NCBI GenBank assembly: GCA_022651245.1
Contig: JALCQM010000001.1
Coordinates: 62,001-126,000, forward strand
Source: Lactobacillus sp.
GTDB taxonomy: Bacteria; Bacillota; Bacilli; Lactobacillales; Lactobacillaceae
Reading direction: 5' to 3'
DNA length: 64,000 bases
Below the pieces are notes generated by a model, which saw only the letters and a program-made list of their open reading frames with translations, was not told where the DNA came from and did no database searches. Position numbers and translations under genes: made by a program. Of this stretch, positions 1 to 64,000 are shown piece by piece; the stretch's first letter is position 1; each line of letters opens with the position of its first letter.

Positions 1-825
1 TGCTGTAAAGATCATAATTAAGACGAAAAGCACCCAAGATAATGCACTGGAGTATCCCATATCAAAGGTTTTGAATGCGCTATCATAAATGTACATAGGA
101 AGTAAGTACGTCGCACGCATTGGGCCGCCACCCGTCACTAAGAACGGTCCTTCAAATTCTTGAAATCCTTGCACTAACTGTAAAACTAAGTTGAAGAAAA
201 TTACCGGCGAAAGCATAGGCAGCGTTACCGAAAAGAATTGACGGAATTTTGAGGCCCCGTCGATAGAAGCTGCTTCGTATAGCTCAGAAGGGATTTCAGC
301 CAGGCCATTGAGAAAGATAATCATTGCTGAACCAAACTGCCAGACACGTAATAATACAATCGTGAACATCGCTCCTGTAGGACTTGAAAACCAACCAAAT
401 CCCTGTAAGCCGACACGTTCCATTATCATGTTAATCAGACCGTCGTTTTTAAAGAGAAATTGCCATAACACCGCAATCGCGACGTTAGCGCCTAAGATTG
501 AGGGGATGTAATATGCTGTCCGGAAAAAACCGATCCCCTTCAACTTGGCATTCATGATGTAGGCGATGAAAAGTGCGAACACCATTTTAGCCGGTACGGT
601 CAATACAACAAATTTTACAGTCGCCCAGAAGGACTGCCAGAAATTTGGATCCACAAAGAACATCTTCTTGTAGTTTGCTAAACCTATAAATTGCGGAGAC
701 GACAGCATGCTGTAATCCGTAAAACTATAGTAAAACGACATCGCAAATGGATAGATGACAAACACGACGATCCCAATAATCCAAGGAATTAAGTATATTA
801 GGCTAAGATATCTCTCTTTCTTCAA
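1..825 (-). CDS. sugar ABC transporter permease (MalF/UgpA type), 3' end outside window
   Basis: Inner component of a carbohydrate ABC importer; 275 codons are visible and the end lies beyond the left edge. The start is a TTG at 823-825, seven bases after a GGAGGG ribosome site. The protein shows hydrophobic segments starting with YLSLIYLIPWIIGIVVF and, near the visible end, the permease EAA loop (ELYEAASIDGASKFRQFF...LPML) that contacts the ATPase. It lies about 65 bases after the solute-binding protein gene, on the same strand, so both belong to one operon whose second permease presumably continues to the left. The substrate is not evident; the neighbouring oxidoreductase suggests a sugar, polyol or glycoside. 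Confidence 0.9.
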   Translation of the reverse strand, partial: MKKERYLSLIYLIPWIIGIVVFVIYPFAMSFYYSFTDYSMLSSPQFIGLANYKKMFFVDPNFWQSFWATVKFVVLTVPAKMVFALFIAYIMNAKLKGIGFFRTAYYIPSILGANVAIAVLWQFLFKNDGLINMIMERVGLQGFGWFSSPTGAMFTIVLLRVWQFGSAMIIFLNGLAEIPSELYEAASIDGASKFRQFFSVTLPMLSPVIFFNLVLQLVQGFQEFEGPFLVTGGGPMRATYLLPMYIYDSAFKTFDMGYSSALSWVLFVLIMIFTA

Positions 826-846
826 TGAAAATCCCTCCAATCGTAA

Positions 847-880
847 CCGGGGTATGAAGCGTTGTTGCCCCATACCCCGG
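847..880 (-). terminator. intercistronic stem-loop between binding protein and permease
   Basis: CCGGGGTATG (847-856) pairs perfectly with CATACCCCGG (871-880) around a 14-base loop. There is no long T-tract on the minus strand, so it is more likely an mRNA processing or attenuation element that keeps the binding-protein message more abundant than the permease message than a full terminator. Confidence 0.6.
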
Positions 881-890
881 AGATAACAAA

Positions 891-2192
891 TTACTTAAAT
901 TCTGATTCTTGCTCCTTGAATGCGTTATAGAGTAACGTAGCCGCACCATCGACATCCGTTTTGCCATAATCTAGCTGTGTAAAGGCATCGCTTGCGGCTT
1001 CCATGGTAGTCGGTTGATCCCACCGATAAACGTTTGCCATCTTGGTGTCAACTGTACCTTCAGCAATCTTCAATGACTTCTTCATAAGTGGCGTAATCAG
1101 ACCTGCTTTTTCTAACGTATTACGCGCAACCTTACTATCTGGGACACCATTTTCAACCTTCTGGAGTTTTGCGGCCGTTGGATCATTAAGCATAAAATTG
1201 ATTAACTTTGCAGCAGCCTGTTGGTGCTTACTAGACTTAGGAATTGAGTAGAATGCTGATGGCTTAGACAATTCACCTGTCGATTTGCCATTTTTCATCG
1301 TTAAAGCCGGTACGATATCCAATGTCGCCCCCATGTCCTCGAATTGCGTTGCGAAAACATTGATATCTGTGTTCCAAGAGAATAGTGAAAGCCATTTTTG
1401 ATTAACAATACCTGGGAACGGTGCACCTTCAACAATACCCGAGTTATCAATTTCTTTTTTGGATGGGGTGATTTTCTTATCTACTAACGATTTGTAATAT
1501 TTTACAGCCTTAGTGAAATCTTTCTTTGTGTACAATAATTTGTTATCTGCATTGCCTACTGGCTTCCCAGTTTGCTCAGCCATGATCTGTAAAAGCAGCA
1601 ACGACGTCACGCTTTTCGGTTGGTAATAACTATAAAACGGAAAAACGTCATTAGGTAACTTGGAACGTGCTGCAAATAGATCTTCCCAAGTCTTTGGCTC
1701 TGCCACCCCATATTTTGCTAACGCTGACTTATTGACAAACAACTGCCGATAAATCGTTGAGACTGGCATTCCTAGCTGCTTACCATCTACCTTAGCAGCA
1801 GCTAATTTATCTTTAGTAAAATTGCTGGCACCTAATTCTTTACCCATCGAAGACATATCCACTAACTGGTCTTTATACGTCGTAATCCAGTTGCCATCAA
1901 TACGCATGACATCAGGTGCTGTGCCTCCTGACAGTTGAGTCGTTAACTTTTCTTGATAGGAATCAAAACCACCAAATTCAGTCTTTACGGTTATATTAGG
2001 GTTCTTTTTTTCAAACGCTTTGATTGCGGCTTGCATAGCTTTATGGCGAGAATCTCCACCCCACCAACTCATCCGAATTGTGACTTTGTCACCATTATCC
2101 GAATCAGTAGATTTCTTATTTGAACACGCACTTAAACTCAACAAGGCAGCCCCAACAGTAATCACACTTATAACAAATCCTTTTATTTTCAT
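891..2192 (-). CDS. sugar ABC transporter solute-binding lipoprotein (family 1)
   Basis: Extracellular binding protein of the adjacent importer, 433 residues. I place the start at the ATG at 2190-2192 because an AAAGGTG site precedes it; an upstream start would add ten residues ahead of the signal peptide. The N-terminus has Lys residues, a hydrophobic core and the lipobox L-S-A-C with the lipidated Cys at residue 23, followed by a Ser/Asn/Lys/Asp linker. The body (VTIRMSWWGGDSRHKAMQAAIKAFEKKNPNITV, later TAPDVMRIDGNW) is typical of family 1 sugar-binding proteins. First gene of a leftward operon with the permease; a divergent AraC gene begins 145 bases away and is the likely regulator. Confidence 0.93.
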   Translation of the reverse strand: MKIKGFVISVITVGAALLSLSACSNKKSTDSDNGDKVTIRMSWWGGDSRHKAMQAAIKAFEKKNPNITVKTEFGGFDSYQEKLTTQLSGGTAPDVMRIDGNWITTYKDQLVDMSSMGKELGASNFTKDKLAAAKVDGKQLGMPVSTIYRQLFVNKSALAKYGVAEPKTWEDLFAARSKLPNDVFPFYSYYQPKSVTSLLLLQIMAEQTGKPVGNADNKLLYTKKDFTKAVKYYKSLVDKKITPSKKEIDNSGIVEGAPFPGIVNQKWLSLFSWNTDINVFATQFEDMGATLDIVPALTMKNGKSTGELSKPSAFYSIPKSSKHQQAAAKLINFMLNDPTAAKLQKVENGVPDSKVARNTLEKAGLITPLMKKSLKIAEGTVDTKMANVYRWDQPTTMEAASDAFTQLDYGKTDVDGAATLLYNAFKEQESEFK

Positions 2193-2337
2193 GGTTTTCA
2201 CCTTTCTAATGATCGCCATCAATACCTCAACATTGTTTTTTATATCTTGAAATCAATTTAGTCGATTCACTTGCACACCGTCCGCATATCCACTATCATC
2301 ATTGTAAACGCCGTCATTTTTTAAAGGAGTAACCAAC

Positions 2338-3186
2338 GTGTCCCCTATATTTTCAAAGGATCTTATAGTCGAGAAGGTTTATCGCAATATGCCTTATAAA
2401 ATGGAAGGTCCTCACTCGCATAATCGTTATGAGATTTATTACCTATCCAAACTTGAAGGCACGGCTCACATCAATATTATGGGTAAAGATTATCCACTTA
2501 CTCAAGACTCTCTCGTCTTAATCGATAGCTTTTTACCCCATCAAACTGACTTTTCGGGTGCATCTGCTCACGAGCGCTACTTGATTGAAGTGGCACCGGA
2601 GCATTTTAGTAAAGAAGCCAGCCAACTCATTGATTTTCCGATCGACTTATTCTTCAAAAATTTCTATGGCGTCTATGCTTTGGATCCCAAAACTGCAATC
2701 ACGATCAAACATCTATTCATTTCGATCAATCGCGAGTTTATCTTGAATGAAAGCCAGTTCGAGAACATGATCATTCTCAAGCAACTGGAAATTTTCGTCT
2801 TGCTTGAGCGCTTTGTCGAACAAGAAAGCGACTACTTAGGTACGGCTGACCAACAACGGATAATCATTCCTGTTGTTAAATTCATCGTTGAACACTTTCA
2901 AGAAGAAATATCACTTTCGTCATTGGCTAACACTTTCTTTGTTGATAAATCTTATTTAGCGAGAACCTTCAAATGTTGTACTGGCAAAACCGTACACCGC
3001 TTCATCAATCAACGGCGCCTCGATATGGCCGAACGCTATTTAGCCATTCACACCGAGTATTCGATCGAAGAAATAGCCTATCTTTGTGGCTTTCATTCAC
3101 TGTCGTATTTCGATAAATTATTTCGCTCGATCGTCAATATCTCTCCTAAGCAATTTCGCCAAAGGTATCACACACAATCTCATTAG
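2338..3186 (+). CDS. AraC family transcriptional regulator with cupin sensor
   Basis: Probable activator of the divergent sugar ABC operon, 282 residues. The GTG start at 2338-2340 follows AAAGGAGT at seven bases. The N-terminal half is a cupin-like sensor (GPHSHNRYEIYYL near residues 24-36, DSLVLIDSFLPHQTDF). The C-terminal 100 residues hold two helix-turn-helix motifs (ISLSSLANTFFVDKSYLARTFKCCTG and SIEEIAYLCGFHSLSYFDKLFRSIVNISPKQFRQ), the usual AraC/XylS signature. It converges on the oxidoreductase gene with only seven bases between stops. Ligand unknown. Confidence 0.93.
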   Translation: MSPIFSKDLIVEKVYRNMPYKMEGPHSHNRYEIYYLSKLEGTAHINIMGKDYPLTQDSLVLIDSFLPHQTDFSGASAHERYLIEVAPEHFSKEASQLIDFPIDLFFKNFYGVYALDPKTAITIKHLFISINREFILNESQFENMIILKQLEIFVLLERFVEQESDYLGTADQQRIIIPVVKFIVEHFQEEISLSSLANTFFVDKSYLARTFKCCTGKTVHRFINQRRLDMAERYLAIHTEYSIEEIAYLCGFHSLSYFDKLFRSIVNISPKQFRQRYHTQSH

Positions 3187-3193
3187 TAACACG

Positions 3194-4477
3194 TCAGAAC
3201 TCTATTAAATCCTTCACAGTAATCGGCATACCAGAAGCAATCGATTTATTTGCTGCAATCCCGGTTAATATTGACATTGCGCCATCATAGGCAGAAGCTG
3301 CACGGTTCAGTGGATCCGGTTCCGGTACTCCAAAAATATCGTTTTGCAAAATTGGATCGCCACCACCGTGACCACCATGAGCTGTGTCAATCGCCACGTC
3401 ATACGGCTTACCGAACATTGGAAATACGGTAATATGCGCACCCTTGACCGCACCTTCAGCTTCAGGTTCCCCACCAGCATTGATATAGGACATCTCAACA
3501 ACCTTCATCTCGATACGTCCTTTACTGCCGTTAAATACGACATTAAAGCCCTCCCACGGTTCGAACGCATTCAACGAATACGTTAGAATCGTGCCATTAT
3601 CATACTTTGCGATGACACCCATCGTATCTTCAATTGAGATATCATCTGCAAATACGCTACGATCACGAATATAGCCACTGTCTTTTTCTGCATCTAGATA
3701 CAGTCCTTTAAGCTCCTCAGAACTTTCTAGATCAATCGCAAAAGGATCATTTTTTGCATATTCATTACCGTGTGCACGATAATAGAAATGTTCCACGCCG
3801 CGCTTTTCGGCATTCTTCATCCCATAGAAATTTAAATCACCAAAGGCAAAAACAGTTTTTGGAAAACTCTCCAGCCAAAAATTCACTAAATCAAAATGAT
3901 GTGTCGCTTTATGCACTAACAATCCGCCCGAATTGTACTTATTTCGATGCCAACGTCGGAAATAATCCGCACCGTGTTGCGTATTTAGCAACCACTCAAA
4001 GTGTACCGAGAAAACATCCCCAATTACCCCACTCCGGAGCAACTCTGCCAACTTACTGTTATGGGGCGCATACCGATAATTAAAAGTCACACGGATATTA
4101 CGTCCCGTCTCCTTTTGGGTATCAATTATCGCTTGTGCCTTATTCTCGTCAATCGTCATTGGTTTTTCAGTGATGACATCACAGCCCTTTTTCATGGCGC
4201 GAATAATATAATCATCGTGAGTTCGATCAACTGATGTCACAATCACATAATCAGGCTTTAATTCATCCAACATCTGATCAAACTCGGTGTACTTATACAT
4301 TTTAGCCGGCTTTTGACCATATGTTTCGGTAAGAATTCTGTTACAGAATCGCATACGTGTTTCGGAAATGTCACAAATTCCCACCAGCTCACAAGTCTCA
4401 GAAAATTTGGATGCAATTGCCTCATACCAAAAACGAGCTCGTCCCCCAATACCAACTTCAACGTACCTTTTCTTCAT
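3194..4477 (-). CDS. Gfo/Idh/MocA family NAD(P)-dependent oxidoreductase
   Basis: Likely sugar or inositol dehydrogenase/epimerase of 427 residues. The ATG at 4475-4477 is preceded by TAGGGGG. The N-terminus is a Rossmann fold (YVEVGIGGRARFWYEAIA), followed by EKPMTID, the family motif around the catalytic Lys (about residue 95), and by RYAPHNSKLAELLRSGVIGDVFSVHFEW of the second domain. GGLLVHKATHHFDLVNFW carries the conserved His/Asp region. It shares the strand of the ABC operon but lies beyond the AraC gene and so has its own promoter. Probably metabolises the sugar imported by the ABC system; the substrate cannot be named. Confidence 0.9.
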   Translation of the reverse strand: MKKRYVEVGIGGRARFWYEAIASKFSETCELVGICDISETRMRFCNRILTETYGQKPAKMYKYTEFDQMLDELKPDYVIVTSVDRTHDDYIIRAMKKGCDVITEKPMTIDENKAQAIIDTQKETGRNIRVTFNYRYAPHNSKLAELLRSGVIGDVFSVHFEWLLNTQHGADYFRRWHRNKYNSGGLLVHKATHHFDLVNFWLESFPKTVFAFGDLNFYGMKNAEKRGVEHFYYRAHGNEYAKNDPFAIDLESSEELKGLYLDAEKDSGYIRDRSVFADDISIEDTMGVIAKYDNGTILTYSLNAFEPWEGFNVVFNGSKGRIEMKVVEMSYINAGGEPEAEGAVKGAHITVFPMFGKPYDVAIDTAHGGHGGGDPILQNDIFGVPEPDPLNRAASAYDGAMSILTGIAANKSIASGMPITVKDLIEF

Positions 4478-5078
4478 TGCAAAACCCCCTACAGTATTTT
4501 TGTGACCTACCATTCATTGATAAGCCTTGCTACAGTGGAATAATAGCATGCTCACATTTTTTTGAAAGGGTTTTCAAACACAAAGCCATTTCATACTAGC
4601 GATTGCGTGTTTTTTTGTACAATATTGACTGATGATTCTAGCCTACCCTACACAGTATGCTAAGTACGCGTCTATTAGCCCGACAGTTCTACGGCCATCT
4701 GGTTGCTTACGTCTGTTATTCTTATCATTCTTGATCTTAGTGCCGATCCACTTAAGTTGAGTCACCTTGTTTCTGAATTATCGTTTGACAGACCCACGCA
4801 ATCATTGTAGAGATGACATGACCACACTGAGACTCGTTAGTACGTCACTAGTTATTGATGAAGACATATTAATCAGACAAAAAAGAAGTAGCTCTACTTG
4901 AACGAACTACTTCTCTCGGGACTTTTAAAAGTGATACTAACATCCTGAGACCTAGGAGTCTGCTTAGACCGAAGTGAAAGTCATTTGCACCTGTCGATGT
5001 AATGATGTCAATTCAACTTTGTTTATTAAAGTCTAGATTTAATCAGGTCTGCTGTAATGTACCCATTTTATAGTGGCA
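4478..5078. other. gene-poor spacer between oxidoreductase and radical SAM genes
   Basis: About 600 bases. Only the terminator at 4881-4914 and, presumably, the oxidoreductase promoter near 4500-4600 can be supported. No reading frame with a ribosome site was found. Confidence 0.6.
4880..4914 (-). terminator. rho-independent terminator downstream of the anSME operon
   Basis: AGAAGTAG (4884-4891) pairs with CTACTTCT (4907-4914). Read on the minus strand the stem is followed by a TTTTTTG run, about 165 bases after the stop of the sulfatase-maturase gene. Confidence 0.75.
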
Positions 5079-6218
5079 CTAAATATTCACCGTTTCTTGC
5101 TTCACCAGCTCGACATGCGCCATTTGCGCCATAATCTCATTTTGCTTAGGTACGATTGTCGACAACACCGCCTGATAGCCACAAAAGTCACTCTCTTCAT
5201 CGACGTACATCGCATCTTTCATTCGCTTGCATCCCCCACAACACATAGTCTTAAATGGACAAGTGGCACATTTGCTAGGAAGCGTCTTACGACTGCTTAA
5301 GAATGTCAATGCTTGGGGTTGGTGAAACAACTCGCTAAGCGTTTGCTCTTGTATGTATCCTAAACGGTATTCGTCTAAAGCATAGAAGTCACACGGGTAG
5401 ACACTTCCATCCGCTTCAATAACATATTGAACACGACATTGGCCTGTGATACCGCAAGCTGTAGCCCGTCCATAATGAAACAAGTTGATGATATCATCGA
5501 ATAACTTCACACTTTGATAAACGCCTGTTTGCAACTGTGCATACCACCGCTTAAAGTACTGCTTGTAAAAACTGGCAAAGCGTTGCGGAGTCAGTGCGTA
5601 TGAGCTTGAAGTGCCTGCATCTAAATCATCTAAGCAAGGAATGAACTGTATATACTGTATCCGCTCATTCATTAAAGCATCAAAAACTTCATCCGGTTGC
5701 GCTGCTAATTGATTGGTTAACACGCACAAAATATTGTAGTCAACATGATACTCGTCAAACAGTCGTTTCGTCTCGTGAACACGGTAATAGGTCCCTCTAC
5801 CTCTTACATCCACTCGATTCAGGTTATGATTCCTGGCCAAGCCATCGATAGATAAACCCACCAAAAATTCATTCGTCTTCAAGAATTGGCACCAACGCTC
5901 GTTGATTACCATTCCGTTAGTTTGAATCGCATAGTGCACCTGAACTGAGATTGGCTGTTGAGATACTGCTTGGACAAAATGCTCAAAATATGCTAATCCA
6001 GCAAGTGTTGGTTCACCACCTTGAAATGCAATCGATAATTCATCACCATCTTCAAGATCTGCAAAAACACTCGAAACGAGTTGGTTCACCAAAGTAGACT
6101 TCATGCGACCAAAAGATCGCACCTCACGCATAGAGCTGATATTAGCGTAAAAACAATACTTACAGCGCAAATTACACAATGATGACGCTGGTTTGATCAA
6201 CAAAGAGACACTTTTCAT
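5079..6218 (-). CDS. anaerobic sulfatase-maturating enzyme (radical SAM, SPASM)
   Basis: Radical SAM enzyme of 379 residues that would oxidise the active-site Cys of the sulfatase encoded at 12288-13649 to formylglycine. The ATG at 6216-6218 follows AAAGGAGG at five bases. C15-x3-C19-x2-C22 (CNLRCKYC) binds the SAM cluster; the GGEPT motif follows (AFQGGEPTLAG). The C-terminal SPASM region has many Cys (CGITGQCRV, YPCDFYALDEYRLG, SKCATCPFKTMCCGGCKRMKD) for auxiliary clusters, as in anSMEs. Length matches the family (370-400). Last gene of the EIIC-EIID-hydrolase-exporter-maturase operon. Together with a CxPSR-type sulfatase in the same locus the assignment is strong. Confidence 0.93.
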   Translation of the reverse strand: MKSVSLLIKPASSLCNLRCKYCFYANISSMREVRSFGRMKSTLVNQLVSSVFADLEDGDELSIAFQGGEPTLAGLAYFEHFVQAVSQQPISVQVHYAIQTNGMVINERWCQFLKTNEFLVGLSIDGLARNHNLNRVDVRGRGTYYRVHETKRLFDEYHVDYNILCVLTNQLAAQPDEVFDALMNERIQYIQFIPCLDDLDAGTSSSYALTPQRFASFYKQYFKRWYAQLQTGVYQSVKLFDDIINLFHYGRATACGITGQCRVQYVIEADGSVYPCDFYALDEYRLGYIQEQTLSELFHQPQALTFLSSRKTLPSKCATCPFKTMCCGGCKRMKDAMYVDEESDFCGYQAVLSTIVPKQNEIMAQMAHVELVKQETVNI

Positions 6219-6229
6219 GATAACCTCCT

Positions 6230-7012
6230 TTAAAAAAGGATCTGCCACGCATTATACAGATTCAATAATATGACCCCAGAAACGATCATTCGGTACAATC
6301 GCATAACCTGCTTAGCATCCATCTTTCTGCTTAAGGTCGCCCCAAGCGCACCACCAATTATCGCGGCTAACACAATTACAGGCAGAGTACTTAACTGCAC
6401 GTGCAATGAAGAAAAATGCATAAGGCTAACACTTAGCTTGGCTAATTGAGAAAACAAGATAATGCCGATTGAATATACTGTTGCCGTCTTCGCCTCAAGG
6501 CTAAAGATAGCAATCAACAAAGCCACATTAATTGGCCCACCGCCAATTCCAAGTAACGTCGCTAACGTTCCCAATAGCAACCCACTTGCCACCAACGCTA
6601 CTTCTTGCTGTCCAGGGCCCCATTGGATACGTAGTGGGCGAGTAAACAACAGCGCCAGTACCAAACTCATGATTGTCAATCCTATTTGAATTAGATTAAC
6701 CGTCTGTTCAGATCTTAATGTCAATAATAACCAGTTGATCAGAGAATCACCTAGTATGCCGCCGATCACCGCCCCGGATGACAGTTTAAATAGGGCCGGC
6801 CAATGTAATGCCATCCCATAACTAACTTGACGATAAGTCGAAACCATGGCCATCACGAACACTGCTAATGCCGAATAAAAATTAATCGCATTTAGTGGGC
6901 TAGCCGCCAAGGCGTCCATCATTGGCTTGATGATCACACCACCGCCCATGCCAGAGACCGCTCCAAGCGCGTTAGCGACAATAATAATTAAAAAATACCA
7001 CAGATTAAACAC
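6230..7012 (-). CDS. TauE/SafE family sulfur-oxyanion exporter
   Basis: Polytopic membrane protein of 260 residues. The GTG at 7010-7012 is chosen because GAGGAGC lies seven bases upstream and the hydrophobic N-terminus begins at once (MFNLWYFLIIIVANALG). The two repeat motifs of the family are visible: VSGMGGGVIIKPMMDAL near the N-terminus and LLGIGGGPINVALLIAIFSLEAKTA in the middle. Members are thought to export sulfite, sulfoacetate or related anions. Beside a cytoplasmic sulfatase the likely cargo is the sulfate or sulfite released inside the cell; that is inference. It ends 11 bases before the maturase start. Confidence 0.9.
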   Translation of the reverse strand: MFNLWYFLIIIVANALGAVSGMGGGVIIKPMMDALAASPLNAINFYSALAVFVMAMVSTYRQVSYGMALHWPALFKLSSGAVIGGILGDSLINWLLLTLRSEQTVNLIQIGLTIMSLVLALLFTRPLRIQWGPGQQEVALVASGLLLGTLATLLGIGGGPINVALLIAIFSLEAKTATVYSIGIILFSQLAKLSVSLMHFSSLHVQLSTLPVIVLAAIIGGALGATLSRKMDAKQVMRLYRMIVSGVILLNLYNAWQILF

Positions 7013-7027
7013 TATGGACGCTCCTCG

Positions 7028-7067
7028 TAAAAAGAAGGACCCGGATGTCAACACACCCGAGTCCAAG
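7028..7067 (-). terminator. imperfect stem-loop between hydrolase and exporter genes
   Basis: GGACCCGGATGT (7038-7049) pairs with ACACCCGAGTCC (about 7054-7065) with two mismatches. On the minus strand a CTTTTTAC run follows. It sits between the stop of the PHP-like hydrolase and the ribosome site of the exporter, so it probably attenuates downstream expression. Confidence 0.55.
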
Positions 7068-7076
7068 AAATTGGGA

Positions 7077-8621
7077 CTACTTCTTTGTTGGCGCAGATAG
7101 CCAAATTGGTGAACTCCAACCAGTCTGACCGTTAGTCTGAACAACTTTCACATAATAGCTATGCTCAGAGGTAGTCGGTAACACTGTAAACTTTGCAGCT
7201 GCTTGATAAGCCGACTGAGTCGCACCACGATAAAGTTTGACTTTGTATGCGTTATGATACCAACTGTCACTCCGGTAATACTCTGTGATCCCCGTTTTTT
7301 CTGCCAGTAGTTGCTTTGCCTCTGCCTCATAGACCAAGAGATGACTAGCAGCAAGAATCTCTTCTACAGAATAGTACTTCGTCAGGCCATTTATACTCAA
7401 GCTTAACTGGCTGTCACGTGACGCCTCGATTTCAAAGATGAAACCTTCGTTCTTAAGTGAATTGTCTCGCATCCAGCCATCCTGTTGAGCCGGTTGATGT
7501 GTCGTTGCCGTAAAACTAACGTGTTGATCGTCTTCAATTGCGTAATCGTTATCAAAGCCATTGTAAACCGGCTCAACACTAAACACGCGTCCCGTGGTCT
7601 CCAATCGTCCGTTCCACGCTTTAGACGAAGCCTCTGGAAATGAATTCGGGTCAGGCCCCCACCCACATTCAATTTGAAATTTAAACCGCACAGTAGGGCC
7701 AACATTTTCACTTGGTTGCCATAGCTTTATTTGCGAAATCTCGCCATCACGATATAACTCCAAACGTTCGAGCCGATTGTTGGCAGTCACTTCAGTCCTA
7801 ATTATCTGGGACGCAACATCTGTTTGGACGATGCTCCCCATCGGTTGTCCAGCTAATTCCATCCAAGTAATAATTTTAGAATCAGTGAAGCCAAAGGTCC
7901 TGCGTTGTTGCATCGCCTCCCACAAGGCCTCTTTCGTATAAGCACTTGCCCATATTCCAGCACGTCCATGCTTGACGAGAGCAGGAACTTCATGATTATC
8001 ACCTGAGGCAATAATGCCAAAATGATAGCCATTCTTCAGACCATCAACAACGGTGTTCCCATCAACCCGAGGTCCCATGTGCACATGACGGTTCATCGAC
8101 AGGTTTGTTTCATCACTTTCAGAGCTGCCGTGATGAGAATATATTTCGACTAACGGCGAAAACCTTTCATTGTGGGTGTTCCAGTTTTTACCTCGATTTC
8201 CACTAGAATAGGCTAAATGGTGTGGAATACCCATGACCTCTAGCCCAGAAAACGCGTGGACTAAATCTTGATAACGTGGTGCTAACAATAGGCGTCCTGA
8301 GTCATCTTTGAAATAAATATTGTGATCGCCATCTTCACCGGTCCCTTGCCATTCATAACCCAAAAAACTAATAAAATCATCATCACTGTTATGTGCTTTC
8401 AGATAGTCCTCAATAACCTGCCACTGCTGGTTTCGTGTTGCATTATCCAGCTCTTCTTCAGCTTTAAAACCATTCTTTACTGGTACCATATGATACGGAT
8501 AGTATGCTAACGTAAAGAAATCGGCGACTTTCTTTGTATGTTGGTACCACTTATCCAATAAATCGATTTGATCAGGGTGAAGATTGACATGTAAATCTGT
8601 AATATAACTTTTATATTTCAT
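7077..8621 (-). CDS. PHP-like metallohydrolase (DUF3604 / CehA-McbA type)
   Basis: 514-residue protein of a poorly characterised metallohydrolase family. His/Asp clusters appear in PHP order: TDLHVNLHPDQ at residues 9-19, DGDHNIYF near 97, MGIPHHLAY near 130, EIYSHHGSSE near 160, IIASGDNHE near 205. They could bind two or three metals. The C-terminal half is beta-rich with no recognised motif. No signal peptide, so it should act in the cytoplasm. Two adjacent ATGs follow GAGG; the second gives better spacing. It lies between the PTS EIID and exporter genes, so it likely acts on the imported phosphorylated sulfated sugar (phosphoester, sulfoester or carbamoyl hydrolysis are all open). Exact reaction unknown. 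Confidence 0.75.
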   Translation of the reverse strand: MKYKSYITDLHVNLHPDQIDLLDKWYQHTKKVADFFTLAYYPYHMVPVKNGFKAEEELDNATRNQQWQVIEDYLKAHNSDDDFISFLGYEWQGTGEDGDHNIYFKDDSGRLLLAPRYQDLVHAFSGLEVMGIPHHLAYSSGNRGKNWNTHNERFSPLVEIYSHHGSSESDETNLSMNRHVHMGPRVDGNTVVDGLKNGYHFGIIASGDNHEVPALVKHGRAGIWASAYTKEALWEAMQQRRTFGFTDSKIITWMELAGQPMGSIVQTDVASQIIRTEVTANNRLERLELYRDGEISQIKLWQPSENVGPTVRFKFQIECGWGPDPNSFPEASSKAWNGRLETTGRVFSVEPVYNGFDNDYAIEDDQHVSFTATTHQPAQQDGWMRDNSLKNEGFIFEIEASRDSQLSLSINGLTKYYSVEEILAASHLLVYEAEAKQLLAEKTGITEYYRSDSWYHNAYKVKLYRGATQSAYQAAAKFTVLPTTSEHSYYVKVVQTNGQTGWSSPIWLSAPTKK

Positions 8622-8636
8622 CATCGACCTCGCTGA

Positions 8637-9467
8637 CTACATAATGCCAAGTGCAACCATCACAGCCGCAAAAGCGAGGATCCCTAGCAATAGTTTAGTA
8701 GATCCCCAGTTACGTTTGGCGACTAAATAATAACAAACTAGCCCGACACCAAGTGGCAGTAAATTTGGCATAATTTTATCCAGGATCTGCTGAATATTGA
8801 TCACCATTTTGCCTGAAGTAAACTTCCAAATCACAGGCGCCTTCACTGTCGTGCTTGCCACACCACCAATTACAATCAGACCGACCATGGTCAACGTAGT
8901 CGTAATCATATTTTTAAGTCGCTCGTTCGTCAGCAACTTAACTGCGTCCAGCCCCATTGAATAGCCTTTGTTGAAAAGCCAATATTTCATGGTGACGACA
9001 ATTGCCAACCAAGAGACTAAGAATACTAAAGGACCGACAGGCGACCCATCTCTTGAGGAAAGGCCAATTCCGATACTTAAGAGAATTGGGTTTAAAGTCC
9101 CGACTAAAATTGAATCACCAATACCGGCAAAGGGGCCCATCAAAGCATTCTTGGTACTGCCAATAATGGATTCATCAAAATCTGGATTATTAGCTTTGGT
9201 TTCCTCTAGAGCTAGCGTAATACCGGGAATAACTGAACCTAATTGTGGCTCGGTATTAAAGAACGTCAGACTACGCTTTAATGCCTTAGAGAGTCCTTCC
9301 TTATCATCACCATAAAGCTTTTCCAAAGCACCGGACATACTGTGCGCAAAACCACCGCCTTGCATACGTTCGTAATTTTGGGAACTGAGTGCGAAGAAGT
9401 TCCAGCGCCAGTTAGCCTTTGCCACGTCTTTTTTAGTTAATTTTGTATTATTCTTCATAATCGTCAT
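8637..9467 (-). CDS. PTS mannose/sorbose-class EIID
   Basis: Membrane subunit of a mannose-class sugar PTS, about 276 residues. Motifs of EIID are clear: NYERMQGGGFAHSMSGALEKLY, FFNTEPQLGSVIPGITLALEE, GPFAGIGDSILVGTLNPILLSIG and the C-terminal hydrophobic helices. Several in-frame starts (9479 GTG, 9470, 9467 and 9458 ATG) lie around the ribosome site GAGGAG; I favour 9467. The gene overlaps the end of EIIC, implying translational coupling. The matching EIIA and EIIB are not next to it but at 11390-12276 on the other side of the GntR gene. Confidence 0.93.
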   Translation of the reverse strand: MTIMKNNTKLTKKDVAKANWRWNFFALSSQNYERMQGGGFAHSMSGALEKLYGDDKEGLSKALKRSLTFFNTEPQLGSVIPGITLALEETKANNPDFDESIIGSTKNALMGPFAGIGDSILVGTLNPILLSIGIGLSSRDGSPVGPLVFLVSWLAIVVTMKYWLFNKGYSMGLDAVKLLTNERLKNMITTTLTMVGLIVIGGVASTTVKAPVIWKFTSGKMVINIQQILDKIMPNLLPLGVGLVCYYLVAKRNWGSTKLLLGILAFAAVMVALGIM

Positions 9468-10269
9468 CATTCTCCTCACTTGTGCTTGGAGTTGCAGCTA
9501 CTACGGAAGATGCTCCTTCATTTTTACGATAAGCTGCCATTATATAGATCAATGACAATGCAATTGCGATAAACAATAACGCCGTCGTCGTCAAATTAAA
9601 CGATGACGTCAACACCCATCCAAAGATGAACAGGAAAATCATCCACTTTTCACTAAGAATTTGTTTCAATAGAATTGCAAAACCCAATGCTGGTAATAAC
9701 TGCCCACCAACTTGTAAGAAATCCAACACAAACTTTGGTAATGCATTCAACAATCCCTGTGCAAAAGGCGCGCCGATGAAACAAGTTAGCGTAACAATCA
9801 AGAATCGTTCTGCAAAAGATACTGACGTCGCCATAATGTTCGCCCGTCGAACACCCCTGGCATCGCCACGTTCCGCACAACGATCCGCACGATGCGGAAA
9901 GGCCGCTTGAACCGTCATCGTAAAGTTGTGCAGACCTACACCTAACGCGCCTAACGGTACTGCGAATGCAACAGCGGTTGCTGGAGACCCACTACTTGCA
10001 ATCGCCAAAGGAATCCCAATATACGCTGCCAAATTTAAATCAGATGGTACCGCACCACCTGGCGTAATCTGGCCAAGAAAAATTGCCTGGACAGCAACAC
10101 CACAGAGGACTCCCGCTTTTACATCACCGAGAATAATTCCACAAATCAATCCAGCCACCAACGGTCGGCCAAGTCCGTACCAGCCCCCCGTTGTTCCGAA
10201 AAACCACGGAACTTGGTTGCGTCCAAGATAGGCGAATAATCCTATCAATACCGCTTGCCACAATTGCAT
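9448..10269 (-). CDS. PTS mannose/sorbose-class EIIC
   Basis: Sugar-translocating membrane subunit, about 273 residues with several hydrophobic helices. Family landmarks: GRPLVAGLICGIILGDVKAGVLCGVAVQAIFLGQITPGGAVPSD and HRADRCAERGD. An ATG at 10267-10269 has AAAGG ten bases upstream; an earlier GTG at 10276-10278 is too close to that site. First gene of the operon that continues through EIID, PHP-like hydrolase, exporter and maturase, driven by the promoter at 10348-10376. The substrate is inferred from context to be a sulfated sugar. Confidence 0.93.
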   Translation of the reverse strand: MQLWQAVLIGLFAYLGRNQVPWFFGTTGGWYGLGRPLVAGLICGIILGDVKAGVLCGVAVQAIFLGQITPGGAVPSDLNLAAYIGIPLAIASSGSPATAVAFAVPLGALGVGLHNFTMTVQAAFPHRADRCAERGDARGVRRANIMATSVSFAERFLIVTLTCFIGAPFAQGLLNALPKFVLDFLQVGGQLLPALGFAILLKQILSEKWMIFLFIFGWVLTSSFNLTTTALLFIAIALSLIYIMAAYRKNEGASSVVAATPSTSEENDDDYEE

Positions 10270-10347
10270 GCTGTTCACACCTTTCGTCTAAATGAAAATA
10301 GCCAATAATTCCAACATCTAAAAACAAATATCATACTTGACAATTTG

Positions 10348-10376
10348 ATTATATGGCCAGGTACAACCGCTTACAA
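10348..10376 (-). promoter_or_regulatory. promoter of EIIC-EIID-hydrolase-exporter-maturase operon with cre-like site
   Basis: Minus-strand -35 TTGTAA (10371-10376) and -10 TATAAT (10348-10353) with a 17-base spacer. A 14-base sequence TGTAAGCGGTTGTA (minus strand, 10362-10375) matches the catabolite-responsive element pattern at 12 of 14 positions and overlaps the -35, suggesting CcpA repression. Confidence 0.7.
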
Positions 10377-10399
10377 CGTATCCGGCTGATTTTGATATA

Positions 10400-10433
10400 A
10401 CAAATTGATTTGTATTAGGACAAATATTATAAT
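10400..10433 (+). promoter_or_regulatory. GntR gene promoter with overlapping operator half-sites
   Basis: -35 TTGATT (10405-10410), 17-base spacer, -10 TATAAT (10428-10433). Three half-sites overlap it: ACAAAT (10400-10405), ATTTGT (10408-10413), ACAAAT (10420-10425). Similar sites lie in the sulfatase promoter, so this is the likely GntR operator and implies autoregulation. Confidence 0.65.
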
Positions 10434-10505
10434 GATTGCGATTACATCTCGTACTCAACTTTTTATACCAACTTCTCCTACATTACAGATTGAAGGAAAA
10501 CCGCT

Positions 10506-11252
10506 ATGAAAGCATCTACTGTTCCACTTTACGTTGAAATCACCAAAGATTTAACTAGTCGCATTGAACAAGGTGAATTCCGGCGCGGTGATAAATTACC
10601 CACTGAGCAACAACTCACGCAACAATACCATGTCTCGCGAGTCACCATCCGCCAAGCTGTCCAGCAGCTTGCCAACAAGGGATATATCAAAAAGATTCAA
10701 GGTAGTGGCTCACATGTCCTGTACTCCCCACAAAATCTACTGATGAACCGCTCAGCCCAGATTCTTTCTTACTCTGAAGAATTGCGCCAACGTGGCAAAC
10801 ACGCCTCATATCGCGTTATTAGCTTCTCCCTACAAGAAGCTCCGACTAAAATTTGTACCAGGTTAGACTTACACTCAGAAACCCGCGTGTATTACTACGA
10901 AAGAGTTCTTTCCAGCGATGACATTCCCTATTGCTACGAAGAAGGCTATATGCCCTACGGTTTTTTCCCTGATCTTTCCGCAACACACCTAGAGCACTCA
11001 CGTCTTGATTACGTGGAGAAAGATAAGGGCATTGAGATCGATTACTCACACCAGATCGTCCAAGCAATCTTGCCTGACGAGCGGATGATGCATTTGCTGG
11101 GGCTAGACGAACGAAAGCCACTCATTCGCAATTCACATGTAACCTATGACATGTCAGGCAAGCCAATCTTCAGCACTGTCAACATTTTTGACACTGATTC
11201 CTACCAGGCCAACTTTATTAAGAAGCGGCATCACAGCGATCCCGATACTTAA
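10506..11252 (+). CDS. GntR family regulator, HutC/UTRA subfamily
   Basis: 248-residue regulator of the sulfated-sugar locus. ATG preceded by GAAGGA at eight bases. N-terminal winged helix (YVEITKDLTSRIEQGEFRRGDKLPTEQQLTQQYHVSRVTIRQAVQQLANKGYIKKIQGSGSHV) and C-terminal UTRA ligand-binding domain (RVYYYERVLSSDDIPYCYEEGYMPYGFFPDL... NSHVTYDMSGKPIFSTVNIFD), which usually senses a phosphorylated sugar. It is transcribed opposite to all neighbours and splits the PTS genes into two units; it converges on the EIIB gene at a shared terminator. Confidence 0.94.
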   Translation: MKASTVPLYVEITKDLTSRIEQGEFRRGDKLPTEQQLTQQYHVSRVTIRQAVQQLANKGYIKKIQGSGSHVLYSPQNLLMNRSAQILSYSEELRQRGKHASYRVISFSLQEAPTKICTRLDLHSETRVYYYERVLSSDDIPYCYEEGYMPYGFFPDLSATHLEHSRLDYVEKDKGIEIDYSHQIVQAILPDERMMHLLGLDERKPLIRNSHVTYDMSGKPIFSTVNIFDTDSYQANFIKKRHHSDPDT

Positions 11253-11308
11253 TCAAACATAGCGCTAGGCACTATATCAGCATTCATGTTTCGTAAAGCC
11301 ATAATAAA

Positions 11309-11349
11309 ATGCCTTCACACCGCGCATAAATTACGTGGTGCGAGGGCAT
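11309..11349. terminator. bidirectional terminator between gntR and EIIB
   Basis: A 16-bp stem (11309-11324 with 11334-11349) in which the three non-identical positions are G-T wobbles. T-rich tracts follow on both strands (CGTTTTC on plus; TTTTATTATGG on minus). It ends both the GntR message and the sulfatase-EIIA-EIIB message. Confidence 0.8.
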
Positions 11350-11389
11350 CGTTTTCTGTCAAAGGTGTTCTATGTCTTAGATGCTCTGA

Positions 11390-11863
11390 TTATAGATCGT
11401 CTATCACAATTGGCTGATCATTCGGCACCATTTGGTAAATAAACTTCGTTCCAGCAGCATGCAACTCATTGACCTGAGAAATCTCTTCTGGTGTCAAATT
11501 AATGGTCTTTTGAATCTTCTTCGTGTTCTCACGGTTAGGAATATTTCCTAATGTCACCTCATCAAAGTGATAGCCTTTATCAGCAAGCTTCTTGATTGAA
11601 TCTATTTTCTCAAACAATACCAACGTACGCTCATTTGGATACGCATCGGGGTCAGTTAGTCGAATATATGCTTTTTCGGTCGATAAAATCGACAGCTTTG
11701 TGCCTTCTGGTTTTGCTAACTTCAGCGCCATTTTCTGGGTTGCATCTTTAACTGCATCATCATCAATCACCATGATCCGATTAATACTAAACTTTGGGAT
11801 CCAAGTGGTCTGCACTTGCCCATGAATCCCTCGTGAGTCTACGCGTACATTCATGATTTCCAT
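11390..11863 (-). CDS. PTS mannose/sorbose-class EIIB
   Basis: Cytoplasmic phosphotransfer subunit, 157 residues. The phosphorylated His is in DSRGIHGQVQTTW near residue 15; the family usually has R-L-I-H-G-Q, so a Gly replaces Leu two residues before the His. ATG preceded by AAGGAG at seven bases. It lies 11 bases after the EIIA gene and before a bidirectional terminator. The EIIC and EIID partners are in the second unit of the locus. Confidence 0.92.
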   Translation of the reverse strand: MEIMNVRVDSRGIHGQVQTTWIPKFSINRIMVIDDDAVKDATQKMALKLAKPEGTKLSILSTEKAYIRLTDPDAYPNERTLVLFEKIDSIKKLADKGYHFDEVTLGNIPNRENTKKIQKTINLTPEEISQVNELHAAGTKFIYQMVPNDQPIVIDDL

Positions 11864-11874
11864 TATATTTCTCC

Positions 11875-12276
11875 TTATTCCTCATCTTCGTCTACAGCAT
11901 TAAGCTTCTTTATGACATCTTGAATTCCTTGTTGACCATCACGAATAATTTCTTCTGTAGTCAAATTTGGAGTTAAGACTGCACTCAACAGCATTGGCAA
12001 GTTAAAGCCACTAACCATACGTACGTCTGAACGAGAAAATAGGCGACTTACAACCAAATTATTTGGTGACCCACCTAATAAATCCGAAAAGATAGTTAAG
12101 GGCTCTCCCTTTGGACGCGCTTCCAAAATCTGTTCTAACTGTGCCGTTAAATCTTCATTACCTTGATCGGGAGCAAGTGAAACCGTCTCGATTCCATCAG
12201 TCATTCCTGTAATCATCTTAATCGAATATTTCGCCGCCTCTGGCATTCGACCATGTCCCACAATAATAATTGCCAT
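11875..12276 (-). CDS. PTS mannose/sorbose-class EIIA
   Basis: Cytoplasmic EIIA of 133 residues that takes phosphate from HPr on the His in IIIVGHGRMPEAA (residue 8). The domain continues with IFSDLLGGSPNNLV and VSGFNLPMLLSAVL, both typical. Start ATG has GGGGTG six bases upstream. It starts 11 bases after the sulfatase stop, so the sulfatase is cotranscribed with the PTS phosphotransfer proteins. Confidence 0.93.
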   Translation of the reverse strand: MAIIIVGHGRMPEAAKYSIKMITGMTDGIETVSLAPDQGNEDLTAQLEQILEARPKGEPLTIFSDLLGGSPNNLVVSRLFSRSDVRMVSGFNLPMLLSAVLTPNLTTEEIIRDGQQGIQDVIKKLNAVDEDEE

Positions 12277-12287
12277 TTTTTACACCC

Positions 12288-13649
12288 CTATTCCGGTAAG
12301 TTTTCGTACTCAGACTTATCTTTAGCATGCGCTGAATATGCTTCGCGCTTGTTGACCTTCCAGCTTGACTGAATGGGAATTGGCCCATTTAGTAATGGAT
12401 CTTCTGTACGAACCATAAAATCAGATAACCGTTGGCGCATATTGGTTAACTGCGCCAGATATCTTGGATCGTCCAAAAGGTTATTTGTCTCCATGACATC
12501 ATAGTACAAATCGTATAGTGCCTCTTTAGGCTTGGTAACTTCTCGCAGACCTTCTTGTGCATAAAATGTCTTAGTCGGTGAATTATCAATGTTCGACAAG
12601 TTTAAGTGCTCATAATCATCGAAGTAGCGGATATATTTATAACGCTTAGATCTGACTGAACGAATCGGTTCATATGACGTATGAAAATTAACTTCGCCAA
12701 AAACGTAATCATCACCCTTATACTCATTACCATCAAAAATCGGTGCAAAGCTCTTTCCTTCGAGATAATTTGGCTTTTCAAGATTGACCAAATCTAGCAA
12801 TGTTGGAATCACATCAATTTGGGACAACAACCCATTATATTCTGCGGGGACGCAACCCGGAACCCGGATTGCCATCAGAACGCCGATACCACTATCCGTG
12901 AGGGTGCACTTAGCAAAAGGAAAAGCTACGCCGTGATCAGTGGTCAAGACAATAATCGTTTTCTCATAAAGGCCGTTTCGTTTAAGTGCATCCAACACAA
13001 CTTTCAGATTGTGATCAGCATATTCTGCACTCGTTTCAAAAGCCGCAAAATCTTGCCGTGTTTCAGGGTCATTAGCAACATTTAAAGGTGGACGGGCACT
13101 ACTGACTGCGATGTCTTTAGCAATCGTCTGCGGATACTGCCTGTGCGTTGCGTGCATCCCAAAGGAAACAAAAAAAGGCTGCGTATCAGTACGCTCATCA
13201 AACCAATTCGCTAGTTTATCAGCATTATGATTATCCCATTCGACAAGATGCTCTTCGTCGTATTGCGAACTATCAGTCGTCAAATCCCGCTGATATCCAA
13301 GATTATCCACTGCCAAAGCATGGTCTGTATAATATCCAATTTCGTGCTGAACCCCACATAAGGCTGTCTCATAACCATGATCGCGCAAGTAACGGGCTAA
13401 GTGAAGTCGCTTATCCAGCTTGAACCCGCGCTGCGCTAAGCCTAACATCCCATTTTGATGCGGATACACCCCGGTTAACAAGCTAGCACGACTTGGCGAG
13501 CAAGTCGGCGCAACACTGAACGCATTTTGAAATAAAATAGCGTCCTGACAAAATGCCTGATACTCCGGCGTCGGCACACCATAACCATACGCACTGACAA
13601 GTCGCCCCGTATCGTGCGTATGAATATAAATAATATTCAAAATTTTCAC
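12288..13649 (-). CDS. cytoplasmic Cys-type sulfatase, N-sulfoglucosamine-sulfohydrolase-like
   Basis: Type I sulfatase of about 453 residues. C50-S-P-S-R-A-S-L-L-T-G is the formylglycine signature of Cys-type sulfatases, and PHQNGMLGL after it resembles SGSH-type (heparan N-sulfatase) enzymes. N-terminal THDTGR and later TTDHGVAFPFAKCTL supply metal and sulfate ligands. There is no signal peptide, so it should work in the cytoplasm on a PTS-imported substrate. Start is GTG 13649 or, with better ribosome-site spacing, TTG 13640. First gene of the sulfatase-EIIA-EIIB unit. The linkage cut (N- or O-sulfate) and the sugar are not determined. Confidence 0.9.
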   Translation of the reverse strand: MKILNIIYIHTHDTGRLVSAYGYGVPTPEYQAFCQDAILFQNAFSVAPTCSPSRASLLTGVYPHQNGMLGLAQRGFKLDKRLHLARYLRDHGYETALCGVQHEIGYYTDHALAVDNLGYQRDLTTDSSQYDEEHLVEWDNHNADKLANWFDERTDTQPFFVSFGMHATHRQYPQTIAKDIAVSSARPPLNVANDPETRQDFAAFETSAEYADHNLKVVLDALKRNGLYEKTIIVLTTDHGVAFPFAKCTLTDSGIGVLMAIRVPGCVPAEYNGLLSQIDVIPTLLDLVNLEKPNYLEGKSFAPIFDGNEYKGDDYVFGEVNFHTSYEPIRSVRSKRYKYIRYFDDYEHLNLSNIDNSPTKTFYAQEGLREVTKPKEALYDLYYDVMETNNLLDDPRYLAQLTNMRQRLSDFMVRTEDPLLNGPIPIQSSWKVNKREAYSAHAKDKSEYENLPE

Positions 13650-13739
13650 CCCACTTCAAATTACTGATAAGTTCAGTATAAAACGAATGAAACCATTTTC
13701 AATAAATCAAATCCGATTCGCACAACTTCTTGATTTTTG

Positions 13740-13770
13740 GTATAACAAATATTGACAATACAATACAAAT
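13740..13770 (-). promoter_or_regulatory. sulfatase-EIIA-EIIB promoter with GntR-type half-sites
   Basis: Minus-strand -35 TTGTAT (13763-13768), 17-base spacer, -10 TTATAC (13740-13745). ACAAAT occurs at 13745-13750 and 13765-13770, matching the half-sites in front of gntR, so both units are probably controlled together. Confidence 0.65.
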
Positions 13771-13897
13771 TTTTCTGTTTTGATTCTTTCTACTCATTAC
13801 AGTCAAATGTGCATACCTATCTTTCGAGTCAACCATCATCAAGCTGAAGCGTTAGTTCAATATACCAAGCTGATTTAGTCTGCGGATGTTTACTGCC

Positions 13898-13950
13898 AAA
13901 CCCAAAAGCGCCTAAGCCACTTCAACGATGGCTTAGGCGCTTTTGGGTTT
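13898..13950. terminator. long perfect palindrome, bidirectional terminator
   Basis: Two perfectly complementary 22-base arms (13898-13919 and 13929-13950) around a 9-base loop; the core pairs GCGCCTAAGCCA with TGGCTTAGGCGC. It follows the stop of the isomerase gene by about 28 bases on the minus strand; T-runs are weak but A/T-rich outer arms serve. Confidence 0.85.
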
Positions 13951-13977
13951 TTAATTCATAATCAGTGCTCGTACTCC

Positions 13978-14805
13978 CTAACTTTGGTTGTTTTCCGCCG
14001 CTTCCAGGCCTTCCAAATACCAGTGACTCGCCAGCATCTCTTGGCAATCCAACTGGTTGGCCAGATTGATTTCGTAGATCGCGGTCGCGTTGGAATTCAT
14101 CGCGTGCAAGACGCGCTTCCAGTTGATTGCACCTTCGCCTAACACCAAGCTATCATGGCGCTGGCCCATAGAATCGACCAGGTGGTAATGACGCACGAAG
14201 GGCCGCAGGTGGCGCATCGAGGCGATCAGCTTGTTGTTGTCCCCGTGCACATAGATGAACGCGTGGCTGACATCATAAGCCAGCGGCAGTTGCAGCTGCA
14301 AGAGTTGTGCTTCGAAGGCCGGGTCGCCGTAAGCAAAAATCGGCAACAGGCTATTTTCGAAGACGACGTTATCCGGTGCCGCAGCGGCGAAGTCGACCAT
14401 CCGCCCCAACACCACTTTCTGGGCGGTGGCCAAGTCCGGCCAGTCGCTGGCGAAGTCGTGTTCGCCAGGGTGCAAGGCGTAACCGCCGTGGATCAAGGCG
14501 ACGGCGTTCACCGTTTTGGCGTAATCGATCAGCTGTTGGGAGCTGCTCATCACGAAATCGTACAGCTGCGGGTACGCCAACTTGTTGACACACAGCTCAC
14601 AGCGCAGGCCGTGCCACTTCATGGGGTGATGGAACACGACTTTGGGCACCACCGCTTGGACTTTGGCGACCATTTGTTGAAAATGGACCCAGCCGGCTGG
14701 CGTAAAGTCATCATCGGTCAGGTGGAACTCGAAGACGTCTGGGTGATGCATCAAGCGGTTATCAATCTGCCGCTCGTCTGTACTCGCCTTCAACCCTAAT
14801 TGCAT
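13978..14805 (-). CDS. sugar phosphate isomerase/epimerase (xylose isomerase-like TIM barrel)
   Basis: 275-residue TIM-barrel protein of the AP-endonuclease-2/isomerase superfamily. Visible elements are the N-terminal strand MQLGLKAST, VFEFHLTDDD, KVVFHHPMKW, VALIHGGYALHPGEHD, DNVVFENSLLPIFA, YDVSHAFIYVHGDN and HYHLVDSMGQRHDSLVLGEGAINWKRVL, placing His/Glu/Asp metal ligands at strand ends. It is alone on its strand before a strong terminator. Substrate unknown. Confidence 0.8.
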   Translation of the reverse strand: MQLGLKASTDERQIDNRLMHHPDVFEFHLTDDDFTPAGWVHFQQMVAKVQAVVPKVVFHHPMKWHGLRCELCVNKLAYPQLYDFVMSSSQQLIDYAKTVNAVALIHGGYALHPGEHDFASDWPDLATAQKVVLGRMVDFAAAAPDNVVFENSLLPIFAYGDPAFEAQLLQLQLPLAYDVSHAFIYVHGDNNKLIASMRHLRPFVRHYHLVDSMGQRHDSLVLGEGAINWKRVLHAMNSNATAIYEINLANQLDCQEMLASHWYLEGLEAAENNQS

Positions 14806-14827
14806 CCCTTTTGGCTTCCTTTCTGCA

Positions 14828-15403
14828 TTAACTTGGTAACCGGCGCATCATGCGGCGCAAGTGCGCGCGGTCAATCAAGTGCACCCCGAGGTCGTCCGCT
14901 AACTCGCGCGCGGAATCGGAGAATTCACTATTGGTCAAAACCGTGGCTTCATCGAGCTTATAGAAATTATGCCCGGTCCAGACCTCCTGGACGGCCTTGT
15001 TGCCGACGAATCCAGTATACCGCTTGCACTGGAAGCCGTATGTTTTTCCTTGCTTCGTCGCAATGATATCGATACCTTGGTCCCCTGAAGCTTGCGTCAC
15101 GCGGATGCGCTTGTAGCCGTTGCGCCGCAGGAGGTAGCCACAGAAGTGCTCGAATTCTTCGCCTTCCATGGCATCGACGGCCTCCATTTGTAAGTCGCGA
15201 TATTGAAAATGACGCCGGTACACCCACAGGGCATTGACCACGACCCACAGGCTGATCAGCCCAAAACTCACGGGGTCCAAGACGCCTTTGACACTGCCGT
15301 CACAAAACTTGCGGATGCCAAAACTATAGCCCAACGCCAACGCAAATCCAAGCGTCAGCAGCCAATAGGCCCGCATCAATAACCTATGGAACATTTCAAC
15401 CAC
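14828..15403 (-). CDS. membrane-anchored Mrr-type restriction endonuclease-like protein
   Basis: 191-residue protein with two N-terminal transmembrane segments (about residues 12-30 and 45-62) and a C-terminal Mrr-cat PD-(D/E)xK domain: EGEEFEHFCGYLLRRNGY, then D108-Q-G-I-D112-I-I-A and Q125-C126-K127. The catalytic acid and Lys are present. A short C-terminal tail ends RRMMRRLPS. A GTG at 15403 and an ATG at 15394 are both possible starts. Such proteins are often called restriction endonucleases but their biological target is unclear. It sits just before a GC-rich isomerase gene on the same strand. Confidence 0.85.
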   Translation of the reverse strand: MVEMFHRLLMRAYWLLTLGFALALGYSFGIRKFCDGSVKGVLDPVSFGLISLWVVVNALWVYRRHFQYRDLQMEAVDAMEGEEFEHFCGYLLRRNGYKRIRVTQASGDQGIDIIATKQGKTYGFQCKRYTGFVGNKAVQEVWTGHNFYKLDEATVLTNSEFSDSARELADDLGVHLIDRAHLRRMMRRLPS

Positions 15404-15546
15404 ACTCTCTAATCGGCTTTTTGCCGAGGCTTTCTCTTAAGGGTACCAGAAGATTCCCGCTTTCGCCTAGGACTTTTGGCCCAAAACCGTTGATTCTTCG
15501 CCGCGAATTCGGTAGGCTGGATAAGTATATGAAAGGAAGCGGTTGC

Positions 15547-16350
15547 ATGTCTATTACTACGAAACTCTTCGCCAAGATCCAAGGCGAAGCGATCACCCAA
15601 TACACCTTGGCCAATGCCAACCACATGGCGGTGCGGCTGTTGACGTTCGGCGCCCGGGTGCAGCAACTGCGCCTCCCTAACGCCAACGGGGCGGACCCAA
15701 ACTTGATCGTCGGCTTCGTCACCTTGCAAGATTACCTCAACCAACCCGAACCCTTCGGCGCCTTATTAGGCCCCGATTACGACCACCGGACCCGCGCTGG
15801 TTGGCAAAATTGGAACTGGGACGCGGCGATCGACGGGGATGCCGTCACGATGTCGCTGACGCTACCCGAAAGTGCCGATGAGCAACCCGGCACCCAGCAG
15901 ATTCAAGTCACTCACCGGCTGTCCGCCGATAATCAGTGGACGCAAAGCCTGTCGGTGACCACAGACACGCCGATCACGATCCGCCCTGGCTGGGACCTCG
16001 CCTTCATGTTGACTGGCGACCCGGCCCGCTCGATCGACCACCAACAACTCGCATTAGGAGCTGCCGCGGCTACCACCCCGACTGCCGGCTTGACACCTGC
16101 GACCAGCGCGACTCTGACTGACGACGCCTGGCAGCTGGCCTTGACCACCGACGCTGCCGGCCTGGCCGTCTCTACCTTCGACCATATCGACACCACGACC
16201 AATTTCAACGGCATCCTGGGCCACCCCCGCGCCGCAGTTGGCCTACGCCCGCTGGTGACCCCAGACGACCAGCCGATCACCGTCACCGCCGACCGGCCAT
16301 ACACGCAGAAAACCACTATCACTCTCCAGAGCGGAGCTGAGCGTATTTAG
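15547..16350 (+). CDS. aldose 1-epimerase-like protein, catalytically divergent
   Basis: 267-residue galactose-mutarotase superfamily member; ATG at 15547 has AAAGGA nine bases upstream. FGARVQQLRLPNANGADPNLIVGFVTLQDYLNQPEPFGALLGP is the usual N-terminal beta-sandwich entry. Near the C-terminus HPRAAVGLRPLVTPDD stands where active enzymes carry a catalytic Glu (V-x-L-E-P), so Glu appears replaced by Arg. It is shorter than GalM (about 340). It may bind rather than mutarotate sugars. Convergent with no close partner; very GC-rich. Confidence 0.75.
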   Translation: MSITTKLFAKIQGEAITQYTLANANHMAVRLLTFGARVQQLRLPNANGADPNLIVGFVTLQDYLNQPEPFGALLGPDYDHRTRAGWQNWNWDAAIDGDAVTMSLTLPESADEQPGTQQIQVTHRLSADNQWTQSLSVTTDTPITIRPGWDLAFMLTGDPARSIDHQQLALGAAAATTPTAGLTPATSATLTDDAWQLALTTDAAGLAVSTFDHIDTTTNFNGILGHPRAAVGLRPLVTPDDQPITVTADRPYTQKTTITLQSGAERI

Positions 16351-16831
16351 CGGTGTGTGTAAGGTGGCCTGGTCGTTGTGCGGCGAAGCCGTGCAGCGGC
16401 CGGCAGTTAGGCTCCGCGGGTCTGGGCTGGAGACGCTGTGGCGCCGGCTCCGAAGCGTACGCTTCTCCGCCTAAACGATGAGCCATACGAGCCGTACCGG
16501 CTCATGCATGTCTCATCATTTGCGCGAATCAGCTGCCGCTGATTCATTCACAGCTGAGCCCCGACCCGCTCCGCCTAACCGCCTACAACGGTGATCACAG
16601 CAAATTTATTGCTGCAATAATGCAATACTGGTCACGGTGGTAACTGTTACGCCCTAATTGATGACAACTGATGGCGGCATGCGAATCCGGATCGAACACG
16701 GTGCCCACCGCTTACGTCTACTTGCTGGCGTAAGGCGGTGAATCGTGCACTTTACTCCGGTCGCTAGCCGTTCAAATAGCTGAAATCGGCCGCGCTTGCC
16801 CGACCAATTTGTCTAAAATCAATAAGCAACA
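16351..16831. other. GC-rich intergenic region with a string of hairpins
   Basis: About 480 bases without a credible gene. Palindromes follow one another: GAAGCGTACGCTTC (16452-16465), nested GATGAG..CTCATC (16477-16517) around GAGCCG-TAC-CGGCTC (16489-16503), and GAATCAGC-TGCC-GCTGATTC (16526-16545). Could be a structured RNA or a repetitive intergenic element. Confidence 0.6.
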
Positions 16832-16880
16832 CAAAGAAGCGCCTAAGCCACATTCGGCCTAGACGCTTCTTTGTGATGCT
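16825..16880 (-). terminator. terminator of the BioY operon
   Basis: CAAAGAAGCGCCTAAGCC (16832-16849) pairs with 16856-16873, the two differing positions allowing wobble; the stem extends outward to 16825/16879 with one mismatch and touches the bioY stop codon. Confidence 0.75.
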
Positions 16881-17437
16881 TATCGATTCGTTACCCTGCC
16901 CACACGCCGCAAGCGTCGTGCGATCGTCACCGCCAACCCTAGCTTCAAGGCATCCCCTGGTAGAAAAGCCAGATTGGAAAGCAAGGCGAGGCCCAACGCC
17001 ATGTGGGATTGCCACGCTAACCACAAGGCCCCGGCCAAGTCGATGCCCAACACTAAGCAGGCGAAGGCGAGAACCAATTCGTAGCCCACTCCTCGCTTGG
17101 TGGCCTGCGTTTTTGCCAGAAGCCAGGCGTTGATTGGCGGCGCCACCAACCAGCCGATAAAATACCCGCCAGAAGGCCCGAGCAAGTTGGCGAGCCCGCC
17201 GCGGCCACCGGATAAAAACGGTAATCCTAAGGCCACCAACAATAAGAATACACCCACGGCGGCAAAGGCGTAGCGTGGGCGCAGGAGCTCACCGGCGAGC
17301 ATCACGCCTATGTTTTGTAAGACGACGGCCACCGGGATGATCCCCAATGGAATCCCCGGGAACAAGCCGAGGATGATCATCAGCGCGCACACCAATGCGG
17401 CTTGCAGCAACTGTTTTAACGCGGAATTCGTTGTCAT
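16880..17437 (-). CDS. bioY: biotin transporter BioY (ECF S-component)
   Basis: 185-residue membrane protein, the biotin-binding S-component of an ECF transporter. Recognised by GGRGGLANLLGPSGGYFIGWLVA in the middle and FLPGDALKLGLAV near the C-terminus, with about six hydrophobic helices, and by the family length. Its ATG overlaps the stop of the upstream SDR gene by four bases, so it is translationally coupled to the acyl-chain operon. A BirA-like operator precedes the operon, consistent with biotin control. Energising EcfAAT must be encoded elsewhere. Confidence 0.93.
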   Translation of the reverse strand: MTTNSALKQLLQAALVCALMIILGLFPGIPLGIIPVAVVLQNIGVMLAGELLRPRYAFAAVGVFLLLVALGLPFLSGGRGGLANLLGPSGGYFIGWLVAPPINAWLLAKTQATKRGVGYELVLAFACLVLGIDLAGALWLAWQSHMALGLALLSNLAFLPGDALKLGLAVTIARRLRRVGRVTNR

Positions 17438-18192
17438 TTTTCCCCTCCATCTGGCCTTAAGGCATATGGCTCGACCACAGGCGCACGCAAGCGGCCCACT
17501 TGGTCGCCGTTGATCGTGTACACGGTACCGCTCGTGGTAAGCTGCCGGTCAAGCTGGCGAAAAGTTGCCGCGAACGCCTCCGGGCTGCCCACTTGCCAAT
17601 ACGCCGGCAGTCGCCCTTCGCGCGCCTGGACGCGGGCGATCACTGGCCGAGTCATGTCGGTCAACGCAGCCGGAGCGATGGCGTTGACTAAAATGTCGTG
17701 TTTCGCGCCTTCAAGGGCCAATGCGCGCATCAACCCGATCAAACCGGCCTTGCTGGCAGCATAATTGGTTTGCCCGTAGACTCCTTGCCAAGCGGCACTG
17801 GAGGTCATGAGGTAAAGCCGCTTGCGCCCGGCTTGTTGTTGCATCTGGCGAAACACGGGCTGGATCAAGGAAAAGGTCGACGTCAGGTTCGTGGTCAGCA
17901 CGTTTTGCCAAGCGGCGGGCGCCATTTTGACCAAGCTGGCGTCTGCACAGATCCCGGCATTCACGATCAACCGCTCGATATGGCCGTGTTGCGCGATGAC
18001 ATCTGCCACAAACGCTTGGACCGCCGCAACGTCTTGGCCGTCCACAGGCGCGGCGAACAAACGCTGGTGAGGCGGCAACGACTCGGGCCGCCGGGCGAAC
18101 GTCGCCACCCAGTCTGTGGTTAAGTAGGCTTGGACCAAGGCCCGGCCGATGCCGCGGCTCCCACCTGAGATCATCGTCACGTCACGCACCAT
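17434..18192 (-). CDS. short-chain dehydrogenase, FabG-like 3-oxoacyl reductase
   Basis: 252-residue SDR; ATG at 18190-18192 follows TAGGGGGTGGGCGC. Cofactor loop GGSRGIGRAL at the N-terminus, NAGICAD in the middle, catalytic Ser (MTSSAAWQGVYG) and Tyr-x3-Lys (NYAASKAGLIG). In this operon it would reduce a 3-oxoacyl thioester made by the thiolase. It overlaps the upstream hot-dog gene by 11 bases and bioY by four. Confidence 0.88.
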   Translation of the reverse strand: MVRDVTMISGGSRGIGRALVQAYLTTDWVATFARRPESLPPHQRLFAAPVDGQDVAAVQAFVADVIAQHGHIERLIVNAGICADASLVKMAPAAWQNVLTTNLTSTFSLIQPVFRQMQQQAGRKRLYLMTSSAAWQGVYGQTNYAASKAGLIGLMRALALEGAKHDILVNAIAPAALTDMTRPVIARVQAREGRLPAYWQVGSPEAFAATFRQLDRQLTTSGTVYTINGDQVGRLRAPVVEPYALRPDGGEK

Positions 18193-18484
18193 GCGCCCAC
18201 CCCCTACCAACAACCGCGCCTGCCACCAGCACCACAAAGCCGGTCCCGCTGGCGCGCAAAACGACCTGCTGGCCGATCATGACCGGCCGGTGCAAGCGGT
18301 AATCGAGGGCCGTCACCTGCTGCCAGTGATACGCGGTGCACAGTTGGCCTTCGATCCATGCCAACAGCTGCATCCCGTACACCACCCCGCCGGCATGCAC
18401 CGGGTTAGCATCGGCCGAAACGCGATAAAACTGCCTTAGATCGCCGGCGTCAAAACAGATGCGACCCAGATCGTGGTCAGACAT
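18182..18484 (-). CDS. MaoC-like dehydratase/hydratase half (catalytic hot-dog)
   Basis: 100-residue protein of the hot-dog fold. DLRQFYRVSADANPVHAGGVVYGMQLLAWIEG carries the hydratase motif (Asp-x-Asn-Pro-x-His then Gly-Val-Val-x-Gly). It is half the size of a complete double hot-dog and follows, with overlap, another half-size protein that lacks the motif; together they look like a HadAB-type heterodimer. Start ATG at 18482-18484 has GGAGGTGGCAAC upstream. Confidence 0.7.
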   Translation of the reverse strand: MSDHDLGRICFDAGDLRQFYRVSADANPVHAGGVVYGMQLLAWIEGQLCTAYHWQQVTALDYRLHRPVMIGQQVVLRASGTGFVVLVAGAVVGRGWAHGA

Positions 18485-18774
18485 GTTGCCACCTCCTGTT
18501 GTTTGGCCAACAAAATCAATTGGTACCGCCATAGTTCCCCGTGTTGGTGCGCTTCTCGCCCGCAGCGCACCAGCCGCGCCGCGTATGCGTGATCCAGCAC
18601 CAGCGGGCGCTTAATCGTGATCGCCTGCTCGCTTAACCAATATTCACGACCCATCAATTCGGGCACACTAAAATACCGCCACAGCGTTAACAGGTAACTT
18701 TGCGGCCACCCGGCGCCGCGGTAATGCACCGCTCGACAATAACGCGCGACTTCGCTTCGACGCAACACGATCAT
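18436..18774 (-). CDS. non-catalytic MaoC N-domain-like half (hot-dog)
   Basis: 112-residue protein. ATG at 18772-18774 overlaps the thiolase stop (ATGA). VARYCRAVHYRGAGWPQSYLLTLWRYFSVPELMGREYWLSEQ resembles the FAS1/MaoC N-terminal dehydratase domain that contacts the acyl chain (compare mycobacterial HadA). It overlaps the downstream catalytic half by about 49 bases. A weak-similarity call, supported mainly by context and paired size. Confidence 0.55.
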   Translation of the reverse strand: MIVLRRSEVARYCRAVHYRGAGWPQSYLLTLWRYFSVPELMGREYWLSEQAITIKRPLVLDHAYAARLVRCGREAHQHGELWRYQLILLAKQQEVATCLTTIWVASVLTPAI

Positions 18775-19919
18775 GCGGCCACCTCCTGGCGCAATAACAG
18801 CGCCACCCCTTGACCGCCGCCGACACACATGGTGACAATGCCGTAACGTCCACCAGCACGGGTCAGCTCGGTCATCAACCGGCGCAGCAAGATCGCCCCG
18901 GTGGCCCCAAATGGGTGGCCAAACGCCAACGCCCCACCCGACACATTCACCCGCGCAGCCGGCCAGCCCCCTTGCTGGAGGCAAGCCAGCGCCTGGGCGG
19001 CAAAGGCCTCGTTGAGTTCGATGCGCGAAATATCGGCCAACGTCAAACCCGTTTGCGCTAGCAGCTTCGCCACCGCGTGGACCGGGCCTAAGGCGAATTC
19101 GGCTGGCGCAACGCCGACTGCGGCTTGACCCGCTACGACAAACCGGGCGGCCAAACCATTTTGCCGACAATAATCGCGGCTGGCGAGTAGGCACAAGCCT
19201 GCGCCATCGTTCAAGGGACAGGCATTGCCGGCGGTTACGGTGCCGTCAGGGACAAACGCCGGCGGCAGTTGCGCCAGCCGTTGCAGCGTGGTCGTGGGCC
19301 GCGGCGATTCATCGGTATCGATATCGTTGATCGGGACTATTTCCGGCGCGAATACCCCCGCAGAAGAGGCGGCCTGATACTTTTGTTGGCTGGCGAACGC
19401 GTATTGGTCTTGGGCCGCACGACTGATCCCTAGCCGTTTTGCCAATTGGTCGCAGGCCACGCCCATATCGGGATCACCTGTTGCCGCCGTGCCCAACGGC
19501 GCCCGCGGCAAGATCTGCGGGGCCGCGCCATAAAGCCGCGCTGGGCGGGCAATCTTCCACGGCGCCCGGCTGGTACTTTCCACGCCTCCTGCTAGCAGCA
19601 GGTCAGCTTGCCCCGCCGCGATCTGCGCGGCAGCCAGGCTCACAGCAGTCAGGCCAGAGGCACACTGTTGGTCGACCGTCAGCGCCGGCGTCGTGACGGG
19701 CAAGGCACTGCTGAGGCCGACACGGCGCGCAACGTTGCCCCCGCCGCCGACCACATTGCCTAACAATAGCGCATCAACTTGCGTGGCAGGCACGGCATTG
19801 CGGGTCAAAATCGCTGCGATCAACGGCGCGCCTAAGGTTTCAGGCGCCAAGTCGGCCCACTGCCCACCATAGCGGCCGATCGGTGCCCGCACGCTATCGA
19901 CGACCATCACTTCTGTCAT
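18771..19919 (-). CDS. acetyl-CoA C-acyltransferase (thiolase)
   Basis: 382-residue thiolase that condenses or cleaves acyl-CoA. Nucleophile C86 in VDQQCASGL, His in GHPFGATGAIL, second Cys in TMCVGGGQGVALL, and LNEAFAAQAL all match the family. ATGA overlap with the upstream ligase and the downstream hot-dog gene shows coupling. Direction (synthesis or breakdown) is not evident from sequence; with ligase, reductase and hydratase it can form a complete C2-elongation or beta-oxidation cycle. Confidence 0.93.
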   Translation of the reverse strand: MTEVMVVDSVRAPIGRYGGQWADLAPETLGAPLIAAILTRNAVPATQVDALLLGNVVGGGGNVARRVGLSSALPVTTPALTVDQQCASGLTAVSLAAAQIAAGQADLLLAGGVESTSRAPWKIARPARLYGAAPQILPRAPLGTAATGDPDMGVACDQLAKRLGISRAAQDQYAFASQQKYQAASSAGVFAPEIVPINDIDTDESPRPTTTLQRLAQLPPAFVPDGTVTAGNACPLNDGAGLCLLASRDYCRQNGLAARFVVAGQAAVGVAPAEFALGPVHAVAKLLAQTGLTLADISRIELNEAFAAQALACLQQGGWPAARVNVSGGALAFGHPFGATGAILLRRLMTELTRAGGRYGIVTMCVGGGQGVALLLRQEVAA

Positions 19920-21214
19920 GATGAGACCCTCCTATGTTTGCCGCTAGCCGCCAATGGCAAGGCTGCCACCGTGTGGACCACGTCGATCTTCGCCTTGCGT
20001 CGCCCGTGTTGACGCAAGTAAGCATTCAGCGCCGCCTTGGTCAGCGGCTGCTGGCGCCAAACCACTGTGGCCACCACCGCCTCGCCTAAAATGGCGTCCG
20101 GGCACCCGCTGATCCACACGTCCGCCACCGCAGGATGCGCCAAAAGCGTGGCTTGTACTTGCGCTGCAAAGAGCTTCTCCCCGCCGCGATTGATCCGGTC
20201 ATCTCGGCGGCCAAAATACTGCAGCTCACCCGCTGTCAACCGTACCAAATCGCCGGTAGCCACCCACGCTTGCGGTGGGGTCAAGCGTCCATGGGCAAAA
20301 TACCCTTGAAAAACCAGCGGCCCAGCCACGACCAACTCCCCGACACCTTGTTCGTCTGGTTGCCGTACCTCTAGCCGCGGCCCGCAAAACGTCTGGCCCA
20401 AACTAGACGCGTTCGGGACCCCTTTTTGATACGCGACGAAGCTAGTTTCCGACGCGCCATAAAAGCTGATCAATTGCCCATGGGGATAGCGCCGGGCGAA
20501 GGCTTCGGCCAATTGCGGCGCCACGATTTCACCGGACAACAGCAACGTCAGCGGGCGTGGGTCAATGCGGCTTTGCTGCAACTGTTCCCGCAAGTAACTC
20601 GGCACGGCAAACACCGCCATGCGCCGCTCGGGTAAGTCTGCCAAGTGACGGGGGGTCAGCCAAAACGTCTGGCCCCCAAAAAGCGTCTGCAGTAACGCAT
20701 ACAACCCCAGGGAATACTGCAATGGGGTCAAACACGCCACATCGTTGTCACCGACCCCCAGCTGTTGATAAGCCGCAAAACTCGCCAGCCAACTGGCGTG
20801 ATTGCGCAAATACCCTTTCGGCACGCCGGTGGTCCCAGAGGTGAAGCCGATGAACAGGCTGTCGTCTGGCAAGTCCACCGTTGCGGCCTGACCGGGCAAC
20901 ACCACGGGATGTCCTGCCTGCAATACCACCACCTGATCAAAATGCGCGGCCAAGCGTTGGCACGCCACCGTGTCGGTGTCTGCGGCCACAGGCACGAACA
21001 CCCGTCCCGTACGAATGCAGGCGTACACCCACGCCACCGTGGCTAAATCCCGGTGCATCGGCAGCAGCCACACCCGCGGGGTGAATTGCTGCACCACGGC
21101 CATTTTGGTCGCGATCGCGGCGTCCAATTGTCCATATGTGATTGCTTCGGTGCCGATCATCAAGGCGATCGCCGCCGGATTCGTGTGCGCAATATCGATC
21201 CTCGTGTCCATCAT
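19916..21214 (-). CDS. short AMP-dependent acyl-CoA ligase
   Basis: 432-residue adenylate-forming enzyme; two adjacent ATGs (21214, 21211) follow GAGGCGAA. P-loop FIGFTSGTTGVPKGYLRN, YGASETSFV, ATGDLVRL and the C-terminal Lys in PLAASGKHRR are all present, so it should be active. It is shorter than FadD (about 560), as in the bioY-linked ligases of Bacilli (YhfT-like). First gene of the operon behind a BirA-like operator; it presumably activates a fatty or dicarboxylic acid. Confidence 0.88.
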   Translation of the reverse strand: MMDTRIDIAHTNPAAIALMIGTEAITYGQLDAAIATKMAVVQQFTPRVWLLPMHRDLATVAWVYACIRTGRVFVPVAADTDTVACQRLAAHFDQVVVLQAGHPVVLPGQAATVDLPDDSLFIGFTSGTTGVPKGYLRNHASWLASFAAYQQLGVGDNDVACLTPLQYSLGLYALLQTLFGGQTFWLTPRHLADLPERRMAVFAVPSYLREQLQQSRIDPRPLTLLLSGEIVAPQLAEAFARRYPHGQLISFYGASETSFVAYQKGVPNASSLGQTFCGPRLEVRQPDEQGVGELVVAGPLVFQGYFAHGRLTPPQAWVATGDLVRLTAGELQYFGRRDDRINRGGEKLFAAQVQATLLAHPAVADVWISGCPDAILGEAVVATVVWRQQPLTKAALNAYLRQHGRRKAKIDVVHTVAALPLAASGKHRRVSS

Positions 21215-21261
21215 TTCGCCTCTTTCTTTCGAATGGGGACAGTTTACAACGAAGATCGCCA

Positions 21262-21295
21262 TTAGTAAACCAATTTTTATTTTGTGGGTTACTAA
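21262..21295 (-). promoter_or_regulatory. BirA-like operator of the acyl-CoA ligase to bioY operon
   Basis: TTAGTAAACC (21262-21271) and GGGTTACTAA (21286-21295) form an inverted repeat (9 of 10 positions) with a 14-base spacer. This arrangement matches BirA biotin-repressor sites of Bacilli, and the operon ends in bioY. Confidence 0.75.
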
Positions 21296-21301
21296 AACAT
21301 T

Positions 21302-21342
21302 AAAAAAACACCCCGCCCACCGTGAGCGCGGTGGCGAGGTGC
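21302..21342 (-). terminator. terminator of the small secreted protein gene
   Basis: CACCCCGCCCACCG (21309-21322) pairs with CGGTGGCGAGGTG (to 21341) with one bulge; a seven-T run follows on the minus strand. It lies 11 bases after the stop. Confidence 0.85.
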
Positions 21343-21352
21343 AAAGAGCAGT

Positions 21353-21850
21353 TTAGTTGTTGGCGCTAGCAGCTAGCTTCTCATCCGCCTTGTTAGCAGA
21401 AAAGCCAACGCGGGTGCGGGTCACGCCGTTCTTGGTTTCGGTTAGGGTGGCCGTCTTGCCATCAGCGGAAATCGTCACATAGTAAGCCGACACTTCGGTT
21501 GGCAAGTCGGTGGTGTCTACTTCCAGCTGGTTGCCGTAGACATGGTAACCAACGGTCCGGGTGACATCGGCGTTGCCGTTACCAACGAACAGGTCAGCGA
21601 CCTTCATTTCCGTGGCTGGGTTGCTGACACCGCTGAAGTTGACCACGTTTTGGGCGCGCTTGGCGTCGCTAGAGTTGCCAGAAGCGTAAGCCGCCTTCGT
21701 GTAGTAGGCGTCCTGGGTGGCTTGGGTGGTCACGCTTTGATCGGAATCATTCTGGGTGCTGCCGCTATTGGCAGATACGGTCGCGATGCCGAAGGTGGCT
21801 AACAACGCTGCCCCGACTAAAACAACAAGTACTGAGTATAACTTCTTCAT
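21353..21850 (-). CDS. small secreted protein, unknown function
   Basis: 165-residue exported protein; ATG at 21848-21850 has AGGAGG nine bases upstream. Signal peptide KKLYSVLVVLVGAALLATFGIATVSANSG with a likely A-N-S cleavage near residue 28. The mature part is Ser/Asn/Gln/Thr-rich at first, then a beta-rich domain (TRTVGYHVYGNQLEVDTTDLPTEVSAYYVTISADGKTATLTETKNG). No lipobox, LPxTG or known domain. Monocistronic. Function unknown. Confidence 0.8.
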   Translation of the reverse strand: MKKLYSVLVVLVGAALLATFGIATVSANSGSTQNDSDQSVTTQATQDAYYTKAAYASGNSSDAKRAQNVVNFSGVSNPATEMKVADLFVGNGNADVTRTVGYHVYGNQLEVDTTDLPTEVSAYYVTISADGKTATLTETKNGVTRTRVGFSANKADEKLAASANN

Positions 21851-22215
21851 CAAAATTTGCCTCCTGTGTAAATATCTTTTTTAATCTGTATTATTTTCTC
21901 TCAACATCTATATCATACACGAAATTGGTCTGTTGTGAAGAGTTAGGCGACCGGTTTCTTTAATATTTGGTACAAACACAATTTAAGTACACTTGTGGTG
22001 GCGTTTTCAGTGGTTGATGTACCAATTCGCCGTTCTCATAATTGAGCAAGTGCGACTTTGCTCACCCATTCACTGTTTTTCAAAATCATTGGACTGTATT
22101 ACCAACCGAGTTGTTACAGAAAGCAGGTACTGTGACAATTCCGGCGACTCACGCAAAAAAGCGCCTGCACACCGCGATTCAAGGAACGAATCGGGATGCG
22201 CAGGCGCTGGATAGT
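21851..22215. other. spacer between secreted protein and galU
   Basis: About 365 bases holding the promoter side of the secreted-protein gene and the galU terminator at 22155-22208; no credible gene. Confidence 0.5.
22155..22208 (-). terminator. galU terminator
   Basis: AGCGCCTGC (22160-22168) pairs with GCAGGCGCT (22200-22208), with an inner GATTC/GAATC pair; TTTTTT follows on the minus strand, just after the galU stop. Confidence 0.85.
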
Positions 22216-23118
22216 TTATTTTTGCTTAGTTTGGTCTTCAGCCTTCAACTTCTCGGCCATCTTCAAGATGTATGGCCGCAGCTCGTCTTTGACCTCTGGG
22301 TGCGTCAGGCCATATTCGATGGTCGTCTGCACGAAGCCAAACTTGTTGCCGACGTCGAAGCGTTCGCCCTTGAACTCATGGGCAAACACGCGCTGCGTCT
22401 GGTTCAAGGTATCGATGGCATCGGTCAGTTGAATCTCGTTGCCCTTCCCTGGCTTTTGCTTGTCCAGGATTGCAAAAATCTCTGGTGTCAGCAGGTAGCG
22501 GCCGATAATGGCTAGATCAGACGGCGCATCCTTGACCGCCGGCTTTTCAACGAACTTCTTGACGTTGAACAAGCCTGGGTGCACTTCGCTTTCGGGATCG
22601 ATCACGCCATAGGCCGACACATCTTCATGTGGGACCCGCTTGACCGCCAGGATCGACGAATGTGTCCGGTCGTATTCGTTGATCAATTGCTGAGTCAGCG
22701 GCACCTCATCTTGCATCAGGTCATCCCCGAGCATGACCACGAACGGCTCGTCGGCAATGAACGACTTCGCCAAGCGCACAGCGTCGCCTAAGCCATTGGG
22801 ATACGGCTGGCGAACGAAGAATAAGTTGACCCCGATGTCCGTCGTGTCGTGCACCAACTGCAAGAGTTTGGTCTTGCCCTTGGATTCTAGGTTCTGTTCC
22901 AGTTCAGGCGCAGAATCAAAATGGTCTTCGATCGAGCGCTTCTGCTTCCCTTCGACGATCAAAATATCTTCGATGCCAGAAGCCTTGGCTTCTTCAACGA
23001 TGAACTGGATCGTTGGCTTATCAACGATCGGTAGCATTTCCTTAGCTAACGCCTTGGTTGCGGGTAAAAACCGCGTGCCGAGCCCGGCAGCAGGGATCAC
23101 AGCTTTGCGTACTTTCAA
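22216..23118 (-). CDS. galU: UTP-glucose-1-phosphate uridylyltransferase GalU
   Basis: 300-residue enzyme making UDP-glucose for cell-wall and exopolysaccharide precursors and the Leloir pathway. The start is a TTG at 23116-23118, seven bases after [49 protein letters not shown] is the nucleotide-binding signature; AVVMLGDDL-type, KPFVEKP and [18 protein letters not shown] regions complete it. Length and motifs fit the family exactly. Monocistronic with its own terminator. Confidence 0.96.
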
Positions 23119-23388
23119 TGGAGCGCCTCCTAAAGTTTCGATACTTCTATCATACAAGAAAAACCTGGATTTGGGGTAATTATACGCTGAAAAATTAATT
23201 ACCATTCCATCAGAAATGCATGATAATCCGTTACCAGACGATAGTGGCGTTTTGTGCGCGGGACTTGGCGACATCACACTCAATCAGTCGGTTAACCCGT
23301 GCTCATACAGTTTGATTTTGGGGCATAAATTTTGTTTGTCTGCGAGTCCAAACTAATAATACCAATTTTTGATGTGCTTAAGGCATTC

Positions 23389-24114
23389 TCATACACGATA
23401 TCGTAATTGCTCCACTTCAGACTGAGCACAATTATATTCGACGAATCCTTGTTGACGTAGCATTCGATCTCTAATCACAGAAACATTTAGGCCGCGACGC
23501 CACACCAACTGTCCTTTTGGTAGTAGTTTACTCCGCATAATCTGATGTTCAATTGTACTGATTTGCATCTGGGCTGCATAGTCAATGGTCGCCTGTATGA
23601 TATTCGCGTAAAACTTCTCGATCTCGTCCACCTGCACATTAATGCGTGAATAATCGACATCATAGTCGACCAATGTCAACCGAGGTTCATGGTAATAATC
23701 AAACATCCAATTACCCGAAAATGATACCCGCCGACAACCTGCATATTTAGTTTCAATATTCATCTTTCGCTGCTCGCTATATACCTGATAATGCAATTGT
23801 ATCCCCGTATCGGCAAGACATTGGTCTAATACCAAAAGATTTTCCGGGCTAAAGCCGTTAGGATCAGGATGGTACACCGTGTAGTCTGTTACATAGTCAA
23901 ACAATGATTCCACTGCAACACCCAAGGCATCCGCTATTTTTTTCATAGTGTTGATGCGAAAGTTCTCTGACGGGTACTCATAAAGACGTTCAATGGTTCG
24001 ACGAGACAGACCCGTATTACGACTAAGTTTCTGTTGTGATACACCTTGGCGTTGCATTTCCTCACGTACATGATTCACCAGAATTTGTTCACTCATTCGC
24101 GGATACTTCATCAT
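23389..24114 (-). CDS. XRE-family transcriptional regulator
   Basis: About 241 residues. N-terminal helix-turn-helix (VREEMQRQGVSQQKLSRNTGLSRRTIERLYEYPSENFRINTMKKIADALGVAVESLF). The remaining 160 residues are unrecognised, rich in Tyr/Asp/Val (YVTDYTVYHPDPNGFSPENLLVLDQ...MNIETKYAGCRRVSFSGNWMFDYYH) and may sense a ligand or protein. Two ATGs (24114, 24111) follow GAGGTG. Lower GC than its neighbours, so possibly acquired. Target unknown. Confidence 0.8.
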   Translation of the reverse strand: MMKYPRMSEQILVNHVREEMQRQGVSQQKLSRNTGLSRRTIERLYEYPSENFRINTMKKIADALGVAVESLFDYVTDYTVYHPDPNGFSPENLLVLDQCLADTGIQLHYQVYSEQRKMNIETKYAGCRRVSFSGNWMFDYYHEPRLTLVDYDVDYSRINVQVDEIEKFYANIIQATIDYAAQMQISTIEHQIMRSKLLPKGQLVWRRGLNVSVIRDRMLRQQGFVEYNCAQSEVEQLRYRV

Positions 24115-24808
24115 GATCACCTCGTCTTCAGATTATCCGTTATATTCACTCACGACAAGGTGCACTTATAAGTGCAGGTTGGGCGTTTTATCAACGCTAT
24201 AAGCAGATAATTTCTAAACCCAAAAATCAACTGAAAATTTAGCTTCCAAATTTTTCGCTGTTACGAACAGTTAAAAGTTGGACATCTTTTCGAGCATCGT
24301 GTAATGTTTGGATTCACGCTACGTATTCCCTACATTCAGATATGGTTATCCGACCAAAACGTGTTTAAAAGTGGAAAGATATTGGACTTTCAAACGAAGT
24401 CCCAAACCGTAGAAAGTTCATCTAATAGCGTTCCGATGGCTGTCCTAACATGTGGTGAAAAATATCGCGGTATCTTTGAAGTATATTCCGCTTAACGTTT
24501 CGGACTTGGCTATCGTGCAACCCTACGTTCGAAAAGTTAAAAACGATTACCCCTGAGAAACAAATTGCGAGGAACCAGTTATCCAGCTATGCGCCATCTG
24601 CTTCTGCCTCACCACGTTAACCACCACTTCACTCACGGTGCTAAAAACCAACAAAATAGCGGTCATGGCGTTAAAACCGACGCCTGACCGCTATTGTTAT
24701 GTCTAATTTTCACCCGTGCAGGTCTGCTTTTGGGAAGAAACCACCTGCCTACTTCTAGTATAGCGAAGCGCTAGCAGCGCAGGCAACGCAGACGGTTGTT
24801 TCCACTGC
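24115..24808. other. spacer between XRE regulator and aldo/keto reductase
   Basis: About 690 bases. A terminator at 24655-24695 is clear. A 62-codon frame at 24304-24495 lacks a ribosome site and is not counted. Nothing else is recognisable. Confidence 0.5.
24655..24695 (-). terminator. aldo/keto reductase terminator
   Basis: AATAGCGGTCA (24655-24665) pairs with TGACCGCTATT (24685-24695), inner GGCGT/ACGCC with one bulge; TTTTG follows on the minus strand. Confidence 0.75.
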
Positions 24809-25657
24809 TTACTTTTGCGTCACGTTATGGCCGTGCGCCGGGGCGGTGTCTGCCATGGCGTTAAGCGTCTGCATGTCTGCTTCGCTGATCTTAAAGTCCA
24901 GCTTCGTGTTGGCTTGGATATGGGCCTGGCTGGTCGCCTTGGGTAGCGGTAGGACACCATTTTGCAAGACAAACCGCAAGGCGAGCTGGGAGATGCTGAC
25001 GTCGTAGCGCGCCGCGATGGTTTGCACCGCAGCGTTATCCAGCAAGTCGCCGGTGGCTAACGGCGAGTAAGCCTCGACCAGGATCTCGTGGGCCTGGGCG
25101 TAAGCCGTATTCGCCGGCTCGGTGGCGCCGATGTAATACTGGATCTGGTCGACGGCCGGCACGCAATCGCCATGCGTCAACAGGTTCTCGAGGTCGTGAA
25201 CGTCGAAATTCGACACCCCGATCGCACGAGTCTGGTGATCGGCGTAAAAGTCGGTCATGGTGTCCCACGCCACCAAGTTTTCCTTATCAAAGCGGGTCCC
25301 AGCTTGCCCCCATGGCCACGGCGCATGGATCAAATACAGGTCCAAAGCGGCGATGTCGAGGTTGTCCAAGGTGCGCTTAAAATGCTCTTGCACCCCGGCT
25401 TTATCTTTGACTTGCGCCGGCAGCTTGGAGGTCACAAACACGGCGTCGCGCGGCAAGCCACTGTCGCGCAACGCTTTGCCCACGCTGACTTCGTTGCCAT
25501 ACACGAAGGCGGTATCGATGTGGCGGTACCCGGCTTCTAGCGCCCACATCACGGCATCATAAGCCTTAGGCCCATCTGGGATCTGCCAGGTGCCAAACCC
25601 GACTTGCGGGATCTTGACCCCGTTGTTCAAGGTAAACGTATCGGTTAAGACTGTCAT
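24809..25657 (-). CDS. aldo/keto reductase (2,5-diketogluconate reductase type)
   Basis: 282-residue NAD(P)H-dependent aldehyde/ketone reductase of the AKR5-like group. GYRHIDTAFVYGNE contains the catalytic Asp and Tyr, FVTSKL the Lys and LYLIHAPWPWG the His. VGFGTWQIPDG at the start and GVSNFDVHDLENLL in the middle are signatures. Single gene, divergent from the cation ATPase by about 125 bases. Substrate unknown. Confidence 0.93.
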   Translation of the reverse strand: MTVLTDTFTLNNGVKIPQVGFGTWQIPDGPKAYDAVMWALEAGYRHIDTAFVYGNEVSVGKALRDSGLPRDAVFVTSKLPAQVKDKAGVQEHFKRTLDNLDIAALDLYLIHAPWPWGQAGTRFDKENLVAWDTMTDFYADHQTRAIGVSNFDVHDLENLLTHGDCVPAVDQIQYYIGATEPANTAYAQAHEILVEAYSPLATGDLLDNAAVQTIAARYDVSISQLALRFVLQNGVLPLPKATSQAHIQANTKLDFKISEADMQTLNAMADTAPAHGHNVTQK

Positions 25658-25707
25658 CGAATCATCCTCTCTTTTTCCCCTTCAGTATACCTCTGAAGGG
25701 CTATCTG

Positions 25708-25737
25708 TTGTGCTGCCAATCGTCGCTCCCCTATAAT
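25708..25737 (+). promoter_or_regulatory. promoter of the cation ATPase
   Basis: -35 TTGTGC (25708-25713), 18-base spacer, -10 TATAAT (25732-25737), about 45 bases before the start codon. Confidence 0.55.
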
Positions 25738-25781
25738 TAAAGTAACCAGACGATCCTGATCCCTGATAAGGAGGCGCCGCT

Positions 25782-28370
25782 ATGACCCGTGTGAACGACA
25801 AATGGTTCCGCTCTGACCCGCAAGACACCGCCGACCACTTCAAAAGTGACCTGACCCAAGGCTTATCCCCAAGCCAAGTCAGCGCCAACCGTGACCACTA
25901 CGGTGAAAATCGCTTGGTGGAAGCGCCGAAGCCGGCCTGGTGGCGACGGCTGGCGGGCCACCTCAGCGACATCACCGTGCTGGTGTTGCTGTTTGCCTTT
26001 TGCTTATCGCTGTACTTGGCGCTTGTGGCCGACAGCGGCTGGGTCAAGCCGGTGGTGATCGGCGGGATCATCGCCTTGAACACCGGCCTCAGCCTCTATC
26101 AAGAAGGCCGCGCAGAAAAGGCCTTGGCCAGTCTGCAGGCGTTGAATGAACGCACCACCTTAGTGATCCGCGCTGGGGAGCGCCAAGTCGTGCCGTCACA
26201 AGCATTAGTGGCAGGCGATGTGATCGTGCTCAAAGCCGGTGACACCGTGCCTGCCGATGCGTGTTTGATCACGGCCACAGCCTTGACCGCAGATGAAGCA
26301 ATGCTGACGGGCGAAAGCGAACCTGTGGCCAAAGACGCCAGCGGCCCTGCCTTGTTCTCAGGCACCGCAATCTTAAGCGGCACCGCCACAGCGATCGTCG
26401 TTGGCACCGGGATGCAAACGGAAATCGGGGCGATCGCGGCGATGCTCAACCACACCCACGCCACCCGCACCCCGCTGGCCGAACGGCTGACGCAGCTGGG
26501 GCGGCGACTGTCGTTGGTGGCGGTCGCCGGCGGTGGGCTGGTGATTCTACTCGCCGTTTACCGCCAGCAAGACGATTTTCTCACCAGCTTGATGTTAGGC
26601 GTGGGCCTGGCGATTGCGGCGGTGCCGGAATCTTTGCCGGTGATCGTCACCCTCAGCATGACCGCCGGCGTCCAGACCATGGCCAAACAACACGCGATCG
26701 TGCGCCGGATCACCGCCGTCGAAACGATCGGCAACGTGACGGTGATCGCCTCGGACAAAACCGGCACCTTGACCCAAAACCAAATGGTCGCCACCCACCT
26801 GTGGCCGGGCGCAGGCGCAGTGCGTGAGCTGCACGACCAGCCTGAACTCACAGCCGATGTCTTGCGACCTTGGGGGTTGGCCAACGCTACCACTGTCGCT
26901 TCGGATGGCGCGCTTTTAGGAGACCCCACCGACACGGCGATCTACCGCCTGCTCGCCGAAACCACAACGCTAACGGCACTGACCGAGGCTTATCCCCAAG
27001 TGGCCGTAGACCCTTTTGACTCCACGAAAAAGCGCATGGCGACCTTGCACACGCATGACGGGCGCTGGTTGGCCGTGGTCAAAGGGGCCTTCGACCGGCT
27101 TGACTTCGCCAGCGGGCGCGCAGTCGCCCAACGCCGCCACGACGAAATGGCGGCACAAGGCTTGCGGATCATCGCGGCCGGCACCAAGTGGTTCGATCAC
27201 GACCCTGGCGCCGATTGGCTGAAGCAACTCGACCAACTGCACTTGAGCGGGCTGATCGGGATCATGGACCCACCGCGCCCGGAAGTGCCACAAGCGATCG
27301 CCACCGCCCAGCGGTCAGGCATCCGTACGGTGATGATCACCGGTGACCACCTGGAAACCGCCAGCGCAATCGCCGAGCAGATCGGTATCCTGCAACCGGG
27401 CACGCAGGCCATCACCGGGACGCAACTCGCTGACTGGTCTGACGCCGAACTCGCAGACCAAATCGGGACGATCAGTGTTTTTGCCCGCACCACCCCGGCA
27501 GACAAGCTGCGCATCGTCGAATGCTGGCAGGCGCAAGGCGAAGTGGTGGCGATGACCGGCGACGGGGTCAACGACGCGCCGGCCTTGCGCCAAGCCGACG
27601 TCGGCATCGCCATGGGCATCACCGGCACGGACGTCGCCAAAAACGCTGCGGACATCGTCTTGACCGATGATAATTTTGCCACGATCGTGCGCGCCGTGCG
27701 GCAAGGGCGTACCGTGTACCAAAACATCACCAAGGCGGTCGAATTCCTGGTGTCGGTCAATTTTGCCCAGATCTTCACCATGATCACCGCCGTGCTGCTA
27801 GGCTGGGGTGGCGTTTTGAGCGCCGAGCAAATGCTGATCATCAACGTCTTGGCCGACGGGATTCCCGGCTTTTTCCTCAGCCGCGAACGCGCAGAACCGG
27901 GCATCATGGCGATGCCGCCGCTCGACCGCCACGCCAGCATCTGGCACGCCGGCTTAGGCAAGCGCGTCGCCGTGCGCACCACCACTTACGTCGGCTTGAT
28001 CCTGGGCATCTACGCCTTAGGCCGCTTCTCCTTTGGCGGCGGGCCGGCGCTGGGGACGACCCTGTTGTTCTTCGTCTTGGCGATGGGGTCGGTGCTCGAC
28101 TTGTTCCCGATCAAGTCGCGGCGCAAAATGACCTGGCACACCTTCACCAACAACCGCCCACTCGCCTTCAGCATCGCGGCGATCCTGCTCGCGCTGGTCG
28201 CGATCGGCAACTTCCCACCAATCAGCCAAGCCTTGGGCCTCGTGTCCTTGAGCCTAGCGCAATGGCTGTTGGTGCTCGCCGCGAGCCTCTTGCCGATGAT
28301 CGTGGTCGAAGCCTACAAGCGGCGGCAACACGCCGGCGACCTCCAACATTGGGTGGTAGCGGAAGACTAA
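25782..28370 (+). CDS. P2-type cation-transporting ATPase (calcium-type)
   Basis: 862-residue P-type ATPase; AAGGAGG lies seven bases before the ATG. D325-K-T-G-T-L-T is the phosphorylation site, TGES (LTGESEPVAKDA) the dephosphorylation loop, MITGDHLETASAIAEQIGI and MTGDGVNDAPALRQADVGIAMG the hinge. N-terminal cation-ATPase domain and about ten membrane helices. The M4 ion site reads AAVPESLPVIVTL where Ca2+-ATPases usually have PEGLP, so Ser replaces Gly. Likely exports Ca2+ or Mn2+. Monocistronic, very GC-rich. Confidence 0.92.
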   Translation: MTRVNDKWFRSDPQDTADHFKSDLTQGLSPSQVSANRDHYGENRLVEAPKPAWWRRLAGHLSDITVLVLLFAFCLSLYLALVADSGWVKPVVIGGIIALNTGLSLYQEGRAEKALASLQALNERTTLVIRAGERQVVPSQALVAGDVIVLKAGDTVPADACLITATALTADEAMLTGESEPVAKDASGPALFSGTAILSGTATAIVVGTGMQTEIGAIAAMLNHTHATRTPLAERLTQLGRRLSLVAVAGGGLVILLAVYRQQDDFLTSLMLGVGLAIAAVPESLPVIVTLSMTAGVQTMAKQHAIVRRITAVETIGNVTVIASDKTGTLTQNQMVATHLWPGAGAVRELHDQPELTADVLRPWGLANATTVASDGALLGDPTDTAIYRLLAETTTLTALTEAYPQVAVDPFDSTKKRMATLHTHDGRWLAVVKGAFDRLDFASGRAVAQRRHDEMAAQGLRIIAAGTKWFDHDPGADWLKQLDQLHLSGLIGIMDPPRPEVPQAIATAQRSGIRTVMITGDHLETASAIAEQIGILQPGTQAITGTQLADWSDAELADQIGTISVFARTTPADKLRIVECWQAQGEVVAMTGDGVNDAPALRQADVGIAMGITGTDVAKNAADIVLTDDNFATIVRAVRQGRTVYQNITKAVEFLVSVNFAQIFTMITAVLLGWGGVLSAEQMLIINVLADGIPGFFLSRERAEPGIMAMPPLDRHASIWHAGLGKRVAVRTTTYVGLILGIYALGRFSFGGGPALGTTLLFFVLAMGSVLDLFPIKSRRKMTWHTFTNNRPLAFSIAAILLALVAIGNFPPISQALGLVSLSLAQWLLVLAASLLPMIVVEAYKRRQHAGDLQHWVVAED

Positions 28371-28398
28371 GACCGTTGCTCTGCATTCTTTTCAAAAC

Positions 28399-28453
28399 AC
28401 AAGCGGCGCCCCCTGCGAATCCAATTACGGATTTCGCAGGAGGCGCCGCTTGT
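28399..28453. terminator. cation ATPase terminator
   Basis: A long palindrome: ACAAGCGGCGCC (28399-28410) pairs with GGCGCCGCTTGT (to 28453), with inner CCTGCGAA/TTCGCAGG. A clear end signal after the ATPase stop. Confidence 0.8.
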
Positions 28454-28491
28454 ATGGCAAGATCGTTGCTTTAACGTTTTTGTAATGCGAC

Positions 28492-28528
28492 TGCTGAACA
28501 AGTAAAAAGCCGCCATGGCTCTGGCGGC
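28492..28528 (+). repeat. direct repeat copy 1 with GCCGCC hairpin
   Basis: TGCTGAACAAGTAAAAAGC (28492-28510) recurs exactly at 28936-28954; the following 25 bases are similar in both. Here they form GCCGCCA-TGGCTC-TGGCGGC, a hairpin with T-run on the minus strand. Confidence 0.7.
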
Positions 28529-28935
28529 AAATCACATGATTCAACTGTTCTGACCCATGCGTCGTGGGTATCGTCGCATCATAATTCGCTGGTTGGCTGG
28601 ATCAGCGACATCGACACAAGTAGTTGCCGTCCAGTCCAAACATCTAAAGTGACGACTTTTCGTGCTGGTGCACACACGATTTTTTCGTAAAAAAAGTATA
28701 ACATATTGTTACGCTCTGCTTCAACTGGTATCCCGCATTTGAACCTTGGCTAACACTAATTCGCAACGGTCGCAGCAGGCCAGATATACGCTTAGTCCAT
28801 CATCCAAAAGCCACCACCATACGCTTCGTCTCTTGATTTAAGGCTGGCTTTTGATACTTTAGGAGGCTATTTTTTAAAACTCGACGACTGTTTGCCTTAC
28901 TAATTATTTTTTGTCGCTAGTTATGCCAATTAAGG

Positions 28936-28972
28936 TGCTGAACAAGTAAAAAGCAGCCATTAATTCGACGGC
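28936..28972 (+). repeat. direct repeat copy 2, degenerate hairpin
   Basis: Second exact copy of the 19-base repeat; the hairpin half has decayed (AGCCATTAATTCGACGGC). It lies just beyond the end of the defence pair on the minus strand. Confidence 0.65.
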
Positions 28973-29010
28973 AAATCAGATACGAACCTGTCACCCCTGT
29001 ATATTGTCAG

Positions 29011-29613
29011 TTACCAGCCAAACTGCAGGTCAGGCCTCAAAAGCTCCGCCAACGTATAGCGACCGTTCACGCCACCGGACTTTTGGATATCATGCTTGAC
29101 CCTCAAAATAGCAACGACAAGCTCATCCGGTCGCTCACGCCAAAGTCGATGGACAAAATCATATGATTTCACATTACGAATTCCTAGGCCACCACTCGAA
29201 GGACTAGCCCTAAAGAACGCACTCGGTTTTTGATCCTTTTGATCCCCCGTGCGATTTTTGGCCCGAAACACGTCATATTGAGGCCGCCATTTTTTCTCAG
29301 CATAAAGCTGAATGGCTTCAATCTCAGGGCGAGTGACATAGTAACGGGTCGTGCGTACTTGTCGTTGGTAAACGAATGGCAATTTTATTTCTCGTTTAAT
29401 GCTGTCAAGTACCACAATCAACTCCAGACCCTCAGTCCCAAAATCACGTTGCAGATATTTTTCCGCTAGGTCTTTACCTTTCATCAACTTTGGAATAACC
29501 CATTTATCGGTCACCAACTCATCAACTGAAACAGCCAAATAATCATTTTCGAGAAGGATTTCGAGGATTGCCTGCTCAGCAGTTCCCTCGGCCATAATCA
29601 GCGCATGCGTCAT
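29011..29613 (-). CDS. unknown protein partnered with AAA ATPase, TOPRIM/RloB-like candidate
   Basis: 200-residue protein whose ATG directly follows the stop of the AAA ATPase gene, so the two are coupled. MAEGTAEQAILEILL near the N-terminus and LELIVVLDSIKREIKLPF near residue 65 are the pattern expected of a small TOPRIM-type nuclease (Glu-Gly, then Asp after a hydrophobic strand), but only one Asp is clear and similarity is weak. The C-terminus is Lys/Arg-rich. Partner order and size recall RloA/RloB, AbiL and PARIS-type pairs. Lower GC than the flanks. Function inferred only from context. Confidence 0.55.
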   Translation of the reverse strand: MTHALIMAEGTAEQAILEILLENDYLAVSVDELVTDKWVIPKLMKGKDLAEKYLQRDFGTEGLELIVVLDSIKREIKLPFVYQRQVRTTRYYVTRPEIEAIQLYAEKKWRPQYDVFRAKNRTGDQKDQKPSAFFRASPSSGGLGIRNVKSYDFVHRLWRERPDELVVAILRVKHDIQKSGGVNGRYTLAELLRPDLQFGW

Positions 29614-30837
29614 TTAGCGGTCCCCCTCAGTCGTTTCAACATGTTCCTTGCGCCGTGAATGAATCTGTTCCAAATCATGCCGTAAATCTTTCAGGTGATC
29701 AAAATTCGGGGCTGTCCCGGGGATAAAGTTTGACTTGAAGACATCGCTCTTCTTGAGCTCACCGCGAATGTCTGCGATTTCGTCATAACGATACACCTTC
29801 GATTGTGCCTGCCGGGCCAAAAAGTAAATCTCATCTTTTCTTTCTAATCGATCCAATAATTCTAAATAGTGTGTCGAGAAAACCAACGTCGCGTTGGCGG
29901 TATTAATGGTCGGGTCCTGGAAGAAATTGACGAAATCTTCTGCAATCTGTTTATTGATGTGTAACTCGATCTCGTCTACAAGTAAGGTGGCCCCACTCCG
30001 CAGCGCGACGATCATCTCAAAAAACAACGTGATTCCACGTACGGTGCCAGAGGATAAATATTTCGTGATGCCTTCAAAATCAGTCGCCGTTAAGATCTCA
30101 GGGCGTCCCTTAAATTTTAAGCGAACATTGGTGATCCTGCCGGTTTTGTGATCGCTCTCATAATCTAAACGTTCAATGGAATTATCGAGGTAGCGAAGTA
30201 ACTTGATCGGCGTCTGATCAACAAACGTCATGACCCGATTTGTGTCAACGTTTTGGACAGTCGATAAGACCTCCGACACCCTACTTTGCCCACGAAAGGC
30301 GCGGAAAGAAGAATCTTTAGGGCTCAACATCGCCTTAACTTCTGCTGCCAGGCTTGCCCGACGTTGTAAGAGCTGCTCGGCAGTGAAAATAAATTGGTCT
30401 TTCTTTCGCGCCGATTTCGGTAATTGTTTACGATAGATCACTTCATCCTTAACGTGCCAACCGCCATGCCCGCCACCTTCAGCGTCATGCGTAAAAGTTG
30501 TATTCACCCAATACCGTAGTCCTTGTTGATCAGCAATGTATGCGTCGACCACAACGTCGCCTTCTCCCCGCAGACCTTCTTGTAACGTCGTTTGATCGAT
30601 CGACAGATCCTTAAGGTAAAACGCGCTTAAACCATCAAACAGGTTAAATAGGGTACTCTTGCCAGCCGCGTTGACGCCAACCACACCAATCGTTTTCTCA
30701 AGAAAAAGGGCGTGACCGAAATCAATGACCCGTGCACTATTGGCGCGACTATTCTTCCCTGACGCTTGAATCGAGAAAAAAGTGCCATCTTCAAATAAAG
30801 TATGTCCCGACAATCGAAACTCGATTAGTTTCAGCAT
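29614..30837 (-). CDS. AAA/ABC-class ATPase of a putative two-gene defence system
   Basis: 407-residue ATPase of the OLD/RloA/AAA_15-21 group. Walker A GVNAAGKST (Lys60), an ABC-like signature LSSGTVRG, Walker B ATLLVDEIELHINKQ with the Glu, and a His switch (LVFSTHYLEL). A central region of about 170 residues holds the coiled insertion. No membrane segment. Ends immediately before the small partner gene. Related ATPases sense phage and trigger an effector; that role is inference. Base composition differs from the GC-rich neighbours. Confidence 0.82.
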   Translation of the reverse strand: MLKLIEFRLSGHTLFEDGTFFSIQASGKNSRANSARVIDFGHALFLEKTIGVVGVNAAGKSTLFNLFDGLSAFYLKDLSIDQTTLQEGLRGEGDVVVDAYIADQQGLRYWVNTTFTHDAEGGGHGGWHVKDEVIYRKQLPKSARKKDQFIFTAEQLLQRRASLAAEVKAMLSPKDSSFRAFRGQSRVSEVLSTVQNVDTNRVMTFVDQTPIKLLRYLDNSIERLDYESDHKTGRITNVRLKFKGRPEILTATDFEGITKYLSSGTVRGITLFFEMIVALRSGATLLVDEIELHINKQIAEDFVNFFQDPTINTANATLVFSTHYLELLDRLERKDEIYFLARQAQSKVYRYDEIADIRGELKKSDVFKSNFIPGTAPNFDHLKDLRHDLEQIHSRRKEHVETTEGDR

Positions 30838-30881
30838 GGTCCCTACCCCTCTTTATTCACAATATTTTTGTCTATACCGAT

Positions 30882-30910
30882 AGTATATCCTAGTTTAACG
30901 AGGTGGTAAA
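30882..30910 (-). promoter_or_regulatory. promoter of the ATPase/partner operon
   Basis: Minus-strand -35 TTTACC (30905-30910), 17-base spacer, -10 TATACT (30882-30887), about 45 bases before the ATPase start. Confidence 0.55.
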
Positions 30911-31002
30911 CACGCTATTAACATATTTTTTGGGTTAAATGTAGTATTTAGCTTTTGTGCTAAGATGCTTGCCAACTCACACCACCACGCCTTTAGCCTC
31001 GT

Positions 31003-31800
31003 CTACGCTTGCCCCGCAACGGTCGCAATGATCTCAGTGAACGCCTGGTGCAACTGCATTTTGGCCCGGTCAAATACGGCGGACTGATAGCTGGTCAACA
31101 CTTCCTCGCCAAATTCGCGGTGTGCGATGTAGGCCCCGTAACGCAACTCGATCTGCACGGCGGCAACAGGTGCCAAAGCCCCGTAGTGTTGCGTGATGTA
31201 GCCACCGGTGAAGCAGGCATTATTGCCTACAGCCAGCCCCGAGGACTGGAAAGTGCCGCCGATCGCTTGTCGCAGTGCGGCACTGCTAGTGGTGTCGCGG
31301 CGGTTGCCGAGGTCGATGTCTGGTGTCGCTTCGTCAGGCCGGCTTGGGAAAACGGCAAAGCTGTGCAGGTCCAGCAGCACGCACCGGCCAAACCGCGCAA
31401 CTTTGTGGTCGATGAGCGCAGCCAATTGCTTGTGGTACGGGCGATGGTAGGCGGCGAGCCGCTGGGCGATGGTTTGCGCGCTCAAGGGTTGCCGGTAAAG
31501 CGGGTGGTGGAACGTATTTTGCGGGTACACGACTGTATCCGTGTAGCGCGTACCCGTGACCAAAGTCGGCGCACGGTTGGGGTCTGCCACATACCGGTTG
31601 ACCTGATTGGCGATCACCGTGACCCCCATCCCCGGGAGAAAATCGTACAGCGTCGGCAAGAACCAGTCGGTGTTCGCCAGCACCGCCGTCGGTAAGAGCT
31701 GGGCCGCCATTGTCTGCGGGATCCAGGTGCCGCTATGCGGGAGGCTGACGACTAGCGGATACTGATCAAGCGTTTCATTGTCACAGGTAATTGTTGGCAT
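31003..31800 (-). CDS. N-formylglutamate amidohydrolase family protein
   Basis: 265-residue member of the FGase family. ATG at 31798-31800 has GAGGAAC upstream. YPLVVSLPHSGTWIP at the start, NRYVADPNRAP, and LLDLHSFAVFPSRPDEATPDIDLGNR with TGGYITQHYG bring the His/Asp/Glu set of this family. In histidine catabolism the enzyme releases glutamate from formylglutamate, but no hut genes are nearby, so another N-acyl amino acid may be the substrate. Follows the extended SDR by 16 bases and is likely cotranscribed. Confidence 0.85.
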   Translation of the reverse strand: MPTITCDNETLDQYPLVVSLPHSGTWIPQTMAAQLLPTAVLANTDWFLPTLYDFLPGMGVTVIANQVNRYVADPNRAPTLVTGTRYTDTVVYPQNTFHHPLYRQPLSAQTIAQRLAAYHRPYHKQLAALIDHKVARFGRCVLLDLHSFAVFPSRPDEATPDIDLGNRRDTTSSAALRQAIGGTFQSSGLAVGNNACFTGGYITQHYGALAPVAAVQIELRYGAYIAHREFGEEVLTSYQSAVFDRAKMQLHQAFTEIIATVAGQA

Positions 31801-31816
31801 GTTCCTCGCCCCTTTT

Positions 31817-32839
31817 TTAGCGCTTATTGGACCCAATCAGGCCGTCGCGCAGCAACTGTGTCATCATGTCATCAAGCGACTGCCGCAGGTCCGTGTATTG
31901 ATACTGGTAAAACTCAGGGTGCTTAGGTGCGTAACGCACCCGTCCCAGCAGTCGCGGGTAGAAATCGGCGACCGCGGTGTTGGCGCGCAACAACCACAGC
32001 CAGCGAACCGGCAGCGGCAATTCTAGCCCATGAATACCTTGGTCCTTGAAGTCCACCAAGATATCGTGTTTGATCTCGGCCATGCTCATACGCGCTCCGA
32101 TTGCCAAGTTGCGGGTACCGTTGGCCGCCGGGTTGTTCATCAGCGCGATCTGCATCGCCGCGACATCGCGGACATCCACCGCGTAGCCATGCAGCGGCAC
32201 GCGAAACGGCACCCGCAAGAGTTGCGCCACTTGTTGCGCCGAATAGCGCGCCCACGGGACCAAAGACGGTCCGACCACGAACGAGGGGGTGATGACGGTC
32301 ATGGCGACGTTGGCAGGGTTGCTTTGCGGGTCATTCACCAACGCCCACGCCCGGCGTTCCTCAACGGTCTTGCTTTTGAGGTAATCAGCCAATCCTCGCG
32401 CCTGATTATTGGTCCAATGCTCTTCCGTATACACGGCGCGATTTTGCTTGCCATAAGCAATGGCGGCTTCAGAACTGGTCAGTACGATTTTTTTGAGGGT
32501 GGGACTTTTCAACGCCACCGCGAAAATATGGTCCACACCGGCCGCAGCGGTCGCGGTTCGGTGTGCTTCCGATGCCACGGCTTGCGGTGACGCCACGTGA
32601 AAAAGAAACTTGACCCCATCTAGCGCCTGTGCCCAGCCGTCGTCCTGATTCAAGTCCGCGTGCACCAATTCGATCTTAGGTAACAACTGCTGGATCGCCG
32701 CCAATCGCTTGGTCGAGCGGTATGTGCCGCGCACCCGGTAACCCTGGGCCAACAAGCCTTGCGCGACCCACGTGGCCATATACCCCGTGATCCCAGTCAC
32801 CAAGACCAAATCGCCTGGCTGCATCATTTCATCTGTCAT
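31817..32839 (-). CDS. extended SDR, NAD(P)-dependent epimerase/dihydroflavonol-reductase-like
   Basis: 340-residue Rossmann protein; AAGGAG precedes the ATG. GITGYMATWVAQGLL is the extended-SDR Gly motif, FLFHVASPQA matches dihydroflavonol reductase-like proteins, and SSEAAIAYG with DYLKSKTVEE gives Ser and an unusual Tyr-x2-Lys spacing for the catalytic residues. It probably reduces a small aldehyde or ketone. Divergent from nothing; the TetR gene is upstream on the same strand behind a terminator. Confidence 0.85.
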   Translation of the reverse strand: MTDEMMQPGDLVLVTGITGYMATWVAQGLLAQGYRVRGTYRSTKRLAAIQQLLPKIELVHADLNQDDGWAQALDGVKFLFHVASPQAVASEAHRTATAAAGVDHIFAVALKSPTLKKIVLTSSEAAIAYGKQNRAVYTEEHWTNNQARGLADYLKSKTVEERRAWALVNDPQSNPANVAMTVITPSFVVGPSLVPWARYSAQQVAQLLRVPFRVPLHGYAVDVRDVAAMQIALMNNPAANGTRNLAIGARMSMAEIKHDILVDFKDQGIHGLELPLPVRWLWLLRANTAVADFYPRLLGRVRYAPKHPEFYQYQYTDLRQSLDDMMTQLLRDGLIGSNKR

Positions 32840-32886
32840 CGCGTTCTCCTTTTAGTTAACGATCATTCATTTTAGTTTGATAGGAA

Positions 32887-32907
32887 AAGGCGTGCTGGAC
32901 ACGCCTT
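32887..32907 (-). terminator. tetR terminator
   Basis: AAGGCGTG (32887-32894) pairs with CACGCCTT (32900-32907); TTTTCC follows on the minus strand. Confidence 0.7.
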
Positions 32908-33026
32908 AGAATAGTGCCAGTGTAAGGCATCCACCGACACCGCACAATCGTTATTCTAAAATTAATCCGCCCACCCGCCGATGCATCAGGCCGCCCAAGC
33001 CGTTGCCCCGTTAAATTAATCTCGGG

Positions 33027-33605
33027 CTATTGTGCCAAACTAGCTTGCCAAGCCATGGCGAGCATTTGGCGGCTCTCTTCAGCACTCAGGCGGTCGCCTT
33101 GGCGAAACTTGGTCTCACAAGCAGCGTCAAACGGGCGAAAAACAAACGCCGTAAACAACGCAAACGACACGGGCCGAAACGTTTTCTCGGCCACGCCGCG
33201 CTGAAACAGCCGCTCGATCGGCAATCCGCGTGCCATCCCCGTTTGATAAACCGCCGCCGCGATCAAATTCGGCGTCGCGTTAAACAGTCGCATGGCCACC
33301 GCCTCTTGCGGGTGCTGCCGCAGCGCCTTCGCGTAATGGGACACCACCGTCTTAAATTGCTGCTCAACAGTCGCGTGCTCGTCCCATTCCCGGAACAACT
33401 CCGCGTCGATCATATCCTTAATGCGCAGGTAGACGTGTCCCAGCAGATCTTGTTTATCTTGATAGTAAATGTATAACGTGGCCACCGAGATATTCGCCCG
33501 CTTGGCGATCTTGGCCACGCTGAGATTTTGGGTGCCTTCTTGTACCATGATCGCGATCACCGCATCGTACATGGCCGTGACCTTAGTTTCGTCCTTATGT
33601 CGCAT
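33027..33605 (-). CDS. TetR family transcriptional regulator
   Basis: 192-residue repressor. The ATG at 33603-33605 has AAGGTGG eight bases upstream. HTH: TKVTAMYDAVIAIMVQEGTQNLSVAKIAKRANISVATLYIYYQDKQDLLGHVYLRI. The C-terminal part is a helical ligand domain (EEAVAMRLFNATPNLIAAAVYQTG...FALFTAFVFRPFDAACETKFRQGDRL). Possibly regulates the downstream SDR/FGase pair; a partly palindromic ACGATCATTCAT near 32858 may be its site. Confidence 0.92.
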   Translation of the reverse strand: MRHKDETKVTAMYDAVIAIMVQEGTQNLSVAKIAKRANISVATLYIYYQDKQDLLGHVYLRIKDMIDAELFREWDEHATVEQQFKTVVSHYAKALRQHPQEAVAMRLFNATPNLIAAAVYQTGMARGLPIERLFQRGVAEKTFRPVSFALFTAFVFRPFDAACETKFRQGDRLSAEESRQMLAMAWQASLAQ

Positions 33606-33759
33606 AGGTTGATCCACCTTAAAATTGCCCGTCGCACTTCACTTAGCCCGTTAGTCGGCCTTCATTGCCAGTATATCATCGCGCGCTTGGCTACCCCCTG
33701 CCAATCGCTTTGACAAACGCAAAACAGCCCGCCCCGCTCAGGCCCTGTCTGGTGCGCGC

Positions 33760-34899
33760 CTAGTCTCCCGCCGCAAAAAACGCCTGCGCGATCGCCACGT
33801 ACTCGTCGATCTTGCTGAGGTAATCGGCGACAGCCACGTGCTCATTGACTTGGTGGCTGGTGCCAAAATTGTTTGGGCCGTAGATGATGGTTTCAAATGG
33901 CTGCTTACCTTGATTGAAGGAGTAGGCATCGGTGCCGCCGAGCACCACTGCTAACGGCAGCGGGTGCCCTAAGACGGTCGTGAGGCCTTGCTGCGCGCTA
34001 GTCACCAGGCGGCCGGTGGGCGCGCTGAACACCGGGTCGAAATCAAACTCGGTGGTGAGTGCGACTGCACCAGGGCCGGCGGCGTTGAGGTCGGTAACGG
34101 CGCGTTGTAGGCGCTGGCGCACCATGGCGTTATTGAACGCTGGGGTCGTGCGGATATTGCCCCACAGCGTCGCCGTTTCCGGCAAGGAGTTGATCTGCTT
34201 ACCACCTTGGATCATGGTGATCGAATGAATGAGCGGGCCAAAGTCTGGATCGACGGGCCCACCGGCAAAAAGCGTCGGCTCCAGGTGGGCAAAGGCAAAC
34301 AACTTGGTCAGCGCGTTGATTCCTTTTTCCGGATGCGCGCTGTGCGCCGCCTTGCCGCGACTGTGGAGGTGATAATTAATCCCGCCAGCGTGACCGTACT
34401 CAAGTTGCCCGTTAGTGGGTTCACCGATGATCAAGGCCGCCAGATCGTCAGCCCACCCTTGGGCGGTCAACTGGGCCGCACCGATGGTACCGACTTCCTC
34501 GCCAACGGTGGCTAATAATCGTACACGATGTTTGAAATTAAGCCGTTTTAGTTGAATCAATGCCATTACCATCGCGGCCAGGCCGCTTTTCATGTCGCCG
34601 GCCCCACGCCCGTACAGCATCCCCGCATGGATCTCGCCGCCAAATGGCGAAAATTCCCAGTCGTTGGGATCACCGGCGTCAACGACGTCTTGGTGCCCCG
34701 AAAAGCCGAGCACCGGTCCAATTGCGCCGATCTCAGCGACCAGGTTCACCCGGCCAGGCGCATATTCGACTAACTGACTGGCGATGCCGGCGGCTTGCAA
34801 GACCTGGGCGAGCACCGCGGCGACCTGCCCTTCTTGACCGTTGACGCTGGGGATCTGTACCAGCTGCTGCAATAATGTCACCGCTGCTTGTTCATCCAT
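33760..34899 (-). CDS. M20 peptidase, ArgE/DapE family deacylase
   Basis: 379-residue zinc-dependent amidohydrolase; GGAGG lies seven bases before the ATG. GFSGHQDVVDAGDPNDWEFSPFGGEIHAGMLYGRGAGDMKSGLAAMVMAL carries the first metal His/Asp and the bridging Asp, and LLATVGEEVGTIGA the catalytic and metal Glu. The dimerisation domain contains GKAAHSAHPEKGINAL. Likely cleaves an N-acyl amino acid or a dipeptide. Opposite in strand to the T-box operon; transcribed alone. Confidence 0.9.
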   Translation of the reverse strand: MDEQAAVTLLQQLVQIPSVNGQEGQVAAVLAQVLQAAGIASQLVEYAPGRVNLVAEIGAIGPVLGFSGHQDVVDAGDPNDWEFSPFGGEIHAGMLYGRGAGDMKSGLAAMVMALIQLKRLNFKHRVRLLATVGEEVGTIGAAQLTAQGWADDLAALIIGEPTNGQLEYGHAGGINYHLHSRGKAAHSAHPEKGINALTKLFAFAHLEPTLFAGGPVDPDFGPLIHSITMIQGGKQINSLPETATLWGNIRTTPAFNNAMVRQRLQRAVTDLNAAGPGAVALTTEFDFDPVFSAPTGRLVTSAQQGLTTVLGHPLPLAVVLGGTDAYSFNQGKQPFETIIYGPNNFGTSHQVNEHVAVADYLSKIDEYVAIAQAFFAAGD

Positions 34900-35041
34900 T
34901 CACTGACCTCCATATGTGTTTGGAGCTTATTAAACTCACATTTTTAACCGCTGTCAAGATTAAACCGCCACCTGAAAAATCGCCTCTAGTGAACAATATT
35001 TTTACCGCAATCCGCGAAAGTATAGGCGTTGAAAAAAGCAG

Positions 35042-35070
35042 TTGACATTTACCAAAAATGAGAATAGATT
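35042..35070 (+). promoter_or_regulatory. promoter of the T-box operon
   Basis: -35 TTGACA (35042-35047), 17-base spacer, -10 TAGATT (35065-35070); transcription would start near 35077, where the T-box leader begins. Confidence 0.7.
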
Positions 35071-35076
35071 AATAAG

Positions 35077-35366
35077 CAATTAAGCGACTATGAAAAGATA
35101 AGTACTACCAACCACCGTGCGCAGAGAGTCAACACCTGGGTGCAAGTTGATCGCGGTGGCGTAGGAAAATGGTCTTGGAGTCAATGTTGTGGCGAGCGCA
35201 AGCAAGCCACGCCCGGGTACGCCCGTTATCGCGTTACGGTATCCGTTTTTGGACGGGTACTTACTGAGGAAGTTGATGTGAGTCAGCTTCGATACCGGGT
35301 GGTAACACGCAAATGCGTCCCGGAGCCTTCGAATTTGGAGGCTCCGGGACGTTTTTATTTTGGGAG
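35077..35366 (+). ncRNA. T-box leader, apparent methionine (ATG) specifier
   Basis: tRNA-sensing 5' leader of about 290 bases ahead of an M20/ABC operon. Stem I has CCACCG..CGGTGG (35112.. and 35153..), an AGAGAG bulge and a distal CTGGGTGCAAG loop. The specifier loop shows AGTA on the 5' side and GAA-A-ATG-G on the 3' side (35165-35172), giving ATG at 35169-35171 as the likely codon. The antiterminator T-box is GGGTGGTAACACGC (35297-35310); the TGGT bulge pairs an A discriminator as in tRNA-Met. A terminator follows (35316-35351, then TTTTTATTTT). Met specifiers are common in Lactobacillales T-boxes. The codon is my reading; a folding model should confirm it. Confidence 0.85.
35316..35361 (+). 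terminator. T-box terminator hairpin
   Basis: CGTCCCGGAGCC (35316-35327) pairs perfectly with GGCTCCGGGACG (35340-35351), followed by TTTTTATTTT. It is mutually exclusive with the T-box antiterminator at 35297-35320. Confidence 0.9.
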
Positions 35367-35374
35367 GAAACAAA

Positions 35375-36520
35375 ATGGATACAACTGCTGTACGGCACTA
35401 CTTGCACCAACATCCAGAATTATCGGATCAAGAATTTCACACTACGGCTTACCTTCAAAAGCAGCTGGAACAGCTAGGCTACCGGATCGTTACCCCGGCC
35501 GCGCTACACACCGGCGTGATTGCTGAGATCGGTCCGACCACTGGCCCGACTATCGGTTTACGCAGTGACATCGACGCGTTACCGATCACAGAACACACCG
35601 GTCTGGCCTACGCTTCCGAAAACCCTGGGGTCATGCACGCTTGCGGGCACGATTTCCATATGGCAAGCTTACTAGGCGCCGCCGCGACCCTAGCCGAACA
35701 AGCCGACCAGCTGCCCGGCACCGTTCGCGTGATCTTCCAGCCCGCCGAAGAAACCCATGTCGGCGCCCAAGAAGTGGTTGACGCCGGCGGGATCGAGGGG
35801 TTGGACGCGATCATCGGCTTCCATGAAAAGCCCGATCTCGGCGTTGCCACGGTCGGCTTGCGCGAAGGCGGGTTGATGGCCGCGGTCGATCAATTCAAAG
35901 TGACGTTGACCGGCATCGGCACGCACGCGGCGATGCCGCAACTCGGCCGCGATCCGATCGTTGGCTTAGCCGCGACTGTCAGCGCCTTACAGACGATCGT
36001 CAGCCGCAACGTCGACCCGCAACAAACCGCGGTGTTGTCAGTGACTCACATTGAAGGCGGCGCCACTTGGAACGTCATCCCACCGGCTGCCTGGTTTGAA
36101 GGCACGGTGCGCACCTTCTCACACGCCACCCGTCAAACCGTCAAAGACCACTTTTACGCGGTGGTCAAGGCGCAAGCCGCGGCTTTTGGGCTCGAAGCTA
36201 CCATCGACTGGCTCGAAGGCCCCGACGTTGTGGACAACGATCCGGTCTTGACCAAGATTGTGCGCGCCGAAAGTGAAAAGTTCCTCACCGTGGTGTCGCC
36301 GACCCCGTCGAATGCCGGCGAGGATTTCGCCTACTTCAGCCACCGAGTGCCTAGCGTTTTTGCCTTCTTCGGCACCCACGGCACGTCGGATTGGCACCAT
36401 GACGACTTGCGCTTAGACGACGCCGCCTTGCCAAGCGCCTCCCAGTGGTACGTCCGCATCGCGCTGCGCCTACTCACCTACTTCGCCAAGGAGGTGCCAC
36501 ATGGGCAAGAAACTCATTGA
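35375..36520 (+). CDS. M20D amidohydrolase (N-acyl amino acid deacylase)
   Basis: 381-residue M20D-type amidohydrolase. ATG at 35375 has GGAGG seven bases upstream. MHACGHDFHMASLLGAA gives metal His/Asp, FQPAEETHVGAQEVVDAGGIEG the catalytic Glu pair, and GTHAAMPQLGRDPI the dimerisation domain. First gene after the T-box, so expected to be induced by uncharged tRNA-Met. In known organosulfur operons an M20 enzyme deacetylates N-acetylated cysteine derivatives; that role is inference here. Overlaps the permease start by about 20 bases. Confidence 0.93.
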   Translation: MDTTAVRHYLHQHPELSDQEFHTTAYLQKQLEQLGYRIVTPAALHTGVIAEIGPTTGPTIGLRSDIDALPITEHTGLAYASENPGVMHACGHDFHMASLLGAAATLAEQADQLPGTVRVIFQPAEETHVGAQEVVDAGGIEGLDAIIGFHEKPDLGVATVGLREGGLMAAVDQFKVTLTGIGTHAAMPQLGRDPIVGLAATVSALQTIVSRNVDPQQTAVLSVTHIEGGATWNVIPPAAWFEGTVRTFSHATRQTVKDHFYAVVKAQAAAFGLEATIDWLEGPDVVDNDPVLTKIVRAESEKFLTVVSPTPSNAGEDFAYFSHRVPSVFAFFGTHGTSDWHHDDLRLDDAALPSASQWYVRIALRLLTYFAKEVPHGQETH

Positions 36521-37277
36521 TCCACATGTGATCTTAACCGACCTCGGCGCCTTGATGAGCGCCTTACCCACCACCTTGATCATCACCTTGATCGCCACCA
36601 TCGTCGGCTTGTTACTCGGGTTACTGTTAGCCGTGATCAAGCGTAATCAGGTGCCGGTGGTGCACCAGGTGACGGCGGTGATCGTCTCGTTCGTGCGCGG
36701 CACGCCGTTGATCGTGCAACTGTACTTGTCGTTTTACGGCATCCCGATCTTGTTACAATACCTCAACGGCTGGTACGGCACCCACTTCAACGTCAATGCC
36801 ATCAACCCTTTGTGGTTCGTCTTGATCGCCTTTGGCCTGCACGAAGCGGCGTATGATTCTGAATTCATTCGCGCCGCCCTCAACGCGGTCGATACCGGCG
36901 AAATCGAAGCGGCATCTTCGTTGGGGATGACGCGCTGGCAGACTTACCGCCGGATCATCATCCCAGAGGCGTTCGTGGTCGCCTTACCGACCTTAGGCAA
37001 CGCGTTCATCGGCTTGATGAAAAATACCTCGCTGGCCTTCGTGGTGTCGGTAGTCGATATGACCGCTAAAGGCCAGATCGTTGCCGGCTCCAACTACCGC
37101 TACTTCGAAGTTTACATCGCCTTGGCGATCATTTATTGGGCGCTGACGATCATCACCGAACGCCTACTGGCCATTATCGAACGGGCGATCACGCAGTACC
37201 AACGCAGCGAACGCCTGACGCCGGTGCCGACATTGCACCGCTGGCGGACGTTTTCGAGGGGGATCGAACATGATTGA
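36501..37277 (+). CDS. polar amino acid ABC transporter permease (HisM/TcyL type)
   Basis: 258-residue inner-membrane subunit; AAGGAGGTGCCAC precedes the ATG inside the M20 gene end. TTLIITLIATIVGLLLGLLLAV, SFVRGTPLIVQLYLSFYGIP and the EAA loop GEIEAASSLGMTRWQTYRRIIIPEA define the His/Glu/Gln/Arg/opine family. It overlaps the ATPase gene by eight bases. Substrate is likely a sulfur amino acid derivative, from the T-box and neighbours. Confidence 0.93.
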   Translation: MGKKLIDPHVILTDLGALMSALPTTLIITLIATIVGLLLGLLLAVIKRNQVPVVHQVTAVIVSFVRGTPLIVQLYLSFYGIPILLQYLNGWYGTHFNVNAINPLWFVLIAFGLHEAAYDSEFIRAALNAVDTGEIEAASSLGMTRWQTYRRIIIPEAFVVALPTLGNAFIGLMKNTSLAFVVSVVDMTAKGQIVAGSNYRYFEVYIALAIIYWALTIITERLLAIIERAITQYQRSERLTPVPTLHRWRTFSRGIEHD

Positions 37278-38004
37278 ATTACACGGTTTGACCAAACGTT
37301 ATGGTCGCCACACGATTTTTGCAGACCTCGATTTGACCATCCCCACCGGCCAAGTCGTCGGCATCATCGGCCCATCTGGTGCCGGCAAGTCCACCTTGTT
37401 GCGGAGCTTGAACCTCCTCGAGCAACCCGACGCCGGCACCCTCACCATCGACGGCGTCAGCGTGGCTTGCCCGCACATCGACGAAAAGGCCAAGTTTGCC
37501 TTGCGCCAACAATCGGCGATGGTGTTCCAACATTTTAACTTGTTCCGCCAAAAGACGGTGCTTGAAAACGTGGCAGAAGGCCTCCTGATCGTCAAAAAAC
37601 TGCCTAAAGCCGAAGCCGAGGCGCAAGCCCTCGCCCAACTGGATGCCGTCGGGTTAAGCGCCTACCGCAATTATTACCCTGGACAGCTGTCCGGGGGGCA
37701 AAAACAGCGCGTCGGCATCGCGCGCGGCTTGGCGATGAACGCCGGCACCTTATTGCTCGACGAGCCGACGTCGGCGCTTGATCCCGAGCTGGTGGCGGAC
37801 ATCCTAGACATTTTACGCGGGGTCGTGCACAAGGTCGATAAAACCGTGGTCTTGATCTCCCATGAGATGCGCTTCGTCCGCGAAGTCGCCGATCGCGTGC
37901 TCTTTTTCGCCGATGGTCAGATCCTCGAAGACGGCACCCCTGAGGACGTCTTCGTCCACCCGCAACACCCGAAAACCAGAGAATTTATTGGCCGCTTCCA
38001 GTAA
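37270..38004 (+). CDS. polar amino acid ABC transporter ATPase
   Basis: 244-residue ABC ATPase. Walker A GPSGAGKST near residue 40, Q-loop QHFNLFRQKTVLENV, signature LSGGQKQRVGIARGLAM, Walker B LLLDEPTSALDPE and the His switch VLISHEMRFVREVADRV. Closest in pattern to GlnQ/TcyN-like ATPases. The start overlaps the permease stop, implying coupled translation. Confidence 0.95.
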   Translation: MIELHGLTKRYGRHTIFADLDLTIPTGQVVGIIGPSGAGKSTLLRSLNLLEQPDAGTLTIDGVSVACPHIDEKAKFALRQQSAMVFQHFNLFRQKTVLENVAEGLLIVKKLPKAEAEAQALAQLDAVGLSAYRNYYPGQLSGGQKQRVGIARGLAMNAGTLLLDEPTSALDPELVADILDILRGVVHKVDKTVVLISHEMRFVREVADRVLFFADGQILEDGTPEDVFVHPQHPKTREFIGRFQ

Positions 38005-38020
38005 AGTGAGGACAACTTTT

Positions 38021-38863
38021 ATGACGACAAAAACAACGCTTCTAACCCTGAGCACCATTGCCTTATTGGCCCTAGCCGCAATCAGCGCACACCCGCAGGC
38101 GGTGGCCGCCAAGACCAAGGTCGAAACCATCACCGTGGGCACCGGCGGGATGCCCAAACCGTTCACCTACGAAACCGCTGACGGCAAGTTGAAAGGCTAT
38201 GACATTGACACGCTACGGGCGATCGACAAGAAGCTGCCGCAATACCAGTTCAAATACACCAAAACCGACATCCCCGGCGTCTTAGGCGGGGTCGACTCCG
38301 GGCGTTACCAAATCGGGGCCAACAACTTCGGCTACAACAAGGAACGTGCCGAGAAGTATTACTTCTCCAAGCCAATCTTCTTGGATCAAACCGTGATCGT
38401 GGTGCGCAAGAACAACACCAGCATCAAGAGCATCGCCGATATCGGCGGCAAGACCACGGTCGAACAAGCCGGCGTCAACTACGACTTGATCCTCAAGAAC
38501 TTCAATAAGAAGCACACCAGCAACCAAGCTAAGATCACCTACTCCAGTGAAGACGTGTCCAAGTCCGTGCAAGACATCTCGACGGGCAAGTACCAGTTCT
38601 TCTTGTTAGACCGCCCGCTGTATAACTCCTATATCAAGACCTTCAAGATCACCAACCTCAAGGCGATCCCCGTTTCGACCGCCGAGCTGTCGAAGTACAC
38701 CGAAGGCACCAGCCGCTCTTATTTCTTGTTCCAAAAGAGCGCCAGTGGCAAGAAGCTAAAAAAGGCGATCGATAAAGCGCTGGTCGCGGTCCAAAAAGAC
38801 GGCGAGCAAACGGCGATTTCCAAGAAGTACTTTGACGGCAACGATTACGCCCCGAAACCGTAA
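38021..38863 (+). CDS. amino acid ABC transporter binding protein (family 3), no lipobox
   Basis: 280-residue extracellular binding protein. GTGGMPKPFTYETADGKLKGYDIDTLRAIDKKLPQYQF is the family 3 entry. The signal MTTKTTLLTLSTIALLALAAISAHPQAVAAK has no Cys, so it is not a lipoprotein; AVAA may be a signal peptidase I site, or the helix may stay as an anchor. Binding proteins of Gram-positive ABC importers are usually lipidated, so this is unusual. ATG at 38021 is 17 bases after the ATPase stop. Confidence 0.9.
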   Translation: MTTKTTLLTLSTIALLALAAISAHPQAVAAKTKVETITVGTGGMPKPFTYETADGKLKGYDIDTLRAIDKKLPQYQFKYTKTDIPGVLGGVDSGRYQIGANNFGYNKERAEKYYFSKPIFLDQTVIVVRKNNTSIKSIADIGGKTTVEQAGVNYDLILKNFNKKHTSNQAKITYSSEDVSKSVQDISTGKYQFFLLDRPLYNSYIKTFKITNLKAIPVSTAELSKYTEGTSRSYFLFQKSASGKKLKKAIDKALVAVQKDGEQTAISKKYFDGNDYAPKP

Positions 38864-38884
38864 ACAAAAAGGAGAAATTTGCGT

Positions 38885-39964
38885 ATGGCCAATGAACTGG
38901 AAACCTTACAACAAGAACTCAATCCCACTGCTGCTGCCGAAGCCGCGTTTTGTGTGATCGACTTCACCGATCACGGCATCGTCAAGCGCGAAGTCGACGC
39001 GGTGCAAAAGCGCTTGATCGACGCCCCGCTGGCCTTGTCAGAAGCTGCCCATGAAGTCGACGCCGACGGCCATTTTCACCGCCAGGCGCCACGCTTCACC
39101 ACTAGCTTTGGCGACCAGCCGGACCAAGCACCGGCGGTCAGCGACCGCTACCGCCTGATTGTGTCGCGCTCGGATGCCTTCGCCCATGAAGCCTTGATCG
39201 TCTTGACGGCGTATGGCCTGCAAGACGCGATCGCCGTTAGTGTCTGCGACCCGATCCGGACCAAGGAAGGCTGGGCGTTCACGAATCAAATCGACCACCT
39301 CGAGCCGGTGTTAAACATCAGCTACCTCGGTGAACTCTACGTCAATAACGACCCGGCGTACACCGGGCGGGCGACGCTCCCGGCGTTAGTCGATGTCACC
39401 ACCGGCGCCATCGTGAACAACGACGCCCAAGCATTGCCGACGGCGTTTGCCACCGCCTTTGCCCCACTGTCGCCGACAAACATTGACTGGTATCCAGACG
39501 CGTTGCGGCCGGCGATTGATGCGCTGCGGCAAGAGCTGTATACCGAGTTGACCAACGCCGTTTTTGAAGCCGGCTTCGCCAATAGTCAAGCCGCCTATGC
39601 TGAAGCGTACGCGCGCGTGTTTGCGGAACTGGCGAAACTCGACGAGCGCCTGGCGGACCAGCCCTTCTTGCTCGGCGAGCAGCTGACTTTGGCCGACGCC
39701 ACCTTGTTTGCCACCTTGGTGCGCTTTGATGCCGGGTACGTGCCGGTGTTCCACACCAACAAGTACCTTTTGACCGACTATAAGCACCTGTGGCGGTACG
39801 CGCGGCGATTGTTCGCGCTGCCAGCATTCGGCGGGACCACCGATTTTGCCGCCATCAAGGCCGGCATCCAATTAGGCGATTTCAACAACGACCAGAACCC
39901 TTACCACCTGGTGTCAAAAGGCCCACAAACCGCAGGGTGGTACCAAACTCCGGAGGCAATTTAA
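38885..39964 (+). CDS. Xi-class GST-like (YqjG/ECM4 family) paralog lacking catalytic Cys
   Basis: 359-residue homologue of glutathionyl-hydroquinone reductases. Aligned with the next gene, the active-site motif C-P-W-A becomes D97-A-F-A (YRLIVSRSDAFAHEALIV). The rest of the fold is kept: TLPALVDVTTGAIVNND and FLLGEQLTLADATLFATLVRFDAGYVPVFHTNKYLL. Without the Cys it cannot do the usual deglutathionylation. It may bind a ligand or be a regulatory partner of its paralog. ATG at 38885 follows GGAG by ten bases; a TTG six bases earlier is possible. Confidence 0.85.
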   Translation: MANELETLQQELNPTAAAEAAFCVIDFTDHGIVKREVDAVQKRLIDAPLALSEAAHEVDADGHFHRQAPRFTTSFGDQPDQAPAVSDRYRLIVSRSDAFAHEALIVLTAYGLQDAIAVSVCDPIRTKEGWAFTNQIDHLEPVLNISYLGELYVNNDPAYTGRATLPALVDVTTGAIVNNDAQALPTAFATAFAPLSPTNIDWYPDALRPAIDALRQELYTELTNAVFEAGFANSQAAYAEAYARVFAELAKLDERLADQPFLLGEQLTLADATLFATLVRFDAGYVPVFHTNKYLLTDYKHLWRYARRLFALPAFGGTTDFAAIKAGIQLGDFNNDQNPYHLVSKGPQTAGWYQTPEAI

Positions 39965-39965
39965 T

Positions 39966-40940
39966 ATGGCAATCGCATATGCAAACGAAATTGAAACCAA
40001 CGGTCACTTCGCCCGGCAAGCCAACCAATTCGCCACGCCGTTTGGCGACCAGCCAGGCGAGCTGCCTGTCGTGGCCGACCGCTACCGCTTGTTGTGGTCG
40101 GCAGCCTGCCCCTGGGCGACCCGCTCAGCGATCGTGCTGGAGCTACTCGGCTTAAACCGGGTGATCTCGATCGGCAAAGCCAGCCCGCTGCGTCCGATCA
40201 AGGCCGATGCCGACTGGGCGTTCACGCTCGATGACGGCGACGTCGATCCCGTTTTAGGCGTCCAGTATGTCTCTGACGTCTACAAGGCAGCGGACCCAGA
40301 TTACCAGGCCCGCCCGACGGTGCCTGTGATCGTCGATTTGACCACCGGCAAGGCCGTGCAAAACGACTACTTCAAATTGACTAACTACTACGAAGTGCAA
40401 TGGGCCAAATTCCACCGGGCAGGCGCACCAGACCTCTACCCGGAGGCATTGCGCGACCAAATCGACGTCTTGAGCCAGATCATTTTCACCGATGTCAACA
40501 ACGGCGTCTACAAGGCCGGCTTTGCCAGCTCGCAGTGGGCCTATGAGCAAGCCTACAACGCCTTGTTCGCCCGGCTCGACTGGTTAGAGGACCGCTTGAG
40601 CCGCAGCCGCTTCTTGTTTGGCAACCAGCTGACCGATTCAGATGTGCGCCTGTTCACCACGCTGTCGCGCTTTGACATCGCCTATTACGACAAGTTCCGC
40701 TGCAACAAACAGCGCCTGCGCGACTACCCGAACTTGTGGGCCTACGCGCGCGACTTGTACAGCATCCCCGCCTTCGCGCATAACACCGACTTCGAAGCGA
40801 TCCGGATCCATTACCACGTCTCCGGACACCTCGCCGGCTCCAGCAACCGCTTCAAGGTGTTGCCACTCGGCGCTGATGAAAGCCTATGGACCACGCCTAA
40901 TGGCCGCGAAACCCAGTTCGGCGCCGCCAGCAACTTATAG
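39966..40940 (+). CDS. glutathionyl-hydroquinone reductase-like (Xi-class GST, YqjG/ECM4)
   Basis: 324-residue enzyme with the Xi-GST thioredoxin-like N-domain motif C48-P-W-A (WSAACPWATRSAIVLELL) and helical C-domain (FLFGNQLTDSDVRLFTTLSRFDIAYYDKFRCNK). Family members reduce glutathionyl-hydroquinones with glutathione. In this methionine-T-box operon it may process a thioether or S-conjugate. It follows its Cys-less paralog with a one-base gap, so the pair is translated together. Confidence 0.9.
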   Translation: MAIAYANEIETNGHFARQANQFATPFGDQPGELPVVADRYRLLWSAACPWATRSAIVLELLGLNRVISIGKASPLRPIKADADWAFTLDDGDVDPVLGVQYVSDVYKAADPDYQARPTVPVIVDLTTGKAVQNDYFKLTNYYEVQWAKFHRAGAPDLYPEALRDQIDVLSQIIFTDVNNGVYKAGFASSQWAYEQAYNALFARLDWLEDRLSRSRFLFGNQLTDSDVRLFTTLSRFDIAYYDKFRCNKQRLRDYPNLWAYARDLYSIPAFAHNTDFEAIRIHYHVSGHLAGSSNRFKVLPLGADESLWTTPNGRETQFGAASNL

Positions 40941-40950
40941 GAGGCCCACC

Positions 40951-41394
40951 GTGGAGAAACTCCCTGCAGGATTACGCTTCGTCGAAAAGGCCGAGGAAGG
41001 CGACTACGCGCAAGTGGCGGCGCTGTTGAACGACTTCGGCCTCGACGACCACGATGCCGCGACACAACGCCAGATCTTCACCAACTCCACCGGCGTCGAG
41101 TTCATCTATCAAGGCGCCACGCTGATCGCTTGCGGGCGCGTGTTGTCAGACCGCATCACCCAAACCGCCGTTTATAACATCGCGGTGCGCCGGGATTTTC
41201 ACGACCAACACCTCGGCAGCGCCTTGATGCGCCGGATCCTGGAACGCTACCACGGCACCACGATCACCTTGCACACGCACCCCAACACGGTCGCGTGGTA
41301 TCGCCGGCTGGGGTTTCACCACCTCAAGACGGGGATGATCATCTTCAGCCAGCCGGATAGCCAGTGGTTTCAAGACGAAGGCTTCATCGATTAA
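40951..41394 (+). CDS. GNAT family N-acetyltransferase
   Basis: 147-residue acetyltransferase. GTG at 40951 has TAGGAGG six bases upstream. YNIAVRRDFHDQHLGSALMRRILERY is the acetyl-CoA motif A region, and NTVAWYRRLGFHHLKTGMIIF the C-terminal motif B. Last gene of the T-box operon. Together with the M20 deacylase it recalls the acetylation/deacetylation pair of the B. subtilis SnaA/SndB pathway for S-substituted cysteine; inference only. Confidence 0.88.
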   Translation: MEKLPAGLRFVEKAEEGDYAQVAALLNDFGLDDHDAATQRQIFTNSTGVEFIYQGATLIACGRVLSDRITQTAVYNIAVRRDFHDQHLGSALMRRILERYHGTTITLHTHPNTVAWYRRLGFHHLKTGMIIFSQPDSQWFQDEGFID

Positions 41395-41406
41395 GGCACA
41401 CGACTA

Positions 41407-41449
41407 AAAAGCGGCCCATACGCTCGAAGGTTGAGCGTGGGCCGCTTTT
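41407..41449 (+). terminator. terminator of the T-box operon
   Basis: AAAAGCGGCCCA (41407-41418) pairs with GGGCCGCTTTT (41439-41449), inner ACGCTC/GAGCGT. T-run after the stem. Confidence 0.85.
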
Positions 41450-41539
41450 GCGGGTAGCGATCTGCCGTCTAAATGTCAAGTTTTCCTCCCCGGATTCCGC
41501 CCGATTTTTGGAAAAAAGACGGGCGGTGACAGCGCTTTT

Positions 41540-41640
41540 AAAAGTCAAACTTAAACTTTGACTTTCAAATTTTTTACTGTCAAAATGATTTTTACAAGAT
41601 GGCCATCTTGTATTTTGGTAATTCATCCATCACGTGATGC
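41540..41640 (+). promoter_or_regulatory. cluster of palindromes upstream of the sortase-fold gene
   Basis: Three palindromes sit within 100 bases: AAAGTCAAA..TTTGACTTT near 41540-41564, CAAGATGGCCATCTTG (41595-41610) and CATCACGTGATG (41628-41639). Likely regulator sites for the secreted-protein gene starting at 41682. Confidence 0.5.
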
Positions 41641-41681
41641 AAAACTAAAAACGTGAGCTGTATAAATCTGGGGGGATTTAT

Positions 41682-42529
41682 ATGTTAAGGAAATTACTGA
41701 CCGCTTCAATCGTTTTATCGGGAGTGTTTGTTGGTTTTACCCTTGTCGGACGGGGCCGGCCGTTAGTCAGACCAGCCCCGTCCGGTCAAGTCTTGTGAAG
41801 AAGACGTCTGCTTCGCCGAAAGCGACCAAACCGGCCGCTAGCAAGCAGACGACAGTTGCTAAGAGCAGCAGCGCAGCCACATCTAGCCACGAAAGGAAGG
41901 CCAACCAAGCTAGCCAGCAAGCTAGCGCCACCAGTCAATCAGCACCAAAAGCACAGCCAGCAGCAGCCGCGACAACGACGGCACCGACGCCCGCTAAGTC
42001 AACGCCAGTTCAAAGTACGCCACCGGCACAACAGGCGACGGCCCCGCAGCAGGCGGCCGCAGCCCCTGCACCGGCGACGCCAGCAGCCGTCACCCGGCCT
42101 GTGACCGCTAGCGCCAGTTCCACCACCCCGCATTATCAAGCGCGGACCTTGTATATCAACGGTCGCGGCATCCCATACATTCAAGGCAACATGAGTATGG
42201 CAGCCGCCCCGGCGAACATGGCCGCCACTTGGGGTGGGCAGACCTTGTACAGCAACTCTAGCGGGCAAAATACGCATTTTATCGGCCACAACCCCGGCGT
42301 CTTTAGCGGGTTGTTCAGCCTCGGCATCGGCAGCCAGATCACGGTCACCGATGGCGCAGGCGCCGCGCGCACGTACACCGTCCGTCGTATCGCCCAAGTG
42401 AATGATCACGCTGTCACCAGCAGTGGTGAGGACCTCTGGGGGCTCATTACCGGCACCGGTGGTGGCCAGCGGATCACCTTGCAGACGTGCATCACCAACA
42501 CGGAAAACCTCATCGTCTTTGCGTATTAA
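41682..42529 (+). pseudogene. secreted sortase-fold protein, frameshifted after its signal peptide
   Basis: A GGGGGG site precedes the ATG at 41682, which opens a signal peptide (MLRKLLTASIVLSGVFVGFTLVG) in one frame; that frame stops at 41796-41798. A second frame reads on without a stop from about 41750 and is open to 42529. The join lies near the GGGG run at 41752-41755. Restoring one base gives one protein: signal, then a 100-residue Ala/Ser/Thr/Pro-rich linker, then a sortase-like domain with His (FIGHNPGVFSGLF) and Cys (LQTCITNTENLIV), but Arg is not found at the usual position. Could be a pseudogene, a phase-variable gene or an assembly error. Alternative start: GTG at 41795. Confidence 0.7.
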
Positions 42530-42575
42530 CCTGTCGTGGCTGAGACCATAATCGGCTCATCCGCAAACGCACGTG

Positions 42576-42613
42576 GCGCTTCTTACACACCCAAGTGGGG
42601 TTGCAAGGAGCGC
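42576..42613. terminator. bidirectional terminator between sortase-fold gene and ROK kinase
   Basis: GCGCTTCTTACACACCC (42576-42592) pairs with GGGTTGCAAGGAGCGC (to 42613) with a few mismatches. It serves the convergent genes on both sides. Confidence 0.65.
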
Positions 42614-42627
42614 TATTTGTGTGGGGG

Positions 42628-43497
42628 TTAGCCAACGTCTAATGCCCGTTTCGCCAAGGCAAAGTCCCCCACGGTCGCCGAAGAATTATTCGGCATCTGC
42701 GACAGCACGATCAAATCCGCTAAAGCTGGAGCGGCAATGTAACCGTGATTGAACTGCTCGAAATAGGCGGACACCTTAGGCAATTCCGCCGCTGACAACA
42801 CAGAACCGCCGACCACCAGCTTGCTCGGGCGCAAGTTGACATAGGCGTCAAAAAGCATCTGCGCGACGTAATAGCTGATCAGGTCGAACACTGGCGCGGT
42901 GCGCGGCAACTCCTGTCCAGGCACCCCTGTCCGTGCTTGGATAGACGGCCCCGCGGCGAGGCCTTCGAAGCAGTGATTGCCGTGAAATGGACAGCTTCCG
43001 GCAAAATCATCATCTGCTCGCGGCAGGGCAAACGCGTGACCCATTTCGGCATGACCACTACCACCAATAAACGCACCATTTTGGATCGCCCCACCCCCAA
43101 TGCCGGTACCGATCGTGAAATACACCAGCGAGTCGTCATTTTTGCCGGCACCAGCTTGATACTCGCCGAAAGCGGAGGCGTTGACATCCGTCGTCAACGC
43201 GACGGGCACAAGCAGTGCTTTCTCAAAATAGGCGACCATATTCGTGCCTTGCCAGCCAGGTTTAGGCGTCGCCAAGATCTGCCCGTAAGTTGGGGATTGC
43301 GGCACAATATCGATCGGCCCAAACGACCCGATCCCTAGCGCCGCCACCGGATGCGCCTTGAAAAACGCCGTGCAGCGACGCAACGTCTCCTCTGGCGTGG
43401 TCGTCGGGATCTGCTCTTTGACTAAAACGTGCAGGGATTCATCGCCGACCGCCAAGACGAACTTGGTCCCACCGGCTTCAATACTGCCATATTGCAT
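42628..43497 (-). CDS. ROK family sugar kinase (fructokinase-like)
   Basis: 289-residue ROK kinase. SIEAGGTKFVLAVGD is the ATP phosphate loop, GIGSFGPIDI and TIGTGIGGGAIQNG the ATP/sugar motifs, and HAFALPRADDDFAGSCPFHGNHCFEGLAAG the zinc Cys/His cluster of ROK fructokinases. Start ATG at 43497 lies about 25 bases from the stop of an aldose-epimerase fragment on the same strand. Substrate most likely fructose or mannose. Confidence 0.9.
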   Translation of the reverse strand: MQYGSIEAGGTKFVLAVGDESLHVLVKEQIPTTTPEETLRRCTAFFKAHPVAALGIGSFGPIDIVPQSPTYGQILATPKPGWQGTNMVAYFEKALLVPVALTTDVNASAFGEYQAGAGKNDDSLVYFTIGTGIGGGAIQNGAFIGGSGHAEMGHAFALPRADDDFAGSCPFHGNHCFEGLAAGPSIQARTGVPGQELPRTAPVFDLISYYVAQMLFDAYVNLRPSKLVVGGSVLSAAELPKVSAYFEQFNHGYIAAPALADLIVLSQMPNNSSATVGDFALAKRALDVG

Positions 43498-43521
43498 ATG
43501 TGCCCTCCTTTGATGATTGCG

Positions 43522-43782
43522 TCAATACTCAAATTGCCAAGTAATATGGCGAGTCCGTGGTGTCAGTGGCAACAGCGTGATATCTGACCAATCTGCACTG
43601 GTTTCTGGCGCGGTTTGTGCCTCCATCGTGATGCCACCATATTGTGGAATCGCAGGTGCCACCCCATTATGCGCGAAGTGATTGCCCGAATACAAGATGA
43701 CTGCCTGTGCATCGGTGAATTTAGGCATCGACATGAAAAAAAACCTTACTTTAAAAGGACATTTTAATATAAGTTGTGCCAA
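43522..43782 (-). pseudogene. C-terminal fragment of an aldose 1-epimerase
   Basis: About 86 codons. AVILYSGNHFAHNGVAPAIPQYGGITMEAQTAPETSADWSDITLLPLTPRTRHITWQFEY looks like the C-terminal end of galactose mutarotase (the V-Y-S-G-N-H...catalytic Glu in MEAQ... final beta strand), but the N-terminal three-quarters is missing. Upstream is a junction between lower- and higher-GC DNA. Best read as a decayed remnant; a short functional peptide is unlikely. Confidence 0.65.
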
Positions 43783-43861
43783 TAGAATCGAACATCTAAG
43801 TCCTTGATAATTCGATATCTTTGTTAACTGATTTATTACGCAGGATAAGATGAATTTCTAA

Positions 43862-43888
43862 GAAAAAAAGGCGACCATTTCGATCGCC
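43862..43888 (-). terminator. terminator of the GntR-PTS operon
   Basis: GGCGA (43870-43874) and TCGCC (43884-43888) pair around a 9-base loop; a seven-T run follows on the minus strand. It lies about 110 bases after the EIID stop. Confidence 0.75.
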
Positions 43889-43997
43889 CAACAATGCTAT
43901 TACAATGTGCTAAGGTCTATTATCAATCTATTAAGCCGCATAGCCTTTTTATTTTACTTAAAACTCATCTGTCATCTGTAAAACAACCCAATATAGC

Positions 43998-44834
43998 TCA
44001 AAGGAAGCCGATCAGCACCCCAATTGCAGCAACAGCTGTCAAAATTAAAATGACTTTAGTCGGACCGTAGTGCTTTGATGAAATCAACCACCAAGTAAAC
44101 AATACCAGGATCAACGGTAGTAATCCTGGAAAGAACCCATCTAAGATTTCCTGCAAGCCCTTCGTTTTATCTCCAAATGGAATCTTCACTGTGGTAGTTA
44201 CTGCAATTGTTGAAGCCGAAAGTCCCCCGATAACAATCATCCCTAAAACGGTGAACATGTTGGTGATTCGCTTAGCGCTTTCGCCAATCAGCTTGTCAAT
44301 TGCGCTGACCCCAAGTTTGTACCCACTGCGGAATGCGATAATGGTAATTGCCGTTGCAATTACAGCGTAAGCAACGATGTAAAAGACTGGCCCAAGTGCA
44401 CTACCGCCCTTAGAAAGTCCCATTGCTATGGACAGCAGCGTCGGAATTAAGATCCCCTGCATCACAGAGTCACCAATTCCGGCCAGCGGTCCCATCAACG
44501 AGGCCTTGACGGTTACTGGAACGTTTTCGTCAATTTCCTTATTACCCATACCGATTTGTTCCTCAAGTGAAGCAACAATACCGTTAACCAATTGACCAGT
44601 TTGAGGTTCAGTGTTGTAGAACACTGCATGCCGTGTCAGCAGCCTCTTATAAGCCTCTGGGTTATCCTTATAATACTTCTCGCCGACAGGCATGTATGAA
44701 TAAGCCCATGTGGCACCATGCATCTTTTCATAGCTCATTGCCGATTCTGTCATGATGCCGTAACGAAGGAATATCGAGCGGAGTTCCTTTTTTGTTAAAC
44801 GTTTTGGGGTCTTCGTTTTTGCTTCATCTACCAT
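43998..44834 (-). CDS. PTS mannose-class EIID
   Basis: 278-residue membrane subunit. SYEKMHGATWAYSYMPVGEKYY, FYNTEPQTGQLVNGIVASLEEQIGMG, MGPLAGIGDSVMQGILIPTLLSIAMG and a hydrophobic C-terminus identify EIID. Last gene of an EIIA-EIIB-EIIC-EIID operon led by a GntR gene. Its sugar is not evident from sequence. Confidence 0.94.
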   Translation of the reverse strand: MVDEAKTKTPKRLTKKELRSIFLRYGIMTESAMSYEKMHGATWAYSYMPVGEKYYKDNPEAYKRLLTRHAVFYNTEPQTGQLVNGIVASLEEQIGMGNKEIDENVPVTVKASLMGPLAGIGDSVMQGILIPTLLSIAMGLSKGGSALGPVFYIVAYAVIATAITIIAFRSGYKLGVSAIDKLIGESAKRITNMFTVLGMIVIGGLSASTIAVTTTVKIPFGDKTKGLQEILDGFFPGLLPLILVLFTWWLISSKHYGPTKVILILTAVAAIGVLIGFL

Positions 44835-44851
44835 TATTCATTCACTCCCTC

Positions 44852-45688
44852 CTAAAACAAATCCTTGTCTTCATATTCATCTGCGGTATCGACGGCTACT
44901 TTAGAGCTATCATCTTGATTTTGTCCATTATGTCCAGACATATTAAAGATCAGATATGCAATTAGCGCAGCAATGAACACTAACGCAACAGTACTAAGGT
45001 GAGCGAAAGCAATCATGACAAAACCAAAGCAGAAATATATCAGTTCAACTTTTTTCTTGATCAACATATTCATCAGCATGGCAATCCCTAAAGCCGGTAA
45101 CACGCCACCAAGAACGGTAATAATATCAGTAATTGTAACTGGAACAACGTCAAGTAGACGTTGCACCGCGACTTTGCCAAAATAGATAGCGGCCCAAACC
45201 GGCACTGCCCGGACCAAGAAAGTAACAATCTGAGGATAGACAATCTGATTCATGATTAAGCCGCGCTTATCCAGTTCACGACAAGCTTTTTCGGCTTTAT
45301 GATTATAGTATGAGAAGCCGGCCATTCTTAGGTTATAGAATAACAACCCAAAGGTTTGGCCGATGAAAATTGCCAAGGTGACCGCGATAGCGGGATTTTG
45401 TGTCGTAGCCATTGCCAAGCCAATGCCACCATAAGATGCATAAGTGATTTCAGTGTTGGAAGTACCACCCGTGTGCATGCTAGCAATAAAGACTGCCTGA
45501 ACCGCTAGCCCGCAAAGAACTCCAGCCTGCACATCGCCAAAAATCAAACCACACATTAACCCTGCCACCAATGGCCGTCCAAGAATATAAAAGCCGCCAA
45601 CAACACCATACATCCATGGGCAATCAACGGCACCTAGATAACTGAGTAACCCAACTAGGCATGCTTGAATGAATAACGTCCCGTTCAT
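44852..45688 (-). CDS. PTS mannose/sorbose-class EIIC
   Basis: 278-residue membrane subunit. GRPLVAGLMCGLIFGDVQAGVLCGLAVQAVFIASMHTGGTSNTEI and HKAEKACRELDKRGLI match EIIC. Starts four bases inside the EIIB stop and ends 17 bases before EIID. The C-terminal tail is acidic (QNQDDSSKVAVDTADEYEDKDLF). Confidence 0.94.
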   Translation of the reverse strand: MNGTLFIQACLVGLLSYLGAVDCPWMYGVVGGFYILGRPLVAGLMCGLIFGDVQAGVLCGLAVQAVFIASMHTGGTSNTEITYASYGGIGLAMATTQNPAIAVTLAIFIGQTFGLLFYNLRMAGFSYYNHKAEKACRELDKRGLIMNQIVYPQIVTFLVRAVPVWAAIYFGKVAVQRLLDVVPVTITDIITVLGGVLPALGIAMLMNMLIKKKVELIYFCFGFVMIAFAHLSTVALVFIAALIAYLIFNMSGHNGQNQDDSSKVAVDTADEYEDKDLF

Positions 45689-46197
45689 TTTGCCGCCCCC
45701 TGCTTTTTCATCGCATCATACTTGCTTTTAATATCTGCCCATGACTTCTTTTCTTCATCGGGAATAAGCTGAAAGTTGATCTGAATCCCCTGACTTGCCA
45801 GGTAGTCAAAGGCATCGTAATCATTTTGATCTAGTGCCAACGTCCGGCCTACGACTAACGCCCCTTCTCGCGTATTCATTGGTCCCACATTGAGCTCTTT
45901 ACCAAAATCGGCACCATTTTTGACCAGCTTAGCAAATGTCTGCGGAGAGTTAGAGATCAGAAAAAAGTTCTTCTTAGACTCCATTCCTAGCTGAATCTTG
46001 GCTGGTCCTTCATCGTCACTATAAATACCTACTTTAAGATTACCAGCGGCTGCTTTCAAAACCCGCTTCCGTAACGTATCTTGAATAATTTGATCTCCAA
46101 CCACGAGGAATCCATCAATTGGCCGCTCTTTTGACCACCAAGTGATAGTTTGCCCGTGAATCACTCGATCATCCACTCGTACTAAGGTAATGGTCAT
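45685..46197 (-). CDS. PTS mannose-class EIIB
   Basis: 170-residue phosphotransfer subunit with the phosphorylated His in DDRVIHGQTITWW. ATG at 46195-46197 has AAGGAG ten bases upstream; an earlier GTG is too near the site. Overlaps EIIC by four bases. Confidence 0.93.
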   Translation of the reverse strand: MTITLVRVDDRVIHGQTITWWSKERPIDGFLVVGDQIIQDTLRKRVLKAAAGNLKVGIYSDDEGPAKIQLGMESKKNFFLISNSPQTFAKLVKNGADFGKELNVGPMNTREGALVVGRTLALDQNDYDAFDYLASQGIQINFQLIPDEEKKSWADIKSKYDAMKKQGAAK

Positions 46198-46218
46198 AAT
46201 TCCCACTCTCCTTCCGCA

Positions 46219-46635
46219 TCAAAAATCAATCACATCATCGGTAGCAGCCACCCTTTCAGCCGCAGACACTGCCTCACGTCCAGCTTTTAATGCAAGCGCT
46301 ACCATTTTACTGATATCTAAACCTTGCGGCAAAGCAAGGCCTGTTTCTAATAACATCGGTAAATTCAAACCAGTTACAATCCGAACGCGGTCACCGTTCT
46401 TCAGAAACGCGCGATAGCTTTCATTGTATGGTGTCCCGCCATGTATATCGCATAAAATCAAAAGTGGTTCATCTTGCTGCTGATCAATCCAATCTGACAG
46501 TTCTTGCTTAAACTCACCTGTATCGTCTGATCGCAACGATAATGCAGTAATGCCCTTCGTTGATCCAGCTAACATTTCATAACTTTCAAGAATACCCTCA
46601 CAAAGTCCACCATGTGATGTTACCAATATTTTCAT
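46219..46635 (-). CDS. PTS mannose-class EIIA
   Basis: 138-residue EIIA; phospho-His in ILVTSHGGLCEG near residue 8. ILCDIHGGTPYNESYRAF and VTGLNLPMLLETGLA are typical. ATG at 46633-46635 has GAGGTG upstream. Follows the GntR gene by about ten bases and so is part of its operon. Confidence 0.93.
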   Translation of the reverse strand: MKILVTSHGGLCEGILESYEMLAGSTKGITALSLRSDDTGEFKQELSDWIDQQQDEPLLILCDIHGGTPYNESYRAFLKNGDRVRIVTGLNLPMLLETGLALPQGLDISKMVALALKAGREAVSAAERVAATDDVIDF

Positions 46636-46645
46636 ATTTCTCACC

Positions 46646-47392
46646 TCAACGATACAGGACGGAGGTCACTTGATATTGATCCGTCCGTAAAAGTATTTCA
46701 GAGTACTCAATCGGCTGCTCCTGATCGTTATACGTCACTTGACTGATATTAAGAATCGGATCCCCAATATTTACTGCCATTAACTCAGCTTGCTCTTCAG
46801 TTAGCTTTCTGGCAGAGAAATTGCGAATACCATACTTAATCTTCACCCCCACGATTTGCTCAATTGCTTCAAAGAGCGAATGCTGTGTGAAGTCAACTTG
46901 TTCCAACCCTGGGCAACGTAACAAATTAACCCAATTGTACAATAGAATCGCGGGCACCCCATCTACGGTTCTTAATCGTTCAAGACGTAAAACCTTACCA
47001 CTTGCCGGTACATCAAGTCGTTTTTGAATCATCGATGTTGGCTGTTCCACTTCGCACTTGAGAACCTGTGTCGAATAGTCCAAACCCTTATCCTTCATTG
47101 ATTCAGCATAAGAAGTTAATTCTTGGGCGAAGGGATAAGAAATTTTGTCTTCCGCGACGTAAGTACCCTTGCCCTGAATTCGCTCTAAAGTACCGTCCTC
47201 AACAAGGGTAGAGATGGCCTTTCGAACGGTTCCACGTGCGACTCCTAAAGTCTGAACTAAGTCTTCCTCAGATGGCAACCGGTGCCCGGCGCGCCACTCC
47301 TTCATTGCAATTTTCTTTTTGATTGTATCAGCGATTTGAGCATAAATTGGTGCTGCTGGGTCAAATTGAATCGACAAGTCTGATGTACTCAT
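46646..47392 (-). CDS. GntR family regulator, HutC/UTRA subfamily
   Basis: 248-residue regulator, first gene of the PTS operon. Winged-helix (QIADTIKKKIAMKEWRAGHRLPSEEDLVQTLGVARGTVRKAISTLVEDGTLERIQGKGTYV) then UTRA domain (RLERLRTVDGVPAILLYNWVNLL... ISQVTYNDQEQPIEYSEILLRTDQ). Being in front of the PTS genes implies autoregulation by a sugar phosphate. An inverted repeat at 47441-47467 is its likely operator. Confidence 0.93.
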   Translation of the reverse strand: MSTSDLSIQFDPAAPIYAQIADTIKKKIAMKEWRAGHRLPSEEDLVQTLGVARGTVRKAISTLVEDGTLERIQGKGTYVAEDKISYPFAQELTSYAESMKDKGLDYSTQVLKCEVEQPTSMIQKRLDVPASGKVLRLERLRTVDGVPAILLYNWVNLLRCPGLEQVDFTQHSLFEAIEQIVGVKIKYGIRNFSARKLTEEQAELMAVNIGDPILNISQVTYNDQEQPIEYSEILLRTDQYQVTSVLYR

Positions 47393-47440
47393 GATCCACC
47401 TAACTTTCCCTGAACATAGTAATTACGTCGCATAGTTAAA

Positions 47441-47467
47441 AACCATTTTACACCATTTGTAATGGTT
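47441..47467 (-). promoter_or_regulatory. inverted repeat, probable GntR operator
   Basis: AACCATTTTACA (47441-47452) and TGTAATGGTT (47458-47467) are complementary apart from two extra bases. It sits about 50 bases upstream of the gntR start, where the operon promoter should lie. Confidence 0.6.
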
Positions 47468-47516
47468 AATCGTGAATTTCAGTTGCAAATGCCACGTAAC
47501 CCATCAGAGATTTCAA

Positions 47517-47572
47517 GAAAAAAGCCTCGACCCAGCAGTATTCGCGATTGTCGCTACGCTCGACTCGAAGCT
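47517..47572 (-). terminator. deoC terminator
   Basis: AGCCTCGA (47523-47530) and TCGAAGCT (47565-47572) pair with one wobble; TTTTTT follows on the minus strand. Long loop, so only moderately strong. Confidence 0.6.
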
Positions 47573-47588
47573 CCCTTCTTAATTCTTC

Positions 47589-48275
47589 CTAGTAGTCGCT
47601 TAACGGTTTGCCTGCCCCAGTCATGATTGCCGGACCTGCGCTTGTCCCCAGCAAAGATGCACCAGCATCAATCATCGCCAACGCTTGTTCACGCGTACGA
47701 ATACCGCCAGAAGCCTTAACCAATGCTTTTTCTCCAGCGATTTCTTTAAGAAGATTGATATCCTCTACCGTTGCATGGCCGCCTTTACCCCATCCACTAG
47801 AGTTCTTAACATAGGTAATACCCGCTTCGATTGCCAATTCAGCCGCTTTAATCTTCTCATCATGCTCGAGCATTCCAAATTCAAGCATGATTTTTGTAAC
47901 CTTACCATTTGCAGCATTTACAACCTGTGCAATTTGGTCGCGATACTCATCGTACATATGTGCCTTAATGAAGCCGATATTTGCCATGAAATCCAACTGA
48001 TCTGCGCCGCGTTCAAAGCAATTTTTGGCCTCAAACACTTTTGACTCTGTTGAATCGGCGCCCATTGGGTAACCCATCGCCGTTGCGACTAGAATGTTGG
48101 TTCCTGCCAATTCCTTTTTCGCTAATGGTACCCATTCTGGCTGTAACATTACGCCATTGAAACCAAACCTCTTGCAATCATTACACAAACCAACAATGTC
48201 ATCTGGTGTCAACTCTGGATTAACGTTAGTATGTTGAATCTTACTTGCCAGTTCCTTATCAGTTAATTCGATCAT
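47589..48275 (-). CDS. deoC: deoxyribose-phosphate aldolase
   Basis: 228-residue class I aldolase. ATG at 48273-48275 has AAGGTGG eight bases upstream. YVKNSSGWGKGGHATVEDI holds the Schiff-base Lys and ALVKASGGIRTREQALAMIDAGASLLGTSAG the second Lys and phosphate loop, as in DeoC. Its own promoter lies upstream and a terminator separates it from the GntR-PTS operon. It could split deoxyribose-5-phosphate or a sugar-phosphate from the PTS; which is not evident. Confidence 0.92.
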   Translation of the reverse strand: MIELTDKELASKIQHTNVNPELTPDDIVGLCNDCKRFGFNGVMLQPEWVPLAKKELAGTNILVATAMGYPMGADSTESKVFEAKNCFERGADQLDFMANIGFIKAHMYDEYRDQIAQVVNAANGKVTKIMLEFGMLEHDEKIKAAELAIEAGITYVKNSSGWGKGGHATVEDINLLKEIAGEKALVKASGGIRTREQALAMIDAGASLLGTSAGPAIMTGAGKPLSDY

Positions 48276-48327
48276 GGTTAGTTCCACCTTTTTAATTTTG
48301 TAGGTTGTACCTAGACGTCTATGTACA

Positions 48328-48357
48328 TATATAAACATCTGTGTACCTATTTGTCAA
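48328..48357 (-). promoter_or_regulatory. deoC promoter with GTACA repeats
   Basis: Minus-strand -35 TTGACA (48352-48357), spacer 17-18, -10 TATATA (about 48328-48333). Within 50 bases GGTACA or TGTACA occurs three times, two of them facing each other, likely a regulator site. Confidence 0.6.
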
Positions 48358-48625
48358 CGATTTACTAATATTATTTTTTGATGTGAAATATATCTTTGAT
48401 TGCATGTGAAATCGTTTTTATTTAAAATCAGCGTTTCTAAAGATTATTCACAAGTCGCCACTTTTATGGTTAGTCTGAAATATTATTTATTTTTCATTGT
48501 TTGTCCCCACTAATAGTTAATGCTATTTCACATTAATATAAGGCGGCCGGCGAATCAGTTCTCTATTTCAGCAAAATCCACAATAGTGTTGCCCACAGGT
48601 CAGCCGGATCTGTTGAGCGTCACAC

Positions 48626-48652
48626 AAAAAAAGCCGCCATGGGCTTGGCGGC
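48626..48652 (-). terminator. hairpin terminator facing deoC spacer
   Basis: GCCGCCA (48633-48639) and TGGCGGC (48646-48652) pair; a seven-T run follows on the minus strand. The stem is the same as at 28509-28528. Confidence 0.7.
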
Positions 48653-48954
48653 CAAATAGGGGTAGATTTTACTTGGAGGAGTAAAATGAAAAAGTGGGGT
48701 AGAAACAAGGGTAGCTCGTTTCTATGTTGTTAATACTAGCCGCCAAGTGTGAAGAAAGTTTGCCCAAGGTGGGACGGTTTAGTGCAGGTTTTAGAGCGTG
48801 TGTATTATTCGAATATTACTGATCCAAACTTCTTTAAACAACCGTATCAGGGTCCCTCCACAATCCGATCCCCGTATCTATTTCGCTTCGTCACGGTCTA
48901 CCGTGAAGTGAATCAGTGTAAAAATCTCAACACATCCTCTGAAATATCCACCTA

Positions 48955-49014
48955 CTAACAGCGACACAAAGAGCCAATCCACTTTTCTAGGATTGCCCTT
49001 TGTGTCGCTGTTAG
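48955..49014. repeat. long inverted repeat without T-tract
   Basis: CTAACAGCGACACAAAG (48955-48971) pairs perfectly with CTTTGTGTCGCTGTTAG (48998-49014), with an inner GCCAATCC/GGATTGc match. No T-run on either side, so it may be a processing site, a repeat-element remnant or a weak terminator after EIID. Confidence 0.75.
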
Positions 49015-49142
49015 ACAATTAAACGCTATCCGGAGATATAGTATACGGCAATATCACAAGAATTTATTTCAAGGGATCTCCACTCCGGATCTTTCCAGAG
49101 TGAACAGATTATTAAAAATGGCATCCTATGCCGCAGAGTGGC

Positions 49143-49976
49143 TTATACGATATTAAAGAATGCACCTACGATACAAAGTGCCATGACAATGACAATCATA
49201 ATTGGTGCGGATATCTTTTTCTTTTTCATTGCCCAATAGATACCAAAAAATGCAAGTAACACTAGAATTCCTGGAAAAGCATTGTCCAGGATTTTCTGCA
49301 CATTAACGCTTTGCGTCTTAATCGTCAATTTTAATGTCACAAGAGATGCCGTCATGGAACCAATCATCATCAGTGCTAGGATATTGGCAAATTCAAGCGC
49401 CTGGTTAATCATGCCGGATTTCAAAATCGACATGATAGACTTACGGCCTTGCGTATATCCGATGCGAGTAAAGAACAAGCCTTCCATGTACATCAACACC
49501 CCGGCAACCATGACCATTACTGCCGCAAGCCAACTACCCTTTGCTGCGATCGCAGATGCTGCAGCCAAGATGAGCGTATAGATTGTGGACCAATCGATAG
49601 TATCGCCTAAGCCAGCCACAGGGCCCATCAAACCTGTCTTGTAAGACGTCACAAGGTCAGCATCCATCTCCGGACTTTTGGCTTTTTGTTCTTCAAGTGC
49701 GACTGTGCTCCCAAGGATCAATCCTCCCCAAATGGCTTCAGTGTTGAAGAAAATAATATTTCGTTTCAATGCTGCCTTAAAATCCTTAGGATCTTTGTAT
49801 AATTTCTTTAAAACTGGCGAGATTGCCGCACCCCAAGACAATCCTTGCATGCGTTCAAAATTATTGGATACTTCAGCCATTAGCCACCAACGGAACCAAG
49901 TCTTATTAATGTCGTGCTTTGTCAGAGTCTCAGGTTCACTAGCGCTAATCTTTTGCACTTCTTTCTCATCACTCAT
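49143..49976 (-). CDS. PTS mannose-class EIID (alpha-xylosidase operon)
   Basis: 277-residue membrane subunit. NNFERMQGLSWGAAISPVLKKLY, FFNTEAIWGGLILGSTVALEEQ, GPVAGLGDTIDWSTIYTLILAAASA and the hydrophobic C-terminus mark EIID. Last gene of the operon; overlaps the EIIC end by eight bases. The partner alpha-xylosidase suggests the sugar is a xylosylated disaccharide. Confidence 0.93.
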   Translation of the reverse strand: MSDEKEVQKISASEPETLTKHDINKTWFRWWLMAEVSNNFERMQGLSWGAAISPVLKKLYKDPKDFKAALKRNIIFFNTEAIWGGLILGSTVALEEQKAKSPEMDADLVTSYKTGLMGPVAGLGDTIDWSTIYTLILAAASAIAAKGSWLAAVMVMVAGVLMYMEGLFFTRIGYTQGRKSIMSILKSGMINQALEFANILALMMIGSMTASLVTLKLTIKTQSVNVQKILDNAFPGILVLLAFFGIYWAMKKKKISAPIMIVIVMALCIVGAFFNIV

Positions 49977-50733
49977 TAGCGGTATTCTCCTTCTTAATCT
50001 CTTGCTTCATAACGAGGACAACTGAAGCAACACAGGCTGCAACAACCGCGGCAACAATTGTTGGAACTTTTAAGACGCTGATCAAAATAAATCCTAAAAT
50101 GAAATATGGCAGATACTTATCTTTCCCAATCATCATCAACGTCAAACTGAACCCAATTGCAGGCAATAAGCCTCCTGATACGACAAGGCCATGCATTAAC
50201 CAATCCGGAATTGCATTCATAATCGGGGTGACCACCTTAGCCCCAAACATAACCGAAACAAAGACTGGTAAGTAAAATAGCGGGATACCTAACAGCATTG
50301 GATAAATCAATGTTGTTCTAGTTAAACCTCTCGAATCTCCAGCTTCAACTTGCTTCTCTGCAACTGGAACCAATGCAACTGTAATCACTTTTTTCAAATT
50401 CAAAAGTTGTGCACCAATCATCGCCAACGGTACCGCCAATGCAACCGCAACACCTGTCTTCATATCAGTTTGCAGCGCTAGCGGGATGGCAATTGCCCCA
50501 GCAATATACTTATCTGCTGGTAGTTGACCACCAGGAGCATTAATCCCCAGGTACATTAAGCTGATGCCCGCTGCTACAATCATTGCCTTTGGCACATCCC
50601 CATAGATCAAGCCAACTGCCAAACCCATAGGAAAGACTTCGGCTGTCAATTCCCAAGCGGTATAACCCAGGTATACTTGCTTAATCCAGTAAAAGAACGC
50701 AACGACAAGTGCACATAACAATGTCTTATCCAT
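49969..50733 (-). CDS. PTS mannose/sorbose-class EIIC (alpha-xylosidase operon)
   Basis: 254-residue membrane subunit with several helices. FPMGLAVGLIYGDVPKAMIVAAGISLMYLGINAPGGQLPADKYIAGAIAIPLALQTDMKTG is the EIIC signature. Follows the EIIB gene by 13 bases. Confidence 0.93.
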   Translation of the reverse strand: MDKTLLCALVVAFFYWIKQVYLGYTAWELTAEVFPMGLAVGLIYGDVPKAMIVAAGISLMYLGINAPGGQLPADKYIAGAIAIPLALQTDMKTGVAVALAVPLAMIGAQLLNLKKVITVALVPVAEKQVEAGDSRGLTRTTLIYPMLLGIPLFYLPVFVSVMFGAKVVTPIMNAIPDWLMHGLVVSGGLLPAIGFSLTLMMIGKDKYLPYFILGFILISVLKVPTIVAAVVAACVASVVLVMKQEIKKENTANE

Positions 50734-50746
50734 TTACCTAGTCCTC

Positions 50747-51226
50747 CTAGCTGAATTCTTTCACAAGATCAGCCAACTTTAACGGCTTATCTTCCGGAAT
50801 CGCCTGGCACGTGACTTCAATACCATGAGCTGCAATGGCCTTTAGTTGCTCAACATCCGTCGCATCCAAATATACGGCCTTGGTCACCATCTTCTTATCG
50901 TCAACTTTAGGAACACCACCAACAACCAGCTTTTCAAACGCAACGCCAGCATCAGCCGCTGCCGCTGCTGTTGCAACATCTTTAAATAATACAAAAACGT
51001 CACCTTTTATAGCATCAAGTTTCGCTTTAGCCTCGTCTTCCTTTAAGATCACAACCTCGACATCAGATGGCGCCGCCATCTCATAAATTTCGGCCAAAAA
51101 ATCATTCTCGGCCAAAGTATCATTGATAATTGCAATCGTATTAGCTGGATATTGCTTAATCCATTTTGTTACGACTTGACCGTGAATTAACCGGAAATCA
51201 ATCCGTGAAAATACTACTTTCCCCAT
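50747..51226 (-). CDS. PTS mannose-class EIIB (alpha-xylosidase operon)
   Basis: 159-residue phosphotransfer subunit; phospho-His in RIDFRLIHGQVVTKWI near residue 15. VFVLFKDVATAAAAADAGVAFEKLVVGGVPKVDDKKMV belongs to the EIIB fold. Starts two bases after the EIIA stop. Confidence 0.93.
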   Translation of the reverse strand: MGKVVFSRIDFRLIHGQVVTKWIKQYPANTIAIINDTLAENDFLAEIYEMAAPSDVEVVILKEDEAKAKLDAIKGDVFVLFKDVATAAAAADAGVAFEKLVVGGVPKVDDKKMVTKAVYLDATDVEQLKAIAAHGIEVTCQAIPEDKPLKLADLVKEFS

Positions 51227-51228
51227 AA

Positions 51229-51639
51229 CTATTTCCTCACTTTCTGAGATGAATCAACGACTGATGTCTGACCGGCGTCTAATACTTTCTTCGCCAGCGC
51301 ATCAACATCATCAAATTGTTCGATACTGGACGCCAACTCCAGCAACATGCCCAAATTCACCCCGGCTAAAACGTGAATCTTTTTTTGCGGGCGAAATGCG
51401 GCGGCCATCAAGGACAGATTGGAAGGTGTGCCTCCAAAGATGTCATTAAGAATCAGAAACTGATCATCTTCGTTTCCTGCATCAATGAATGCATTCAATT
51501 CAGCTTGCTTATCATCTGGATTATCTTCAAGTGTTAAAGATAGCGTTTTTAGTTCTGGGATACTCCCTGCAATTACTTTCACGGCACTGGCTGCACCATC
51601 AGCTAAATGGCCGTGGGTGAATACAATTGTTTTAATCAT
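51229..51639 (-). CDS. PTS mannose-class EIIA (alpha-xylosidase operon)
   Basis: 136-residue EIIA with phospho-His in IVFTHGHLADGA near residue 9, FLILNDIFGGTPSNLSLMAAAF and HVLAGVNLGMLLELASSI. Eleven bases after the alpha-xylosidase stop, so cotranscribed. Confidence 0.93.
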   Translation of the reverse strand: MIKTIVFTHGHLADGAASAVKVIAGSIPELKTLSLTLEDNPDDKQAELNAFIDAGNEDDQFLILNDIFGGTPSNLSLMAAAFRPQKKIHVLAGVNLGMLLELASSIEQFDDVDALAKKVLDAGQTSVVDSSQKVRK

Positions 51640-51650
51640 TCAATCAACCC

Positions 51651-53681
51651 CTATAGAAATTGTGATAAGTATGCTAACTGCGCATAATTATCAGTTTGCG
51701 TAAAGACTGGCAAAGTATCAAGTGGCGAAGAGATTTGATACTCCTTACCACCTTCATACTCCTTGCCATCAGCTAATGATTGCCAATTACTGCCTGCTGG
51801 TAAGTAGACTTTCCGACTGGTTGCTTTTGCTTCAACGACAGGGCAAACAAGCAATTCACTGCCAAGCAGATACTCATCCTTGATGTTCCAGCTTTGACTG
51901 TCATCTGGATATTCATAAAACAACGGCCGCATAACCGGTGCCCCATCTTGATGCGCTTCGGCCATAACATCATGCAAATACGGACGCAAGGCCTCGCGTA
52001 GTTGAACAAACTTTGACAAAATGCCATAAACCTGTTCACCAAAACTCCATAACTCATCATCAGCACCTGTGTGTAGCGCGTACGAGCCATCTGGTGCTGA
52101 CACATCCTTGAATGGTAATCGCTCACCATGCAATCGAAGTACCGGAGAAAAAGTAGAGAATTGGAACCAGCGAATCAATAACTCCTTAAAGCTATCAGTT
52201 CGGACATCCCCACCGTGGAAACCACCGGTATCGGTAGTCCACCATGGTAGACCCGCCATACCCATTTGCAGGCCAGCTACAATCTGTTGCTTAAATGCAT
52301 GGAAATCGGAGCGTACATCACCTGACCAAACTAAAGCGCCAAAGCGCTGACTACCAGCCCATGCACACCGGACTAGATTCATGATCTTGGAATCACCTTG
52401 AGACTTCATCCCGTCATAGAACGTCTTGGAATAGTAAAATGGGTAGATGTTTCCTATTTGTTCGACATTACCTAGGTAATAGTGATAATTCTTATAATCA
52501 TAAACGGTATACTCGGGTTCTGCTTCATCTAACCAAAATAGTTCAACACCATCATCTTGATAGTTTTTCTTAATAACCTCCCACAAACGTTTTTGCGTCT
52601 TTGGGTTCGTAAAATCAAGAAAACGAACGTTGCCTTCAAAGTCCATCTGAATCGGAATGCCTGCATTGTTCTTAACTAACAGACCATCACGGCGGAAGTC
52701 GTCAAAATTTTCACTCTGCGTATCCACCTGTGGCCAAACTGAAACCATTAGTTTGACCCCTAATTCTTTCAGCCGCTTCGTCATTGCAGGCATATCTGGG
52801 AAGAACCGTTTATCAAAACGATAGTCTCCCTGCTTCGGCCAGTGGAAGAAATCGATAATCATGACATCAAGCGGGATACCCAGCTGGTGATACTTCTCCG
52901 CAACAGAGACAACCTGCTCCTGATTGTAATAACGCATTCTACTTTGCCATAAACCATATCCGTGTTCAGGCATTTCAGGTACGCGTCCTGTCACTGCCGT
53001 GTACTGTTTCAAAACACCGGCCGGATCTTCAGCACCTGTAATCCAATAATCCAGTTGATCAGTTTCTTCAGCTACCCACTGAGTTTGCGTTTGATCAAAA
53101 TGAACTTCGCCAACCGCCGGGTTATTCCAAAGAAAACCATAATTTTGGCTAGAGTAATAAAATGGCACAGACGCTTGCGTATTTCGTTGGGACAACTCAC
53201 GTGAATTACCCTTTAAATCAAACAGGCCATCCTGGTATTGCCCCATCCCATAAATATGTTCCTTTGGATCAGAACGAAATGTCATTGTCAGCTTATAGCT
53301 GCCTGCAAGAGGTTCAAAGCGCCGTGCTTTTAGCTTTAAGCGGCCACCAAAGCCAATTTCTTCAAGGATTTTCTGCCCATCTTTGTAAAAGGCCAAACGT
53401 CCCGTCTCTTTTTGTCGACCTGTAAACAAAGGGTCAATATTTTCGATTGTGGCGGTCATACGACCATTTGTTATTTTAGCACCATCTGCTGTAACCTCGA
53501 TTTGTGCGTTCGACTGCTCTTCAGGTTTCAAAAGGGCATAATCGTGTGCAATTATATCGCCATTTGGAACGACCCGAACTCGTAGAGAATTATCTCCCCA
53601 AGGCTGCACTAGCACCTGCTCCGAGTCGAAATGCCACAGCAAACTGCCTTCAATATTTTCGCAATAATCATTCAAATACAT
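51651..53681 (-). CDS. GH31 alpha-xylosidase
   Basis: 676-residue glycoside hydrolase family 31 enzyme. DVMIIDFFHWPKQGDYRFDKRFFPDM and the nucleophile Asp in VELFWLDEAEPEYTVYDYK (the W-L-D-E-A-E-P-E form typical of alpha-xylosidases) are clear; the acid/base is in LVWSGDVRSDFHAFKQQI. No signal peptide, so it works in the cytoplasm and should release xylose from an imported alpha-xyloside such as isoprimeverose. First gene of an operon with four PTS genes. ATG at 53681 is very near AGGGGTG; the TTG at 53675 has better spacing. Divergent from an AraC gene. Confidence 0.9.
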   Translation of the reverse strand: MYLNDYCENIEGSLLWHFDSEQVLVQPWGDNSLRVRVVPNGDIIAHDYALLKPEEQSNAQIEVTADGAKITNGRMTATIENIDPLFTGRQKETGRLAFYKDGQKILEEIGFGGRLKLKARRFEPLAGSYKLTMTFRSDPKEHIYGMGQYQDGLFDLKGNSRELSQRNTQASVPFYYSSQNYGFLWNNPAVGEVHFDQTQTQWVAEETDQLDYWITGAEDPAGVLKQYTAVTGRVPEMPEHGYGLWQSRMRYYNQEQVVSVAEKYHQLGIPLDVMIIDFFHWPKQGDYRFDKRFFPDMPAMTKRLKELGVKLMVSVWPQVDTQSENFDDFRRDGLLVKNNAGIPIQMDFEGNVRFLDFTNPKTQKRLWEVIKKNYQDDGVELFWLDEAEPEYTVYDYKNYHYYLGNVEQIGNIYPFYYSKTFYDGMKSQGDSKIMNLVRCAWAGSQRFGALVWSGDVRSDFHAFKQQIVAGLQMGMAGLPWWTTDTGGFHGGDVRTDSFKELLIRWFQFSTFSPVLRLHGERLPFKDVSAPDGSYALHTGADDELWSFGEQVYGILSKFVQLREALRPYLHDVMAEAHQDGAPVMRPLFYEYPDDSQSWNIKDEYLLGSELLVCPVVEAKATSRKVYLPAGSNWQSLADGKEYEGGKEYQISSPLDTLPVFTQTDNYAQLAYLSQFL

Positions 53682-53686
53682 CACCC

Positions 53687-53717
53687 CTAAAGCGTTTTCA
53701 ATTCACTTTGAAGTATA
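53687..53717 (-). promoter_or_regulatory. alpha-xylosidase promoter with cre-like site
   Basis: A minus-strand -10 TATACT (53712-53717) sits in the divergent gap. Just downstream, CTAAAGCGTTTTCA (53687-53700) matches the cre pattern at 12 of 14 positions, placed to block transcription when CcpA is bound. Confidence 0.6.
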
Positions 53718-53796
53718 CTTGTATTAGCGCCTTGCAACTATTATTTTCCCCGCATATAATATCAATATATCGTCAAATATGGGGGTAACCTTTAAA

Positions 53797-54675
53797 ATGT
53801 CAAATGATTCAAAATTAAAGGAAAAGGCGCAGCACGGAACACTTGCCTTCGGTTTCTCAAGTTATTTTGTTCACAAAAAATCCAAACCAGTTCTACTTAG
53901 AAATCATTGGCACCCTGAATTAGAAATACTGACCATCACAAGCGGCCATAGCATATTACACGTCGCCGGAACCCACACGCCTGTAACTGTCGGGGATATG
54001 ATGCTATTTCGTCCGAATCAGTTACACGGTATGACATGGGCTCACGCCAGCAACGAAGAGTTTGCTTTTCAAGCAATTGTTTTTAAACCCGATCTGATTA
54101 AAAGTTACGCGGTCGATGATATTGAATCAGATGTCATTCAACCGATTCTCGATAACAAATTTCAAATGGACCAATTATTTACTCAAAATAACTATGAAAT
54201 GCAAATGCTATTCCAATCAATATTTAAGGCTGCTAGTCGCAAGTCGCCATTCTATCAAGTTCAGGTAAAAGCACTATTATTGTTGCTTATTAGGAAGATA
54301 TTACTGACACAAGCGCAACCAATCAGCGAGCAAAGCCACTCCACCCAAGTGAATAATTTACGCGCAAAAGTAATTGCCGACTTCATCCACAAAAACTTTC
54401 AAAAACCGCTAACGATCGAATATGCGGCTAGCCAAGTGAATGTCAGCGTTAGTACCTTTGAACGGATCTTCAAACATGCTTTCGCAGACAATTTCTCGAC
54501 TTACCTGATGAAGCTCCGAGTGGCTAATGCAATGGATGATCTATTGAATACAACAAAACCCATTACCAATATTGCACTAGATAATGGGTTTCAAAGCAGT
54601 AGCTATTTTGGTTCGATATTTCGAAAACTAAACGGTGTCTCACCTAGAGCTTTCCGGGCAGCCCACAACGATTAA
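53797..54675 (+). CDS. AraC family regulator with cupin sensor
   Basis: 292-residue regulator, probably the activator of the divergent alpha-xylosidase-PTS operon. An N-terminal cupin (LLRNHWHPELEILTITSGHSILHVAGTHTPVTVGDMMLFRPNQLHGM) binds sugar, and the C-terminus has two HTH motifs (LTIEYAASQVNVSVSTFERIFKHAF, ITNIALDNGFQSSSYFGSIFRKLNGVSPRAFRAA). I favour the ATG at 53797 over the one at 53779, which has no ribosome site. Confidence 0.92.
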   Translation: MSNDSKLKEKAQHGTLAFGFSSYFVHKKSKPVLLRNHWHPELEILTITSGHSILHVAGTHTPVTVGDMMLFRPNQLHGMTWAHASNEEFAFQAIVFKPDLIKSYAVDDIESDVIQPILDNKFQMDQLFTQNNYEMQMLFQSIFKAASRKSPFYQVQVKALLLLLIRKILLTQAQPISEQSHSTQVNNLRAKVIADFIHKNFQKPLTIEYAASQVNVSVSTFERIFKHAFADNFSTYLMKLRVANAMDDLLNTTKPITNIALDNGFQSSSYFGSIFRKLNGVSPRAFRAAHND

Positions 54676-54781
54676 CCTTAACAAATTCTACGTTCACTAA
54701 TTGACATGGTCTTCTTATCCTAATCAGGTCAACAACAGGCTATATTCGGATCAAGTATTTTTTACAATCGTCGGTTCAGAT

Positions 54782-56275
54782 TTACTCAAATTTAACTAAG
54801 CCCGCGGTAATTGTCTTAGTCGCCGGATATATCTGCTGATATAACCTATGTAACGTTTTATATTGCGCAACGTGTGCTGGAATCGGTCGATACGTCATCT
54901 TAATTGCAATAAACTTGGCTGCGCACTCGGCCAGAGTGTTAAACCATCCTAGGCCAACTGCAGCTATCATTGCTGCCCCCATACCTGGTCCCTGCTCACT
55001 TTCTAGTTGCACAATCGGAACATCAAATATATCTGCCTGAATCTGTAACCATAGTGTGCTTCTTGCTCCGCCACCAATAGAGACTATTTGCTTGAAGTCC
55101 TTCCCATTGGCGTTATAAATATCCAAGATATCCTTAAAAGAAAAGATGATCCCTTCAAGCACCGCGCGAACAAAGTCTGGCCGGGTTTGTTTGCTATCTA
55201 CTCCGACAAAACTCCCGCGAATCTTGGAATCAGCATATGGCGTTCGCTCCCCAACAATATAAGGTGTAAACAATAAACCATGTGCGCCAATACTGGATTT
55301 ATCAGCGCTGGCCACAAAGCCAGAAAACGTCTCCGCATCACCAAACGTCCGCTTTAACCAACTCAAACTATATCCGGCAGACAATGTCACCCCCATCGAA
55401 TAGTAAGCGTCGGGCACTGCATGGTTGAAAAAGTGTAATTGTCCCGCATAATCTTTCCGTGCATTAGGCTCATACGCCAAGATCACGCCAGAGGTTCCAA
55501 TTGAACACATTGCTCGCTGTGGCGAAAGAATTCCAGCACCGATCGCACCACAAGCATTATCTGCGCCTCCACCAAATACTGCCGTATCCTGCTTTAATCC
55601 AGTGAGATTTGCATATTCGGGTGTTAATGTTCCAACTTTTGTGGTTGCTTCAACTAACGGTGGGCAAATTCTCATTGGAATAGAAAGTGCTTCGCAAATT
55701 TCTTGACTCCATTGCTTGGATTCAAGATCTAATAGCACTGTACCTGCGGCATCGGATAACTCCATCCCTAATACATCAGTCATACGGTAACGAACATAAT
55801 CTTTTGGTAAAACAAACTTAGCTACTTGAGAAAAAATTTTCGGCTCGTTTTCTTTGACCCACAATAGCTTGGGAAGTGTGAACCCTTCTAAAGCACGATT
55901 TCGCGTGATCTTTATAAATTTCTGACCAAGCTTTGCTGAAATCTCCTCAGTTTGAGGTGTTGTACGCGTATCATTCCACAAAATGGCAGGGCGTAAGACT
56001 TTTCCGATCTGATCAAGCAATACAAGGCCATGCATTTGACCGGAGTAACTTAGTCCCTCAATCTTTTCCTTATCAACACCACTAGTAGCAAGTACGGTCT
56101 GAATGGCCTTTGTCGTTCCTGTAATCCAATCTTCTGGGTTCTGTTCACTGTAGCCTGGATGCGGTTGTTGCAAAGGATACGCTTCCGTAGCTTGAGCTGA
56201 AACATGGCCTTTAGCATCAACCAGCAATACCTTAACAGCACTAGTGCCAAGATCTACACCGATGACATACTGCAT
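54782..56275 (-). CDS. xylB: xylulokinase
   Basis: 497-residue FGGY kinase converting xylulose to xylulose-5-phosphate. ATG at 56273-56275 follows GGAGGAA at six bases. [21 protein letters not shown] and [14 protein letters not shown] at the start, [15 protein letters not shown] (the xylulokinase SGQMHG motif) and the C-terminal [23 protein letters not shown] are signatures. Downstream of xylA with a hairpin between. Feeds xylose released by the alpha-xylosidase into the phosphoketolase/pentose pathway. Confidence 0.96.
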
Positions 56276-56301
56276 ACGTTCTTCCTCCATGCGCTATCAA
56301 A

Positions 56302-56360
56302 AGGCACTCATACAGGCAGACATTGGCTTAAAACTGCCATTGCCAACGCAGTGTGAGTGC
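56302..56360 (-). terminator. hairpin between xylA and xylB
   Basis: GGCACTCATAC (56302-56312) and GTGTGAGTGCC (56350-56360) pair with one wobble; TTTTG follows on the minus strand. It probably attenuates xylB relative to xylA. Confidence 0.7.
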
Positions 56361-56371
56361 CAATTTTATGA

Positions 56372-57712
56372 TTACTTCAGCGTGTCTATAATATAGCGGT
56401 TCAAGGTTGCTTCAAGTTCTTCCCAATGACCTGATTTTGTAGCACTACGAATATCCGATTGAGGCCGATCGATGACTAGTTGATTCAAGCTCTTAAAATC
56501 TTCTTTACCCGCTTCAATATTTGCGCCGACCCCAGTATCATAACTGCTATACCGATCAGCGACGAAGTTTTCCAGTACTTTATCTTGCTTAAGTTTTAAT
56601 GCAACTTTCAAACCGGCAGCGAACGTATCCATTCCGACGATATGTGCATAAAACATGTCGTCAGGTGTAAAGGAAGACCGCCGTGGCTTCGCGTCAAAGT
56701 TTAAGCCGCCCTTCCCTAAACCACCATTCTCTACAACCTCATACATCGCCATGGTTGTTTCGTATAAGTTTGTCGGAAATTGATCCAGATCCCAACCAAT
56801 CAGCTTATCACCTTGGTTAGCATCCAAAGAGCCTAGCAGATTAGCACTACGAGCCACACGAATTTCATGCTGATAAGTATGCCCAGCTAGATTTGCATGG
56901 TTACCTTCCAAATTGAGCTTGTAAGTGCCCTCCAAGCCATATGTCTTCATAAATGCAATGGTAGTGGCAGCATCAAAATCATATTGATGCATCATTGGCT
57001 CTTTTGGTTTCGGCTCCAACAAAAGCTGACCGGTATAGCCAATTTCTTTGGCATAATCAGCAGCCATGTTGAAGAACTGACCTAAATGATCTTGTTCTCG
57101 CTTCATATCAGTATTCAATAAGGATTCATAGCCTTCACGACCACCCCAGAATACATAGTTTTCCGCACCGACTTTCTTAGCTGTGTCCAAGCCTTCCTTG
57201 ACTTGCGCCGCTGCAAAAGCGAACACGTCAGCAAATGGTGAGCTTGCTGCCCCAGCCACAAAACGCGGATTGGTAAACATATTCGCAGTATTCCACAAAA
57301 CCTTCATGTGAGACGTCTTTTGATAATCAACAAACATATCTGTAATTTCTTCCAGATTCTTGTTTGTTTCCCGCAAAGTATCCCCTTCAGGTGCAATATC
57401 GCGATCATGAAAACAGAAGAAGTCAACACCTAACTTGTCAAAGAACTCGAAAGCACCATCAACACGCGCTTTTGCCAAATCCATACCGGTTAGGCCATCC
57501 CAAGGCCGGATCGCCGTCCCATCACCAAAGATATCATCAAGTTTTTGACCAAAAGTATGCCAGTAGGCCACGGAAAATCGTAACCAGTCACGCATTTTCT
57601 TACCACCAATGACTTCATCAGCATCGTAGTACTGAAAGTTCAAGCCTGCTTTTAGTGAGCTAGTGCCGGTATATGGCACCTTACCAATATTGGGAAAATA
57701 TGCTTGTTGCAT
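56372..57712 (-). CDS. xylA: xylose isomerase
   Basis: 446-residue enzyme; ATG at 57710-57712 follows TGGAGG at seven bases. [13 protein letters not shown] carries the catalytic His and Asp, [30 protein letters not shown] the metal Glu and the Lys, [14 protein letters not shown] further metal ligands. Length fits class II xylose isomerases. First of xylA-xylB; a XylR-like operator and a cre-like site precede it. Confidence 0.97.
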
Positions 57713-57732
57713 CTCGATACCTCCAAACGGTT

Positions 57733-57753
57733 TGTTTGTTATCCTTACTAACA
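57733..57753 (-). promoter_or_regulatory. XylR-like operator upstream of xylA
   Basis: TGTTTGT (57733-57739) and ACTAACA (57747-57753) form an inverted repeat (6 of 7 positions) with a 7-base spacer just upstream of the xylA ribosome site; lactobacillar XylR sites have this form. Confidence 0.6.
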
Positions 57754-57802
57754 TTCAACGCACTTACAGTACCACACACGTGCACTCGCTTCAAGAGAAA
57801 CA

Positions 57803-57816
57803 TTAAAACGTTTTCT
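57803..57816 (-). promoter_or_regulatory. cre-like site upstream of xylA
   Basis: TTAAAACGTTTTCT matches the cre pattern at 12 of 14 positions and is nearly palindromic. It lies about 90 bases before the xylA start, so CcpA repression of xylAB by glucose is plausible. Confidence 0.55.
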
Positions 57817-57860
57817 AAACTCCGGTGTTTTCCCCTTCTCACTAAAAGAGTGCACATTAA

Positions 57861-57904
57861 AAAGCCTCTACATTAAGGTCTTAGTTAAGCCGTGGTGTAG
57901 AAGC
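57861..57904 (-). terminator. xylR terminator
   Basis: GCCTCTACA (57864-57872) and TGTAGAAGC (57896-57904) pair at eight of nine positions; a TTTTT run follows on the minus strand, just after the xylR stop. Confidence 0.75.
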
Positions 57905-57923
57905 ATCTTCTCTCAACTTATCG

Positions 57924-59078
57924 TCAGCTTGCACTAAGGCGCAACGTTAACGCCCCAAGGTCCAATGCCTGATGAACACACAAGGAGCACCCACCAAGAA
58001 GAACCGCATGATCGACATCATATGCTAGCTTGATTGTACCAACATTGTCCCTCATGCCGGAGAACTCCTCTTTGATCATGGTAAAGAGGGCCGGCCGGGT
58101 TGCAATCATAGCGGAATTTAGAATTATTTCTGTTGGTGCATAGGCATTGGCGACATTATGCATTAATACGGCCGTCAAGCGGCAGAACCGTTCCATTATT
58201 TCAAGAACATCGGGGTCCTTTGCATCATACAGTGATAAGACGCTCCGGCGGTCAAGCGCTGCATTTCCTTTGACAGTTCGTACTTGATCAATGATCGCAT
58301 CCTCGGAGCATAGCGACTCAATCTTGCAGTATTCGTTCTGCTTAGCATCAAAGACTAAACTTCGCCCAATCTCCCCTGCGCGCCCATCCATCCCTCGATA
58401 AAGTTTACCGTTGATGATAATGCCGGCACCAATACCCTTATGGATACTAATCGTGATCTGATTAGATACCGTTGTATTCGCAAAATCTCTCTGACAGACC
58501 GCCGCCAGATTCGCCTCATTTTCTATAACGACTGGGACATTCACTCGCGCTGTAAAATAATCCAACACAGTAGACGGTGCCATCTTAACAAAAGGTGAAT
58601 CCAGAACCTGGCCATTAAAAATCACAGCGTGTACCGCGACTGCAATTCCTACCAACCCACGCTCTGTCTCTGGAAAACCAATCTGTTGAGTCAACTGAGT
58701 ATTCATTAGATCTAACCGTTCCATGATCGATAGCCCTAAAGCTTCAAAACGTTTAAAATGTGCGATTCTACCATCCAGATAATTCACCATCATATCAACA
58801 TACTCAACGCCGACATCAAACGCTACAGTGTACCCTAATTGAGCATTGAATCGGAGCATCACAGGTTTACGTCCACCGCGACGAGAACTCTCGGCCTCCC
58901 CGACCTCAGTGATAAAGTGTTGATCAATCAAAGTCATCACCACCTGCGAAACAGTGACCTTATTCAATTTTAGGTCCTTTGAAACCTGTGCCCGTGAAAT
59001 CGGACTGTTATTAAAAACATGCTGGAGAACATTTTGTTCGTTAAGCCGGCGTACTAGATTCTTACTTGTTGGGGTCAT
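57924..59078 (-). CDS. xylR: ROK family xylose repressor
   Basis: 384-residue ROK repressor. ATG at 59076-59078 has GGAG seven bases upstream. HTH NNSPISRAQVSKDLKLNKVTVSQVVMTLIDQHFI, then the ROK body (GRKPVMLRFNAQLGYTVAFDVG, VIENEANLAAVCQRDFAN, ISIHKGIGAGIIINGKLYRGMDGRAGEIGRSL). Like other xylose repressors it lacks kinase function. It lies upstream of xylA on the same strand behind a terminator, so it is transcribed separately. Confidence 0.92.
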   Translation of the reverse strand: MTPTSKNLVRRLNEQNVLQHVFNNSPISRAQVSKDLKLNKVTVSQVVMTLIDQHFITEVGEAESSRRGGRKPVMLRFNAQLGYTVAFDVGVEYVDMMVNYLDGRIAHFKRFEALGLSIMERLDLMNTQLTQQIGFPETERGLVGIAVAVHAVIFNGQVLDSPFVKMAPSTVLDYFTARVNVPVVIENEANLAAVCQRDFANTTVSNQITISIHKGIGAGIIINGKLYRGMDGRAGEIGRSLVFDAKQNEYCKIESLCSEDAIIDQVRTVKGNAALDRRSVLSLYDAKDPDVLEIMERFCRLTAVLMHNVANAYAPTEIILNSAMIATRPALFTMIKEEFSGMRDNVGTIKLAYDVDHAVLLGGCSLCVHQALDLGALTLRLSAS

Positions 59079-59237
59079 TTTCACTCTCCGGTTAGTATTA
59101 TAAATTAACTTGACTGTATCGATTTCACAGAAGCTTGTCAACGACACCGCTGTTTAGCCCCGATCCCCAAGCTAGCCGGATGTGAACGATGGCCTAACCT
59201 CTTGAACCCTATAACATGAAAAAAAGCGATATAAACA

Positions 59238-59315
59238 AGAGGTCACAAGTCTCTATCGAATCCTCCAGCCACCAAAATAGGCCACCAGTTTTTTCAGTTC
59301 AAACTGGCGACCTCT
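59238..59315 (-). terminator. end of the sorbose operon
   Basis: AGAGGTC (59238-59244) pairs with GACCTCT (59309-59315), with an inner CCAGTTT/AAACTGG stem; a seven-T run follows near 59222 on the minus strand. Confidence 0.65.
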
Positions 59316-59321
59316 CATTTC

Positions 59322-60269
59322 TTATTCAGAATCCTGCTGGTCGTAAATGATCTCATCAACAATGTCACTCGGATACACATGCAACGGCTTCAGGTTTTCA
59401 CTCTCATCAAAATACAAAGCCGCTGTCCCTTCGCTGCCAAATAATTTGATCTTCTCGCGTAAGACCTGCTTTTGAATTTCATCGGCCGCTGGGGTCATGA
59501 TCCAAGGCTCGTATTGGTCTGGCTTGCTGAGCACAGTATCCTTAATGCCTTGATAATACGGGAGCTTAATATCAGTCGAAATGTTTACTTTGGCGATGCC
59601 ATGCGCGATTGCTTCTTTAATTTTAGCATCCGGATTATCTGAACCCCCATGTAGGACTAATGGCATTTTTAGACGATCATTCAACGCGGTCAGACGATCG
59701 ATCTTGATGTCATTGTCCCCACTCGGATATGGGCCATGCACCGTACCGATTGCAACCGCCAAATCATCGATGCCGGTCGTTTTAACAAATTCTGCGGCAC
59801 TATCTGGATCTGTGTAGATCCGACCCATATTCTGATCCGCGCGGGCATGCCGGTTGCCAATGCTACCAAGCTCGGCTTCGACCGCCACCCCAACGCGATG
59901 TGCGAGGTCCACCACTTGCTTGGTCGCCGCCATGTTCTCTTCAAAAGGCAATCCTGACGTATCGATCATTACCGAGTTCATTTGATCACGAACCGCGCGT
60001 AAGACGTCATTAATATCCCGACCATGGTCAAGATGCAATGCAACAGGAACGCTCGCGGTCAACGCTAACTCCCGTAAATACTTAACGATGGCACTCCCCA
60101 TCAAATCATACTCATAAGGATGAACAGCCAAGATCACAGGGGCACGTAACTCTTCAGCGACAAGGACAATATTTTTACCAAACTCGCTATTACCGACATT
60201 GAACGCGCCAATAGCAAAATGCTGTTGATAAGCTTTGTCAACCAACGTCTTTGCAGACACCAGTACCAT
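59322..60269 (-). CDS. class II fructose/tagatose-bisphosphate aldolase, SorG-like
   Basis: 315-residue zinc aldolase of the GatY/KbaY/FbaA type. Metal and catalytic residues: ALHLDHGRD, AVEAELGSIGN, AVAIGTVHGPYP and LVLHGGSDN. AAGGAGG lies eight bases before the ATG. Last gene of an operon ordered sorF-EIIA-EIIB-EIIC-EIID-(small protein)-aldolase, as in the sorFABCDG operon of Lacticaseibacillus casei, where this position is sorG. It would split the 1,6-bisphosphate formed from sorbose. Confidence 0.92.
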   Translation of the reverse strand: MVLVSAKTLVDKAYQQHFAIGAFNVGNSEFGKNIVLVAEELRAPVILAVHPYEYDLMGSAIVKYLRELALTASVPVALHLDHGRDINDVLRAVRDQMNSVMIDTSGLPFEENMAATKQVVDLAHRVGVAVEAELGSIGNRHARADQNMGRIYTDPDSAAEFVKTTGIDDLAVAIGTVHGPYPSGDNDIKIDRLTALNDRLKMPLVLHGGSDNPDAKIKEAIAHGIAKVNISTDIKLPYYQGIKDTVLSKPDQYEPWIMTPAADEIQKQVLREKIKLFGSEGTAALYFDESENLKPLHVYPSDIVDEIIYDQQDSE

Positions 60270-60293
60270 CTCAATGGCCTCCTTCGGCTATGC

Positions 60294-60440
60294 TCAACTG
60301 GGCCAGACCCCGAATCCAATGATCAAGATGCCAGCCACAACATACAACCAATTGATGTTTCCCTTTTGCCGTTTCATTAACAGACCTGTCGTCCCTAACA
60401 AGACGCCGATCGCGACGACTAACCAATTGACCATACTCAT
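60294..60440 (-). CDS. small two-helix membrane protein in the sorbose operon
   Basis: 48-residue protein, too short for most gene finders. ATG at 60438-60440 has AAAGGGG upstream. MSMVNWLVVAIGVLLGTTGLLMKRQKGNINWLYVVAGILIIGFGVWPS shows two hydrophobic helices joined by a basic turn. It lies 17 bases after the EIID stop and before the aldolase gene, so it is cotranscribed. No known family; it may assist the PTS membrane complex. Confidence 0.75.
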   Translation of the reverse strand: MSMVNWLVVAIGVLLGTTGLLMKRQKGNINWLYVVAGILIIGFGVWPS

Positions 60441-60457
60441 CAGCGCCCCTTTCCAAG

Positions 60458-61306
60458 TTAGCCTAAAATACCTAATCCGTAACCAGCAATCCCAACGGCG
60501 AATAGTGCGAAGATCAAGACGATCGGATTGACCTTTTTCTTCATCAGATAACCACATAGTAAGGTCAGACCCAAGGCTAATAGTCCCGGACAGAATTGAT
60601 CCAAAATGTTTTGTACAGTGGTGATCGTAGTCTTACCGCCTGTCGTCGTCTTAGAAATCACTAGTGGCACATTAATGGTTGTCCATTTCGTGACTAACAC
60701 GCCCATGATGAACAGGCCCAAAACCGTTGCCCCTTCTGTAATTTTCTGCAACAAGTTGCCGGTCATATCTTGAACTAAAGCTAAACCACGATTCAAGCCC
60801 AGCTTCAGACCATACCACTTAAAGCTGATTCGGATCGCATTAAAGGCAAAAAAGAACAAGATTGGGCCGAGCCAGGATCCCTGTAGTGCCAAGGATGCGC
60901 CTAGGGCAGCTAGGATTGGGCGAATAGTGCCCCACATGATGGGGTCACCAACACCGGCCAACGGTCCCATCAAACCAACTTTGAAACTGTTGATCGTCCC
61001 ATCGTCGATATCCTCGCCACGCGCCTTCGCCTCTTCAAGCGCCATTGTCACGCCGAGGATTGGCCCAACCATGGCAGGTGTTGTGTTAAAGAAGACCAAA
61101 TGACGCTTTAAGGCGGCTGCTTGATCCTTTTTATCGTGATAGACTCGCTTGATTGTTGGAATCATGTCCACACAAAACGCTAACGCATGGATACGTTCAT
61201 AGTTAAAAGAGGCCTGTTGAAAGTTTGAATATAAGAATGTTTGGAAAATATCCTTTTTCGTTAATGTCGTCTTTATCGGCTGCTTATCGTTACTCACAAT
61301 CGTCAT
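60458..61306 (-). CDS. PTS sorbose-class EIID
   Basis: 282-residue membrane subunit. FNYERIHALAFCVDMIPTIKRVY, FFNTTPAMVGPILGVTMALEEAKARG, MGPLAGVGDPIMWGTIRPILAALGASLAL fit EIID. The ATG at 61306 touches the AAAGGGGG site; an in-frame GTG at 61297 has proper spacing and may be the true start. Confidence 0.93.
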   Translation of the reverse strand: MTIVSNDKQPIKTTLTKKDIFQTFLYSNFQQASFNYERIHALAFCVDMIPTIKRVYHDKKDQAAALKRHLVFFNTTPAMVGPILGVTMALEEAKARGEDIDDGTINSFKVGLMGPLAGVGDPIMWGTIRPILAALGASLALQGSWLGPILFFFAFNAIRISFKWYGLKLGLNRGLALVQDMTGNLLQKITEGATVLGLFIMGVLVTKWTTINVPLVISKTTTGGKTTITTVQNILDQFCPGLLALGLTLLCGYLMKKKVNPIVLIFALFAVGIAGYGLGILG

Positions 61307-61315
61307 CCCCCTTTG

Positions 61316-62143
61316 CTAATCGTCTAGCTCATCTTCTGGCAACTCGGCACTATCCGAATTCGCCGCTGCAGGACTTGGTGTGCCTCCCTTAGGCAAATTG
61401 AACTTAGGATTAAGCTGAACATAGATGATCGCTAGGATCAGGCCAACACCACCGAATGCAAGCAGGCTAAGCTTCAAATAACCGCCTAGAATAAACCCTA
61501 AATAGAAAAATGGCATGAGGTATTTAACGCTCATCATGTTGAGAATCATCGCGTACCCAACCACTACGATGAAGCCACCTGCAACCGCTAGCCCTCCTGT
61601 GACGACTTTGGGCAAGGCATCTAATAGATGCTGAATCCCGGTTGGACTAACGAAAAAAGCGACAATCGTTGTTGGAATCGAAACCCGTAACGCTTGGATC
61701 GCTAACGCACCAAAATGCAACCAGACGAGTGCACGGAAATTTGCTTTTTCTGCTTCACGATCAGCGGCATGTTGGAAAACAACTGTAATTGTCCGCGCAA
61801 ACACAGTTAACACTTGACCTGCAGCCGCAACCGGCAACGCGATCGCAATCCCTTTTTGAATATCTTGATGGCCAACGATGACTAAAATTGTCGAAATCGT
61901 GCTAGCTAATGCGGAATCAGGGGACTGTGCTGCTCCGATGTTCATCCACCCTAAAGCAATTAATTCCAAAGTTCCGCCTAGGATAATCCCGGTTTTGGCA
62001 TCTCCCAGGATTAACCCCATGATCGAACAGGCAATCAGCGGCCGATGGGTTTCAAATTCGTCTAACACACTACCCATGCCTGTAATCGAAGACCAAATAA
62101 AGATCAGAATAATGGTAAATAGGCCAATTTGCATCGTATTCAC
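61316..62143 (-). CDS. PTS sorbose-class EIIC
   Basis: 275-residue membrane subunit. HRPLIACSIMGLILGDAKTGIILGGTLELIALGWMNIGAAQSPDSALASTISTILVIVG is the EIIC signature and HAADREAEKANFRAL the loop. Acidic tail SDSAELPEDELDD. Overlaps the EIIB stop by four bases. Confidence 0.93.
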   Translation of the reverse strand: MNTMQIGLFTIILIFIWSSITGMGSVLDEFETHRPLIACSIMGLILGDAKTGIILGGTLELIALGWMNIGAAQSPDSALASTISTILVIVGHQDIQKGIAIALPVAAAGQVLTVFARTITVVFQHAADREAEKANFRALVWLHFGALAIQALRVSIPTTIVAFFVSPTGIQHLLDALPKVVTGGLAVAGGFIVVVGYAMILNMMSVKYLMPFFYLGFILGGYLKLSLLAFGGVGLILAIIYVQLNPKFNLPKGGTPSPAAANSDSAELPEDELDD

Positions 62144-62640
62144 TCCTTCTCAGGACCGAAAGCATCGTTAATTTTCGCAATAATGTCACCGCTCGGATCT
62201 GTTTTGACCACCCGTAAATCTAACTTCACGCCTTCTTTGGCCAACGCTCTGAACGACTCAACATCTTGTTGGTTCAAAGAAATTGCCTTGGTGACTTGCT
62301 TTTTGCCTTCTTTGAATTGCATTCCCCCAATGTTTAGAACAGGAATAGGGACGCCACTACGGACCAACTCAAGTGCCTCAGTTGGATTGGTAAAGAGGTA
62401 AAACACCTTATCATCAGCGTACTTGGGGTTATTGAACACCGCCGTTGCCTTAGGAACATCGACAATGTTCACCTTCATGCCAGGAGGGGCGGCCTGCTTT
62501 AACAAGGTCTTACGGATCCCATCTCGATAGACCTCTTCGCTCACAACAATGATCCGATCGGCATTTGCTTCTTTGGACCAGACCGTCGTCACCTGACCAT
62601 GAATCAGCCGATCATCAATCCGAGCTAACGTTATGATCAT
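62140..62640 (-). CDS. PTS sorbose-class EIIB
   Basis: 166-residue phosphotransfer subunit; phospho-His in RIDDRLIHGQVTTVWSKE near residue 15. RKTLLKQAAPPGMKVNIVDVPKA and FTNPTEALELVRSGVPI fit EIIB. One-base overlap with the EIIA stop. Confidence 0.93.
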   Translation of the reverse strand: MIITLARIDDRLIHGQVTTVWSKEANADRIIVVSEEVYRDGIRKTLLKQAAPPGMKVNIVDVPKATAVFNNPKYADDKVFYLFTNPTEALELVRSGVPIPVLNIGGMQFKEGKKQVTKAISLNQQDVESFRALAKEGVKLDLRVVKTDPSGDIIAKINDAFGPEKE

Positions 62641-63056
62641 TAAAAATCATCCTCCTCTTCATTTTCTTTAAGGACGCTACTCAAAACCTTGGTGAATTCT
62701 GGCTTTTCTTGTTCGATCTTCATCACAACCTGGGGAATCGATTCATTATCGGCTGAGGTCGCCAATTCAAGCAACATTGGCAAACACATGCCTGCGATCA
62801 CATCCTCCGCCTTATGGTGCAAGACCAATCCAGCCGCCGCATTGTACGGTGTTCCCGAAAAAAGATCGACAACGATTAATGTCTCTTCACGCTTTTGCGG
62901 GTCAATTTTGGCTTCGATTTTAGCAGTGAGCGAGGCCAATCCTTCACCTGGCTGAAAACTCAACGGATGAAAGTTTGGCACTTTACCAAAAATCATCTCA
63001 ACCGCTTCCTTGAATGCGATTGCCGTATTTGCATGTCCGACCATGATCACTTCCAT
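62640..63056 (-). CDS. PTS sorbose-class EIIA
   Basis: 138-residue EIIA; phospho-His in VIMVGHANTAIAF (residue 8). LIVVDLFSGTPYNAAAGLV and AGMCLPMLLELATS confirm the fold. ATG at 63054-63056 has GAAGGTG upstream. Acidic tail (KENEEEDDF). Confidence 0.92.
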   Translation of the reverse strand: MEVIMVGHANTAIAFKEAVEMIFGKVPNFHPLSFQPGEGLASLTAKIEAKIDPQKREETLIVVDLFSGTPYNAAAGLVLHHKAEDVIAGMCLPMLLELATSADNESIPQVVMKIEQEKPEFTKVLSSVLKENEEEDDF

Positions 63057-63069
63057 AATTTCACCTTCT

Positions 63070-63870
63070 CTATCCGCGGGACTTCCCACCTGCGACATTG
63101 GTCGTCACACCGGTCACATAACTGGCACGATCCGACAAATAATAGTTGACCAAATCAGCGACTTCGCTTAACTTGCCACTACGCCCTAAAGGTGTCGTTG
63201 AGGTAGACGAATAGCCTTTTCTAATCGCCGCAACCGTCGTGCCGCGGGTATGTGCCAACGCCTCTTCATAGGATAACGTCCGCAACCCGGTGGCCTCCAT
63301 AATCCCCGGGGCCACCCCGATCACGCGAATATTATGCTGGCCAAGTTCTTTTGCCCACGAACGCGTAAAGCCGTTGATCGCAGCCTTTGATGCTGAATAA
63401 ATACTTTGGCCCACAGAACCTTCTAATCCGGCTTCGGAGGACATATTGACGACAACGCCACGATTTTGTTCCAGCATCACGCGAATGGCTGCTTGAGAAA
63501 CTAAGAAGACACTCTTTAAGTTGACGTTGATGATCTTCTGGAAGGTCTCTTCGTTTAGCTCATACGTGCCATTGGGGTCATCGGGATCCACGATCATTCG
63601 TGGCAGATTGATCCCAGCGTTATTGACCACGCCCCAAAGTGAACCGGTGATGGCGCGCGCTGTTTGCACCATACTTTCAACTGCAGCCTTGTCTGTGACA
63701 TCCGTCTTGACAAAGGTTAACTGCGAATGCTTAAATTCACCTTCTTTAAGATCTGCATTAACCACATTAGCGCCATTACTAATCAACTCGCGAACGATCG
63801 CATCCCCAATACCAGAGGAACCACCAGTCACAATAACCGTCTTATCTGTTAAGCCTAACCAATCAGCCAT
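63070..63870 (-). CDS. SDR dehydrogenase, sorbitol-6-phosphate dehydrogenase-like (SorF-like)
   Basis: 266-residue SDR. ATG at 63868-63870 follows GGGGGA. TVIVTGGSSGIGDAIVRELISNGANVVNADL binds NAD; NNAGINLP, then Ser (VNMSSEAGLEGSVGQ) and Tyr-x3-Lys (IYSASKAAING). First gene of the sorbose operon, where L. casei has sorF, which oxidises sorbitol-6-phosphate to fructose-6-phosphate. No terminator before the EIIA gene, so cotranscribed. Confidence 0.9.
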   Translation of the reverse strand: MADWLGLTDKTVIVTGGSSGIGDAIVRELISNGANVVNADLKEGEFKHSQLTFVKTDVTDKAAVESMVQTARAITGSLWGVVNNAGINLPRMIVDPDDPNGTYELNEETFQKIINVNLKSVFLVSQAAIRVMLEQNRGVVVNMSSEAGLEGSVGQSIYSASKAAINGFTRSWAKELGQHNIRVIGVAPGIMEATGLRTLSYEEALAHTRGTTVAAIRKGYSSTSTTPLGRSGKLSEVADLVNYYLSDRASYVTGVTTNVAGGKSRG

Positions 63871-63910
63871 TCGAAATCCCCCATTCACATTTGTTAAAAA
63901 CATTGTTGTG

Positions 63911-63984
63911 TCTTAATTCACTTTTGATTATAATTCGTTTGTAAGCCCTTGCAATATTTGAATCGCAAAAACTCACATTTGTGA
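63911..63984 (-). promoter_or_regulatory. sorbose operon promoter with repeated TCACATTTGT motif
   Basis: Minus-strand -35 TTGCAA (about 63949-63954), 16-base spacer, -10 TATAAT (about 63927-63932). TCACATTTGTGA, a 12-base inverted repeat, lies upstream at 63973-63984, and TCACATTTGT recurs at 63885-63894 by the ribosome site; the likely regulator site. Confidence 0.65.
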
Positions 63985-64000
63985 AAAAGGAAATGATACG

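What the first reader, a model, noticed from the sequence alone, without database searches (positions are those of the whole stretch)
5079..13649. A cytoplasmic sulfatase built into a mannose-class PTS locus with its own maturase, a TauE exporter and a PHP-like hydrolase
Seen: CSPSR-type sulfatase without signal peptide, anSME, TauE/SafE, DUF3604-like hydrolase, all with EIIA-EIIB-EIIC-EIID and one GntR. Known: anSMEs mature Cys-type sulfatases; bacterial sulfatases of glycan loci are mostly exported, and mannose-class PTS usually carries plain sugars. Inference: a sulfated amino sugar or monosaccharide enters by PTS, is phosphorylated, then desulfated inside, and TauE exports the oxyanion so it does not build up. 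The hydrolase would act on the phosphorylated intermediate. No glycoside hydrolase is present, so a monosaccharide is likelier than an oligosaccharide. This combination may be a previously undescribed sulfated-sugar pathway.
Basis: partly seen in the sequence, partly recalled or inferred. Interest (0 to 1): 0.88.

Follow-up and report, generated by a model that had tools for sequence, protein, structure and literature searches.

The report
PTS-linked sulfated amino-sugar desulfation cluster
This bacterium carries a gene set, shared with distantly related bacteria, that probably imports a sulfated glucosamine, strips its sulfate groups inside the cell with two unrelated enzymes and expels the sulfate.

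Summary
The genes are there as described: a leaderless Cys-type sulfatase, mannose-class EIIA/B/C/D, GntR, a DUF3604/PHP protein, TauE and an anSME-like maturase, on an AT-rich island. In a scan seeded only with the PHP protein, 31 of the 37 closest loci carry the same sulfatase clade together with a PTS (Enterococcus, Clostridium, Lachnospiraceae, Erysipelotrichaceae, Synergistaceae, Halolactibacillus, Atopobiaceae among them). New here: the PHP protein is a distant homologue (26%) of the protein occupying the BT4655 position in a Bacteroides heparan-sulfate PUL; deleting BT4655 in B. theta leaves N-sulfoglucosamine unused. NanE (5 of 37), NagB (3) and a NagE-type PTS (Cetobacterium) beside it point to an N-substituted glucosamine. 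The sulfatase is closest in fold to human sulfamidase, but has Lys where sulfamidase has its diagnostic Arg, so I read it as an O-sulfatase. Best reading: PTS uptake of N- (and probably O-) sulfated glucosamine, two cytoplasmic desulfations giving GlcN-6-P, sulfate exported. No substrate is proven. A lactose-class PTS + sulfatase + maturase + TauE island was described in pneumococcus in 2012, so this is a new variant of a known kind.

The parts
12288..13649 (-). Leaderless Cys-type S1 sulfatase (CSPSR at residues 50-54), SGSH/S1_8-like fold with O-sulfatase-type Lys247
11875..12276 (-). PTS EIIA, mannose family
   Evidence: PF03610 70 bits
11390..11863 (-). PTS EIIB, mannose/sorbose family (one EIIA-EIIB ORF of 303-307 aa in the Enterococcus relatives)
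   Evidence: PF03830 148.7 bits; L010, L044, L045, L047
10506..11252 (+). GntR/UTRA regulator, inside the cluster on the opposite strand
   Evidence: PF00392 + PF07702
9448..10278 (-). PTS EIIC
   Evidence: PF03609 213.4 bits; 75-77% identical in Enterococcus
8637..9479 (-). PTS EIID
   Evidence: PF03613 306.3 bits
7077..8624 (-). DUF3604/PHP-fold protein, distant relative of the BT4655-position protein; proposed N-desulfating enzyme
6230..7144 (-). TauE/SafE-family membrane protein, proposed sulfate exporter
   Evidence: PF01925 97.6 bits
5079..6248 (-). anSME-like radical SAM/SPASM sulfatase maturase
10394..10405 (+). Operator-like motif GATATAACAAAT in the EIIC/GntR gap
   Evidence: motif chosen after the fact
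13739..13750 (+). Second copy of the motif (GGTATAACAAAT) upstream of the sulfatase
   Evidence: motif chosen after the fact
13688..13701 (.). cre-like palindrome TGAAACCATTTTCA upstream of the sulfatase (one base off the CcpA consensus, which is recalled)
   Evidence: read by eye from the sequence printed; no statistics run

Best explanation
A catabolic operon for a sulfated amino sugar, most likely N-sulfoglucosamine (GlcNS) also carrying an O-sulfate, possibly at O3. Steps: (1) the mannose-class PTS imports it and phosphorylates O6 (inferred). (2) The anSME-matured cytoplasmic sulfatase removes the O-sulfate (inferred; Cys-type site shown). (3) The DUF3604/PHP metallo-protein cleaves the N-sulfate of GlcNS-6-P, giving GlcN-6-P (inferred from distant homology to the BT4655 position and from gene neighbours). 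(4) The genome's own NagB feeds GlcN-6-P to glycolysis (NagB shown by homology). (5) TauE exports sulfate (inferred). GntR controls both halves (inferred from the repeated motif).
For: Co-occurrence: 80 loci found with an alignment of PHP proteins alone. Of the 37 closest, 34 have a PTS EIIC/EIID-type gene within 9 kb, 31 the sulfatase clade, 31 both. The PTS class varies: mannose class in 26, only glucose/sucrose/NagE type in 8, so enzymes and phosphorylated uptake stay linked while the transporter changes. Amino-sugar neighbours: NanE in 5, NagB in 3 (one at 26% identity) of 37, and a NagE-type PTS above the equivalog cut-off directly before the PHP gene in Cetobacterium (L060; same order in L039). 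PHP fold (3e38 Z 17.8). The B. finegoldii homologue lies between a sulfatase and ROK in an HS PUL, the BT4655 place in the BT4652-BT4657 order. Deletion of bt4655 leaves GlcNS in the medium (review passages), and BT4655 is not predicted to be fGly-dependent. Sulfatase Lys247 in 32 of 32, aligned to Arg282 of SGSH, the residue that PMC4014121 gives as separating N- from O-sulfatases (passages). NagB in the own genome.
Against: The PHP protein is only 26% identical to the B. finegoldii one (120 of 464) and far from it in the tree; BT4655 itself was equated by gene order, not aligned. The 43 more distant PHP loci have no PTS hit and only 8 of 43 a sulfatase within 6 kb, so the wider family has other roles. 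G970 has the sulfatase, PTS and maturase but no PHP match in its genome. Sulfatase relatives of 40-44% (L026, L033, L034, L035) show no PTS by eye and their genomes no PHP match. The sulfatase is nearest to S1_8 enzymes, which cut at C2, and O3 specificity is not shown. It lacks the usual fGly-binding Lys (Ile/Val in 32 of 32). NanE is unexplained. Only 10 of 37 loci carry the maturase and 11 TauE within 9 kb.
Confidence: 0.42

Rival explanations
1. The fGly sulfatase is itself the N-sulfamidase (acting on GlcNS-6-P), and the PHP protein does something else, for example an N-deacylation or a second hydrolysis on a variant substrate.
For: Top structural match of the sulfatase model is human sulfamidase (4mhx Z 41.3, rmsd 2.1, 403 aligned), 2.5 Z above the next entry that is not sulfamidase; SGSH_C domain hit; G970 has no PHP match but keeps PTS + sulfatase; P. 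heparinus uses an S1_8 N-sulfamidase (review passages).
Against: Diagnostic Arg282 of SGSH is Lys in 32 of 32; the PHP gene also occurs after a NagE-type PTS with no sulfatase among the annotated neighbours in Cetobacterium; BT4655 genetics assign N-desulfation to the other family.
Confidence: 0.22
2. The substrate is a neutral O-sulfated sugar (for example a 2-sulfated hexose), and the PHP protein is a phospho-sugar or ester hydrolase unrelated to N-sulfate.
For: Best profile match of the sulfatase is S1_8A, E 4.6e-60, interpreted by its authors as a monosaccharide-specific galactose-2-sulfatase (passages); O-sulfatase-type Lys247; Halolactibacillus and Maledivibacter members (habitats recalled as saline or marine), where heparan sulfate is unlikely.
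Against: NanE, NagB and NagE-type PTS neighbours point to amino sugars, though only in a minority of loci.
Confidence: 0.16
3. The imported substrate is a sulfated disaccharide or glycoside (for example heparan-derived) that is cut after phosphorylation.
For: A GH4 gene precedes the PHP gene in 3 of 37 loci, with sucrose/trehalose-type PTS; PTS import of glycosaminoglycan disaccharides was proposed for Streptococcus and Lactobacillus (PMC6045597 passages).
Against: No glycosidase in the window cluster; no GH88 and no Hepar_II_III_C in the own genome. Among gene families found in two or more of the 37 loci I recognised only GH4 (3 loci) and a GH2-containing group (4 loci); several of those families were not Pfam-scanned.
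Confidence: 0.12
4. The cluster scavenges sulfur rather than carbon.
For: It would release sulfate (inferred; sulfatase).
Against: PTS coupling, TauE and cre-like sites (window and Enterococcus gaps, read by eye) fit carbon use; lactobacilli are generally held not to assimilate sulfate (recalled).
Confidence: 0.04

Closest known systems
Pneumococcal PTS-sulfatase accessory island (SPH1922-1930; McAllister 2012 PMC3283741, Bidossi 2012 PMC3302838)
   Same: PTS + sulfatase + sulfatase-modifying factor + TauE in one island; a NanE-like protein by the authors' HHpred; substrate unknown; contributes to fitness in mice (one section; passages).
   Different: Lactose-type PTS and a ROK regulator instead of mannose class and GntR; no DUF3604/PHP gene is mentioned in the passages seen. 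The sequences were not compared.
BT4655 of the B. thetaiotaomicron heparan-sulfate PUL
   Same: Proposed GlcNS N-desulfatase not dependent on formylglycine (passages); the homologue at that place in B. finegoldii shares 18 columns invariant over 66 rows.
   Different: The B. finegoldii protein is annotated with a Tat signal sequence and would act outside the cytoplasm on unphosphorylated GlcNS; only 26% identical.
S1_8 sulfatases: human sulfamidase SGSH and lambda-carrageenan S1_8A
   Same: Fold, fGly motif, SGSH_C domain.
   Different: Lys at the SGSH Arg282 position; no fGly-binding Lys; cytoplasmic and PTS-linked.
Streptococcal/Lactobacillus glycosaminoglycan clusters (PMC6045597)
   Same: EIIA-B-C-D PTS proposed to feed cytoplasmic processing of host glycosaminoglycan fragments, with desulfation (passages).
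   Different: Those carry UGL, a lyase and Kdu/Dhu genes; the window cluster has none and its genome no GH88 or Hepar_II_III_C.

Membership tests
S1 formylglycine sulfatase | PF00884 above gathering score with C-x-P-S-R | tested here: met
   130.9 bits against 25; C50, S51, P52, S53 and R54 invariant in the 32 sequences of A3
S1 formylglycine sulfatase | fGly-binding Lys (Lys123 in SGSH) | tested here: not met
   Ile 24/Val 8 of 32 at residue 100; aligned to the Lys of 7lha
SGSH-type N-sulfamidase | Arg282 in place of the O-sulfatase Lys (PMC4014121 passages) | tested here: not met
   Lys247 in 32 of 32, aligned to Arg282
SGSH-type N-sulfamidase / S1_8 | Overall fold and SGSH_C domain | tested here: met
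   4mhx Z 41.3; PF16347 61.5 bits
BT4655-type N-desulfatase | Same protein family, PHP fold, shared active-site residues | tested here: inconclusive
   26% identity to the B. finegoldii homologue, 18 columns invariant in 66 rows; BT4655 equated by gene order only
BT4655-type N-desulfatase | Cleaves the N-sulfate of GlcNS | not testable with these tools
   needs enzyme assay
anSME | Radical SAM + SPASM, closest to characterised anSME | tested here: inconclusive
   4k37 E 2e-87; TIGR03942 330.8 bits, cut-off 349.45
Mannose-family PTS | Complete EIIA, EIIB, EIIC, EIID | tested here: met
   all four above gathering scores
TauE/SafE exporter | PF01925 above gathering score | tested here: met
   97.6 bits against 32.6
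TauE/SafE exporter | Exports sulfate | not testable with these tools
   needs transport assay
Pneumococcal PTS-sulfatase island | Lactose-type PTS with ROK regulator | tested here: not met
   mannose class and GntR here

The most novel reading that the evidence does not exclude
A PTS-coupled, wholly cytoplasmic pathway that uses two mechanistically unrelated desulfating enzymes, an fGly O-sulfatase and a PHP-fold metallo-sulfamidase acting on a sugar phosphate, to consume N,O-sulfated glucosamine, spread by horizontal transfer among Bacillota, Actinomycetota (Atopobiaceae) and Synergistota, with a PTS + PHP half-version in Fusobacteriota (Cetobacterium). It would let such bacteria live on heparan-sulfate monosaccharides released by others, and would define the biochemistry of the uncharacterised BT4655 family.
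Probability: 0.33. Interest if true: 0.77.

Novelty: new variant of a known kind. Interest (0 to 1): 0.6.

Why it matters
If true it suggests a substrate class for orphan PTS-sulfatase islands (one affects pneumococcal fitness in mice, PMC3283741 passages), offers soluble cytoplasmic homologues through which the uncharacterised BT4655-type N-desulfatases could be assayed, and shows how non-degraders could cross-feed on host heparan sulfate. It makes the question testable with one purified enzyme.

Tried and rejected
Single-protein scan of genome contigs with the sulfatase: 17 stretches matched a pattern, none confirmed, so the second scan used the PHP alignment A1. That choice biases the sample to the PHP clade; the sulfatase and PTS counts do not depend on the query. 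The list stopped at 80 loci, so more may exist.

My greedy ORF caller failed in GC-rich loci (L046, L048, L049) and missed the PHP gene in L053 and L068; the counts therefore come from tblastn. The NanE, NagB, GH4, second-sulfatase and glucose-type PTS queries were themselves taken from these loci. Redundancy: L047 is the same contig as G393 (both 83,700 bases), L010 (G393) and L039 were in the seed alignment, and the Holdemania loci L059/L064/L072 are close copies; counts were not de-duplicated. 'glcPTS 10' includes L044 and L062, where a 27-28% extra match lies beside a mannose-class PTS; 8 loci have the glucose type alone.

Looked for residues kept only in PTS-linked PHP proteins: R117, R179, H180 and H182 are candidates for phosphate binding, but PTS-linked rows fall in one 35-row set with 4 others, so descent explains them equally well; L067 was counted there as non-PTS though it has EIIA and EIIB. 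Not used as evidence.

Foldseek and VIA matches of the PHP model's C-terminal half to immunoglobulin-like domains were taken as a common arrangement. No PDB sequence relative of the PHP protein was found at E <= 0.001.

Rejected: secreted sulfatase (no leader). Not reached: S1 subfamily assignment by SulfAtlas; comparison with the pneumococcal sulfatase sequence; the genus of the window.
Full report
What is there. The window lies in a 2.77-Mb genome of the order that also holds Enterococcus (G393, an Enterococcus cecorum contig by its length and coordinates, is listed as 'same order'); its genus was not identified. At 5079-13649 it carries a leaderless Cys-type sulfatase, EIIA, EIIB, a divergent GntR, EIIC, EIID, a DUF3604/PHP protein, TauE and an anSME-like maturase. 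GC is 0.43 here against 0.51-0.55 to the right, third-position GC 0.31-0.49 against 0.72-0.75 in three genes just outside, and the edge is sharp between 13 and 15 kb: an acquired island. GntR splits the set into sulfatase-EIIA-EIIB and EIIC-EIID-PHP-TauE-anSME. The motif KRTATAACAAAT occurs exactly twice in 64 kb, upstream of each half (0.03 expected, 0 of 100 shuffles with two; the motif was picked after seeing both sites), and a related sequence lies in the Enterococcus GntR-sulfatase gaps (by eye). cre-like sites are visible by eye in the window gap and in Enterococcus, which fits a carbon-source operon.

Conservation. Sulfatase relatives are rare and patchy, own genome included in each count: 2 of 60 relatives at E <= 1e-30, 4 of 395 of the order at 1e-40, 6 of 398 of the class at 1e-45, 9 of 398 of the phylum at 1e-50. 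The closest are in similar gene sets: G393 has GntR, sulfatase, fused EIIAB, EIIC, EIID, PHP, anSME and TauE; G970 has anSME, GntR, sulfatase, EIIAB, EIIC, EIID without PHP; G1146 has sulfatase beside a glucose-type EIICB and anSME on one contig and PHP with NanE on another. A scan of genome contigs with an alignment of five PHP proteins gave 80 loci. In the first 37 as listed (L044-L080, 35-59% identity): PTS EIIC/EIID-type gene 34, mannose class (EIIC+EIID) 26, glucose/sucrose/NagE type alone 8, sulfatase clade 31, sulfatase with PTS 31, GntR 25, a second sulfatase 15, TauE 11, anSME 10, NanE 5, NagB 3, GH4 3, all within 9 kb. The six without the sulfatase clade are L060, L066, L067, L074, L078 (a homologue of about 38%, just under the line) and L079; L060, L067, L074 and L078 are on short contigs. 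The complete window set occurs in three Enterococcus loci (L044, L045, L047). Atopobiaceae (L046, L048, L049; Actinomycetota) carry sulfatase-EIIA-EIIB-EIIC-EIID-PHP with EIIC 69% identical, which suggests transfer between phyla. In the 43 more distant loci PTS is found in none and a sulfatase within 6 kb in 8. Sulfatase homologues of 40-44% (L026, L033, L034, L035) showed no PTS by eye and no PHP match in their genomes. At 32-37% four of the eight contexts read lie beside PTS EIIC genes (L006 lactose/cellobiose class, L011 and L012 trehalose/sucrose type, L029 unspecified), twice with a YdjC protein nearby; in L027, L028, L036 and L037 none was seen by eye.

What the PHP protein may be. The model (pLDDT 92.4) matches PHP metallo-enzymes (3e38 Z 17.8, 2anu Z 17.4). 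In Bacteroides finegoldii a homologue (26% identity) lies in the order HepC, sulfatase, this protein, ROK, MFS, DUF4962 protein, which matches the BT4657 (PL12), BT4656, BT4655, BT4654 (kinase), BT4653 (transporter), BT4652 (PL15) order of the B. thetaiotaomicron heparin PUL (PMC9067506 passages). BT4655 is described as an uncharacterised de-N-sulfating enzyme of a novel family whose deletion leaves GlcNS in the medium (PMC10154612 passages), not predicted to be formylglycine-dependent (PMC11980591 passages). H12, E91, H135, H136, E160, H165 and D209 are among 18 columns invariant in 66 rows including B. finegoldii. Against this, the tree puts the B. finegoldii row far from the PTS clade, and the wider family has many members without any sulfatase nearby.

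What the sulfatase may be. Profile search ranks S1_8A first (E 4.6e-60) and fold comparison ranks human sulfamidase first (Z 41.3). The residue that PMC4014121 gives as separating N- from O-sulfatases, Arg282 (passages), is Lys247 here in 32 of 32 and the two align. Characterised S1_8 enzymes cut at C2 (PMC12549532 passages; PMC10154612 passages). So the position it attacks is open: O3 of a GlcNS, a 2-sulfate, or N-sulfate despite the Lys. The usual fGly-binding Lys is Ile or Val, which is unusual and untested.

Pathway logic. Neighbours in part of the loci point to an N-substituted glucosamine phosphate: a NagE-type PTS above its equivalog cut-off before a PHP gene in Cetobacterium (L060 on a 7-kb contig; L039 with no sulfatase among the annotated features of 29.5 kb), NanE-type epimerases with two PTS classes, NagB in Halolactibacillus, a SIS protein in L056, and SIS, kinase, ABC transporter, PHP and sulfatase together in Salipiger. 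The own genome has NagB but no GH88 or Hepar_II_III_C match, so it would use monosaccharide made by others. Shown: gene content, conservation, predicted folds, residues. Inferred: substrate, order of steps, phosphorylated intermediates, sulfate export.

Known or new. PTS + sulfatase + maturase + TauE is in print for pneumococcus with a lactose-type PTS, with a NanE-like protein by the authors' HHpred. In the held open-access library DUF3604 occurs in one paper, on Chlamydia transposon mutants (listing). Searches combining sulfatase, PTS, GlcNS, sulfamidase, TauE and related terms listed no paper whose title or abstract start describes this pathway; three of these lists were cut at 20 of 325, 141 and 110 papers, and subscription papers are mostly not held. 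I therefore file it as a new variant of a known kind, with the PHP/BT4655 link as the new part.

Noticed in passing
L057, L062, L063, L070, L073, L126: NanE-type N-acetylmannosamine-6-phosphate 2-epimerases recur in these loci and, by published HHpred, in the pneumococcal island; no reason for a 2-epimerase is known to me.
   Followed up: partly
L030 (G970): Sulfatase, complete mannose-class PTS, GntR and anSME with no PHP match in the genome, suggesting the sulfatase step can stand alone.
   Followed up: partly
L006, L011, L012, L029: Sulfatase homologues of 32-36% identity next to PTS EIIC genes, twice with YdjC, in other Bacilli: PTS-linked sulfatases may be a broader theme.
   Followed up: partly
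L050, L051, L053, L055, L056, L058, L061, L065, L067, L068, L071, L079, L080: A second sulfatase directly before the PHP gene; the L050 copy is choline-sulfatase-like.
   Followed up: no
L129 and window 1-4513: Upstream AT-rich stretch holds several large glycosidase-like ORFs, a FAD protein, an ABC transporter part and an uronate-isomerase-like ORF, read by eye: a separate glycan locus.
   Followed up: no
window 13898-13950: Perfect 22-bp inverted repeat with a 9-base loop right at the GC boundary of the island.
   Followed up: no
window 43000-64000: A second AT-rich stretch (GC mostly 0.40-0.48 against mostly 0.53-0.61 in 31-43 kb).
   Followed up: no
L047 15626-19047: MFS_2 transporter and a beta-glucuronidase (NF007538 914 bits, cut-off 544) about 2-6 kb downstream of TauE in Enterococcus cecorum.
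   Followed up: partly
L075, L076, L077: GH4 glycosidase with sucrose/trehalose-type PTS in Maledivibacter and Halolactibacillus, hinting at an alpha-glycoside substrate there.
   Followed up: partly
L032 1622-3055: ORF joining a sigma-54-type activator N-terminus (by eye) to the C-terminal part of a PHP protein; likely a contig artefact.
   Followed up: no
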